Below are positions 1 to 40,020 of a stretch of 40,020 nucleotides of DNA, in pieces (position 1 is the stretch's first letter; the number at the start of each line of letters is the position of its first letter). The notes beneath the pieces were generated by a model that worked only from the letters and a program-made list of their open reading frames with translations, searched no databases and was not told the origin of the DNA. The position numbers were made by a program, and so were the translations under genes. The stretch covers positions 1 to 40,020 of the IMG/VR virus record IMGVR_UViG_3300031951_000434. One strand, written 5' to 3'. This DNA comes from a virus.

Positions 1-55
1 GCCCGCAGTGCGGGCACTGGTAGCCAGCGGCGCTGCATGTTTCCTGATGGGTCAT
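1..55 (-). CDS. Partial zinc-ribbon protein (N-terminus only)
   Basis: The reverse strand reads MTHQETCSAAGYQCPHCG and runs off the left edge after 18 codons. Its ATG overlaps the stop of the gene at 52-399 in an ATGA arrangement, the same coupling used by most genes of this operon, so the start is believable. CPHCG is half of a four-cysteine zinc ribbon; the second half would lie outside the window. Function cannot be given from this fragment. Because bases 1-286 may be an alternative sequence at a circular junction, this gene may belong to a variant genome and not to the main one. Confidence 0.5.
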   Translation of the reverse strand, partial: MTHQETCSAAGYQCPHCG

Positions 56-399
56 TGCTTGTCGTCCTCTATGGCTTTGCGTGCGCGCACAACGGCGGGG
101 TCTTGCGGCGGGTAACTCGGCAGAATCAGACCGCTATACCTCCCGCTTGCTATTTCCTCCAGCACAGCGAGCAGCCGCTCCGCGCGGGCGTCTGCCTCCT
201 TCCACGCGGCGTAGTTCTTCCACGATATTTCTATGCTCTCTTTCCAGCCAGAGTTAAGCTCTGCTGCAATCTCCCTTGCCTTCGTCACCTCACCCTCAAG
301 GGCTTCGATGCGGTCGGCGGCATCCACTAAGTCAGACGGCGCACTTGTCAGGCCGTGTTCGCCCCACAGCCGCAGTCGCTTCACAAGGTCACTGCTCAT
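52..399 (-). CDS. Small coiled-coil phage protein, copy/allele B
   Basis: A 115-residue protein of unknown function. The first 38 residues (MSSDLVKRLRLW and onward to EALEGEV) are identical to those of the gene at 39563-40015; the rest is unrelated. Residues about 25-95 are rich in Glu, Ala, Lys and Arg with heptad-like spacing, which suggests a helical or coiled-coil protein. Its ATG overlaps the stop of the nuclease-like gene upstream, and its own stop overlaps the start of the next gene. Small helical proteins like this are common in early phage operons. Either it is a paralogue of the right-end gene or the two are alternative alleles of one gene joined by assembly. Confidence 0.65.
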   Translation of the reverse strand: MSSDLVKRLRLWGEHGLTSAPSDLVDAADRIEALEGEVTKAREIAAELNSGWKESIEISWKNYAAWKEADARAERLLAVLEEIASGRYSGLILPSYPPQDPAVVRARKAIEDDKQ

Positions 400-404
400 T
401 CGCC
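287..404. repeat. 118-bp direct repeat shared with the right end, left copy
   Basis: Bases 287-404 are identical to 39903-40020. Identity starts abruptly (C before it here, G before it at the right) and continues to the last base of the window. It covers the first 38 codons of the two related genes plus a few upstream bases. A repeat that stops exactly at the sequence end is typical of a contig end overlapping another part of the same circular molecule. Confidence 0.9.
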
Positions 405-857
405 GAGCCCCCCGAAGTCAAAGTCATTGAGGGGACACCATGACGCCGGGGGCACGAAGCACACCGGCTCGACGTCGGCTGGATCGTCGCGGTCGATGCG
501 ACCCCCGAAGCCGACCGGCAGGCGGGGGTTGGGCTCCGGGAGGCGGGCAACGTAGATGCCGTCGGTCAAGCCCGCGATGTAGACGCCCTTGATGCCGGTC
601 GCGAGCTCGATGGCCTTGATCGTGCCCAGCTTGTAGGCGGACAGGAACAAGCCGCCCATGTAGTTGAGCTCCTCGAGCGAATAATCCCGCGCCTTGATCT
701 CGGCCCACGCGACGACGTGCGGGCCGCGCAGGATGGCGTAGTCGACCGGGAACATCTTTCGGATGCGCCTGATGCCGATGCGGCCCACGAGCTGCACGTC
801 GCGCATCACGCGCGCCTCCTCGACGCGGTCCTCGCTCGTCTCGTAAATTGGCCTCAT
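396..857 (-). CDS. Small PD-(D/E)XK-like nuclease
   Basis: A 153-residue protein. Residues 36-55 read FPVDYAI, then WAEIKAR, giving D39, E53 and K55 in the spacing and strand context of a PD-(D/E)XK nuclease core (Asp on one strand, ExK on the next). The following LEELNYMGGLFLS helix fits the fold. Many phages carry small single-domain enzymes of this type that may act as resolvases or repair nucleases, but no substrate can be named. It sits in the left operon, with its ATG overlapping the stop of the gene at 854-1045 and its stop overlapping the start of the gene at 52-399. The fold call rests on motif spacing only. Confidence 0.55.
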   Translation of the reverse strand: MRPIYETSEDRVEEARVMRDVQLVGRIGIRRIRKMFPVDYAILRGPHVVAWAEIKARDYSLEELNYMGGLFLSAYKLGTIKAIELATGIKGVYIAGLTDGIYVARLPEPNPRLPVGFGGRIDRDDPADVEPVCFVPPASWCPLNDFDFGGLGE

Positions 858-1045
858 CCGACAGGCTCCAGACCGCGCGACGCCAACCAGAACACCTGCT
901 GCAAGTGGGCCCGCATCATCGTCTCGTTCTCCTCGCTCGGCTCGGCGCGCGCGTCACGCAAAGCGAGCGCGACGATCAGGGCCGGGATCGTCTCCGGCCT
1001 GTCGGCGTACGACCGGAACAATCGCTGCACGGTGGACTGCTTCAT
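854..1045 (-). CDS. Hypothetical 63-residue protein
   Basis: A short protein of unknown function, predicted mostly helical, with a basic N-terminus and a Glu-rich middle (PSEENETMM). Its support is positional: the ATG overlaps the TGA of the XRE gene upstream (ATGA), and its own TGA overlaps the ATG of the nuclease-like gene. This translational coupling runs through the whole operon. No domain is recognised. Confidence 0.6.
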   Translation of the reverse strand: MKQSTVQRLFRSYADRPETIPALIVALALRDARAEPSEENETMMRAHLQQVFWLASRGLEPVG

Positions 1046-1392
1046 GATGCTCTCCTTGCCTTGTCCGCGAACGTTTTCAGCTCGTCGCGCGTCATCGCCT
1101 TCGTCACCTCGAGCAACCGCACGAGGTGGTCCTGATTGGGGTGACCCCTCACCGCCTGTTGCAGTGACGGGTCAATCCGGCCCTCGTAGCCTCGCAGCGT
1201 CATCTCGCGCTTCGGGACGCCGAGCGCGTCCGCGAGGAGGGCCTGCACCTCGGGCGGCGGCGGGACGTGGAGGCCCCGCTCGACGCTCGAGAGATAGCTC
1301 GGGCTGCGCTTGATCTGGCGCGCGAGCGAGCGCAGGCTCACGCCCGCCTCCTCGCGCACCGACCGCAGCCACAAACCGAACGGCTGCGTCAT
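1042..1392 (-). CDS. XRE-family HTH regulator
   Basis: A 116-residue protein. Residues about 6-60 form a Cro/cI-type helix-turn-helix: FGLWLRSVREEAGVSLRSLA, then KRSPSYLSSVERG, the typical recognition-helix pattern. The C-terminal half (DHLVRLLEVTKAMTRDEL) is helical and may form dimers. As a second DNA-binding protein besides the S24 repressor at 5538-6260 it could act as a Cro-like or late-early switch factor. It is also one candidate to bind the TGTACAC boxes at the leftward promoters. Its stop overlaps the start of the following gene. Targets are unknown. Confidence 0.75.
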   Translation of the reverse strand: MTQPFGLWLRSVREEAGVSLRSLARQIKRSPSYLSSVERGLHVPPPPEVQALLADALGVPKREMTLRGYEGRIDPSLQQAVRGHPNQDHLVRLLEVTKAMTRDELKTFADKARRAS

Positions 1393-1886
1393 GAGCCGCC
1401 CCCGTTGCCGCCCTTCTCGAGGAGCGGGCGGAAGGGCGGCAGGTGCCGCTCAATCGGTCGGTGCGAGAGATTCGGCTCCGTGATGTGGCTCGTGAGTGCT
1501 TTCCGACCGAGTATTACTTCCCTTTTCAGGGTCGCAATGGCCTCCTCGTGCGCCGCTACCTGCCTCGCCAGCGCCTCGACGCGCTGCTCAAGGGCGGCGA
1601 GCTCGGGCGCCCTCTCAGGCTTCGCCTTGCGCTCGGGCCTCGGCTTGTGGTTGGCGTGCAGGACGCGCCTGCTGCCGTACACCTGACGGACAAAGTACGC
1701 GGCAGCAAAGGGGCTCGTGCCAGCTGCCTCGGCAAGGGTGCGAGGCGAGCACCCCTTCTCCCACTGGAGCGATCCGTCGGCATTCTTGCGGCTCATTGTC
1801 TTCGCCTGCTCGTGCATGGCGATGGTTGAGTTGAAATTCGAGCGCTTGCGCGTCTTGGCGTCGGCAGTCTGGTCGTTCGTGGTCAT
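1389..1886 (-). CDS. Hypothetical protein with coiled coil
   Basis: A 165-residue basic protein of unknown function. I chose the ATG at 1886 (MTTNDQ) over the upstream TTG at 1904 because GAGAAAGGG lies about 7 bases before it. Residues 48-80 (CSPRTLAEAAGTSPFAAAYFV) have an HTH-like look; residues about 92-130 (LAALEQRVEALARQVAAHEE) form a clear coiled coil; the tail is Pro/Gly-rich. It lies between the SSB-like gene and the XRE gene and overlaps the latter by an ATGA. A DNA-binding or replication-accessory role is possible but unproven. Confidence 0.6.
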   Translation of the reverse strand: MTTNDQTADAKTRKRSNFNSTIAMHEQAKTMSRKNADGSLQWEKGCSPRTLAEAAGTSPFAAAYFVRQVYGSRRVLHANHKPRPERKAKPERAPELAALEQRVEALARQVAAHEEAIATLKREVILGRKALTSHITEPNLSHRPIERHLPPFRPLLEKGGNGGGS

Positions 1887-1900
1887 GTGGTAGCCCTTTC

Positions 1901-2503
1901 TCAAAATGGTACTTCGTCTTCGACGGCTTCTGCTGCGGCGCCGTCAACACCGCTCAGGCGTGAGTATTCCGGGGACGCCATGATCACCTGCTTGAGGCCC
2001 TCGGAGAGCCCCGCGAACACGGCGGGGTCGAACTGCGACGGCTCGAGGCTCAGATAGATCGGAGCGTTTTGCGGCGCGCCGACCTTGACGCTTTTCGGCA
2101 CGGGCCCGATCCCGTCCGTGTTGGCGTATACGCGGTCGCCGCGCGTGTTGTGGCTGACGATCAGGCTGCACGGCTTGCCCAGCACCGACTTGATGTCGAA
2201 GCCGCCGGGGCCGAGCTCGGCGTCGCTGAACTTTTTCCCGCGCCACCCCTCGAGGTGCTTGCGCAGCGTACTCTTGTCGCTCGACGAGAGCGTGTAGCGC
2301 TGCGAGTGCGTGACGGGCCGTCCGTCAGTCATCTGCTCGTCGACGAGCTCCCACGCCAACAGCACCTTGTGCTGCAACTTGACGTCGCCCTGCCACTCCA
2401 CGCGCTGCGTGCCGAGGTCGACGACCTTCACGCATATTGCGATGTGCGTCCCGGCGGGGGCGGGCGTGTACGATCCGTTCCCATTACCCTTTGGCAAAAA
2501 CAT
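1901..2503 (-). CDS. SSB-like single-strand DNA-binding protein
   Basis: A 200-residue protein of a family found beside phage exonucleases. The N-terminal part (PAGTHIAICVKVVDLGTQ, then YTLSSSDKSTLRKHLEGWRG) looks like a beta-rich OB-type domain. The last residues, VEDEVPF, match the acidic-plus-hydrophobic tip of bacterial SSB (DDDIPF), which recruits DNA-repair partners. The gene overlaps the end of the RecB-like exonuclease gene by 20 bases, so the two are co-translated. Likely role: coat single strands made by that exonuclease or by the phage replisome. The SSB function is inferred from the tip and the neighbour; binding residues cannot be assigned. Confidence 0.65.
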   Translation of the reverse strand: MFLPKGNGNGSYTPAPAGTHIAICVKVVDLGTQRVEWQGDVKLQHKVLLAWELVDEQMTDGRPVTHSQRYTLSSSDKSTLRKHLEGWRGKKFSDAELGPGGFDIKSVLGKPCSLIVSHNTRGDRVYANTDGIGPVPKSVKVGAPQNAPIYLSLEPSQFDPAVFAGLSEGLKQVIMASPEYSRLSGVDGAAAEAVEDEVPF

Positions 2504-3296
2504 TCCAAGTCTCCTTCATTGCGTCGTTCCAGACGTAGTGGTCAAAATCAGGCACGTAGATTTGCTTCAGCTCCTTGGGGCCGAAGGTTCGCAGGACGAT
2601 CTCGAGCGCCTCGGCAGCTGCCACGATCTGGCGCCACCCCTCGTCGATCTGTGCCTGCGTGAGCTCGTATGTCGCCGACTTCTTTGGCGTGACGTACAGA
2701 AGCTTCACCGGCAGGCCGGTGGCACGCGCGTAGACAGCCGCCTGACGAACGTGATCCGCGCGAGGCTCGCTCGGCAGGGCCTTCGTCGTCTTCAGGTCGA
2801 CGACGCAGTCGGGCATCTCGTAATCGAGGTAGCCGATCACGGGCGCGGGCCACTCGGCGTCGGCGCGCCACGCAGCTGACACGCGGCGCTGCGTGCTGAC
2901 CGGCCTCGGCCAGCCGCTGATGGCCTTGGCGACCTGCTCGACCATCGGCCTGATCAGCACGCGCTCGGCCTCGGCGGCACGTTCGCGCTCGAACGCCGCC
3001 TCCGCCTGCTTCGCCATGTCCTCGTAGGGCCCGTCGGTGACCAGCCCCTCCGGCGCCTTGGGCACGTTCAGGCCCCAGTTGACCTCGGCGCTGCGTACGG
3101 CGCCGTCGAGGTCGGTGCCGAGCAGGAGGGCCGTCATGCCCGCCTCCACCGCCGTGCCACGGTACGCGGCGAACTTATCGCCCGCATCGCTGTACTTACC
3201 GACATAGCGCAGAACCCACGCCGCCGGTTGGCCCAGAAACAGATTGAGCGAGCTCGGGCTCAGGTGGCCGATGCCGTACTTCTCGAAGCCGTTCAT
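2484..3296 (-). CDS. RecB/Cas4-like PD-(D/E)XK exonuclease
   Basis: A 270-residue nuclease of the RecB-like (PDDEXK_1) superfamily. Visible motifs are SPSSLNLF (12-20), RGTAVEAGM (46-54), D158 in GYLDYE, D167-x-K169 in VVDLKTTK, and Q185 in HVRQAAVYA, the order expected for the metal-binding core. Length is normal for phage single-domain exonucleases. It probably resects double-strand ends for phage recombination, with the SSB-like protein encoded immediately downstream. The start ATG is preceded by CGGGGACACC, a leader repeated at several genes here. No CRISPR or cas genes are nearby, so a Cas4 role is unlikely. The histidine usual in motif I is replaced by Glu (AVEAG). Confidence 0.8.
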   Translation of the reverse strand: MNGFEKYGIGHLSPSSLNLFLGQPAAWVLRYVGKYSDAGDKFAAYRGTAVEAGMTALLLGTDLDGAVRSAEVNWGLNVPKAPEGLVTDGPYEDMAKQAEAAFERERAAEAERVLIRPMVEQVAKAISGWPRPVSTQRRVSAAWRADAEWPAPVIGYLDYEMPDCVVDLKTTKALPSEPRADHVRQAAVYARATGLPVKLLYVTPKKSATYELTQAQIDEGWRQIVAAAEALEIVLRTFGPKELKQIYVPDFDHYVWNDAMKETWNVFAKG

Positions 3297-3478
3297 GGTG
3301 TCCCCGGAATAATAAGGTTGGACTTCACGGCGCGCACGAGGCGCTCCGTCTCCTCGCTGGACAGGCCAGCACGCTGCAGGTCGCCGCGCGCCGTGTCCTC
3401 GGTCACCCTGCCACGCGACAGGGCCACAACCGCGTCTTGGATGCGCCGGTGGCGCGCCATCAGGTCGTCGAGGGTCAC
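3293..3478 (-). CDS. Hypothetical 61-residue protein
   Basis: A short helical protein (MTLDDLMARHRRIQDAVV) starting at GTG 3478, which overlaps the TGA of the upstream membrane-protein gene (GTGA). Its own TGA overlaps the ATG of the exonuclease gene. No domain is recognised. The charged amphipathic pattern and position just ahead of the exonuclease would suit a small accessory protein, but that is a guess from position only. Confidence 0.6.
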   Translation of the reverse strand: MTLDDLMARHRRIQDAVVALSRGRVTEDTARGDLQRAGLSSEETERLVRAVKSNLIIPGTP

Positions 3479-3639
3479 GGCAGCGTCCCCTTGATGCTGT
3501 ACCAGTAGAGCGGCGGCGCGGCAGCGGCGCAGGTGGCGAGCGGCACGCGCCGCCCGTCCTGCACCCCCTGAATGAACGCCACGGTGGCCGCGAACGTCAG
3601 CAGGTAAAACACGACGAACGCGATCTCACTGGGCCGCAT
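3475..3639 (-). CDS. Small membrane protein, 54 residues
   Basis: Read directly from the reverse strand: MRPSEIAFVVFYLLTF, on through VQDGRR, ending YWYSIKGTLP. Residues about 5-23 form one hydrophobic transmembrane segment and residues 34-48 (LATCAAAAPPLYWY) a second weaker one, joined by a positively charged turn (DGRR). Its stop overlaps the GTG of the next gene, and its ATG lies inside the end of the gene at 3626-3892, 14 bases before that stop. This fits the coupled operon. Function is unknown; small early membrane proteins in phages sometimes act in superinfection exclusion. Confidence 0.6.
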   Translation of the reverse strand: MRPSEIAFVVFYLLTFAATVAFIQGVQDGRRVPLATCAAAAPPLYWYSIKGTLP

Positions 3640-3892
3640 GGGTCACCCCCAGTGTCGCCGCCAGCGTCTCGGCGTCCGGGTACGTGCGGTCGATCTCCGC
3701 CGTAAGCTCGGCGACGGCGCGGTCGAAGTCGGCGTGCTCGACCGAGTGGCGCGCCCAGTTGACGTGGGCGCTGATCGTCCACTTGCCACGGCTATATGAC
3801 GCCAGCGCGCCGCCGAAGCCCCACTCGCCACGAACGCGCTGCGCGACGTGTTCAGCAAACTCACTCAGTCTGTCTACTGTCTCGGTGTCCAT
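3626..3892 (-). CDS. Hypothetical 88-residue protein
   Basis: The start is the ATG at 3892 (MDTETVDRLSEF) because it carries the best Shine-Dalgarno sequence of the left arm, AAGGAGG, at optimal distance. An upstream in-frame ATG at 3922 lacks this and would run into the 3915-3945 hairpin. The protein is mixed alpha/beta, with a central WGFGGALASYSRGKWTISAH segment and an acidic C-terminal helix. No family is recognised. It is the first gene after the hairpin that separates it from the DUF6011 gene. Confidence 0.6.
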   Translation of the reverse strand: MDTETVDRLSEFAEHVAQRVRGEWGFGGALASYSRGKWTISAHVNWARHSVEHADFDRAVAELTAEIDRTYPDAETLAATLGVTHAAQ

Positions 3893-3914
3893 TGTAGTCC
3901 TCCTTGAATTTGGC

Positions 3915-3945
3915 GCTGACACCGGCGAACCCGTCCGGTGTCAGC
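3915..3945. promoter_or_regulatory. Perfect 11-bp inverted repeat between operon genes
   Basis: GCTGACACCGG (3915-3925) and its exact complement (3935-3945) flank a 9-base loop, between the stop of the DUF6011 gene and the strong ribosome-binding site of the next leftward gene. No T-run follows on either strand, so it is not a classical terminator. It could be an mRNA-processing or stabilising hairpin, or a protein-binding palindrome. Confidence 0.5.
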
Positions 3946-3958
3946 TGTAGTCGAAAAA

Positions 3959-4858
3959 TCACCAGCCCATCTTGCCTGCGCAGATCGGGCCGATCCCCTG
4001 CGAGACCGAGTTGGGGTCGGTCAGCTCCCTGCCGCAGCAGGAGCAAGACCCCGTCAGCCGACCGTAGGCTACGGCTGCGGCGCGTGCGTCTGCCGCGACC
4101 GCGACGAACGCATCGCGGCGCTCGTCGTCACACGCGCGAACCGGGTGGAATGAGCCGTCGACGATCTTGCCGAGGTAGTCGCCCGCGTCGTCCGACTTGA
4201 CGTACAGCGCGCCCGCGTTCGAGCTCGTCGCGCCCGCCGGGGACACGATGAATGTGTGGCCGTCGGGTGACGTGAGGCGCACCTTGATGCGGCTCAGGCC
4301 GGTTGCGCGGGCGTTGTCGAACGCCTCCGTGATCTGCGATGCGTCGATGTCGACGCGGCGCGCCTGAGCCTGCGTGGCGCGGGCGGCGTCCTGAGCGGCG
4401 AGGCGCTCGACCGCCGCCAACTGCTTCTCGGTGAGGCTGCCCCACTGCTTGACGGCGTCGCGCATGGACGCGGCGAAGGCGAAGGTGGGCGCCTTGGCTT
4501 CGAGCCACGCGGCGAGCTCGGGGCGAGATTGCGCGAACGCCTCGAGGTTGGCCTCGGCGCTGCGCTCCTTACGCGCCGCCGTGTAGGCGCGCGCCTTGGC
4601 GCGATCATCGGGCGCCGTCTTGAACGAGCGCTGGCCCTTGCCCTTGCACTTGAAGCAATCGCCGAGGACGCGACCGCCCCAGCTCACGAACTTGCCCCGG
4701 CCCTTGCAGGCGGGGCAGGTCTCGGGCCACATCTTGGTGGGGTCGGCGACCGTCGCGGCGAGGTGCTCGCCCGGCTGGCGGCGCGGCGCCGTGGCCGTGC
4801 TGCCGACGTCGTCGCCGAGACCGGCGAAGGGGTCGTTGATGTCGATCTGGTACGTCAT
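3959..4858 (-). CDS. DUF6011 protein with DnaJ-type zinc finger
   Basis: A 299-residue early protein. Residues 48-75 carry two CxxCxGxG motifs (C48/C51 CPACKGRG and C68/C71 CFKCKGKG), like the DnaJ zinc-finger domain. A long helical, Ala-rich middle follows (95-185). The C-terminus (270-299) reads CSCCGRELTDPNS, then GIGPICAGKMGW, matching the DUF6011 pattern with four zinc-binding cysteines. The family is frequent in actinobacterial and alphaproteobacterial phages; its role is unknown. It is the first gene behind its own strong promoter (4877-4928), which implies early, high expression. Two zinc sites suggest nucleic-acid or protein binding. Confidence 0.7.
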   Translation of the reverse strand: MTYQIDINDPFAGLGDDVGSTATAPRRQPGEHLAATVADPTKMWPETCPACKGRGKFVSWGGRVLGDCFKCKGKGQRSFKTAPDDRAKARAYTAARKERSAEANLEAFAQSRPELAAWLEAKAPTFAFAASMRDAVKQWGSLTEKQLAAVERLAAQDAARATQAQARRVDIDASQITEAFDNARATGLSRIKVRLTSPDGHTFIVSPAGATSSNAGALYVKSDDAGDYLGKIVDGSFHPVRACDDERRDAFVAVAADARAAAVAYGRLTGSCSCCGRELTDPNSVSQGIGPICAGKMGW

Positions 4859-4876
4859 GGTGGTGTCTCCGTGCTG

Positions 4877-4928
4877 GTGTACACTGATATAGTTGGCGTC
4901 CGTACACCCGTCAATAGGCAGGTGTACG
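4877..4928 (-). promoter_or_regulatory. Leftward early promoter P1 with TGTACAC boxes
   Basis: On the reverse strand TTGACG (4909-4914), 17 bases, then TATATC (4886-4891), a near-consensus sigma70 promoter. GTGTACAC, a perfect palindrome, lies at 4877-4884 near +1; related boxes lie in the spacer (GGGTGTAC, 4901-4908) and upstream (4921-4928). It drives the DUF6011 gene through the leader CGGAGACACCACC-ATG. The same layout recurs at three other leftward promoters. Confidence 0.75.
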
Positions 4929-5108
4929 ATTGTCGCCAGTCAATTCGACCGGCGCTTGCGTGACCACGTAGGTTCCGCCGGGCCCGGCGCGGACCTCGCT
5001 CGGGCCGTCGATGCGGACGGCCTTGGCGCGGGCCGTGTGGCCGGTGTCCCAGACGACCACGACGCACTCGTGGTCGAAGAAAATGCGGGTCTCAATGCTG
5101 TCAGACAT
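4911..5108 (-). CDS. Hypothetical 65-residue protein
   Basis: A small beta-rich protein (RIFFDHECVVVVWDTG, then GGTYVVTQAPVEL) of unknown function. The ATG at 5108 has AGGAGG nine bases upstream, a strong ribosome-binding site. It follows the gene at 5118-5336 by nine bases, so the two form a short operon behind promoter P2. Its 3' end overlaps the upstream boxes of promoter P1. No domain is recognised. Confidence 0.6.
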   Translation of the reverse strand: MSDSIETRIFFDHECVVVVWDTGHTARAKAVRIDGPSEVRAGPGGTYVVTQAPVELTGDNRTPAY

Positions 5109-5117
5109 GTGGGCCTC

Positions 5118-5336
5118 CTATCGCGCGCGGCGGGCCTGCTCGGCCCAGTAGACCTCGAGCTCGCTCCGGAGCTTGAGCAGGTATTCGAATGCGTGGCCCT
5201 CGATCCGCATCGTGTCGTTGATGTCGCGGATCGCGTGGGCGATCTGCGCGTCGGGCATCCGGCGGACCCGCTTGCGCAGGTCGCTCATGCGCTCGAGAAG
5301 CGCGCGGGTCTGGTGTGTGACGGGCATGACGATCAT
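5118..5336 (-). CDS. Hypothetical 72-residue helical protein
   Basis: The start at ATG 5336 (MIVMPVTHQTR) is fixed by promoter P2: the -10 box is at 5361-5366, so any farther upstream start would lie at or before the transcription start. GGAG precedes it. The protein is strongly helical and basic (LLERMSDLRKRVRRM, then LLKLRSELEVYWAEQ). First gene of an early leftward unit next to the repressor, a position where phages often keep anti-repressor, N-like or host-takeover proteins. No such family is recognised here. Confidence 0.6.
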   Translation of the reverse strand: MIVMPVTHQTRALLERMSDLRKRVRRMPDAQIAHAIRDINDTMRIEGHAFEYLLKLRSELEVYWAEQARRAR

Positions 5337-5351
5337 GGGTGTCTCCGTGTT

Positions 5352-5403
5352 GGTGACACTCACATAAGGTCGGCATGTGCACTCGTCAACCCCACGGGTG
5401 TAC
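5352..5403 (-). promoter_or_regulatory. Leftward early promoter P2 with TGTAC/GTGCAC boxes
   Basis: On the reverse strand TTGACG (5384-5389), exactly 17 bases, TATGTG (5361-5366). Boxes: GGTGACACT at 5352-5360, GTGCAC at 5377-5382 inside the spacer, and GGGTGTACA at 5395-5403 upstream. The leader ends CGGAGACACCC-ATG. It is the promoter nearest the immunity region. Confidence 0.7.
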
Positions 5404-5429
5404 AATTAAGACAAGCGCTACCTCTTGTC

Positions 5430-5523
5430 AGGACAAAGGACGAGACCTCTGCTCATTCTTGGAAGGTTTTGTCCTTCCTCCCTCAAAAAGGGGGGCGGAT
5501 ATTTTATTACGCGGTCGCGTAAT
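5430..5523. promoter_or_regulatory. Palindrome-rich stretch after the repressor gene
   Basis: Between the repressor stop and promoter P2 lie three inverted repeats. AGGACAAA (5430-5437) pairs with TTTGTCCT (5468-5475). CCTCCC (5477-5482) can pair with GGGGGG (5490-5495) around an A-rich loop. A perfect palindrome ATTACGCGGTCGCGTAAT spans 5506-5523 in AT-rich flanks. The last is well placed either to end repressor transcription or to bind a regulator upstream of P2. No strong U-tract follows any of them, so the terminator call is weak. Confidence 0.45.
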
Positions 5524-5537
5524 TTAATTGCGTCGGG

Positions 5538-6260
5538 CTAGAGCGGCTCGTGGACGATTGCCGCAATCACCCGGTGGGTGATCTGGATGTGCTCGCCCGC
5601 GACCGGCCTGACCGGCAGGGGGGTCTGGAAGTCGGGGCGCGACGACAGGCAGCGCAGCTCGAGGCCGTGGGGGCCCAGCGCCAGCTCCTTGCAGGTAGCC
5701 TCGACCTCATCGTGCCGATAGCGCTGCACGATCACGCGCTCGCCGGGACGGGGCTCACGTCCGAGCTCGTCGTAGCTCACGCATATCACGGTCGAGCCGT
5801 GTGGAAACACGCGATCCATCGAGTGGCCCGACACCTCAAAGGCGACCACGTTGTGCTGCCGGTAGGCCGGGGGCGCCACGTAGGGCACGGAGCGGTGCTC
5901 GTCCGCCTGAGCGGCGGCGCGCCACAGGCCCGCCTGCACCGACCCCACGACGGGGATGTGGCTGTGGCTGCGCGCACGCACGCGGCTGGTCACCTGCGCG
6001 TCGCGGCCCGACAGGATGCGGACGGCCTCGGTGTGGTCGATTGGCGGGTCGCCAAGGCCCTGAAGGGCGTCGGCGAGGCGGACGGATACGTCGAGCGCGA
6101 GGTACTCGCCGGTGGCGCCGTAGACGTGCTTGCCGATCCCTGACCCGTGGCTGTAGCCCGCGCGCCGTGCCAGCTCGCGGAACGACAGGCCGGATCGGTC
6201 AATCAGGGAGCGCAGGCGCGCACCCGCTCCACTCAACTTTTTATCGTGCTTCGTCGTCAT
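5538..6260 (-). CDS. LexA/cI-like S24 repressor
   Basis: A 240-residue prophage repressor. The N-terminal HTH (about 10-65: LRSLIDRSGLSFRELARRAG) binds operators. The C-terminal S24 self-cleavage domain shows the Ala110-Gly111 cleavage site (SVQAGLW), catalytic Ser147 (SGHSMD) and catalytic Lys191 (ATCKEL), all intact. By analogy with lambda cI and LexA, RecA filaments formed after DNA damage should trigger cleavage and induction. The start is the ATG at 6260, not the GTG at 6302, which lies inside the operator. The start codon overlaps a DnaA-box-like TTATCCACA. It is divergent from the DnaA-like gene at 6366, and the intervening 105 bases form the immunity switch. Confidence 0.9.
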   Translation of the reverse strand: MTTKHDKKLSGAGARLRSLIDRSGLSFRELARRAGYSHGSGIGKHVYGATGEYLALDVSVRLADALQGLGDPPIDHTEAVRILSGRDAQVTSRVRARSHSHIPVVGSVQAGLWRAAAQADEHRSVPYVAPPAYRQHNVVAFEVSGHSMDRVFPHGSTVICVSYDELGREPRPGERVIVQRYRHDEVEATCKELALGPHGLELRCLSSRPDFQTPLPVRPVAGEHIQITHRVIAAIVHEPL

Positions 6261-6268
6261 GTGGATAA
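6260..6268 (-). promoter_or_regulatory. Consensus DnaA box at the repressor start
   Basis: The reverse strand reads TTATCCACA, the consensus DnaA box, sharing one base with the repressor ATG. A one-mismatch copy (ATATCCACA) is at 6295-6303. The adjacent rightward gene encodes a DnaA-type DNA-binding domain, so these may be sites for the host DnaA or its phage look-alike. Confidence 0.45.
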
Positions 6269-6300
6269 CTGCGTAACTTGGTCCGACAAAGTCAATATCC

Positions 6301-6319
6301 ACACTTGATTAACAAGTGT
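6301..6319. promoter_or_regulatory. Candidate repressor operator in the divergent region
   Basis: ACACTTGATTAACAAGTGT is an inverted repeat with 7-base arms and a 5-base spacer, between the divergent repressor and DnaA-like genes. A weaker relative (ACTTG, six bases, CAAAGT) is at 6276-6292. A possible rightward promoter, TTGATT (6306-6311), 17 bases, CTGTAC (6329-6334), overlaps the palindrome, so a bound repressor would block it. GGTGTACGG follows at 6350-6358. Operator identity is inferred from symmetry and position. Confidence 0.55.
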
Positions 6320-6365
6320 TGCCGGTGCTGTACTCCGACCGCTCAGTCAGGTGTACGGAGGGTAA

Positions 6366-6971
6366 ATGCCGAGGATATGGGAGCAGGCTGCGTCGGGGTA
6401 CAGCGCCAAGCACGCGGGCATTAACAGTGTTTGGCTGCGGAACGAAAAGACGCGAGACGCCATCGACGAGGTGATCTGGTGGCACAACGCGACGGCTGAC
6501 GCCGATGGCGACAAGCGGATCGAGGTGACGGTGCGTGACGTGTTCTCGACGTCTCGTGTCCAGCCCGTCGTCGCCGCGCGGCACGACGTTATGCGCCGGT
6601 TGCGTTACTCGCTGGCGTGGCCGGTCGTAAAGATCGGCGTGTTGCTCGAGCGCGACCACACGACAGTGCTCGCGGGCATCCGGCGCGGCAAGCGCCGGGG
6701 CGCTCCGGCGCACACGTCGTCGGCGAGCCAGTACTACTCGTGGCTCGAGGCGAAGTGGCTCAAGGCGCGCCGCATGCACGAGACACGCGCCGCAAATGTG
6801 CACGAGTACGAGGTCGAGCTCTCCGAGATCAAGAGGCGCGAGGAGGCCGAGCGCGAGCGTCGCCTTGCGAAAAAGCAGATCGAGCGCGAGCTCGCCAAGG
6901 CGCGCCACGACATGAAGGTGGCGGCGCAGCGGATCGCGATGCTGTCGGGCGCCTCAGATGCGGCGGAGTAA
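6366..6971 (+). CDS. DnaA domain IV-like DNA-binding protein
   Basis: A 201-residue protein. Residues 64-108 resemble the DnaA C-terminal DNA-binding domain: RVQPVVAARHDVMRRL, then VVKIGVLLERDHTTVLAGIRR, with the RDHTTVL signature that reads DnaA boxes. No AAA+ ATPase domain is present. The rest (125-200) is a highly charged coiled coil (EVELSEIKRREEAERERRLA). The ATG has GGAGGG directly upstream. As first gene of the rightward operon it could bind phage or host DnaA boxes, either starting phage replication or interfering with host initiation. Two consensus boxes lie at 6260-6268 and 9352-9360. The start is secure; the role is inferred. Confidence 0.75.
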   Translation: MPRIWEQAASGYSAKHAGINSVWLRNEKTRDAIDEVIWWHNATADADGDKRIEVTVRDVFSTSRVQPVVAARHDVMRRLRYSLAWPVVKIGVLLERDHTTVLAGIRRGKRRGAPAHTSSASQYYSWLEAKWLKARRMHETRAANVHEYEVELSEIKRREEAERERRLAKKQIERELAKARHDMKVAAQRIAMLSGASDAAE

Positions 6972-7278
6972 ATACGGCAACAAGCGCACGATCGTCGACG
7001 GCATCACGTTCGACAGCAAGGCCGAAGCGATGCGGTGGATGCAGCTCAAGGCGCTCGAGAAGCGCGGCGTCATCAGGGCGCTCGAGCGCCAGACGCCCAT
7101 CGACGTGACGTACGAGGGCGTGAAGCTGTTCCGCTATCGCGCCGACTTCGCGTACTTCGAGGGGCAGGAGCGCATCTACGAGGATGTGAAGGGCGTGATG
7201 ACACCGGTGTTCCGCCTCAAGGCTCGGATCATCAAGGCCATGCTCAAGATCAACATACGGATAACGGGGACACGATGA
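6958..7278 (+). CDS. DUF1064 family nuclease-like protein
   Basis: A 106-residue protein with the DUF1064 pattern: KYGNKRTIVDGITFDSKAEA (5-24), then LEKRGVIRALERQ, RYRADFAYFEG, and EDVKGVMT. Conserved Glu22, Asp67 and the E-D-V-K stretch fit a PD-(D/E)XK-like (VRR/resolvase-type) active site. DUF1064 proteins are common in phage replication modules and are thought to be nucleases that process branched DNA. The start overlaps the end of the DnaA-like gene by 14 bases and the stop overlaps the next ATG. The family match is good; the activity is family-based. Confidence 0.75.
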   Translation: MRRSKYGNKRTIVDGITFDSKAEAMRWMQLKALEKRGVIRALERQTPIDVTYEGVKLFRYRADFAYFEGQERIYEDVKGVMTPVFRLKARIIKAMLKINIRITGTR

Positions 7279-7466
7279 AGAAGACACCGAAGAAAGAGGA
7301 CGGCAACGACCTCACGCGCTGCCAGTGGATCGAGGGGGAGGCGTCGTCGCGCGCGTTTTGCGGCAGGGAGCGCAAGCCGGGCTCTCGCGGCCCGTGGTGC
7401 GAGGAGCACTATGGGCGCGTGTACACCGGCGCCGTCGGCGTCACACTCAGGACGCTCTTGTCATGA
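7275..7466 (+). CDS. GcrA-like zinc domain protein
   Basis: A 63-residue protein. Residues 15-50 read RCQWIEGEASSRAFCGR, then GPWCEEHYGRVY, the pattern at the C-terminus of the alphaproteobacterial cell-cycle regulator GcrA (CQWP, FCG, YC..H). The N-terminal DNA-binding part of GcrA is missing, leaving a basic stub (MKKTPKKED). GcrA works with sigma70 at promoters carrying methylated GANTC. A stand-alone C-terminal domain might compete for RNA polymerase or recruit it to phage promoters. ATG follows CGGGGACACG and overlaps the previous stop. It strongly suggests an alphaproteobacterial host. Function is inference. Confidence 0.65.
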   Translation: MKKTPKKEDGNDLTRCQWIEGEASSRAFCGRERKPGSRGPWCEEHYGRVYTGAVGVTLRTLLS

Positions 7467-8314
7467 GCAAGCCCAATAAATTTTTCCCGCTCTACGTCGC
7501 CGATTATCTGGCCGACACGCAGCTCCTGACGACGGAGCAGCACGGCGCGTACCTGCTACTTCTGATGGCATACTGGCGGTCTGGACCCCTTCCAGATTGT
7601 GATGAGGCACTTACCGCAGCGTCAAAAACTGATGCAAAAACGTGGGCGAAAATGCGCCCAGTTTTGGCCCGCTTTTTCGTCGTCGCGCAGGGGGTCTGGC
7701 GCCACAAGCGCGTTGACCACGAAATGGCGGAAGCCGTAGGGAAATATCAGTCGAGGCTGGCCGCATCGAGGAAGGCCAACGCCCGTCACGGTGACCGTGA
7801 CGGTCTGCGTGACGGTGACCGTGACGGTGACCGTGACGGTGACCCTCAGACCCCCACAACTCACAACTCACATATAACTATACCTAAAGGTATAGACGGC
7901 AAGCCGTCCCAAAAAGCCCAAGCCGACGCCTGCAAGGCTGAAGGGGGGAGCATACCCCCGAAGGGGGCGGCGGCGGCCAGCATTTGGGGCGCGCCCGTGC
8001 AGTACCTGACTGCACACGGCATCTCCGAGCGCAACGCGCGCAGCCTGATCGGCAAGTGGACGAAGGGGCGCGACCCGCAGGTCGTCGTCGATGCCATCAC
8101 GACAGCCCAGCTCAACGCGGCAGTCGACCCCGCCTCATTCATCACCAAGGTTCTGAACGCTGGAGGCAGCAATGGACGAATACAGGGACAGCATGGGCGC
8201 TCTGGTCAGCAGAGCAAGCACGACGCATATGCCGAGCTCAAGGAGCTCCAGCGCGAGCTCAGGGACCGTGAGCGTGGCGGGCGTGACGGTGATGGAGAGA
8301 TCATCGATATTTGA
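7463..8314 (+). CDS. DUF1376 replication initiator-like protein
   Basis: A 283-residue protein. Residues 1-95 (KFFPLYVADYLADTQLLTTEQHGAYLLLLMAYW) match DUF1376, a winged-helix-like domain at the N-terminus of phage replication proteins. A repetitive linker follows (RDGDRDGDRDGD, about 108-129), encoded by 12-base repeats. The C-terminal half (185-235: YLTAHGISERNARSLIGKW) is a helical domain often seen with it. By analogy with lambda O, the protein probably binds iterons in its own gene and loads the helicase, perhaps with the next gene product. Its ATG overlaps the GcrA-like stop. Confidence 0.75.
   Translation: MSKPNKFFPLYVADYLADTQLLTTEQHGAYLLLLMAYWRSGPLPDCDEALTAASKTDAKTWAKMRPVLARFFVVAQGVWRHKRVDHEMAEAVGKYQSRLAASRKANARHGDRDGLRDGDRDGDRDGDPQTPTTHNSHITIPKGIDGKPSQKAQADACKAEGGSIPPKGAAAASIWGAPVQYLTAHGISERNARSLIGKWTKGRDPQVVVDAITTAQLNAAVDPASFITKVLNAGGSNGRIQGQHGRSGQQSKHDAYAELKELQRELRDRERGGRDGDGEIIDI
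7785..7895 (+). repeat. Candidate replication origin: iterons plus AT-rich hairpin
   Basis: Inside the DUF1376 gene, 12-base units GTGACCGTGACG occur at 7791-7802, 7815-7826 and 7827-7838, with degenerate copies at 7803-7814 and 7839-7850. Right after them is an AT-rich island (about 7855-7895) in an otherwise G+C-rich genome, ending in a perfect 7-bp hairpin CTATACC-TAAA-GGTATAG (7878-7895). Iterons followed by an AT-rich unwinding region within an initiator gene is the arrangement of the lambda origin. Confidence 0.55.
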
Positions 8315-8876
8315 GATCACGCACCTCGTCGAGCGCGCTCTGGCGAATTGCGTGAACAAGCCTGCGGGCGACATCAAGATGACGGTCGCGGAGTGGCACC
8401 GGCAGCTCTCGCAGTACAACGGCGTCGACCTTCATTGCGCGCTCGATGAACACTTTCGGAGCTCGCAGTGGTGGCCCACGGTGCATGACGTCATCCGGCA
8501 CATCAAGGCGAAGATCCCGCCGCCGCAGCTTCAGAGCTGGCAGGTGCCGCAAGAGCCATTCGAGCGCAATGGCCGCTCGCGTGACGAGGAGGTCGCTCAT
8601 CGTGCCAAGGTCGTTGCGGATGCGTGGCGCGTGGCGCGCGAGGAGAACCCCGAAGCTGTAACGCCTGACGTTACAAATCCGGGGACACAACACAAGCCAG
8701 CGTCTCAGGACATGGAGGTGTCGGCTGACCTGTATCACTCGTGCTCGGCGCGCCGAGCGCGGGGCGAGAGCACATGCACGCCGACCTGTTTCAGTGCTGG
8801 CGTCGGCGTGCGGAAGTGTGCGATTGATCTCGACATCGGCATCATCGACGGAGAGCATCGATGGGTAAAGCGGTAA
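8292..8876 (+). CDS. Replication-module protein, possible helicase loader
   Basis: A 194-residue protein starting at ATG 8292 (MERSSIFEITHLVERAL), which overlaps the DUF1376 stop by 23 bases; an ATG at 8172 would overlap far more. The first 85 residues form a helical domain (VAEWHRQLSQYNGVDLHCAL, WWPTVHDVIRHI). The C-terminus contains seven cysteines (CSARRARGESTCTPTC), a possible metal site. No Walker motif is visible. Position directly after the initiator is where lambda keeps P, so a helicase-loader role is possible; no family was recognised. Confidence 0.55.
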   Translation: MERSSIFEITHLVERALANCVNKPAGDIKMTVAEWHRQLSQYNGVDLHCALDEHFRSSQWWPTVHDVIRHIKAKIPPPQLQSWQVPQEPFERNGRSRDEEVAHRAKVVADAWRVAREENPEAVTPDVTNPGTQHKPASQDMEVSADLYHSCSARRARGESTCTPTCFSAGVGVRKCAIDLDIGIIDGEHRWVKR

Positions 8877-9370
8877 GGGCGGGCAAGAAGCGGCAGCCGA
8901 AGACGTACGAGACGATCAATCAATATCGGGGACAGCATGACGAGATGGACGTCGAGCGGATCGACCCGAGCGACATACGGGCCAAGCGCGTGCGCGTGCT
9001 GCGCCCCAACCGGCTGCGCAAATATCTCGGCATGAAGTCGATCACGCTCGTCCAGTGCGAGGCGGGCGAGCTCCTCGCCGCGCAGTGGGAGCGGGCGGGC
9101 CTGCGCGAGCGCGTCACGTCGCGGTATGCCACCGGCGGCGCGTGTGGTAACCAGATACCGCACGGCGTTAGGGATTTTACATCGGGCGCTGTGGATGCCC
9201 ACCGGGCGGTGCAGGCGGCGCTGCGGGGCGACCGGGCGCCCTACGCCGACCTGCTCGTGTCGGTCTGCTGCCACGACGAGGGCGTGCGCAACACCCGCCG
9301 CCTGAGCCGCGCCCTGACCGCTCTGGCTGTACACTACGGCCTAGCACGGCGTTATCCACACTCCACGTAG
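8861..9370 (+). CDS. DUF6456-type protein
   Basis: A 169-residue basic protein. Residues 65-165 fit the DUF6456 pattern common in Alphaproteobacteria: AGELLAAQWERAGLRERVTS, then DAHRAVQAALRG, LLVSVCCHDEGV, and a final ALTALAVHYGL. The domain is a helical bundle; bacterial relatives often carry an HTH and are thought to act in transcription. The ATG at 8861 overlaps the previous gene by 16 bases; an internal in-frame ATG at 8945 also has a CGGGGACA leader upstream and could be an alternative start. The end of the gene contains a consensus DnaA box. Confidence 0.6.
   Translation: MGKAVRAGKKRQPKTYETINQYRGQHDEMDVERIDPSDIRAKRVRVLRPNRLRKYLGMKSITLVQCEAGELLAAQWERAGLRERVTSRYATGGACGNQIPHGVRDFTSGAVDAHRAVQAALRGDRAPYADLLVSVCCHDEGVRNTRRLSRALTALAVHYGLARRYPHST
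9352..9360 (+). promoter_or_regulatory. Consensus DnaA box
   Basis: TTATCCACA, a second exact consensus DnaA box, lies in the last codons of the DUF6456-type gene, about 3.1 kb from the one at the repressor start. It may be chance or a regulatory site; it coincides with sense codons (RYPHST). Confidence 0.3.
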
Positions 9371-9431
9371 CCCGATGGGCTGGCTGAGTGCACGGTGGGC
9401 GTGCTACGCGGCGATCAACTCGGAGCAGACC

Positions 9432-9806
9432 GTGAGCAACCACCCCGCCGACCCCAGTGAGCCGAGACAGCGCCCGACAGCGGTCGAGGTCGCTGAGAGC
9501 CTGTCGCGGTGCGCGGACCTCGGTGCGGTCGAGGCGCTGGCGGACGAGGTGGAGTTCTCGCTCGCTCCGCGCGACATCAACTCGCCGACGATGCTGCTCA
9601 CGCTGGCGGGCCTGATCCTGCGCGAGGCGCGCGTCTGCTCGTACACGGCCCAGATCGAGCCCGGCTGCGATCTGGCTGCGCCCACGCCGCGCGATGTGAT
9701 CGGCGCCGTGATTGTGATCCTGCGCAAGCTGCACGAGCTCGCGCCCGACACCGTGCCGACGCCCGACTGGGTCGACCGGCCTGCGCGCGGTGAGGCGGTC
9801 CACTAG
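9432..9806 (+). CDS. Hypothetical protein upstream of terminase
   Basis: A 124-residue acidic, helical protein of unknown function. I prefer the GTG at 9432 (VSNHPADPSEP) because GGAG lies six bases upstream; an ATG at 9375 would add 19 residues without a visible ribosome-binding site. The sequence (VEVAESLSRCADLGAVEALADEV, then PRDVIGAVIVILRKLHEL) shows no known domain. It sits one base before the terminase small subunit start, so it may belong to either the replication or the packaging unit. Confidence 0.55.
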   Translation: MSNHPADPSEPRQRPTAVEVAESLSRCADLGAVEALADEVEFSLAPRDINSPTMLLTLAGLILREARVCSYTAQIEPGCDLAAPTPRDVIGAVIVILRKLHELAPDTVPTPDWVDRPARGEAVH

Positions 9807-9807
9807 C

Positions 9808-10197
9808 GTGCGCAAGGTCATCGGAAAACGCGACGCATCGATGCCGCGTGTTGGCGGCTCGACGAAGAGCGAGAAGCACTGGCGTGACGCCCTGCGCGTC
9901 GCCCTGATGCGCACCGACGAGGGCGATCCGCGACCGAGGCTGGCCCGCATCGCCGAGCGCGTCGTGCTGATGGCTGTCGAGGGCGATATGCAGGCTGTCA
10001 AGGAAATCGGGGACAGGATAGACGGTCGCGTGCCGCAACAGGTCGACCTGCCGCAAGATGTCATGCAGCAGATCGTCGTGACATGGGCGCGATCACAACC
10101 GGCGATCATCGATGCAGACCAACAATCCGGGGACAGTATCAGTGACGATACCGTACGCGCCCCGAAAGCAGTTCTTGCCCCTCCACGAGAGGACTGA
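9808..10197 (+). CDS. Terminase small subunit-like protein
   Basis: A 129-residue protein starting at GTG 9808, right after the previous TAG. The core (KHWRDALRVALMR, then RLARIAERVVLMAVEGDMQAVKEIGDRIDGRVPQQ) is a pattern I know from small proteins encoded just before the large terminase in many phages; the helices likely recognise phage DNA. It overlaps the TerL gene by 56 bases in another frame, which supports the packaging assignment. DNA-binding activity is inferred from family and position. Confidence 0.65.
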   Translation: MRKVIGKRDASMPRVGGSTKSEKHWRDALRVALMRTDEGDPRPRLARIAERVVLMAVEGDMQAVKEIGDRIDGRVPQQVDLPQDVMQQIVVTWARSQPAIIDADQQSGDSISDDTVRAPKAVLAPPRED

Positions 10198-11386
10198 TCG
10201 CTTCTACGTCTGCGTCGCTCACCGACGCGCTGGCAAGACCGTCGCCTGCATCAACGAGCTCATCAAGGCAGCCCTGACCTGCCAGCTGCCCAACCCGCGC
10301 TTCGCGTACGTGGCGCCGACCTTCGCGCAGGCCAAGGACGTCGCGTGGGAGTATCTCAAGGACTACACGCGCGACATCCCGATGGTGGGCGTTAACGAGA
10401 GCGAGCTGCGCGTCGACCTGCCGAACGGTTCGCGCGTGAGGCTCTACGGCGCCGAGAACTACGACCGCATGCGCGGCCTGTACCTCGACGGCGTCGTGCT
10501 CGACGAATACGGGGACATGGACCCGAGCGCGTGGACGTCGGTCATACGACCGGCACTGTCCGACCGGCGCGGCTGGGCTGTCTTTATCGGCACACCGAAA
10601 GGCGACAATCACTTCCACGAGCTCTGGAAAGCGAGCGGCCCTCGCGAGTGGGGCAAGCTCCGGCTGCGCGCCAGCGAGACCGGCATCCTGCCGCAGGACG
10701 AGCTCGACGACGCGAAGCGTGCGATGACGCCGGAGCAGTATGCGGCTGAGTACGAGTGCTCCTTCGATGCGCCCGTGGTGGGCAGCTACTACGGGCAGCT
10801 GCTCGAAGAGGCTGACCGCGACAGCCGCATCACCGGTGTGCCGGTCGAGCGCAACCATCCCGTCCACACGGCTTGGGATTTAGGCATAGGCGACTCGACC
10901 GCCATCTGGCTCTTCCAGACGGTGGGGCGCGAGGTTCACGTCGTCGACTTCATCGAGCACGCAGGTGTCGGCCTTGATTGGTACGCCGCCGAGCTGCAAA
11001 AGCGGGGACACCTTTACGGGATGCACCTCGTGCCGCACGACGCGCAAGCGCGAGAGCTCGGCACCGGCAAGACGCGCCTCGAGACGATGGCGTCGCTCGG
11101 CATCAACGGCACGGTTGTGCCGACGCACAAGGTCGACGACGGCATCAACGCCGCGCGGCTCCTGATCGCGCGATGCTGGTTCGACGAGAAGAAGACGGCG
11201 CAAGGTGTCACCGCATTGCGGAACTACCGCCGCGAGTGGGACAACAAGAAGAAGGCGTTCAAGACGACGCCGCTACACGACTGGTCGAGCCACGCCGCCG
11301 ACGCCTTCCGCTACCTCGCGATGGGCATCGAGCGTGCGTCGACGCGGTCCAAGCCGATCAGCTACGACCTCAAGTGGGTGGTGTGA
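10142..11386 (+). CDS. terL: Terminase large subunit (packaging ATPase/nuclease)
   Basis: A 414-residue motor protein. ATPase: Walker A HRRAGKT (27-33), Walker B GVVLDEY (117-123), coupling motif IGTPKG (149-154). Nuclease: Asp246 in AWDLGIGDSTAIW and the C-terminal HAADAFRY motif, an RNase H-like site that cuts the concatemer. Length is usual for a compact TerL. I chose GTG 10142 (VTIPYAPRKQF) because the conserved TerL start begins there and CCGGGGACA lies nine bases upstream; ATG 10112 would add ten residues. The stop overlaps the following ATG (TGATG). Confidence 0.92.
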   Translation: MTIPYAPRKQFLPLHERTDRFYVCVAHRRAGKTVACINELIKAALTCQLPNPRFAYVAPTFAQAKDVAWEYLKDYTRDIPMVGVNESELRVDLPNGSRVRLYGAENYDRMRGLYLDGVVLDEYGDMDPSAWTSVIRPALSDRRGWAVFIGTPKGDNHFHELWKASGPREWGKLRLRASETGILPQDELDDAKRAMTPEQYAAEYECSFDAPVVGSYYGQLLEEADRDSRITGVPVERNHPVHTAWDLGIGDSTAIWLFQTVGREVHVVDFIEHAGVGLDWYAAELQKRGHLYGMHLVPHDAQARELGTGKTRLETMASLGINGTVVPTHKVDDGINAARLLIARCWFDEKKTAQGVTALRNYRREWDNKKKAFKTTPLHDWSSHAADAFRYLAMGIERASTRSKPISYDLKWVV

Positions 11387-11676
11387 TGTTTCCAAAGTGG
11401 ATGCCGAACCCGTTCGCATCGTTCCTGCCGGGCAACGAGCGGGGCGCGAGATTTGACTACACGCCAGACCCGGATCGTGTGCGCGCGATGCAGGAGCGTC
11501 AGCGTGCATCGGACTACCTCGTGCGCCTGTCGCGCTCGAGCCAGCGCGGTCAGGACTATGCGCGCAACACGAACGACTTGAGGCAGATGCTGCAGACAGC
11601 GCAAGACACGCGCGACCCGCTCGAGCGCCACGCCATCATCAACGCGATGCGCAACAAGGGCCTCCTCTCCGAATAA
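11386..11676 (+). CDS. Hypothetical protein after TerL
   Basis: A 96-residue protein (MFPKWMPNPFASFLPG). Its ATG overlaps the TerL stop by one base (TGATG), so it is translationally coupled. The C-terminal two-thirds is helical and charged (RQRASDYLVRLSRSSQRGQDY, NDLRQMLQTAQDTRDPLERH), perhaps a coiled coil. No family is recognised. Position in the packaging and head module suggests a minor virion or assembly protein. Confidence 0.65.
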   Translation: MFPKWMPNPFASFLPGNERGARFDYTPDPDRVRAMQERQRASDYLVRLSRSSQRGQDYARNTNDLRQMLQTAQDTRDPLERHAIINAMRNKGLLSE

Positions 11677-11691
11677 CAGGGACACAGTGAT

Positions 11692-11874
11692 ATGAACGAT
11701 TGGTGCATCAAGGGCGGCAAGTTCTCATTCCAGAGCCGCGACAAGGGCAAGTTCGCCGCGAAGAAGACGAAGAACGACGGGTCGAAGCCGCGCAAGGCTG
11801 GCCCGGCCTTCGACGCCGCCGAGGCGAGGCTCCAGCCCAAGAAGTCCGGCAAGTCTTTCGGCAAGCCGCGCTGA
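11692..11874 (+). CDS. Small Lys-rich basic protein
   Basis: A 60-residue protein with about one third Lys or Arg (KFAAKKTKNDGSKPRKAG, LQPKKSGKSFGKPR) and little hydrophobic core, so probably disordered and nucleic-acid binding. The leader AGGGACACAGTGAT precedes its ATG, a variant of the leader used elsewhere here. It ends one base before the ATG of the 1073-residue gene. A DNA-condensing or packaged role is possible but not shown. Confidence 0.55.
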   Translation: MNDWCIKGGKFSFQSRDKGKFAAKKTKNDGSKPRKAGPAFDAAEARLQPKKSGKSFGKPR

Positions 11875-11875
11875 C

Positions 11876-14800
11876 ATGGCGAGCCCGCGCCCCTCATACG
11901 CACGCGCCAAGGCTGGCGGCGGGTATGCCCCCGTCGACATGCCGGTCACGCGCGGCCTCATCGCCGGGGGCGCCGAGCGCCTGCGCAACGTGGGCAAGCG
12001 CAAGAGCCTGCCTAAGGACAACCGCTATCACAATCTGTCCGTGCTTCAGGACACGCTGGGCGGCGCGTCCCAGATCGCCACGGCCCCCATCATGGGCCTC
12101 CTCGCTCCCGCGCTCGAGAGCGCCGCAGACAGCTACAAGGCTTACCGCGCGCTGCCGCGCCAGCGGTCTGTCGACGCCGCCGCCATGGACGCCGCCGCCT
12201 CCGCCGGTTATGGCGGCTTCTCGCCGGGCATGTCGCGCGCGTCGACGGGCGGGCAGGGGCTTCTGGACGGCGGCCTGAACCCGCTGCTCGACGACGTCGA
12301 GTACGTCGGCAAGCGCCTCATGAAGGGCATCGACAACACCGCCGACGACATCGGCTACGACCGCGACCTGTTCCGCGAGCTCGTCGGCACCGGCGCGGCA
12401 TTTGCCGCCGCGCCTGCCGCAAAGGGCCTTCTCGGCGCTGCCGGTGAGGTGGGCGGCGCCATTGAGGCTGGCGCCAACAAGGCAGGCTACACGTTCCGGC
12501 AGCCTGACGCGCAGTCCAACAGCTTCTTCGCGCCCATCCGCGTCAGGAAGGCGCCGGGCGTGCGGGCGAATAACCCGCGCATGAAGGACCCGCTCACGGG
12601 CGCGTCGAAGCCTGCCCTCGAGATCGCAGACGACATGCGGAGCAAGGGCGCGTCGCCCGAGGAGGTGTACTACACCACCGGCATCCTCTACGAGCCGAAG
12701 ACTGGCATGCCCATGACCGAGCACTCGGACGCCGATGCGAAGCTCAAGGTGTCCCCGGAAGAGATGACGCGCATGGCGATGCAGGCGCCGCGCGCTCTCG
12801 GCATGAGTGCCCACCTCCTCGGGCGCGTCGATGACTTCTGGGAGAACGATGCACTCTTCGATATGTTCCCGGCGCTGCGGAACTCGCCGCTGTTCATGCA
12901 GCTCGGCAGCAAGAGCGCTGGCAATGCCGCCATGTCATCGCCGGGCGCGTTGCAAAACCAGCCGTTTTGGCAGACCATCGGCCCGAAGGGTCTGGTGAAC
13001 GCGGCATTCTCGCGAGACCCTAACGCCCCGCAGCCAATGCTGTCGCGCCTCAAGGATGCGGGGATTGTGTCGCCGGGCATAATGTCCGCGCTGGATATGA
13101 CGCCGGGCACACGATACCCCGCCGCTATGACGCTGCTCGGCAACGTGCAGTCGGAGGGGTTCAGAACCCCGTCGCCGGGCAAGATTGAGGACGTCGTCGA
13201 TTTGCAGCCGTGGTACACGGCGTCGCTCGACTACCGGCGAGGCCCCGGCTCTCCAGATGCGGACTGGATGTCTGAGGACATGGCCTCGGCTGATTGGTTG
13301 AACAGCCTCTTGAAGCACGAGGTTGGCGCGCACGGTGTGCAGGCGTCCAAGAAGGGCTTCCCGATGGGTGCCAACTACGACACGATCTATAAGAAGCTCC
13401 GGCAGCAAGGGTACGGTCAAGTCGAGGCCAGAGAGATGGCGTGGGCGGCCTATCAGCGATCCCCCGGCGAGGTTCTCGCTCGCCTAGGGCCGCGCCGTGG
13501 TGACCTCACCGACAGCCAGCTGCGCAATTACTATCCGTTCCACGACAACCCGGACCACCCGCTGCACCACCTGACGCCCGCCTCGGTGGCGAGCGATAAT
13601 TCGTGGCGGCAGGGTCACCACTCAACCGATGCCGAGGTGCAGGCGCGGCACATGCCAGAGGTGGCGTACCAGTCTGACGTGCCAAACTCACAGATCGGCG
13701 ACGTCAGGCCATCCAAGGGGTACTGGTCGTCCACGGACGGCTTCCCCACGGGCTCGCCAGACTTCTCGCAGTCTGCAACGCGCGACGGCGGCACGCCGGG
13801 CCTGAGAGGCTTCTCGTCCACGGGCTTGATGGGCCTGAGCAGCATAGACCTGCCGCCCGGCTCAGACGTGCGCTATCGCGGCGCCGCACCGAACCGAACG
13901 ACAGAATACCCGCGCTATGTCCCCGCGAATAACACGGATCGCATGTCCCGGCTGATCGCGGCGGCGGATGACGCAAACAGCCCGATCCACGGCATGTTCG
14001 ACAGGTACATCAACAGCGGCAAGCAACTGGGTGGCGACGACTGGTACAACACCGAAGAGCTCCGCGATTGGTTCATTGACGTCGCCGACGGCGATGAGCT
14101 GCGGGGCGAGGCGATGTGGCGTGAGTTCCTCCAGCTCGTTGGCGGGACGTCGACCGGGTCAGACGTCCCGTCGAATATCCGCAACGGCAGCTTCTACAAC
14201 ACCCTCCAGCCTGACGACCGCCGCGCCGTCGCCGAGCGTGTCGCGCAGGGAGGCATCACGCCCGCCGACGCGGCGCGTGAGCTCGGGATCGACGTCCCCA
14301 ACATGCCCGACAATTATCGCTACGGCCATGTGATGCAGGGCAACCACGCAAAGAACGTGCTCGGCATCCTCGACGGGAAGTGGTCGCAGACGCCGCCCGC
14401 TGGCTTGAAGCGAGGTGAACTGAGCGATTGGCTGAAGGCCAACCCGAAGGTGAAGGGCTTCTTCAACGACCTTGTCGGCTCACGGCGCAACATCGCCGCC
14501 GACAAGCACTTCATGCGCCTTCTGGCGATGTTTGACGGCGGCCTCGACTTCCTGTCGCAGCAGGCACAGCTCTCCGGCGCCAACCTCGAGAAGCTTCGCG
14601 CGACTTACGGCGACGCCATCGAGCCCTACATCAAGACGCGCCGCACGGGCACGGGCCAGACCGTGACTGAGGTGAACCTGAAAAAGGCGGGCGAAGACGG
14701 CGTCCTTCCTGATACGTCCCTTTTTGGCGACGTGCCGCAAGCGTGGCTCGACGTGCCAAACGCAAACGAGTACGCGGCACTTGAGGAGATGGCGAACCGC

Positions 14801-15097
14801 ATGGCTGCCCGGTACGGCATGACGCCCGCGCAATTCCAAGCCAACCTCTGGATGGGTGCCGGAGACCTGACGGGCCTCGCCGACGAGAGCCAAGGCACCT
14901 TCATGGAGCTGTTCCGTCGCGCGCTCGACAAGAGGGCGGAGGAGCGCGGCGTTGACCGCCGCACAATGTTCCGCGACTTCGCGCTGAAGCGAGCGCCTCT
15001 GTCGGTTGCCGGTGGCGTGGGCATTGGCGGGGGCCTTCTGGCTGCGCAGCCGCAGGGCGACGACGACCTGCGGCGCCAAATGATGCGAGGATACTGA
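11876..15097 (+). CDS. Large polyvalent-type virion protein with HExxxHG motif
   Basis: A 1073-residue protein between terminase and portal. Ala/Gly-rich hydrophobic stretches at 58-75 and 178-205 alternate with charged regions. At residues 480-486 KHEVGAHG resembles the HExxGHxG segment of metallopeptidase-like domains found in phage polyvalent proteins, with H481, E482 and H486. The C-terminus has a Gly-rich hydrophobic patch (SVAGGVGIGGGLLAAQ). Such giant multi-domain proteins are usually packaged and injected to act on the host or its defences. I recognise no other domain, so protease activity is only a possibility. The ATG follows the previous stop by one base. Confidence 0.6.
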   Translation: MASPRPSYARAKAGGGYAPVDMPVTRGLIAGGAERLRNVGKRKSLPKDNRYHNLSVLQDTLGGASQIATAPIMGLLAPALESAADSYKAYRALPRQRSVDAAAMDAAASAGYGGFSPGMSRASTGGQGLLDGGLNPLLDDVEYVGKRLMKGIDNTADDIGYDRDLFRELVGTGAAFAAAPAAKGLLGAAGEVGGAIEAGANKAGYTFRQPDAQSNSFFAPIRVRKAPGVRANNPRMKDPLTGASKPALEIADDMRSKGASPEEVYYTTGILYEPKTGMPMTEHSDADAKLKVSPEEMTRMAMQAPRALGMSAHLLGRVDDFWENDALFDMFPALRNSPLFMQLGSKSAGNAAMSSPGALQNQPFWQTIGPKGLVNAAFSRDPNAPQPMLSRLKDAGIVSPGIMSALDMTPGTRYPAAMTLLGNVQSEGFRTPSPGKIEDVVDLQPWYTASLDYRRGPGSPDADWMSEDMASADWLNSLLKHEVGAHGVQASKKGFPMGANYDTIYKKLRQQGYGQVEAREMAWAAYQRSPGEVLARLGPRRGDLTDSQLRNYYPFHDNPDHPLHHLTPASVASDNSWRQGHHSTDAEVQARHMPEVAYQSDVPNSQIGDVRPSKGYWSSTDGFPTGSPDFSQSATRDGGTPGLRGFSSTGLMGLSSIDLPPGSDVRYRGAAPNRTTEYPRYVPANNTDRMSRLIAAADDANSPIHGMFDRYINSGKQLGGDDWYNTEELRDWFIDVADGDELRGEAMWREFLQLVGGTSTGSDVPSNIRNGSFYNTLQPDDRRAVAERVAQGGITPADAARELGIDVPNMPDNYRYGHVMQGNHAKNVLGILDGKWSQTPPAGLKRGELSDWLKANPKVKGFFNDLVGSRRNIAADKHFMRLLAMFDGGLDFLSQQAQLSGANLEKLRATYGDAIEPYIKTRRTGTGQTVTEVNLKKAGEDGVLPDTSLFGDVPQAWLDVPNANEYAALEEMANRMAARYGMTPAQFQANLWMGAGDLTGLADESQGTFMELFRRALDKRAEERGVDRRTMFRDFALKRAPLSVAGGVGIGGGLLAAQPQGDDDLRRQMMRGY

Positions 15098-15098
15098 G

Positions 15099-15269
15099 AT
15101 GTTCAACCGCAATGAGGCCGTCGCCATCTTGCAGGCCGTTGGCGAGGTCAAGCTCCTGCGCGAGCAGCTCGACCAGCTCCGCGCCGAGATCGAGCGCCTG
15201 AACCAGCGCATTGAGCGCCCCGTGCTCGGCATTGGCGGCGTCAAGAAGGACGCAAAGAAGAATGGCTAG
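15099..15269 (+). CDS. Small coiled-coil protein before portal
   Basis: A 56-residue protein read directly from the sequence: MFNRNEAVAILQAVGEV, then KLLREQLDQLRAEIERLNQRIE, a classic leucine-heptad coiled coil (about 18-40), and a basic tail KKDAKKNG. Its ATG lies one base after the stop of the polyvalent gene, and its last eight bases overlap the portal start. It could be a portal-associated assembly factor. Function unknown. Confidence 0.6.
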   Translation: MFNRNEAVAILQAVGEVKLLREQLDQLRAEIERLNQRIERPVLGIGGVKKDAKKNG

Positions 15270-17619
15270 ACCAGATGCCGTGCGCGATGACGTGCCCGTC
15301 GACACCGACGAGGACGCCTTCGCCTTCGACGACAACAAGCTCACCGACGACGAGATCGTTGCGCTCCTGCGTCATGAGAAGGCCATATCGTCGTCCTACC
15401 AGAACACAAATGTTACTTACCAGCGCGCCGAGGCGATGAAGTTCTACCTCGGCCAGCCTTACGGCGACGAGCAGGACGAGCGCTCGAAGGTCGTGACGAC
15501 CGAGGTGCGCGACACCGTCGAGGCGATCCTCCCGCAGCTCGTGAAGCTCTTCCTGAGCTCCGACCGCGTCGTGCGCTACGATGCCACGACGTCTGACGAG
15601 GAAGATGCCGCCGAGCAGGCGACCGACATGGCGAACCACGTCGTGCGCAACGACAACGACGGCTTCATGCTGTTCCACAACTGGTTCAAGGACGCGCTGC
15701 TGCAAAAGAACGGCGTCGTGAAACCGTACTGGGACGAGACGGTCAAGGTGACCGAGGAGATTTACGAGAACCTGCTTGAGCAGGAGCTCATGGCACTGCT
15801 TCAGGACGACGAGCTCGAGCCCATCGAGATGACGCAGTCCGACACGGTGATGATGCCCCCGCCTCCCATGCCGGTCGGCCAGCCCCAGATGCCGATGCCT
15901 CCGCAAGGGCCGATGCCTCCGCAAGGTCAGGGGCCGATGCCCGGCCAGCCGCCGATGCCCATGCAGCCGCCGCAGCCGCAACCTGTCCCCTTATTTGACG
16001 TCAAGGTGAAGCGCACACGCAAGACGGGGCGCATCAAGATCCGGGGCGTGCCGCCCGAGGAGTTCCTGATCGCGCTCAACGCGCGCTCGATCCAGAACGC
16101 GCGCTTCGTCGCGCATCGGCGCCTGATGTCGATCTCCGAGCTCATCGAGATGGGCATCCCGAAGGACGAGGTCTGGGATCTGGGCGGCGAGGCCAGTGAC
16201 GGCGATTTGACGGGCGAGCGCTACGAGCGTTTCGCCATCGACGGCGGCATGTTCCCGGAGAGCCAGAGCATCCAGCACGCGATGCGCCAGCTCTGGGTGT
16301 GCGAGTGCTACTACCTCGTCGACACGGACGGAGATGGCGTCGCCGAGCGCTGGCGCTTCCTGCTTGCGGGGCAGAACGACAAGCTCGTGTTTAAGGAGCG
16401 CTGGGACGGCGACTGGCCTTTCGCGTCGATCACGCCGGTGCCGATGCCGCACAAGTATTTCGGGCTGTCGCTGCATGACCTGATCAAGGACATCCAGCGC
16501 ATCAAGTCGACGCTGACGCGGCAGCTGCTCGACAACATCTACCAGATCAACAACAACCGCATGATCGTGCAGGAGGGTCTCGTCAACATCGACGACCTGC
16601 TCACGAACCGTCCGGGCGGCATCATCCGCACGACGGCGGCGCCGTCTCAGGTTGCCGTGCCGCTCTCGCCGAACCCCATCGGCCCGATTGTCGTGCCGAC
16701 GCTCGAATACCTCGACAGCATCGCCGAGAAGCGAACGGGCATCACGGCCTACAATCAGGGCCTCGATGCCAACTCGCTGAACAAGACGGCGACCGGCATC
16801 AACATCATCAACAACGCCGCTCAGGAGCGCCAGCTCCTGATCGCGCGCATCTTCGCCGAGACGGGCGTGCGCGACCTGTTCCGGCAGATCTTGCAGCTCC
16901 TCGTGCGGCATCAGGACAAGCCGCGCACGATCAAGTTGCGCGGCAAGTGGGTGCCGATGGACCCGTCGAAGTGGAACGCCGAGATGGCCGTGACCGTCGA
17001 CGTCGCCCTCGGGACGTCCAACCGCGCCGAGATGATCGGCATCCTCTCTCAGATACTGGCGGTCCAGAAGGAAGGCATCGCCACGGGGGCGCCGGTCGTA
17101 TCGTGGCCCAAGATTTACAACACGCTCGCCAAGCTCGTCGAAGCGGCGGGGCTCAAGAGCGTCGACCACTACTTCGATGACCCGTCTCAGGCGCAGCCCA
17201 AGCCGCAGCAGCCCAACCCCCTCGTCGAGGCCGAGAACGTCAAGGCTCAGGCTGCGATGCAGCAGGAGATGATGAAGCTCGAGCATCAGAAGGCCCTGCG
17301 CGCCTTTGAGCTTGAGGAGCAGGCCAAGCAGAACCTGCTCCAGCTCGGGCTGAAGAAGATGGACATCGAGAGCAAGGAGCGCCTCGCGCGCCAGAACACG
17401 ACGACGGACCTGCTCAAGATATTCTCGACAGCGTCCGCGACGTCTGACGCACCGCGCGAGGAGGCGGGCAAGAGTGACAAGGACAAGAGGCCGCGAAAGA
17501 TTTCCGTGCGGCGTAATCCGATCACCCGCGAGGTCGAGGAGATCATCCCGATCTACGACGAGGTCGATGAGCAGCTCTCCGACCCCGTCGGTGACGACCA
17601 ACCCTTCAACGTGATGTGA
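15262..17619 (+). CDS. Portal protein
   Basis: A 785-residue portal of the large podovirus class, the ring through which DNA enters and leaves the head. Recognisable segments: EVRDTVEAILPQLVKLFLSS (76-95), NDGFMLFHNWFKDALLQKNG (132-151), PEEFLIALNARSIQNARFVA (264-283) and EKRTGITAYNQGLDANSLNK (491-510). The C-terminal third (640-700) is a Gln-rich helical barrel-like region. Unusual is a Pro/Met/Gln insertion at about 197-243. Start ATG 15262 overlaps the coiled-coil gene. The portal assignment rests on sequence pattern, size and position before scaffold and capsid. Confidence 0.85.
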   Translation: MARPDAVRDDVPVDTDEDAFAFDDNKLTDDEIVALLRHEKAISSSYQNTNVTYQRAEAMKFYLGQPYGDEQDERSKVVTTEVRDTVEAILPQLVKLFLSSDRVVRYDATTSDEEDAAEQATDMANHVVRNDNDGFMLFHNWFKDALLQKNGVVKPYWDETVKVTEEIYENLLEQELMALLQDDELEPIEMTQSDTVMMPPPPMPVGQPQMPMPPQGPMPPQGQGPMPGQPPMPMQPPQPQPVPLFDVKVKRTRKTGRIKIRGVPPEEFLIALNARSIQNARFVAHRRLMSISELIEMGIPKDEVWDLGGEASDGDLTGERYERFAIDGGMFPESQSIQHAMRQLWVCECYYLVDTDGDGVAERWRFLLAGQNDKLVFKERWDGDWPFASITPVPMPHKYFGLSLHDLIKDIQRIKSTLTRQLLDNIYQINNNRMIVQEGLVNIDDLLTNRPGGIIRTTAAPSQVAVPLSPNPIGPIVVPTLEYLDSIAEKRTGITAYNQGLDANSLNKTATGINIINNAAQERQLLIARIFAETGVRDLFRQILQLLVRHQDKPRTIKLRGKWVPMDPSKWNAEMAVTVDVALGTSNRAEMIGILSQILAVQKEGIATGAPVVSWPKIYNTLAKLVEAAGLKSVDHYFDDPSQAQPKPQQPNPLVEAENVKAQAAMQQEMMKLEHQKALRAFELEEQAKQNLLQLGLKKMDIESKERLARQNTTTDLLKIFSTASATSDAPREEAGKSDKDKRPRKISVRRNPITREVEEIIPIYDEVDEQLSDPVGDDQPFNVM
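15850..15990 (+). repeat. Pro/Met-rich tandem repeat insert in the portal gene
   Basis: This stretch encodes short repeats of the type MPPQGP and QPPMPMQP. At the DNA level CCGATGCCTCCGCAAGG recurs at once with small changes, a sign of replication slippage. It keeps the reading frame and probably forms a disordered loop on the portal. Confidence 0.6.
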
Positions 17620-17626
17620 GGCTACA

Positions 17627-18055
17627 ATGTCAAAAGGCGATACCTTTGAGAACGACATCCTGCGACTGATCTTCAACGCGACAGCCATCGCGAACTTGGC
17701 CGACAATGCGGCCACCTCTCCGAACACCCAGCTCTTCGTGTCGTTGCACACGGCAGACCCCGGCGAGGCTGGCTCGCAAAGCACGAGCGAGACGACCTAC
17801 ACCGGCTATGCCCGTGTTGGCGTCAACCGGAACACTGGTGGGTGGACAGTGACAACCAACTCCGTCAGCCCCGTCGCCAACATCGTGTTTGGCAACTGCA
17901 CGGCGGGCACCGCCACGATCACGCACTTCGGTGTTGGCACGGCCTCAACGGGCACGGGCAAGCTCCTCTACAAGGGCACCGTAGTGCCGAACATTGCGGT
18001 GTCAACTGGCGTCACGCCAACCCTGACTACGGCGTCGACCATCACCGAGGACTAA
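17627..18055 (+). CDS. Structural protein, Gp80-like family
   Basis: A 142-residue beta-rich protein. MSKGDTFENDILRLIFNA, then LFVSLHTADPGEAGSQ, YTGYARVGVNR and the closing TPTLTTASTITED are features I recognise from a widespread phage virion family, often annotated as tail fibre-like or Gp80-like structural protein. It follows the portal after seven bases. Probable role: head or tail decoration. The family pattern is clear, the exact location in the particle is not known. Confidence 0.65.
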   Translation: MSKGDTFENDILRLIFNATAIANLADNAATSPNTQLFVSLHTADPGEAGSQSTSETTYTGYARVGVNRNTGGWTVTTNSVSPVANIVFGNCTAGTATITHFGVGTASTGTGKLLYKGTVVPNIAVSTGVTPTLTTASTITED

Positions 18056-18080
18056 AACCCCGTAACGAAGGGGGTGCCCT

Positions 18081-20252
18081 ATGCCTATCTTTGTCAACAA
18101 GGGCACCTTCGCCTCCGGCACTACTTCTTGCACGCCGGGGCTGCCTGCGGACCTTCGGCCCGGCGACCTGCTCATCCTGTCCGTCGCGACGTCGAACCAA
18201 GCCGTCACGACGCCCTCGGGGTGGACACAGGTCACGACGAGCCCCGTCGGTCAGGGCACCGCCGCCGCCTCCGGTGCGACACGCATCACCGCCTTTCATC
18301 GGTCGTGGTCTAGCACCCTCGCGGCGCCGACCGTCAGCGTAACGGGCGGCGACAACGTCGAAGCCATCATTACGGCTTATCGCGAAATAAGCCAGACGAC
18401 GCCCTTCGACGGCGTCGTACCTGTCGGCCAGAATAATACAACGGCCAGCACGAGCATCAGCGTTCCGGCGATTACGACCGGCACGAACAATGCGATGGTC
18501 GTCTACCTCATCGCCCTCGACGACGACAACAACAGCACCAACTCCGTCACGGGCGCCCTGACGGGCACCGGCCTGACGGGTGTCACCGAGCGCCACGATC
18601 AGATTGTCTCCACCGGAAGAGGTGGCGGTCTCGCCATCTTCGACGGCACACGAGCCACCGCAGGGGCGACAACGGCAGGCACGGCGACGAGCGGCGCGGT
18701 CCCGCAGACGACGTCCGTGCTGGTCATCTCGCTGCGCAACGACACGAGCAACATCGCCTTCTCGCAAGGCGTCGCGTCGTCACTCGTTCGCACGGGCCGC
18801 GTGGCGACGTCTGCGGGCGTCGCGACAATTACGGGACGCTCGGGCGCCCGAGCGTCGAGCTCCGGCACCGCCACGGCCTCCGGCGTCGCGGGCGCGGGCG
18901 GCAACGTCGCCTCGTCGAGCGGTGCCGCGACTGTTGCGGGCGTGTCGGGCAGCGTCGCCGCCTCGAGCGGTGTCGCGAGCGCCTCTGGCGTCGCGGACGC
19001 CGGTGGGAGCGTCGCCACCTCGTCGGGCGCCGCGAGCGCGTCTGGCGTCTCCGGCGCTCAGGCGTCATCGTCTGGTGTCGCAGCCGTTTCCGCCCGCTCG
19101 GGCGCTCAGGCGTCATCGTCTGGCGTCGCAACTGTCTCCGCCCGCTCGGGCGCCGTGGCGTCGTCGTCTGGTGTCGCCGCGTCGAGCGTGCGTTCTGGCG
19201 CTGCGGCGTCATCTGCGGGCTCTGCGGCGGGCTCTGCCACGACCGGCTTCGTGGGCGCCTCTGCGGGCGTCGGCAGCGCCTCGGGCGCCTCCGGCAGCGT
19301 CGCGACGTCCTCCGGCGTCGCCACCGTGTCCGGTGCGAGCGATACGGCTGGCAGCGTCGCCGCGTCGGCTGGCTCTGCGGTCGCGACGGCCCTCTCGGGC
19401 AGCGTGGCCGCGTCGAGCGGTCTGGGAGCCTCTGAGGGCCGCTCAGGCAGCTCGTGGCAGTCGCAAGGCATCGCCACCGCCTCCGGCCTTTCGGGGTCTG
19501 TGGGCGCCTCCAGTGGCACCTCGCAGGCGTCTGGCCTGTCGGGTGGCGTGGGCGCGTCCGCTGGTGCCTCTCAAGCCTCCGCGCTGTCTGGCAGCGTCGC
19601 AACGGCGTCGGGTCAGGCGACGGCTCTCGCCGAGCCCGCCAGCGCTGGCTCGGTCGCCACATCTGCGGGCGCCGCAACCGCCGCCGCAACCGGCTCCGCC
19701 GCCGTCGCGTCCACAGCGACCGCGAGCGGGTCGAGCAGCGTTGTCGGCATTAGCTCCTCGGGCGTTCGCCCCGGCCTCTACGACGAGGCGGGCAAGCGCA
19801 AGAGGAGGGTCATACCCTACCTTGAGACCGGTGGCCCCAAGGCGCTTCCCCGAGCGCGGCCACCGCAGGCGGGCGAGCGTGCTCCTCCTCCGGCAGCGCC
19901 GCCCGCCGCCCCTATCGCTCCCGCGCAAGCGAGGAAGCCCCAGAAGGCGCCCCAGAGGCGCGAGAGGACGCCAGACGCGGTCGATGCGGCGTCTGCGCGT
20001 GCCGTCAGCAACCTCGCGCAAGAGGTTGGCCTGCGGCGAGGCGCTCAGGCGCGCGCCTACATCGCCGATGCCATACGGCGCGCGGCTCAGGAGACCGTGC
20101 GCAGCGCCGTCCCCGACCCGGACGCGACGCTGGCTGACGCGCAGCGCAGGGCTGCCGAGGCCCTGATCGCCGAGTACCACAAGAAGAGGAAGAGGATGGA
20201 AGACGAGGAGGAGCGTTTCATCATCATGGCAGCGATGGAGTTGTTGAATTGA
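18081..20252 (+). CDS. Virion protein with long Ser/Ala/Gly repeat domain
   Basis: A 723-residue protein in three parts. Residues 1-235 form a beta-rich domain (GDLLILSVATSNQAVTTPSG, then VYLIALDDDNN). Residues 241-540 are eighteen units of 16 residues (four units have 19), typically starting V-A-S-S-S-G and ending S-G-A or S-G-S. Residues 560-723 are Pro/Arg/Ala-rich, then a charged helical tail (EYHKKRKRMEDEEERF). It lies between portal and scaffold genes, so it is probably a virion appendage or head fibre; a regular repeat could form an extended stalk. GAAGGGGG precedes the ATG. I recognise no named family. Confidence 0.65.
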   Translation: MPIFVNKGTFASGTTSCTPGLPADLRPGDLLILSVATSNQAVTTPSGWTQVTTSPVGQGTAAASGATRITAFHRSWSSTLAAPTVSVTGGDNVEAIITAYREISQTTPFDGVVPVGQNNTTASTSISVPAITTGTNNAMVVYLIALDDDNNSTNSVTGALTGTGLTGVTERHDQIVSTGRGGGLAIFDGTRATAGATTAGTATSGAVPQTTSVLVISLRNDTSNIAFSQGVASSLVRTGRVATSAGVATITGRSGARASSSGTATASGVAGAGGNVASSSGAATVAGVSGSVAASSGVASASGVADAGGSVATSSGAASASGVSGAQASSSGVAAVSARSGAQASSSGVATVSARSGAVASSSGVAASSVRSGAAASSAGSAAGSATTGFVGASAGVGSASGASGSVATSSGVATVSGASDTAGSVAASAGSAVATALSGSVAASSGLGASEGRSGSSWQSQGIATASGLSGSVGASSGTSQASGLSGGVGASAGASQASALSGSVATASGQATALAEPASAGSVATSAGAATAAATGSAAVASTATASGSSSVVGISSSGVRPGLYDEAGKRKRRVIPYLETGGPKALPRARPPQAGERAPPPAAPPAAPIAPAQARKPQKAPQRRERTPDAVDAASARAVSNLAQEVGLRRGAQARAYIADAIRRAAQETVRSAVPDPDATLADAQRRAAEALIAEYHKKRKRMEDEEERFIIMAAMELLN
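18801..19700 (+). repeat. Tandem 48-bp coding repeat, 18 units
   Basis: Exactly 900 bases encode 14 units of 16 codons and 4 units of 19 codons. Two neighbouring units (from 19053 and from 19101) are nearly identical at DNA level, which indicates recent duplication, while most others have drifted. All length changes are whole codons. The array should be prone to copy-number change and to assembly error. Confidence 0.85.
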
Positions 20253-20530
20253 GCCTGAACAAAGAGATCGAGGCGGGCCGTCAGGCCGAGTACCTGCTCG
20301 AACATCCGGTCTACCAGCAAGCCTTCTCGACCTTGAGGTCAGAGATCGCGCAGCAGTGGGCGTCGTCACCGTCCCGTGACGCAGAGGGTCGCGAGAAGCT
20401 TTGGGTGATGCTGAAGCTGCTCGACCGGATTGAGGGACACATCAAGTCCATCGCCGAGACCGGCAAGATGGCGAAGAAGCAACTGTCCGACATCGAAGAG
20501 CGTCGGAACTTCATGGGCGTGAGCCTGTAA
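20249..20530 (+). CDS. Head-module helical protein
   Basis: A 93-residue helical protein starting at TTG 20249, which overlaps the previous TGA (TTGA). The pattern EIEAGRQAEYLLEHPVYQQA, then REKLWVMLKLLDRIEGHI and a basic KMAKKQLSDIEE tail recurs in small proteins before phage scaffold genes. Function is unknown; a role in head assembly fits the position. Confidence 0.65.
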   Translation: MSLNKEIEAGRQAEYLLEHPVYQQAFSTLRSEIAQQWASSPSRDAEGREKLWVMLKLLDRIEGHIKSIAETGKMAKKQLSDIEERRNFMGVSL

Positions 20531-20542
20531 CGAGAGGAAAGC

Positions 20543-21547
20543 ATGAGCAAGAACGACAGCACGATGCCCGCCGACGGCGACGGCATCAACCAGATCCAAG
20601 AGAAGCTCTCCACGCTGCTTGAAGGCGGCGACGTCGAGGGCGACGAGGACGAAGAGATCGCCTCGGAGGATGTCCCCTCCGAGGATGACGCACCTGAAGA
20701 TCAGGCCAGCGAAGAGGGCGAAGGCGAGGGCGAACCGGATCAACCGGCCATCGAACCGCCGAGCTCATGGGACAACGACGCCAAAGGTAAGTTCGCCAAG
20801 CTTCCCCCCGATTTGCAGGAGTACATCTCCGAACGCGAGCGAGCGAGGGACACGGTAACGTACCAGAGGCTTCAACAGGCGGCGCAGGAGCGGCAGGCTG
20901 TGCAACAGCAGCAGGCCGAGATTGCAGCCGTCCGTGACGCCTACGAGCAGAGACTGCTCGTGTTCGCAAAGCAGCTCGAGAGCAATGTTCCCGAGGAGTT
21001 TCGCGAGATCAGGTCCGAGGACGACCTGTTCAGGCTTGCCGACACGAACCCGGCGCTGGTGGTCAAGTTCAACCAGTGGCGCGACAAGGTTTCGAGGGTT
21101 GCGCAAGACCTGCAGCGCGTCCAGCAGGAGCGTGCCTATGAGGCTGAGATGAGCTTCGCGCAGGAGCGCGGCGCTGTTCTTCAGCAGGAGATGGCCGAGC
21201 TTGCGCAGAAGTGGCCCGAGTTCGCTGATCCACAGAAGGGGCGCGCCATCAAGGGCGAGATTGCCGACTACGCGAAGCAGTTGGGCTTCACCGACGAGGA
21301 GATCAACACGCTCGCAGACCACAGGCTTGTGCTTGTCTTGCGCGACGCGCTCGCTGGCCGGAAGGCCGCGACGTCGTTGCAAAGCGCGCAGAAGAAGGTG
21401 GCCGCGAAGCCGTTGCCGAAAGTCGTCAGGCCCGGTTCTGGCGAGGCGTCATCACGAGGCGTCGACCGCGTATCCGCAGCCAAGGTGGCTCGGGGCGGGG
21501 ACCGCGCCTCAATTCAGAAAACCCTTGAGCGAATGCTCTCTTCATAA
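20543..21547 (+). CDS. Scaffolding protein
   Basis: A 334-residue protein with the usual scaffold make-up: an acidic disordered N-terminus (residues 30-70, EGDEDEEIASEDVPSEDD), long central coiled coils (95-230, rich in Gln and Glu), and a basic C-terminal tail that would bind capsid protein (KKVAAKPLPKVVRPG to ARGGDR). It lies immediately before the major capsid gene. The scaffold forms a temporary core for procapsid assembly and leaves before or during packaging. GAGAGGAAAGC precedes its ATG. Confidence 0.85.
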   Translation: MSKNDSTMPADGDGINQIQEKLSTLLEGGDVEGDEDEEIASEDVPSEDDAPEDQASEEGEGEGEPDQPAIEPPSSWDNDAKGKFAKLPPDLQEYISERERARDTVTYQRLQQAAQERQAVQQQQAEIAAVRDAYEQRLLVFAKQLESNVPEEFREIRSEDDLFRLADTNPALVVKFNQWRDKVSRVAQDLQRVQQERAYEAEMSFAQERGAVLQQEMAELAQKWPEFADPQKGRAIKGEIADYAKQLGFTDEEINTLADHRLVLVLRDALAGRKAATSLQSAQKKVAAKPLPKVVRPGSGEASSRGVDRVSAAKVARGGDRASIQKTLERMLSS

Positions 21548-21560
21548 GGACTGAAAGACA

Positions 21561-22502
21561 ATGGCAATACCTACCAACGCACTGGTGTCGTACAGCACCG
21601 TCGGTATTCGCGAAGACCTGAAGGACTTCATCGCGAACATCTCGCCGAAAGACACGCCCTTCACGAACCGCGCGGGCAAGACGAAGGCGACGAACACCTT
21701 CTTCGAGTGGCAGACCGACACACTGGTCGCCGCGTCCGCAACCAACCGGCAGATCGAAGGCGACGACTACAGCGCCACGTCGATTGCGCAGCCCACGCGC
21801 CTCGGCAATCGCTGCCAGATTTCGGCGAAGGCTTTCACGATCTCGGCGACAGCCGACGCCGTGAACAAGGCGGGCCGCACGTCGGAGCTTGCGTACCAGC
21901 TGACGAAGCAGACCTTCGAGATCAAGCGCGACATGGAAGCCGTTCTGACCCAGAACCAAGCCTCCGTGACCGGCAACTCGACGACTGCCCGCCAGACCGG
22001 ATCGCTTGAGCCGACCATCACCACCAACACCAACATCAACGGCGACACGGGCGGCGGCTACACGTCTTCCAACTGGGTGGCGATCACGGATGGCACGCAG
22101 CGCGCCTTCACGGAAACGCTCCTCAAGGACGTCTGCCAGAAGGTGTTCACCGCTGGCGGCGACCCCGACATCCTCATGGTCGGCCCCGCCCAGAAGCAGG
22201 TCGTGTCGGGCTTCACCGGCAACGCAACCCGCATGGACAAGTCCGAAGACCAGAAGCTCTACACGGCCATCGACGTGTACGTCTCCGACTTCGGCGAGTT
22301 CAAGGTGATCCCGAACCGCTTCCAGCGCAACCGCACTGCGTTCCTGCTTCAGATGGATATGTGGCAGGTGGCGTACCTGCGTCCCATCGAGGTCGTTGAC
22401 CTCGCCAAGACGGGCGACGCGACCAAGAAGCTGATCACGGTCGAGTACGGCCTCATGGCGAAAAACGAAGCGGCAAGCGGCGTCATCCGCTCCCTGTCGT
22501 AA
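21561..22502 (+). CDS. Major capsid protein, DUF5309/SU10 type
   Basis: A 313-residue HK97-fold capsid subunit of the DUF5309 (SU10 MCP) family. Key segments: PTNALVSYSTVGIREDL near the start, DTPFTNRAGK (31-40), FEWQTDTL, AYQLTKQTFEIKRDMEAVLTQNQ (112-134), and the C-terminal FLLQMDMWQVAYLRPIE, a highly conserved signature. Length is typical for the family. It sits after scaffold and is followed by small structural genes, the order seen in SU10-like podoviruses. Confidence 0.9.
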   Translation: MAIPTNALVSYSTVGIREDLKDFIANISPKDTPFTNRAGKTKATNTFFEWQTDTLVAASATNRQIEGDDYSATSIAQPTRLGNRCQISAKAFTISATADAVNKAGRTSELAYQLTKQTFEIKRDMEAVLTQNQASVTGNSTTARQTGSLEPTITTNTNINGDTGGGYTSSNWVAITDGTQRAFTETLLKDVCQKVFTAGGDPDILMVGPAQKQVVSGFTGNATRMDKSEDQKLYTAIDVYVSDFGEFKVIPNRFQRNRTAFLLQMDMWQVAYLRPIEVVDLAKTGDATKKLITVEYGLMAKNEAASGVIRSLS

Positions 22503-22513
22503 GGGGTGATCAC

Positions 22514-22942
22514 ATGGGTGTGAACCTCATTCAGTACGCTGACGGAACCTTCGGCCTTCAGGGTGCGGACAACGACGGCGGGAGCTTCATCTTCCGCGAT
22601 GCGCAGTACACGGCCTCGTCCGTGTCGCAGAGCATCTTCGTCGCCCCGCGCGCGCTGATGGTCGTCGGCATCACGCTGCGACCTGACGTAGCCGGGACGG
22701 ACGCAGGCGCCGTGACCGTGCAGGTGAGAAAGGTGCCCTCGGGCACCGCCATCGCCTCCGGCACGGCTCTCCTGTCAGCCGCGATGAACCTCAAGTCGAC
22801 CGCGAACACGAACGTGTCGGGCTCGCTGTCGACCGTGGCGGGTGCGTTGCTGATCCCTGCGGGGACGGCGATTGCGCTTGAGTTCGCGGGTGTGCTGACG
22901 GCTGCGGCTGGCTCAGTCTCCATCGCGCTCAGGCCGATGTAA
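22514..22942 (+). CDS. Probable head decoration protein
   Basis: A 142-residue beta-rich protein with many small residues (SIFVAPRALMVVGITLRPD, then AVTVQVRKVPSGTAIASG, ending SVSIALRPM). It begins 12 bases after the capsid gene, behind AAGGGGTG. Position and composition suggest an outer capsid or head-fibre protein; no named family is recognised. Confidence 0.6.
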   Translation: MGVNLIQYADGTFGLQGADNDGGSFIFRDAQYTASSVSQSIFVAPRALMVVGITLRPDVAGTDAGAVTVQVRKVPSGTAIASGTALLSAAMNLKSTANTNVSGSLSTVAGALLIPAGTAIALEFAGVLTAAAGSVSIALRPM

Positions 22943-22949
22943 CAGCAAC

Positions 22950-22975
22950 GGGCGGCGGCAACGCGGCTGCCGCCC
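22950..22975 (+). promoter_or_regulatory. Strong hairpin after the capsid gene pair
   Basis: GGGCGGCGGC (22950-22959), loop AACGCG, and GCTGCCGCCC (22966-22975) form a 10-bp stem with one G-U pair. No T-run follows. It could stabilise the upstream capsid mRNA or partly stop transcription, raising capsid output over the downstream tail genes. Confidence 0.45.
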
Positions 22976-22995
22976 ACCTCTCACTGGAGAAGAAG

Positions 22996-23304
22996 ATGAC
23001 ATCCCCGAATATCTCCTGCTTTTCGCTTTCCGCGCCCGGCGTTCAGGTAACGGCGGGTGCCGCGAGCGCCAACGTCGCAATCCCGAATGACGCCAGCGGT
23101 GTCAGGGCGCGCTATGTCCGCATCCTCGCCAACGGCAACTGCTACATCCGGCCCGGCCAGTCGGCGGTGGTCGCGACCGTGAATGACTTCTACCTGAACC
23201 CCAACGAGGGCGTCGTGCTCAACGTGCTGGGCCATACGCACATCGCCTACCTTCAGGACGGCGCGTCGCGCACGATCAACATTTCCCCTCTCGAGGTCGG
23301 CTGA
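22996..23304 (+). CDS. Small structural protein
   Basis: A 102-residue beta-rich protein (CFSLSAPGVQVTAGAASANV, then YVRILANGNCYIRPGQ and VVLNVLGHTHIAYLQDG). The all-beta pattern with a closing TINISPLEV strand is typical of small head or tail decoration proteins. Its stop overlaps the next ATG by one base. GGAGAAGAAG precedes the start. Function is inferred from context. Confidence 0.6.
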   Translation: MTSPNISCFSLSAPGVQVTAGAASANVAIPNDASGVRARYVRILANGNCYIRPGQSAVVATVNDFYLNPNEGVVLNVLGHTHIAYLQDGASRTINISPLEVG

Positions 23305-23660
23305 TGTCGAACGACTACAAGTTCCTCGTCATCGACGACGGCAAGGAGACGGGCATCCGCGAGGAGATGAAGTTCGACTGGTCCTCGGATCAGGTGCTTC
23401 GCCGAACCACCTACCTGCCATCGACCGGCATCAACGAGACGCTCGATGCCAACAAGCAGTTCCTGAACAACGGCTACTCGCCGTCGCGTGACCTGCAGCA
23501 CGTCGCCTCCATCCCCATGGCCGTCATCGGCCTCTGGATCGAGCGCTACGGCGTCGACCCGACGCAGAAGGGCAACGAGAAGCTTCTCGCGCGCCTGCTC
23601 AACGACCCGGAGTGGAGCGAGCTGCGCACCGGGCGCGGTGTCTTGCAGTTCAAGGAGTAG
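23304..23660 (+). CDS. Conserved head-tail module protein
   Basis: A 118-residue protein (SNDYKFLVIDDGKETGIREEM, then IPMAVIGLWIERYGVDP and LLARLLNDPEWSELRTGRG). I recognise the pattern from small proteins between capsid and adaptor genes of SU10-like podophages, without a defined function. Start overlaps the previous stop (TGATG), and the adaptor gene starts four bases after its end. Confidence 0.6.
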   Translation: MSNDYKFLVIDDGKETGIREEMKFDWSSDQVLRRTTYLPSTGINETLDANKQFLNNGYSPSRDLQHVASIPMAVIGLWIERYGVDPTQKGNEKLLARLLNDPEWSELRTGRGVLQFKE

Positions 23661-23663
23661 CGC

Positions 23664-24329
23664 ATGCCTCTCACGAACCTCTCCGAGCTCCGGTCAGCCA
23701 TCGCCGACTTCGGCACGGGCCGAACCGATCTCTCGAACAGCGTGATCGACAACTTCATCACGCTCGCCGAGCACGACATCGAGCACGGGACGTACACCGA
23801 AGGCGGCGGCGTCACGTCGCCCGCCTTGCGCGTGCGCCAGATGGAGCAGACGACGAACCTGACGCTGTCGGGAGAGTTCACGAACCTGCCGTCTGACTAC
23901 CTCCAGATGCGCGAGGTGTCGTGGGTCTCGCAGACAAACAAGCCGCCCCTCAAGTTCGTGACGCCGGAGGCATTCGACAGCACGTTTCGGTCGACGTCGA
24001 GCGGCCCCGCCAAGGTGTGGACCGTGGTCGGGAACCAGCTCCGCGTCGGGCCCGCCGCGAGCGGATCAGACACGCTGCGCCTGACCTACTACGCGGCGAT
24101 CCCGTCCCTCGTCGACAACGGCACGAACTGGCTGATGACGGGCTGGCCCAATGCGTACCTCTATGGCTCCCTTCGGCACCTCGCGCCGTATATTGGGGCG
24201 ATGGACTTCCTGCCCGTGTGGCAGTCGGCATACCTCTCGTCCGTCTGGGCGATCATCCGCTCTCAGAACGCGGGATCGTTCTCGGGCACGTCGATGGCGC
24301 AATCGAACGCAGGCATCACAATCGCATGA
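23664..24329 (+). CDS. Head-tail adaptor, SU10 adaptor-like
   Basis: A 221-residue adaptor expected to sit as a ring under the portal. The pattern TNLSELRSAIADF, LITLAEHDIE-type helix (FITLAEHDIEHGT), LPSDYLQMREVSW, LRLTYYAAIPSL and WLMTGWPNAYLYGSLRHLAPYI is characteristic of the SU10-type adaptor family. It follows the conserved 118-residue gene and overlaps the nozzle gene by an ATGA. Assignment by sequence pattern plus order. Confidence 0.8.
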   Translation: MPLTNLSELRSAIADFGTGRTDLSNSVIDNFITLAEHDIEHGTYTEGGGVTSPALRVRQMEQTTNLTLSGEFTNLPSDYLQMREVSWVSQTNKPPLKFVTPEAFDSTFRSTSSGPAKVWTVVGNQLRVGPAASGSDTLRLTYYAAIPSLVDNGTNWLMTGWPNAYLYGSLRHLAPYIGAMDFLPVWQSAYLSSVWAIIRSQNAGSFSGTSMAQSNAGITIA

Positions 24330-25846
24330 CGCCCTTCGGAGAGTACCTGCCCGACATGAGAGGTGGCCTCGAGACGGTGGTGGCGGGCAAGAACGTCTAC
24401 CCGACGTCGAGCGGCCTCTACGCGCCCGTCCCGGCCTTCTCGGTCACGCCCGCTAGCCTTGCCACGCGCGTGCAGGGCTCCACCCTTGCTGTCGACAAGG
24501 ACTTCAACGTGTCGGCCTACATCGGGACAGGCACGGGTCTCGCCAAGCTTGCCGCTGGCGGATCATCGTGGACGGACGTCACCAAGGCGGGCGGGTACGC
24601 GACCGGAGCGGCAGAGCAGTGGGAGTTCGCGCAGTTTGGCAACCGCCTCGTCGCGACCAACTTCGCCAACCCGGTGCAGACCGTCGAGCTCACGACGGGC
24701 GGCGCCTTCGCCGACCTGTCCGCTGGCGCTCCCCGCGCGCGGCGCGTCGCCGCCGTCAATCGCTTCGTGATGCTCGGCAACACCACGGACGCGACGTACG
24801 GCGCGCGCATCAACCGCATCTGGTGGAGCGCCATCGACGACGCCACGAGCTGGCCGACACCGGCGACATCGTCCGCCGCAGCCGTCCAGAGCGGCTTCGT
24901 CGACATCTTCGGGAACGGCAACGGCATCCAAGCGATTGCGCCGAGGGTCGGCGCGCTCGACGCCATCATCCTGCAGGAGCGCGCCCTCGTGCGCTGCCAG
25001 TATGTCGGCCTGCCGGACGTGTTCTCGATCCAGCCCCTTGAGGGCGCTCGCGGGTGCCCCGCTCCGGGCAGCGTGAGCGTCATCGGCGGCATGTTGTACT
25101 ACCTCGGCGAGGACGGCTTTTACGCCTGCGACGGCGCGCAGAGCATCCCGATCGGGGCGGGCAAGGTCGACGACGCCTTCTGGGGCGACGTCAATCAATC
25201 CTTCCTGCACCGCATCAACGCGGCATACGACAACGAGAGCCAGTGCTGGCTTGTCGGCTACCCCTCAATGGCTTCTGCGCAGGGCGACATCGACCGTGTC
25301 CTCGCCTTCAACGTGATGACGCGGCGGTGGGCGCCCGCGTGGCAGGTCAACATCAGCCACCTCACGCGCCTCGCGTCGGTCGGGTACACCCTTGAGCAGC
25401 TCGACGCCTTCTTCCCGTCAGGCTCGGGAGGCATCGACGGCGCGGCGCAGGCATCCTTCGACAGCCGCGCCTTTGCGGGCTCCAACAAGCCGCTCATTGC
25501 CGGGTTCTCGACGTCTCACCAGCTTGGGTACTTCTCGGGCGCCAACCTTGAGGCGGAGCTCGAGACGGGCGATACGGAGGCCGAGGACAAGCGCCTGATG
25601 ACGACCGGCATCCGGCCTTACGTGGAGGGCGCTGGCGTCACGAATATCACTTGCAGGGTCGGCTACAGGGACACGAAGAATGCCAACGTCGCCTACACGA
25701 ACGCCGTCGGCCTCAATCGCGCCCTCCTGTCTCCGATCCGTCAGAACGCGCGCTTCACGCGCGCCGTCGTGACGGTCTCTGCGGGCTCCACATGGCGACA
25801 TTTACAAGGTTTCGATTTCAACCAGACGGTCGCTGGGAGCATGTGA
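24326..25846 (+). CDS. Tail nozzle/tubular protein
   Basis: A 506-residue beta-rich protein. The start MTPFGEYLPDMRGGLETVVAGKN and repeated blade-like strands (WEFAQFGNRLVATNFANPVQ, VAAVNRFVMLGNT, RIWWSAIDDATSW, LYYLGEDGFYACDGAQ) fit the propeller-type tail nozzle of podoviruses. The nozzle closes the tail tube below the adaptor and opens at infection. It overlaps the adaptor gene by ATGA and the next gene by TGATG, so stoichiometric coupled translation is likely. Confidence 0.75.
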   Translation: MTPFGEYLPDMRGGLETVVAGKNVYPTSSGLYAPVPAFSVTPASLATRVQGSTLAVDKDFNVSAYIGTGTGLAKLAAGGSSWTDVTKAGGYATGAAEQWEFAQFGNRLVATNFANPVQTVELTTGGAFADLSAGAPRARRVAAVNRFVMLGNTTDATYGARINRIWWSAIDDATSWPTPATSSAAAVQSGFVDIFGNGNGIQAIAPRVGALDAIILQERALVRCQYVGLPDVFSIQPLEGARGCPAPGSVSVIGGMLYYLGEDGFYACDGAQSIPIGAGKVDDAFWGDVNQSFLHRINAAYDNESQCWLVGYPSMASAQGDIDRVLAFNVMTRRWAPAWQVNISHLTRLASVGYTLEQLDAFFPSGSGGIDGAAQASFDSRAFAGSNKPLIAGFSTSHQLGYFSGANLEAELETGDTEAEDKRLMTTGIRPYVEGAGVTNITCRVGYRDTKNANVAYTNAVGLNRALLSPIRQNARFTRAVVTVSAGSTWRHLQGFDFNQTVAGSM

Positions 25847-26184
25847 TGGCGATCAGGGCTCCGGCGCAGACCGCCTCGACGTCGACCATCCTCGCGTGGG
25901 TCAAGGACGTCGCCGACATCATCACGGCCATGCAGCGAGGCAGGCACAATAACGTCGGCACTGTTACGCTCACGGCGAACAGCGCCACAACCACACTGAC
26001 GGACGCGCGCATCGCGGCTGACAGTGCCGTCATTATCGTGCCGACAACGGCAAACGCATCAGCGGAGATTGGCGCGGGAACGCTACATATCTCCGAGATC
26101 GGTCGCGTGAACGGATCAATCGTGATCACGCACGCCAACAACGCGCAGGCAGACAGGACATACCGCTATGCGATCATGGGGTGA
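25846..26184 (+). CDS. Small tail-associated protein
   Basis: A 112-residue protein. An N-terminal helix (TILAWVKDVADIITAMQRG) is followed by beta strands (VGTVTLTANSATTTL, SAVIIVPTTANASAEIG, ending TYRYAIMG). The PTTANA motif recurs in small proteins encoded after nozzle genes in podoviruses. Likely a tail structural component. Start overlaps the previous stop by one base. Confidence 0.6.
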   Translation: MAIRAPAQTASTSTILAWVKDVADIITAMQRGRHNNVGTVTLTANSATTTLTDARIAADSAVIIVPTTANASAEIGAGTLHISEIGRVNGSIVITHANNAQADRTYRYAIMG

Positions 26185-26187
26185 CAA

Positions 26188-26586
26188 ATGAGCTTTGGCA
26201 GGAAGAAAAAGCGCGCGCCCGCGCCTCGGCAGTACGAGCAGAACCCGTACGGCAATTTCCAATCCGGCTTCCGGCCCTATCCGGCTGGTGGCTTCACGCT
26301 CCAGCCCGAGGGCAACTTCTGGAACGGCAATGACTTCTACATGCCGGGCATCAACGCATCGTCGCCGACAATGCGCTCGATGCTCACCATGCCGCGCGAG
26401 GGCGGGATGGGCGCGGTCTCTGATGCCGACCGCAATTTCATGATGCCGCAAGGCGAGCCCATGCGCACGCCGCAAGGGCCGGGCGTGGGAGGCTTGAGCC
26501 CGCAGGCGCTCATGGAGATGTCTGCGGGCGCCGGTCAGCCCGCGATGGACCCGAGGCAGATGCTGCTGTCGAGGCTCAAGGGGTGA
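26188..26586 (+). CDS. Hypothetical low-complexity virion-module protein
   Basis: A 132-residue protein with few hydrophobic residues, rich in Gly, Pro, Met and Asn (KKKRAPAPRQYEQNPYGNF, MPQGEPMRTPQGPGVGG). It is probably disordered. The Met/Pro/Gln composition resembles the inserts in the portal and in the transglycosylase protein of this phage. Function unknown; position suggests a minor virion or ejection component. Confidence 0.55.
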   Translation: MSFGRKKKRAPAPRQYEQNPYGNFQSGFRPYPAGGFTLQPEGNFWNGNDFYMPGINASSPTMRSMLTMPREGGMGAVSDADRNFMMPQGEPMRTPQGPGVGGLSPQALMEMSAGAGQPAMDPRQMLLSRLKG

Positions 26587-26588
26587 CC

Positions 26589-27038
26589 ATGACGGAGGAG
26601 GCAGTGCAGGGCGAGGACGGCGCCGTCGACATCGTGCCGGTCCACCCGAGCAAGGTGCACATGGTGTGGGATCAGGTATCGCCGTGGCTTGAGAAGGCGC
26701 TCGAGCACGGAGACGGGCTCTACTCGTCGAGCGACATTCTCGAGCACATCATGTCTCAGGCGTTCATCCTCTGGGTGGCCGTCAAGGACGAGGAGATCGT
26801 CGGCATGAGCATCGCCAGCATCGACGTCTATCCGCAGAAGACCGTCGCGAGCGTGAGGTGGACCGGAGGCAAGGCCCACGCCGGTCGTGATTGGCTCTTG
26901 CCGATGGTCGACGAGCTCAAGCGGTGGGGCAAGCATTTCGGGGCGTCGCTTCTTGTCGGCGGTGGCCGCAAGGGGTGGCTCAGGGGGCCGTACGGGTTCA
27001 AGCAGTCGCAGATCATCTTTGAACAGGACATCGCATAA
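26589..27038 (+). CDS. GNAT-like protein of the ejection module
   Basis: A 149-residue protein with a GNAT acetyltransferase-like layout: MVWDQVSPWLEKAL, AFILWVAVKDEEIVGMSIASID (central strands), and GASLLVGGGRKGWLRGPYGFKQ (C-terminal). The classical acetyl-CoA loop is not clear. Similar GNAT-like proteins are encoded near tail genes of T7-like phages, including internal virion protein gp13-like positions. I prefer ATG 26589 with AAGGGG upstream; a GTG at 26583 overlapping the previous stop is equally possible. Enzyme activity is uncertain. Confidence 0.6.
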   Translation: MTEEAVQGEDGAVDIVPVHPSKVHMVWDQVSPWLEKALEHGDGLYSSSDILEHIMSQAFILWVAVKDEEIVGMSIASIDVYPQKTVASVRWTGGKAHAGRDWLLPMVDELKRWGKHFGASLLVGGGRKGWLRGPYGFKQSQIIFEQDIA

Positions 27039-28072
27039 TGAGCAAGGGCGGCGGCAAGCAGACGCAGACACAGACATCAGACCCGTGGGGTCCATCGCAG
27101 CAGTACATCGCTGGCGCGCTTGGTGACGCCGCGAAGTGGTACGGGAGCGACTACGGTCGCCAGTACTTTCCGGGCTCGACCGTGGTCCCCTTCAATCCGA
27201 TGACGGAGCAGGCTCTCGGCATGACGGCCCAGCGCGCCATCAACGGCTCGCCGCTCATGCAGGCCGCGCAGCAGCAGAACCTCGCGACGCAGCGCGGCGA
27301 CTTCCTGCGGCCCGACAGCAATCCCTTCCTGAGCCAGACCTTTGACACGGCGGCGGGAAAGGTGCGCGGCGCGCTCGACAGCCAGTTCAACCGAAACAAC
27401 TCATACGGAGGGTCGATGCATCAGGGCGCGATGGCCGACAACCTCAACAACCTCGCGTCGCAGATGTATGGGCAGAACTACAATCAAGAGCGCGACCGCA
27501 TGACGGCGGCGACCACGTTCGCGCCGCAGCTCGCGCAGCAGGACTACTACGACGCGGGCCGCCTCGCAGCCGTCGGAGACGCCTATCAGCAGCAGGCGGG
27601 CAACTACGTCAACGACGCCATGCAGAGGTGGGACTTCTACCAGAACCAGCCCTTCCAGCGGCTCCAGCAATTCGCGAGCCTCATCAACCCCGTGGCGGGC
27701 ATGGGCGGCACGCAGGTCGGCCAGACCAAGCAGCCATCAAACACGCTCTCCAACATCATCGGCATCGCGTCGACGGCTGCGGGCCTGCCGATCTGGTCAG
27801 ACCCCGCCGTCAAGGACGACATCGTGCGCGCAGACGACGACGAGGTCATCGAGGCCGCGTCGAAGGCGCCCGGATACACCTACACCTACAAGACCGACGC
27901 CGACAAAGAGCTCCGCATCGGCCCGATGGCTGATGAGTACGCGGCTGCCTACGGCGGCGACGGCAAGACCATCTTCATGCCGCAGATGATCGGCGCGATG
28001 TGGACGGCGATGAGCGCGATGGCGCGCAAGATCAGGGAGCTGGAAAGCGAGCAAAAGGAGCGCGGGCGATGA
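27038..28072 (+). CDS. Virion protein with C-terminal S74 chaperone-like domain
   Basis: A 344-residue protein. The N-terminal part (SDPWGPSQQYIAGALGDAA, Gln/Asn-rich to about 220) is typical of podovirus ejection-module proteins. The C-terminus (254-340) matches the S74 intramolecular chaperone: S254-D-P-A-V-K259 gives the Ser/Lys pair five residues apart, followed by GYTYTYKTD, RIGPMADEY and a terminal coiled coil (MARKIRELESEQ). S74 domains trimerise their carrier and cut themselves off just before the serine. Whether cleavage occurs here must be tested. Start overlaps the previous stop (TAATG). Confidence 0.7.
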   Translation: MSKGGGKQTQTQTSDPWGPSQQYIAGALGDAAKWYGSDYGRQYFPGSTVVPFNPMTEQALGMTAQRAINGSPLMQAAQQQNLATQRGDFLRPDSNPFLSQTFDTAAGKVRGALDSQFNRNNSYGGSMHQGAMADNLNNLASQMYGQNYNQERDRMTAATTFAPQLAQQDYYDAGRLAAVGDAYQQQAGNYVNDAMQRWDFYQNQPFQRLQQFASLINPVAGMGGTQVGQTKQPSNTLSNIIGIASTAAGLPIWSDPAVKDDIVRADDDEVIEAASKAPGYTYTYKTDADKELRIGPMADEYAAAYGGDGKTIFMPQMIGAMWTAMSAMARKIRELESEQKERGR

Positions 28073-28551
28073 GCAGTGGCATTGGTGGTGGTGGCGGCGG
28101 CAAGTCGGGCAAGAACCTGTTTCAGTCGCTCGGCATCAAGGGCAAGCCGCTCATCGGTGGCGGCCCGGAGGGCGTGGACCCGAACTCGTTCGAGGGCATC
28201 ATGGGCAACCCCGCGATGCGCTTCGGCATGGGCATGCTCAAGCGCGCCGGTGAGGGCGGATCGTTTGGTCAGCACTTGGCAGGCTCCATCGACGACGTCG
28301 CCAGTGGCTACGACAAGGACGAGGAGCGCGCCATGAGGCGCATGCAGATGGAGCAGTACCGTGCGAGCGCCGCGAAGATGAAGTCGATCCTCGGCGGCGA
28401 CGACCCGGAGGCGTCTGGATCGGGCGGTGAGGTTGCCTACAGTCCGCCACCGTCTGGCGCGAAGGCGCCCAGCCGCTTCGTGACAGACGACGTCTATGAC
28501 CCGACATTCGCCATTCGCGCGCGCCGTCGTGGGGGGCTCGGAGCACGATGA
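28069..28551 (+). CDS. Ejection-module protein, paralogue of the next gene's N-terminus
   Basis: A 160-residue protein beginning SSGIGGGGGGKSGKN. Residues 45-95 (IMGNPAMRFGMGMLKRAGEG, FGQHLAGSIDDV, RAMRRMQMEQY) resemble residues 27-80 of the transglycosylase protein encoded immediately downstream. The C-terminus is basic and disordered (IRARRRGGLG). Both overlaps (28069 with the previous stop, 28551 with the next start) indicate coupled translation. Function unknown; probably a virion or ejection component. Confidence 0.6.
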   Translation: MSSGIGGGGGGKSGKNLFQSLGIKGKPLIGGGPEGVDPNSFEGIMGNPAMRFGMGMLKRAGEGGSFGQHLAGSIDDVASGYDKDEERAMRRMQMEQYRASAAKMKSILGGDDPEASGSGGEVAYSPPPSGAKAPSRFVTDDVYDPTFAIRARRRGGLGAR

Positions 28552-30317
28552 TCCCTCCCGGCACCGTTCCCGGCGTGCGGCCACCACAAGCGCCGCAGGC
28601 AGACGATCAGGACTTCCTCACGCGCGTCATGAAAGACCCGTGGTTCCGGCTCGGAATGGCGATGCTCGAGCAGGGCGGCGGGCCCGGAACGACGGGACAG
28701 CACGTCTCGCGCGCCGTCGAGAAGGTTCAGGGGCAGGTCGATGGCGACATGGCGCGTGAGATGCGCGCCAGCCAAGCGGCGCTCACGCGAGACATGCAGG
28801 GCAAGGCCCTCGAGCTCATGGGCGGCGGGCAGCCTCAGATGCCCCAGATGCCCCAGCCGGGCATGCCTCAACCTCCCCAGCCGCCGCGCGTGGCCCCGCA
28901 GGCCGCACTGACGCCGCCATCCGTCGCGCCGCGCATCGACCCGGTCGCGAACCCGTCGAGCGACATCAAGCTGTCGTTCAAGGTGCCGGAGCAGTACGAG
29001 CCGATGATCCGGCGCGCCTCGCAGATGTACGGCATCCCCTACAACATCCTCGCCGCTCAGGCGCAGCACGAGAGCGCCGGGACGTGGAACCCGAACGTCA
29101 AGGGCCAGATGGGTGAGATCGGCATTCCTCAGTTCATGCCCAAGACGGCCAAGGCGTACGGCCTGATCGGAGAGGACGGGACCGACCGCCGCAACGACCC
29201 CGAGCTCTCATTCAACGCCCAAGCGCGCCTCATGCGCGACAACCTCGACCGCTCAGGCGGCGACATGGCCCGAGCGCTGCACCTCTACAATGCCTCGCCG
29301 AACAACCCCGCCGGGGCGCGCTACGCGCAGAAGGTGCTCGCCCTCGCGGGCGCGGGCGATGACGCAGCTGGCAGCGGCGCTCCGCCACCGGCGCCCAGCG
29401 CGCCTGCGTCGAGCGCGGAGCCGCCCCCCGACGTCAAGCAGATGATCATCTTTCAGGCCCTCTCCTCGAGCAACAACGACCCGACGAAGTTCGTGGGCGA
29501 GTACTACAAGCTCCTGTCGCAGTGGCGCTCCGAGCAGGGCAAGGCGGACAGGAACCTGAGCGACCAGATCATCGTCAAGGGCTTCGAGAACACCCTCGCC
29601 ACGGGTCGCGATAAGGAGAAGGCGCGCACCGAGGTCAACAATGCCGGAGACTTGGCGACCAACAAGGCCATCGGCGAGGGGCTCGGCAAGCGGTACGAGG
29701 ACATCCGCACGGCTGGCGTTGCCGCTCAGACGAAGATCGACCGCCTCAACCTCTTGCAGGACATGCTCGGCAGGGGCTTCCAAGGGCGCGGCGGCGAGAC
29801 CGTTGCGCAGCTCGTGCGCATCGGCGCGTCCCTCGGCTTTGAGGGCATGGACGAAAAGGCATCCGCCGCCGACGTGGCGTCCTCGCTCATCAACCAGATG
29901 GCGCTGTCCTTCCGCTCCACGGCGAGCGGTGAGGGCATGCCGGGCGCGATGTCCGACGCTGACCGCACCTTCCTGATGAGCCTGCCGCCGGGCTTTGAGA
30001 AAACGCCGGGAGGCAACCGCGTCCTCATCGAGTTCTACAAGCGCATGGCAATGCGCGACCAGACGGTCGCTCGCATGGCGCGCGCCTACAAGAAGAAGAA
30101 TGGAGCTTTCGCGGACGACTTTGAGGATGAGCTCTACGAGTACAACATGGCGAACCCGCTCTTCAAGCCGGGCGAGTTGCAGCAGCTGATTGGCGTGAAG
30201 GCGCCACCGGCAGCCATCCAGCAACTGCGCATGAACCCGACTGCGGCGGAGCGCAAGCTGTTCGACGACACCTTCGGGCCGGGGTCGGCAGACGCCGCCC
30301 TCAAGGGAGGAAAGTGA
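28548..30317 (+). CDS. Internal virion protein with lytic transglycosylase domain
   Basis: A 589-residue ejection protein. Residues 148-260 form a soluble lytic transglycosylase domain: catalytic Glu175 in QAQHESAGTW, GEIGIPQFMPKTAKAYG (189-205), and ALHLYNAS (243-250). It would open a local hole in peptidoglycan as DNA enters. Residues 95-113 form a Met/Pro/Gln-rich linker, and 290-589 a long helical region that may build the periplasmic channel. The N-terminal 80 residues resemble the preceding gene product. Its ATG overlaps the previous stop (ATGA). Confidence 0.85.
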   Translation: MIPPGTVPGVRPPQAPQADDQDFLTRVMKDPWFRLGMAMLEQGGGPGTTGQHVSRAVEKVQGQVDGDMAREMRASQAALTRDMQGKALELMGGGQPQMPQMPQPGMPQPPQPPRVAPQAALTPPSVAPRIDPVANPSSDIKLSFKVPEQYEPMIRRASQMYGIPYNILAAQAQHESAGTWNPNVKGQMGEIGIPQFMPKTAKAYGLIGEDGTDRRNDPELSFNAQARLMRDNLDRSGGDMARALHLYNASPNNPAGARYAQKVLALAGAGDDAAGSGAPPPAPSAPASSAEPPPDVKQMIIFQALSSSNNDPTKFVGEYYKLLSQWRSEQGKADRNLSDQIIVKGFENTLATGRDKEKARTEVNNAGDLATNKAIGEGLGKRYEDIRTAGVAAQTKIDRLNLLQDMLGRGFQGRGGETVAQLVRIGASLGFEGMDEKASAADVASSLINQMALSFRSTASGEGMPGAMSDADRTFLMSLPPGFEKTPGGNRVLIEFYKRMAMRDQTVARMARAYKKKNGAFADDFEDELYEYNMANPLFKPGELQQLIGVKAPPAAIQQLRMNPTAAERKLFDDTFGPGSADAALKGGK

Positions 30318-30318
30318 C

Positions 30319-32502
30319 GTGGCCGAGAACCCCTACCTGAAGTACCTGAAGGACGTGCCTCTGGATGGAGGCGGCCCCGCCCCAACGCCCGCCTCCCCGA
30401 CGAACCCTTACGCGAAGTATCTCAATCAAGCGACCGACTACCGTCGCATGACCCTTGAGCAGCTCGACGCGGAGTACAAGAAGCAGCGCGCTGCGATGGC
30501 GTCCCCTGAGCAGCTCTCAGCCATCGCGGACGCCTATGCGTCCAAGGAGTGGGAGGCGAAGCAGACGCCGCTCGGTCACGCGGAGGGCTTCGTCCGCCAA
30601 GGGCTGCCGTCGGCGGCTCACCTCATGGCGCGCGGCGTCCCCATCCTCGGCGGCGCGCTCGACGAGATCAGGGCGGGCGCCATCAGCGCTGCGGGGGGCG
30701 ACTACGACCAAGCCCTCGAGTTCCAGCGCGCGCGCGACCGGCACGTTGACAAGAATATACCCGTCATCTCTGGCGTCGGTCAGGTAGCTGGCGGCCTGTT
30801 TTCCGGCGGCCTCGCCCTCAAGGCGCTCGGCTGGGGCGGCAACATCGCGCAGCAGTCGACGCGCCTCCTGCCCACCGGCAAGGAGGTGCTTAAGGCGAGT
30901 ATCGCGGGCGTGCCGATCGGCGCCGCTGACGGCTTCACGCGCGCCGAGGGTGCCAACCGGGGGCCAGCCTCCGGCACGGGCGCTGTCCTCGGCGGCCTCG
31001 GCGGAGCGGCGTCCCCGTATCTCGGCGCCGGTATCGGCAAGGTCGCGGAGACTGGCCGCAACTTACTCAAGCGCAATGCGCACCTGAAGAACCTCGGCCT
31101 GAGCCCCGACTCGGCGCGCATGGTTTTGCGCTCGATGAATGCCGATGATGTCGGCTCGGAGGGCGTTGACCGCCTGCGTCGCGCAGGCCCGAACGCCATG
31201 CTCGCGGACGCCGGTCCGTCGGCGGCTGCGCTGCTCGACGCCACCATCCAGCGCAACGGCCCCGGATCGTCTGCGGCGAGGAGCGCCGTTGATGGCCGCG
31301 TGAATTCCGCCGCGCGAAACTTGAGGGGCCTGCTCAACACGACGCTCGGCCCCGCGACCGGCGTCAAGCGCCGCCGTGACGCGATCTACGCAGCCACCCA
31401 GCCGTGGCGCAAGGCTGCATACGAGGGGTCCGCGTATCAGGACGCGATTGATTACTCGACGCCTCAAGGTCAGGAGCTCCTCAACCTGATGGCGCGCACG
31501 AGGCCCGGATACATTCGCGAGGTCAACGCGCGGCTGAAGGAGGAGGGGCACGTCTCGAGCCAGATCAAGGTGACCATGAACGACGACGGCACGCTGACCT
31601 ACGAGCGCCTGCCCGACGTCAAGTTCATCGACCAGCTCACGCGCATCCTCAACGGCAAGTCGAAGACGGTCGGACGTGAAGGCGACGCGGACAACGCGAT
31701 GCGCATCGGCAATCTGGCAAAGAGCATCAGGGACAACCTGCGCAGCGCCAACTCCTCCTATGATACCGCTCTTAAACTGGGGCGCATCCCGATCCGCCTC
31801 ACCGAGGCCACGGACACGGGCACGAAAATACTCAACGACAAGTTCACGCGCGAGATGCTCGAGGCGGAGCTGAAGAACCTGCCGCAAGCCGAGCGTCAGG
31901 CGATGATGGGCGGCCTGCGCGACCAGATCGACGAGATCATGGGCAACGTCCGAAAGACGGCGGGCGATCCCACGGCAGAGCCGCAGCAGCTGCAACGCAT
32001 GCTCGGCATACTGACGACGGACAACAACAAGCAGAAGATGTCGATGCTGCTCGGGCCGCAGGCGGCGCGGCGCTTCTATCGCAGCCTCGATGAGATGAAC
32101 TCAGCAGCGATGCTCCGGCAGCGCACGCGGCTCGGCAGCCCGACGGGGCCGAGAGCGGTCCTCACGCAGGCCATGCGCGACAGCCGCGACAACAGCCTCA
32201 TCAACGCCGCCGTGACGGAGCCCAGCCGGATCATGCCGATCTTGAGGCAGAAGCTCTCAGGCCGCGATCCACTGGCTGCGCTCGAGGCGGACGATGCCGT
32301 GTCGGGCGAGATCGCCAACTTCCTGACGCAGCGTCGCGGGGTGGCAGCCGAGCGCTTCCTGCCGACGCTTCGCAGCGTGATGGATACGCGGAGCGCCAAT
32401 CGCGTCTCGGGCGTGCGCGCGGCGCGGAAGACCGCGTCGGGCCTGCTCACGGCGACACCCGGCGCGGGCAACGAGCAGGTTCTCAAGTTTTACGGAAGGT
32501 GA
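30319..32502 (+). CDS. Large ejection/internal virion protein
   Basis: A 727-residue protein starting at GTG 30319 behind GGGAGGAAAG. The N-terminus carries two NPYxKYL motifs (4-10 and 29-35), common at the start of podovirus ejection proteins. Residues 95-260 are Gly/Ala-rich with possible membrane-active helices (LPSAAHLMARGVPILGGALD, GQVAGGLFSGGLALKALG, GTGAVLGGLGGAASPYLGAG). The remainder is helical and charged. It probably enters the cell envelope with the genome, together with the transglycosylase protein encoded just upstream. Assignment by composition, motif and place. Confidence 0.65.
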   Translation: MAENPYLKYLKDVPLDGGGPAPTPASPTNPYAKYLNQATDYRRMTLEQLDAEYKKQRAAMASPEQLSAIADAYASKEWEAKQTPLGHAEGFVRQGLPSAAHLMARGVPILGGALDEIRAGAISAAGGDYDQALEFQRARDRHVDKNIPVISGVGQVAGGLFSGGLALKALGWGGNIAQQSTRLLPTGKEVLKASIAGVPIGAADGFTRAEGANRGPASGTGAVLGGLGGAASPYLGAGIGKVAETGRNLLKRNAHLKNLGLSPDSARMVLRSMNADDVGSEGVDRLRRAGPNAMLADAGPSAAALLDATIQRNGPGSSAARSAVDGRVNSAARNLRGLLNTTLGPATGVKRRRDAIYAATQPWRKAAYEGSAYQDAIDYSTPQGQELLNLMARTRPGYIREVNARLKEEGHVSSQIKVTMNDDGTLTYERLPDVKFIDQLTRILNGKSKTVGREGDADNAMRIGNLAKSIRDNLRSANSSYDTALKLGRIPIRLTEATDTGTKILNDKFTREMLEAELKNLPQAERQAMMGGLRDQIDEIMGNVRKTAGDPTAEPQQLQRMLGILTTDNNKQKMSMLLGPQAARRFYRSLDEMNSAAMLRQRTRLGSPTGPRAVLTQAMRDSRDNSLINAAVTEPSRIMPILRQKLSGRDPLAALEADDAVSGEIANFLTQRRGVAAERFLPTLRSVMDTRSANRVSGVRAARKTASGLLTATPGAGNEQVLKFYGR

Positions 32503-32506
32503 TGCG

Positions 32507-33946
32507 ATGCCAGTGAAGGACTACTCAACCAACGCCAACAACAACGGCAGCAAGCCCGGCATCAATTTCGCCGAGGGGCAGGTGCCGTCGAGCCTCAACG
32601 ACAGCGCTCGCGTCGTCATGGCGGACATCGCCGAGTGGTACGCGCAGATCAGCGCCGGGACAGTGTCTGGCACGGTCGGCGGCACGGGCAACGCAATCAC
32701 GTTGACCACCACACCGACCGTCGGCGCCTACGCGACCAACCAGCGCTATCTGGTCAAGGCGCCGGGCGGCAACACCGTCAACAACCCGACGCTCAACGTG
32801 TCGGGCCTCGGCGTGCGGACCATTGTCGGCCCCGGAGGCGCCGCGCTCGCCATACCCTCCTATCAGGTCGATGACATGCTCCTGCTCGCCTATGACGGCA
32901 CCAGCTTCCGCCTGATGTCGCCCGCCTCGCTTGCTCCGGCCACGGTTGCAGAGGTTTTGACCGGCACAGAGGCGACCAAGATGGTGACGCCCGACGCCTT
33001 GGCGGGCTTGTGGCAGCGAGGGGCTGACATTGCGTCGGCCAGCACCTTGACGCTCCCGACCACCGGCGGCGGCACGTTCAACGTCACGGGCACGACCACG
33101 GTCACGGGCATCTCCGCAGCGCAGGGCGGTCGTTCCGTGAAGCTGCGCTTCGCCGGATCGATCACGCTAACGCACAACGCGACGACGTTCATCCTGCCGG
33201 GCGCGGCCAATATCCAGACTTCTGCGGGCGACGTGGCGGAATTTATCAACGACGCGGCGCAGGACGCGACCGGGTCAAACTGGCGGTGCGTCAACTTCCA
33301 GTTTGCCAACGGCGCTCCGTTGCAGACCAGCGCGCCCAACAGCCAGACCGCGACGTACACGGCGACTGACGCTGACCGGGGCAAGCTGGTGCGGTTTTCG
33401 GGTCTGAGCGCTGACGTGACCCTGAACCTCCCGGCAGCAGCGGGGCGGGCCGGGTTTGTCCTGTACGTGGTCAACGACGATACCAACGACACGGTCGGCT
33501 ACGGCGTCATCGTGGACCCAAGCGGCAGCGAGACGATTGACGGGTTGACGACGCGAAAGGGCGCGCAGGGGTCTCGCGTCACGCTTTTGTGTGACGGCAC
33601 GGGTTGGCGAACGGTTTCTGGCACTTGGCGGTATTTCAGCGGCAACCAGACGTATTCGGCATCGACGTCCTACACGCTCGCGCACGGTCTTGGCGTTCGC
33701 CCTCGCCGTGTTTGGGGCGACCTGCGATGCACCACAGCCGACCTCGGCTACGCTGTGGGAGATACGCTTGTGATGCCGCTGGTCGGCGACAACTCGGGGT
33801 CAAACGGTAACGGCACAGTCTGGAGTGACGCCACAAACGTGTACCTCGTGATGGCGGGAGGTTTTTGGCAAATCCACAAGACCGCTTTTGGACTTGGTGG
33901 CCTGACCGCCACATCGTGGCGCTTCCGGTTGTGGGCCGAGGACTGA
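32507..33946 (+). CDS. Tail fibre/receptor-binding protein
   Basis: A 479-residue protein. The N-terminus (PVKDYSTNANNNGSKPGINF, AEGQVPSSLNDSAR) is a conserved tail-attachment segment seen in many phage fibres. The rest is beta-rich with Thr, Gly and Asn (repeated TLTLPTTGGGTFNVTG-like strands), ending in a compact domain (TSYTLAHGLGVRPRRVWGDL, WRFRLWAED) that may bind the receptor. It follows the ejection genes and precedes the lysis cassette, a usual place for fibres. Receptor unknown. Confidence 0.75.
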   Translation: MPVKDYSTNANNNGSKPGINFAEGQVPSSLNDSARVVMADIAEWYAQISAGTVSGTVGGTGNAITLTTTPTVGAYATNQRYLVKAPGGNTVNNPTLNVSGLGVRTIVGPGGAALAIPSYQVDDMLLLAYDGTSFRLMSPASLAPATVAEVLTGTEATKMVTPDALAGLWQRGADIASASTLTLPTTGGGTFNVTGTTTVTGISAAQGGRSVKLRFAGSITLTHNATTFILPGAANIQTSAGDVAEFINDAAQDATGSNWRCVNFQFANGAPLQTSAPNSQTATYTATDADRGKLVRFSGLSADVTLNLPAAAGRAGFVLYVVNDDTNDTVGYGVIVDPSGSETIDGLTTRKGAQGSRVTLLCDGTGWRTVSGTWRYFSGNQTYSASTSYTLAHGLGVRPRRVWGDLRCTTADLGYAVGDTLVMPLVGDNSGSNGNGTVWSDATNVYLVMAGGFWQIHKTAFGLGGLTATSWRFRLWAED

Positions 33947-33948
33947 CC

Positions 33949-34437
33949 ATGCTCACCATCGCCACCATCGTCCTCGCCGCCATCGTCGGCGGCGTCCTCT
34001 ACCGCCTGCGTGGCGGGCCGCTGAAGGACTGGAGGCCCGACGTCTTTGGCACGCAGCTCTCCCGCGCCATCTGGGCAATCCCAACCGGCGCGCTGATGTG
34101 GGCAGCCACCGACACGCCGCTGTGGATGCTGCCAGCGCTGGTCGTGTCGCACTTCTGCGCGCTGGCGTTTGTCGGGACGGGGCAGTACCTCGAGGACGTG
34201 CCGCTTCGGCTCCCAGACGGCCTCGGCACCTTGCGCACGTCTATCGCCGCCGCCCCGATTGCAGTGACAGACCCGATACTGGCTGCGGCTTACGCGGCCT
34301 CTGGCTCTGCGCACGCGGCACTTTATTGGCTCGGCTTCCGCGCTGGCGGCGGCTCTCAATACGGCGAGATATTTGTCGGCGCATGGTGCTGGGCCGTCAT
34401 TGCAATCTTCTGGAGGTTAAATGAAGGGACAGGATAA
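33949..34437 (+). CDS. Multi-pass membrane protein before endolysin
   Basis: A 162-residue hydrophobic protein starting at ATG 33949 (MLTIATIVLAAIVGGVLY), two bases after the fibre stop. Several transmembrane segments are visible: about 2-18, 40-70 (AIWAIPTGALMWAA, LPALVVSHFCALAFV), 102-125 and 145-157 (VGAWCWAVIAIFW). It overlaps the endolysin gene by 17 bases. It may help lysis or alter the host membrane; it does not match a holin type I can name. Confidence 0.6.
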   Translation: MLTIATIVLAAIVGGVLYRLRGGPLKDWRPDVFGTQLSRAIWAIPTGALMWAATDTPLWMLPALVVSHFCALAFVGTGQYLEDVPLRLPDGLGTLRTSIAAAPIAVTDPILAAAYAASGSAHAALYWLGFRAGGGSQYGEIFVGAWCWAVIAIFWRLNEGTG

Positions 34438-34795
34438 ACTCGAGGGCGTTCACCCCGACCTCGTGAAGGTCATCGCTCGCGCTCGCGAGATGGCGCTCGA
34501 GGCTGGCGACGACTTCATGGTCGTCGAGGGCCTGCGCACGATCAAGAGGCAGAGGCAGCTCTTCGTGAGCGGCGCGTCGCGCACGATGAGGTCGCGCCAC
34601 CTGACGGGTCACGCCGTCGACCTCGCCCCCATCGTGGACGGCGAGGTGACGTGGAAGTGGCCCGCGTTCTACCCGCTTGCGTCTCAGGTCAAGGCCGCAG
34701 CCAAGGAGCTCGGTGTCCCCGTAATCTGGGGTGGCGACTGGAAGACATTCAAGGACGGCCCCCACTTCGAGCTGGACAGGAGACAGTACCCATGA
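34421..34795 (+). CDS. Endolysin, M15-type peptidase
   Basis: A 124-residue peptidoglycan peptidase of the VanY/M15 type. Zinc ligands are H60 and D67 in SRHLTGHAVDLAP (SxHxxGxAvD) and H115 in DGPHFEL. It should cut peptide cross-links (L-Ala-D-Glu or D-Ala-D-Ala class). No signal peptide is present, so a holin is needed for release. AGGAGG is upstream of the ATG, and the gene overlaps its neighbours on both sides within the lysis cassette. Confidence 0.88.
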   Translation: MKGQDKLEGVHPDLVKVIARAREMALEAGDDFMVVEGLRTIKRQRQLFVSGASRTMRSRHLTGHAVDLAPIVDGEVTWKWPAFYPLASQVKAAAKELGVPVIWGGDWKTFKDGPHFELDRRQYP

Positions 34796-35016
34796 ACGAC
34801 GCCGATCTGCACGCCGAATTCTACGAGCTGAAGGGCAAGTTCGAGATGCTCTCGGACAACGTCATCAAGCTGACAGAGCAGGTGCACGAGCTCAACAAGA
34901 CGCTCAACCAGAGCCGGGGCGCGTGGCTCGTCCTGCTCGCATTCCCGACCATCATCGGTGGCCTTGCGGCGGGGCTTGGCTACTTCGGCATCAAGATTGC
35001 CTTCGGGCAGAACTGA
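34792..35016 (+). CDS. Coiled-coil plus transmembrane protein, holin candidate
   Basis: A 74-residue protein: an N-terminal coiled coil (YELKGKFEMLSDNVIKLTEQ, HELNKTLNQ) and one C-terminal transmembrane segment (WLVLLAFPTIIGGLAAGLGYF). This topology resembles XhlA-type haemolysin and accessory holin proteins. The ATG overlaps the endolysin stop (ATGA). It may be the holin or its partner; the next small membrane protein is the other candidate. Confidence 0.6.
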   Translation: MNDADLHAEFYELKGKFEMLSDNVIKLTEQVHELNKTLNQSRGAWLVLLAFPTIIGGLAAGLGYFGIKIAFGQN

Positions 35017-35058
35017 CCCCGCAGCGAGGGCATCGCTGCAAGAACAGAGGACGACATC

Positions 35059-35247
35059 ATGGTGAGCAAGGATTTTGTATTCTCGATGGCGCGCCACATT
35101 CTGACGCTGGCGGGAGGCTATCTCGTCGCGCACGGCTTCGCGGACGCAGGCACGGTCGAGACGCTCGTCGGCGGCGTGATGGCTGCGGCGGCGGTGGCGT
35201 GGTCGTACTGGCACCACGCGCCCAACGATCCACCCGCTCAGGGTTGA
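35059..35247 (+). CDS. Small holin-like membrane protein
   Basis: A 62-residue protein with two short transmembrane segments (residues 10-26 ARHILTLAGGYLVAHGF and 32-50 TVETLVGGVMAAAAVAWSYW) and a hydrophilic tail. Size and pattern resemble the Pam3-gp28 type putative holins of alphaproteobacterial phages. AGAGGACGACATC precedes its ATG. Placed between endolysin and spanins, it is the best holin candidate of the window. Confidence 0.65.
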   Translation: MVSKDFVFSMARHILTLAGGYLVAHGFADAGTVETLVGGVMAAAAVAWSYWHHAPNDPPAQG

Positions 35248-35251
35248 TCCC

Positions 35252-35599
35252 TTGAGCTGGCTCAGGACTATCGCCGCCTTCGCCTGCCTTGCCGCCGTCG
35301 CGTATCTCGGCTGGCAGGTGTCGTCGTGGCGCGCTCAGGCTGGGAGGGCTGACGCCCTCTCGGTCGAGCTCCGGGCTCAGAAGATGGCGCGGGCCACCGC
35401 CGAGGTGGAGAGAGATGCGTCACGCGCCGAGGTGATCGCGCTGCGCCTCGACGCCCAAGAGGCCGCGCGAGCGACCTCGACCAAGCGCGAGGTGAGGAGG
35501 GTTATTCAATATGTCCCCAAGACTGTGGCCTGCGATCTGCCTGATGAGCCTGTCGGGGTGCTCAACCGTGCCCGCGCCGGGATGCCTGCTGCCGACTAG
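35252..35599 (+). CDS. Rz-like inner-membrane spanin
   Basis: A 115-residue protein starting at TTG 35252. One N-terminal transmembrane anchor (about 5-22, TIAAFACLAAVAYLGWQV) is followed by a long periplasmic coiled coil (30-80), the layout of i-spanins. A second lysis gene with a lipobox starts inside its 3' end in another frame, which is the diagnostic Rz/Rz1 arrangement. Together they fuse inner and outer membranes in the last lysis step, so the host is Gram-negative. Confidence 0.8.
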   Translation: MSWLRTIAAFACLAAVAYLGWQVSSWRAQAGRADALSVELRAQKMARATAEVERDASRAEVIALRLDAQEAARATSTKREVRRVIQYVPKTVACDLPDEPVGVLNRARAGMPAAD

Positions 35600-35783
35600 G
35601 CTCACGCAGCCCGCGCCGCCTCTGGCCTCCCCAGACGCCCTTGTGGCGCCCCTGAGCGCCGCTAGCGCCTTTGAGGCGTGGATGAACGACATCAGGCTCT
35701 ACAACGATCTCAGGGACCGGCACGCGGCCCTCGCGGCGGAGGCGGAGCGCTGCCTCAAAACACCGACGCCGCCCGAGGGTTAA
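35511..35783 (+). CDS. Rz1-like outer-membrane spanin lipoprotein
   Basis: A 90-residue lipoprotein whose gene overlaps the Rz gene by 89 bases in another frame. The signal peptide MSPRLWPAICLMSLSGC ends in a lipobox LSGC with C17 as lipidation site. The mature part begins Pro-rich (PAPGCLLPTRLTQPAPP), as in o-spanins, and continues with a helical C-terminus. It is longer than lambda Rz1 (about 60 residues). It pairs with the Rz-like protein across the periplasm. Confidence 0.8.
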   Translation: MSPRLWPAICLMSLSGCSTVPAPGCLLPTRLTQPAPPLASPDALVAPLSAASAFEAWMNDIRLYNDLRDRHAALAAEAERCLKTPTPPEG

Positions 35784-35796
35784 GCCCCGAGCGGCG
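35767..35796 (+). terminator. Possible terminator hairpin at the end of the late operon
   Basis: CGCCGC (35767-35772) pairs with GCGGCG (35791-35796), with an inner GGG/CCC pair and loop TTAAG; the Rz1 stop codon lies in the loop. No T-run follows, so intrinsic termination is doubtful. It is the point where rightward late genes meet the leftward cluster. TACCAC (35809-35814) and GTGGTA (35845-35850) could form a second stem. Confidence 0.3.
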
Positions 35797-35864
35797 CCGA
35801 CGACGGAGTACCACTTGCGCCCGAGACACCACTCCAAGGCGCCCGTGGTAGTACCGCGCTGTTC

Positions 35865-35909
35865 CTAGACGTTCAACAGCATTCCGTCCAGTTCCCACAG
35901 CTGCATCAT
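35865..35909 (-). CDS. Possible 14-residue leader-like ORF
   Basis: The reverse strand reads MMQLWELDGMLLNV then TAG. Its ATG overlaps the stop of the upstream gene (ATGA), exactly as at most junctions in the leftward operons, which is the only support. It could be a real micro-peptide, or the coupling could be chance. Confidence 0.25.
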   Translation of the reverse strand: MMQLWELDGMLLNV

Positions 35910-36403
35910 GGCGCGAGGTCTTCGCGCAACTCGCGGCACAGCGCCCGCGCCGCGCGCTCGTCCAGCGCCATCCCCTGCGCCTCGTCGCCCGCCTCGTGCT
36001 CGGCCTGCGTCGCCCACTCGTCGACGAGGCGGTCGATCTCCTCGTCCGTCGTGGTGGCGGTCACGCGCCGCTTGGCGTCGCTCCAGACCCACTCGCGCGT
36101 GTAGTCAGCCGACATGCGCTCCAGACCGATCAGGAAGCGCGAGACCTCCCCCCGATCCGCGTCGACCTCGCGGAACTCCGGCCACCGGACGCAGACGTAG
36201 TCGCGCGCGTCCTCAAGCGTGCCGAACGATCCGTGAGCCTGCTCGGACCAGTCGTTGATCGCCCCGCACCAGCCTGTGACGATGACCGGCCTGTCGCCTG
36301 CGCTGCCTCGCGCGGGCGTCTCGGAGATCGCGACGCGGTGGCTGTTGGTCACGCCGTCGACATTGGCGCCGATGTACCGGGTCTCGATAACGTAGTAGCT
36401 CAT
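35906..36403 (-). CDS. Hypothetical accessory protein
   Basis: A 165-residue acidic protein (MSYYVIETRYIGANVDGV, then PVIVTGWCGAINDWSEQAHG, DARDYVCVRWPEF). The N-terminal half is beta-rich; the C-terminal half (DEEIDRLVDEWATQAEHEAGD) is an acidic helix. The start ATG lies one base after the stop of the preceding gene, with GGGAAG upstream. The longer open frame that extends to 36802 is out-of-frame with the real upstream gene and is not coding. Function unknown; last full gene of the accessory cluster. Confidence 0.65.
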   Translation of the reverse strand: MSYYVIETRYIGANVDGVTNSHRVAISETPARGSAGDRPVIVTGWCGAINDWSEQAHGSFGTLEDARDYVCVRWPEFREVDADRGEVSRFLIGLERMSADYTREWVWSDAKRRVTATTTDEEIDRLVDEWATQAEHEAGDEAQGMALDERAARALCRELREDLAP

Positions 36404-36404
36404 C

Positions 36405-36863
36405 TCACTTCCCTCCCAGAACCCAATATCCGTACACGCACCGCGTACCGCCGCGCGAGCAGTCGTGCGTGTCGTGCAGGACGCCGTCGATGACGGCCAC
36501 GCTGTGCTTCGTGACGTGCACGACCAGCCGCCCCTTGGGCAGCTCGTCGGCGCGCAGGTGGACCTTGCAGCCGCCGCCGATCTGCATCGTCGGCACCCAC
36601 GTGAAGCCGAGCTCGGCCATGTAGTCGCGATACCACTTGCGTTTCGTCCATATGCCTTGCGCCGCCGTGCGCAGGCCCGCCGACGCGCGGCGAGCGGACA
36701 CCTTCGTGATGCGCTGCGTCGCGTTGCCCTCGGCGAGGCGCTCGTAGACCTCGCGATACGGCCTGCCCGTCGCGATGGCGATGGCGCGTGCCACGCAGTC
36801 ACCGGTGCGCCCCCTGAAGCCTGCGGCCTGCCTGCCGCCGTCGTTGTACGTGTACGTGATCAT
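36405..36863 (-). CDS. Papain-like cysteine-protease-like protein
   Basis: A 152-residue protein. GDCVARAIAIATGRPYREVYE (about 21-41) has the Cys-then-helix pattern of papain-fold peptidases, and VHVTKHSVAVIDGVLHDTHD (about 114-133) supplies a His and an Asp in the right order, giving a possible C23-H119-D triad. Similar small phage proteins are usually left as hypothetical. If active it could cleave a host or defence protein; it could also be an inactive fold. ATG follows CGGGGACACC, and its stop is one base before the next start. Confidence 0.5.
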   Translation of the reverse strand: MITYTYNDGGRQAAGFRGRTGDCVARAIAIATGRPYREVYERLAEGNATQRITKVSARRASAGLRTAAQGIWTKRKWYRDYMAELGFTWVPTMQIGGGCKVHLRADELPKGRLVVHVTKHSVAVIDGVLHDTHDCSRGGTRCVYGYWVLGGK

Positions 36864-37222
36864 GGTGTCCCCGTAAACTTCGCGAGCTCCTTGCGGAAGC
36901 GTGCTGGCACTTTCGCGCCTTCGTCAAACGTCTCCGGCAGGACGCCGTCGACGACGTACGCATACTGCCGATCCTCAAGACCCTCGGCTTCGCAACCCAC
37001 GTCGCGCTTCAGGCAGAGGCGGGTGAAGACCTCGATGCCGTCCTCGCGCACGAAGCGCTTCTGGGCAAGCGCATCGGCAACCTCACCGGGCTGATAATCG
37101 GACAGCTTGTCCCAGTAGTTGCTGTCCTCGATGTCCTGCATGCCCTCGTCCTCGTCCCAGTAGACGGTCTCAATGGCCCACTCGTAATGGGTGCGCCGCA
37201 TGTCGTCGGGGTGTCTGCTCAT
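36860..37222 (-). CDS. Hypothetical acidic accessory protein
   Basis: A 120-residue acidic protein (HYEWAIETVYWDEDEGMQDI, EDSNYWDKLSDYQPG, then FTRLCLKRDVGCEAEGLEDR). AAGGAG is placed well before the ATG at 37222 and promoter P3 lies just upstream, so it heads its own transcript. Strong acidity is seen in some DNA-mimic proteins, but with beta-type segments such as DRQYAYVVDGVL no assignment is made. It overlaps the next gene by ATGA. Confidence 0.6.
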   Translation of the reverse strand: MSRHPDDMRRTHYEWAIETVYWDEDEGMQDIEDSNYWDKLSDYQPGEVADALAQKRFVREDGIEVFTRLCLKRDVGCEAEGLEDRQYAYVVDGVLPETFDEGAKVPARFRKELAKFTGTP

Positions 37223-37258
37223 GTGGTGTCTCCTTGCCCGGCACCTGCGCCGGTGATC

Positions 37259-37305
37259 CTTATATGGGGGCGGGGTGTATCCCTGTCAACCCCCCGAGTG
37301 TACAT
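37259..37305 (-). promoter_or_regulatory. Leftward promoter P3
   Basis: On the reverse strand TTGACA (37284-37289), the -35 consensus, 17 bases, CATATA (37261-37266); TATAAG at 37259-37264 would give 19. GTGTACA at 37298-37304 lies upstream and GGTGTATCC at 37274-37282 in the spacer. The transcript leader ends AAGGAGACACCAC-ATG, nearly identical to those of P1, P2 and P4. Confidence 0.65.
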
Positions 37306-37483
37306 CTTGCGCAACAAGGCGCACTTGACGCCGCGCCCAGTCGTTCCACGGCAACCGAGGGCACACGAGCCGGTACGCCTCCTCGGGCGAGGACGCGAGG
37401 ACGGTCTCGCCCGTCCACCCTTCAACCTCGCCGAAGACGAGGTATGTCACTTCGTAGAGCTGCTGCGTGCGTGTCATGGTCAT
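37286..37483 (-). CDS. Hypothetical 65-residue protein
   Basis: A small alpha/beta protein (QQLYEVTYLVFGEVEGWTGET, then SPEEAYRLVCPRLPWNDWARR). The ATG at 37483 overlaps the stop of the HTH gene and follows CGGGGACACC; a second in-frame ATG is two codons on. Its 3' end contains the upstream elements of promoter P3. The pattern 'value-strand, ASSPEEAYRLV' is common in small phage proteins without known role. Confidence 0.6.
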   Translation of the reverse strand: MTMTRTQQLYEVTYLVFGEVEGWTGETVLASSPEEAYRLVCPRLPWNDWARRQVRLVAQDVHSGG

Positions 37484-37845
37484 GGTGTCCCCGGCATGCC
37501 GGTGAGGCTTGCCTTCAGTGCTTTGTTGCGGGCCGTGGCCTCAACCCACAGGTCGCGCAGCCAGCGGCGTGACGGCAGCCACGCCGTGGCCTGACGATAG
37601 CACCGCACCGTGTTGTAGTTGCGCTCGTACACGGGCACACTCGCCGTCGTCTGCGTGACAACGGAGTAACGGCGAGCCGATGAGACGCCGGTTTCGAAGA
37701 GAGGGTCAGCCACGATCTTGTTGACGGTGCTGGGGCTGCAACCGAGGCGCTTCGCGATGTCCGCGACCGTCGCCGCCTCGTCCGTCTCGACGTAATGGTC
37801 GAGGATGGCGTCGTGAACGCTGACTTTGTCGAACTGCTTCGTCAT
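37480..37845 (-). CDS. HTH protein heading the accessory cluster
   Basis: A 121-residue protein with a helix-turn-helix at about 26-48 (ATVADIAKRLGCSPSTVNKIV), resembling a winged-helix regulator. The basic C-terminal part has Arg/Trp-rich segments (YRQATAWLPSRRWLRDLW). It starts at ATG 37845 behind AAGGAG, directly below promoter P4, whose spacer holds a palindromic GTGTACAC; self-control through that box is an attractive idea. An upstream in-frame ATG at 37929 would lie before the promoter and is rejected. Confidence 0.65.
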   Translation of the reverse strand: MTKQFDKVSVHDAILDHYVETDEAATVADIAKRLGCSPSTVNKIVADPLFETGVSSARRYSVVTQTTASVPVYERNYNTVRCYRQATAWLPSRRWLRDLWVEATARNKALKASLTGMPGTP

Positions 37846-37872
37846 GGTGGTGTCTCCTTGCTTGGTGACACT

Positions 37873-37918
37873 GATGTGCACCCAAGGTGTACACAATTCA
37901 AGTAGCGAGGTGCACATC
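37873..37918 (-). promoter_or_regulatory. Leftward promoter P4 with GTGTACAC box
   Basis: On the reverse strand TTGAAT (37896-37901), 17 bases, CACATC (37873-37878). A perfect GTGTACAC palindrome occupies the spacer (37887-37894), GTGCAC overlaps the -10 side (37876-37881), and GGTGCACATC lies upstream (37909-37918). It is weaker at -10 than P1-P3, so it may depend on an activator or be repressed by what binds the box. Confidence 0.6.
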
Positions 37919-38100
37919 GACCCCCTCACGGGGTGCGGCGGGCTGTCGCATGTCTTTGATTGCCGTTCCGCGACGTTCCGTTGTCGCCAGCCGAGGCTAG
38001 TCGTCCGGGCCGCTCCCGGCTATCTATGCCTCGCCCCTGCTTGGGAATGTTGGGGGGCCGGGCTGCAACCCGGCCAGTTGTGTGTGTTACTTCAGCCTGA

Positions 38101-38130
38101 GCCAGCGCCTCAAAAGGGTGCTGGCTTTTG
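38101..38130 (+). terminator. Rho-independent terminator-like hairpin, rightward
   Basis: GCCAGC (38101-38106) pairs with GCTGGC (38120-38125), with an inner CCT/AGG pair, followed directly by TTTTGTGT. This is the only structure in the window with stem plus T-run. It points right, towards the convergent integrase gene, so it would stop readthrough from the late region or from the prophage flank. Confidence 0.55.
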
Positions 38131-38154
38131 TGTCTGGGGGGCAAGTGGAACAGT

Positions 38155-38173
38155 GAACCAGCAACCCCTACCG
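38155..38173 (+). repeat. attP-region repeat, copy 1
   Basis: GAACCAGCAACCCCTACCG differs by one base from 38243-38261 (copy 2, inside the tRNA fragment), 88 bases away. Copy 3 at 38363-38380 matches 15 of 18 positions. All three have the same orientation; consensus GAACCASCRAMCSCTACC. Confidence 0.6.
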
Positions 38174-38190
38174 CATTTTGGGATCGTGGG

Positions 38191-39372
38191 TCACGATTTT
38201 CGCGGAGTTCTGCGCCGTGCAATGGTGGGCGCTGCTGGGATTGAACCAGCGACCCCTACCGTGTGAAGAGCGCCCCGGTCAAGCTTTCCGCCGATTTTTG
38301 GCGCAACGGTTGCCCTGCCGGTCCCTGACCGTTCTGGGGCCGTTCTGGTCGCTGGTTCATTTGAACCACCGAACGCTACCTGTTCGAGCCTCTCGGTCGC
38401 CAGCGACAGCGCCTGAGCCGTGTGGCGGGCATAGACGCGCTCGGTCACCGTCACCGAGCTGTGGCCGAGCAGCTGGCTGACCACGGTCAGGGGCACGCCG
38501 TCGTCGAGCAGCCACGTCGCCACCGAGTGGCGCAGGACGTGCAGGGTGACGTCGGCGCCCAGACCGGCGCGGTTACGGGCACGATTAAACGCACCGCGAA
38601 CGGCACTCACGCTCCGGCCCTGCCACGACACGACCGGCCCGCTACCGCCCGTCCACGAGGCCCTGAGAGCCTCCGTGAGGCTGGCGGTGAGGGGCAGCAC
38701 GGGCGGATACCCCTTCGAGCGCCTCGGCGCGGCCCCGAGCAGGAGCTGGCGCCGATCGAGGTCGACCTCGTCCCACGTCAGCGCCAGCACCCTGCCGACC
38801 CGCAGGCCGGTGCCGAGCAGGATCTGGACGGCGAGGCGCAGGTGAGGCTCCTCGCAGGCGCCGAGCAGCCTCGCGGCCTCGGCCCGCGTCAGGCGGCGCT
38901 CGCGCCGTCTCGGGACGTGGCCCCTGACCGCGCGAGCTGCACGCCTGACCGACGGCCCCCCGACCGCCCTCAATGCCGCCGAGAGCGTCGCGAGCTCTCG
39001 CAGGATCGTCGCGTCTCGCACGCCGCTCTGGCGCCTGCCGGAGACGTAGCGCGCGACGGCCTCCTCGTTGACGAGCGCGACGGGGAGACGTCCCAGCGCG
39101 CGTCCAATGTGTGCAGCGTGATAACGAGCAGTGACCGCACTAGCGCGGCCAAGGCGCTCCTGATCGCGCACGTACGATGCGAGCGCATCCACTATGTCCC
39201 CGGATCGCGCACGAACGTGCTCTTGATCTGCGACCCATCCCGCCGCTTCAGCGTGAGCGTGATCTCGACGATCTGCCCGAAGGGTGCGGCGGTGTCGTCG
39301 CCCCTCGCCGTCGTACCAGACGAGCGCGTACCTGCCGCGCCAGACGCCGATACTCCATCTTTCGATTCGCAT
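38191..39372 (-). CDS. int: Tyrosine integrase with attP in its 3' end
   Basis: A 393-residue tyrosine recombinase. N-terminal arm-binding part (YALVWYDGEGRRHRRTL), core-binding helices (60-135), catalytic domain with R191 (TGLRVGR), K220, H278-x-x-R281 (LHVLRHS), H304 (LLGHSS) and nucleophile Y314 (RVYARH); all are present. The catalytic domain ends near residue 335. The tail (336-393) includes codons 369-384 that are the tRNA-Val 3' half, so integration would replace the last nine or so residues by host-encoded ones. ATG 39372 was chosen because the sequence conserved in integrases begins there. It overlaps the excisionase-like gene by 181 bases. Confidence 0.9.
   Translation of the reverse strand: MRIERWSIGVWRGRYALVWYDGEGRRHRRTLRADRRDHAHAEAAGWVADQEHVRARSGDIVDALASYVRDQERLGRASAVTARYHAAHIGRALGRLPVALVNEEAVARYVSGRRQSGVRDATILRELATLSAALRAVGGPSVRRAARAVRGHVPRRRERRLTRAEAARLLGACEEPHLRLAVQILLGTGLRVGRVLALTWDEVDLDRRQLLLGAAPRRSKGYPPVLPLTASLTEALRASWTGGSGPVVSWQGRSVSAVRGAFNRARNRAGLGADVTLHVLRHSVATWLLDDGVPLTVVSQLLGHSSVTVTERVYARHTAQALSLATERLEQVAFGGSNEPATRTAPERSGTGRATVAPKIGGKLDRGALHTVGVAGSIPAAPTIARRRTPRKS
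38223..38267 (-). other. attP: attP core: 3' half of tRNA-Val(CAC)
   Basis: The reverse strand reads an anticodon loop TTCACAC (anticodon CAC), 3' anticodon stem GGTAG, variable loop GGGTC, a perfect T-arm (GCTGG TTCAATC CCAGC), the 3' acceptor strand AGCGCCC and ACCA. The 5' half of a tRNA is absent: the bases before the loop (CGCTC) do not pair with GGTAG. Phages that integrate into tRNA genes carry just such a 3' segment to rebuild the gene. The likely attB is a host tRNA-Val gene starting GGGCGCT. Confidence 0.8.
38353..38382. repeat. attP-region inverted repeat and direct-repeat copy 3
   Basis: TGGTTCA-TT-TGAACCA (38353-38368) is a perfect inverted repeat with 7-base arms. Its right arm opens the third GAACCA direct-repeat copy (38363-38382). 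It lies in the integrase tail codons on the other side of the core from copy 1, so both may be integrase-binding sites. Confidence 0.5.
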
Positions 39373-39566
39373 TGCACGACCTCCGCCAGAGGGACGTAGA
39401 CTACGCCCTCGTGACCGTAGGCTGGCAAGCCGTGCCGAACCGCCTTGCGCACGACCGCTGGCGTACACTCCCAGCGCTCGGCGACCTGCTCGAGCGTGAG
39501 CCAGTAGCGGCGATGAGGGCGCTGGCCGCGCGGCATCTTCGGGATGACGAGGTTGCCGATCTTCAC
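39192..39566 (-). CDS. Excisionase-like HTH protein
   Basis: A 124-residue protein. Residues 21-66 form a MerR/excisionase-type HTH (YWLTLEQVAERWECTPAVVRKAVRHGLPAYGHEG, then YVPLAEV), the pattern of phage Xis and AlpA proteins. It starts at GTG 39566, overlapping the stop of the upstream gene (GTGA). The C-terminal 60 residues are coded in the 181-base overlap with the integrase, in another frame, and look less conserved. It probably directs excision and could also affect integrase expression. Confidence 0.65.
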   Translation of the reverse strand: MKIGNLVIPKMPRGQRPHRRYWLTLEQVAERWECTPAVVRKAVRHGLPAYGHEGVVYVPLAEVVQCESKDGVSASGAAGTRSSGTTARGDDTAAPFGQIVEITLTLKRRDGSQIKSTFVRDPGT

Positions 39567-40015
39567 GCGGCACCGTTCCGCGTGGCGGCGGGTGCGGATC
39601 GCTCTATGGCTTCCGGCTCTACAGCCGTATCCTTCCCCGCCGCCTTGTCCACGCCATCGCTGGCGGTTGTCTTAGATACGCACAGGTCATTCATCCCGCC
39701 TGTGTATTCCGCAAGAGCGGCGGCGGGTGCGCCACCCTTCGCTATCGCAGCCGCTTCCTTCGCTGCCTTGATGAGACGTTGCCCGACTGTAGGCTCCACG
39801 CCATCGCTTGCTTCGGCGGCTCTATACTCAGCCTTCGTCGCTGTGATTATCGCTTTCTCGCAGGCGCGCTCCTCCTCATCCAGAAGCGCCTTGTACCGCT
39901 GGACCTCACCCTCAAGGGCTTCGATGCGGTCGGCGGCATCCACTAAGTCAGACGGCGCACTTGTCAGGCCGTGTTCGCCCCACAGCCGCAGTCGCTTCAC
40001 AAGGTCACTGCTCAT
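39563..40015 (-). CDS. Small coiled-coil phage protein, copy/allele A
   Basis: A 150-residue protein of unknown function. Its first 38 residues equal those of the gene at 52-399; then it differs (QRYKALLDEEERACEKAIIT), with a helical middle and an Ala/Lys/Thr-rich low-complexity end that includes two ASDGV motifs. Its stop overlaps the excisionase start. On a circular map it would follow the nuclease-like gene at 396-857 and link the early left operon to excisionase and integrase. Confidence 0.65.
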   Translation of the reverse strand: MSSDLVKRLRLWGEHGLTSAPSDLVDAADRIEALEGEVQRYKALLDEEERACEKAIITATKAEYRAAEASDGVEPTVGQRLIKAAKEAAAIAKGGAPAAALAEYTGGMNDLCVSKTTASDGVDKAAGKDTAVEPEAIERSAPAATRNGAA

Positions 40016-40020
40016 TCGCC
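39903..40020. repeat. 118-bp direct repeat, right copy (window end)
   Basis: Identical to 287-404 and ending with the last base of the window. Offset 39,616 bases, which would be the genome length if the two copies are one locus on a circle. Confidence 0.9.

Follow-up and report, generated by a model that had tools for sequence, protein, structure and literature searches.

Integrase gene and conserved enzyme

The window, meaning the whole stretch of DNA analyzed here, is a virus record of 40,020 bp; its genes for portal, capsid and terminase were matched to phage families. Two genes on the minus strand define the integration locus:

38191..39372, minus strand: tyrosine integrase gene (int), 393 aa from its ATG; conserved enzyme approximately residues 1-330, tail residues 331-393
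39192..39566, minus strand: small helix-turn-helix (HTH) protein, excisionase-like (PF12728 HTH_17, E 2.6e-4, below the curated cut-off)

The best start of the integrase is the ATG at 39372, which has GGAGGT just upstream, and the stop codon ends at 38191. The protein matches PF00589 over residues 160-319 (E 8e-25) and phrog_1 over residues 9-344 (E 1e-50); PF16795 gave a match only below its cut-off. The catalytic domain carries the conserved Arg, His, Arg, His, and Tyr of tyrosine integrases: R191, R281, H304, and Y314 were invariant across ten sequences and H278 was nearly so. The conserved enzyme stops at about residue 330, and this is probably the functional end of the integrase.

The HTH gene lies upstream of int and overlaps it by ∼180 bp (39192-39372) in different frames. 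The same overlap is found in the closest relative, L012 (a 41,176-bp contig), where it is occupied by a homologous frame, and protein similarity between the window and L012 was seen in both frames.

attP core and host tRNA-Val sites

Downstream of the conserved enzyme, the integrase frame runs through the following DNA:

38223..38268, minus strand: attP core as assigned here, the 3′ half of tRNA-Val(CAC), anticodon loop through CCA; exact in four MAGs and in L012
38213..38222, minus strand: TTGCACGGCG, further identity to host DNA downstream of the tRNA in L017/G001 (56/56 bp)

The core CTTCACACGGTAGGGGTCGCTGGTTCAATCCCAGCAGCGCCCACCA is 46 bp long (38268-38223) and is read in frame as integrase residues 369-384; coordinates and residue numbers derived from the integrase frame confirmed this placement of the tRNA-Val 3′ half, which had been proposed in the first-pass annotation. 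ARAGORN predicted a complete tRNA-Val(CAC) gene ending in the core in both L019 and L020, followed in each by a gene that we take to be TerC-like. A 45-bp exact pattern of the core matched just four stretches in a 257-Gb genome collection, all of them in MAGs of uncultured Alphaproteobacteria, so the match is not due to chance. The attP core thus matches, base for base, the 3′ portion of a tRNA gene of the host, as in tRNA-targeting modules. On sequence grounds we conclude that the 46-bp segment is the true attP core. The earlier proposal that attP lies inside the integrase frame is borne out by the exact core in the four alphaproteobacterial MAGs and by the 56/56-bp identity in L017/G001.

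The predicted host of the window virus is an uncultured alphaproteobacterium. The L017/G001 lineage is the best candidate, since its identity continues 10 bp beyond the tRNA end (56/56 bp), a match that was unique among 96 genomes of the order. The L017/G001 contig breaks off at the anticodon loop. A terminase search of the 96 host-order genomes found no lysogen of the window phage (best match 59%). The end of the MAG REEB471 contig (L017 5783) at the tRNA-Val crossover region would be expected if the population were mixed for an inserted element.

Probable arm sites around the core

Three further features flank the core:

38353..38368, no strand: palindromic arm site TGGTTCAAATGAACCA, putative integrase arm-type site, within the int frame (residues 335-340)
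38146..38160, no strand: second arm site TGGTTCACTGTTCCA, on the opposite side of the core
38269..38312, minus strand: P-arm DNA conserved with L012 (GCGCCAAAAATYGGCGGAAAGCTTGAYCGGGGCG; alignment and pattern scan)

The TGGTTCAAATGAACCA site is on the integrase side of the core and, judged by its sequence, is probably an integrase arm-type site. In the window the arm motif is found only twice, once on each side of the core. The layout is shared by L012, and one copy of the motif is present at the attL of MAG-147 (see below). The P-arm DNA at 38269..38312 is coding in the window and non-coding in L012.

A GGTAGGGGTTGCTGGTTCA-like sequence was found in three imperfect copies (38146-38171, 38226-38260, and 38346-38380), and the arm sites to either side of the core are similar to the T-arm of its tRNA half. 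One of the three copies may be a decayed older core.

Position of the integrase stop in relatives

L012 has the same core and the same arms as the window, and its integrase is 51% identical. Its DNA is conserved with that of the window on both sides of the core, with a palindromic site on each side. The L012 integrase ends LER-stop (TAG) 107 bp before the core, near window residue 330. The two sequences differ by one base in length directly before a shared GGTAGCG, and because of this difference the TAG is read in frame only in L012, not in the window. In podovirus ct2G2228 (L098), 120 bp separate the integrase stop from the tRNA core of that phage. At the attR on L018, another integrase ends 122 bp ahead of the core that the window also has, and for the G068 integrase (L097) the distance from stop to tRNA core is 11 bp. 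Five integrases adjoining a tRNA core were seen in all, and that of the window is the only one to run through the core.

G068 carries three tandem tRNA-Val 3′ ends (L097 829, 5258, and 7834), the second being the one before which its integrase stops; this suggests stacked integrative elements.

An alignment scan for close relatives of the window integrase returned L012 alone, and a protein scan of viral contigs otherwise gave only integrases of 24-33% identity. Integrase matches in the host order lacked a tRNA core, and most of them were Xer-like or unrelated. A partial integrase in the best host MAG (L024) was set aside because it was Xer-like and did not adjoin the tRNA. Relatives of the endolysin yielded no additional module of int plus tRNA core.

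The relatives point to a tRNA-targeting tyrosine-integrase module of the conventional type in which the usual stop of the integrase gene is missing, so that attP DNA is now in frame; we hold this to be the likely explanation of the overlap. The direction of change, as the comparison suggests, would be stop loss in the window lineage. A single-base length difference accounts for the whole extension, and it could be a sequencing or assembly error near 38380, with the real gene stopping before attP; the record is indeed a contig from a metagenome, and a repeat limits its end. Contigs assembled from short reads seldom contain single-base errors, though, and the site near 38380 is not a homopolymer and is not made doubtful by anything else. 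We therefore consider such an error rather unlikely.

Tail residues 331-393: protein or read-through DNA

The part of the integrase beyond the conserved enzyme was defined as follows:

38191..38382, minus strand: read-through tail, residues 331-393, attP DNA in the integrase frame (GC3, pLDDT, absence in L012)

For residues 1-330 the GC3 value was 0.81, and for residues 201-330 it was 0.88, but it fell to 0.51 in residues 331-393; none of 231 same-length blocks from eleven phage genes had a GC3 as low as that of the tail. The differences between the window and L012 were spread evenly over the three codon positions in the tail (9/8/10) and were biased to the third position in the domain (45/36/90), although this contrast is not significant (Fisher p 0.10-0.15). 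The window integrase has 79 residues after the catalytic Tyr, vs. 20-42 in 25 others. AlphaFold2, run with a two-sequence alignment, placed the last helix at residues 307-334 and gave pLDDT below 50 for residues 335-387; with so small an alignment, this lends weak support to a disordered tail. The 63-residue tail is absent from L012, which uses the same attP.

These data also bear on the opposite order of events, in which the extended integrase would be original and functional and L012 would be truncated or misassembled. In its favor, the frame read in the window stays open for 81 codons in L012, and the tblastn alignment with L012 extends to residue 384. However, roughly one in two random sequences of matched dinucleotide content should have an open frame of 60 codons, so the openness of the tail frame says little. 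The L012 DNA read in the window's tail frame also has a GC3 of 0.51, the L012 integrase ends where the last predicted helix ends, and the integrases of L098 and L018 likewise stop well before their cores. We regard an ancestral long form as improbable. Under the preferred reading of stop loss, the tail is probably neutral and the overlap without function here.

Predicted effect of integration

A natural view of this site is given by G002 (MAG-147), in which the same tRNA-Val is occupied by another prophage, with attL on L095 and attR on L018. We infer that L095 and L018, which lie on separate contigs, are the junctions of one prophage. On L095 the T-arm of the tRNA is a compensated variant, and the palindrome TGGTGCAAATGAACCA comes after the tRNA. 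L018 contains the end of a tyrosine integrase, a 122-bp spacer, and the original host 3′ half, beyond which lies a gene that is presumably TerC-like. The sequence TACCTTCACACGGTAGGGGTC is common to this attL and attR, and the crossover of the G002 prophage is therefore placed in the anticodon arm. By analogy, the crossover point of the window phage would also lie in the anticodon arm, and the tRNA sequence from the anticodon loop to CCA would be left unaltered by its integration.

In the MAG-147 tRNA-Val (L095 4766-4840, L018 2791-2837) the T-arm has been replaced by the compensated variant, apparently from the prophage, which makes it a natural case of a phage-supplied change in tRNA sequence.

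Prophage forms of the window integrase were predicted by joining int in silico to four host sites. The phage form is 393 aa long and ends PTIARRRTPRKS, with TPRKS as its last residues. In the L017 join the last six residues were replaced by 35, giving a predicted integrase of 422 aa; in the L018, L019, and L020 joins about the last nine residues were replaced by 13-14, giving 397-398 aa. Over all joins, 11-35 host-encoded residues took the place of the last 6-9. Residues before 384 were unaltered in every join and the changes started after 384-387, more than 50 residues beyond the end of the conserved fold, leaving the catalytic domain intact. The expectation that integration changes the last residues of the integrase thus holds for the predicted forms (397-398 or 422 aa vs. 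393 aa).

The proposed course of events is as follows. An ancestral stop near residue 330 would have been lost when the one-base length difference shifted the TAG out of frame. Translation would then proceed for 63 codons, which take in the P-arm, the whole tRNA-Val core, and a few further bases. Recombination by the integrase would take place between attP and an attB located in the anticodon arm of the host tRNA-Val(CAC). At one end the phage-borne 3′ half would restore the tRNA, and at the other int would become continuous with the 3′ half displaced from the host gene and with the host DNA past it, with only the last 6-9 integrase residues being swapped. The attP DNA would be retained for recombination and now be translated as well.

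The first-pass annotation went further and suggested that integration acts as a regulatory switch on the integrase. In such a scheme the tail would alter the activity, specificity, or stability of the integrase and the prophage enzyme would differ, as reported for phage Mx8. The attP core does lie inside int and in frame, the predicted prophage form does have another length and end, and Mx8 and Mx9 demonstrate that such systems can exist (PMC6070905). Against this, merely the last 6-9 residues are altered, all of them past the fold. The tail has no coding signature, is predicted to be disordered, and is missing in L012, which uses the same site. The new end varies with the host strain, and an ssrA-type degradation tag was found at the end of neither the phage form nor any predicted prophage form. 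We consider a switch very unlikely, and this part of the annotation was not upheld. Also very unlikely is a recently gained integration-sensing integrase, whose disordered tail, written by attP and tRNA sequence and rewritten by each host, would tune activity or excision; prophage stability would then depend on the host strain.

Comparison with known systems

An attP within int is already known from Mx8, Mx9, and SSV, and the window is a further case of this arrangement. Reportedly, about a hundred integrase residues are replaced on integration of Mx8. The attP of Mx8 and Mx9 is situated in the coding frame of int, which acquires a different 3′ end when the phage integrates (PMC6070905, with reference to Tojo 1996, Magrini 1999, and Julien 2003); for Mx8, the same account describes the change in int as altering specificity. 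The window phage likewise has its attP core inside the int reading frame. It differs from Mx8, compared here by description, in that it would swap 6-9 residues past the fold and in that the attP of its nearest relative is not part of int. Integrases reaching across attP are provided for in Islander, with citation of Mx8 and SSV (PMC4383910).

The suicidal integrases of archaeal SSV-type viruses also have attP inside the integrase gene, and integration splits that gene into inactive halves (PMC8371274). This model was rejected for the window: the core is at residues 369-384, the catalytic Tyr is residue 314, and the domain stays whole. In the integration-dependent immunity of mycobacteriophage BPs, attP is in the repressor gene, and the repressor has an ssrA-like tag in its viral form (PMC4557955). 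BPs resembles the window in having attP inside a lysogeny gene, so that the protein has, or in the window would have, one C-terminus in the virion form and another in the prophage. The repressor-switch model was nevertheless rejected, as attP of the window is in int, its repressor-like genes lie elsewhere (1042-1392 and 5538-6302), and the viral end TPRKS has no ssrA-like tag. No functional hallmarks of Mx8, SSV-type, or BPs-like systems were found in the window phage.

Conventional tRNA-targeting modules, including those of L012 and ct2G2228, share with the window an int beside a core made of a tRNA 3′ half, and L012 shares the arm sites and the small HTH gene upstream of int as well. The stop codon comes before the core in these modules and after it in the window. 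If the stop loss is real, it would be a simple first step toward Mx8-like integrases, since a change of one base in length puts attP inside int. The window phage and L012, with the same attP and an int that runs through it in one and ends before it in the other, form a pair that would let the effect of such a tail be tested directly.

Ends of the virus record

A 118-bp sequence at 287-404 is repeated identically at 39903-40020, near both ends of the record. Each copy encodes the same N-terminus (MSSDLVKRLRLWGEHG...) of two otherwise unlike small proteins. Probably the genome of the window virus is circular, or else circularly permuted, and has a variable gene where the ends meet.
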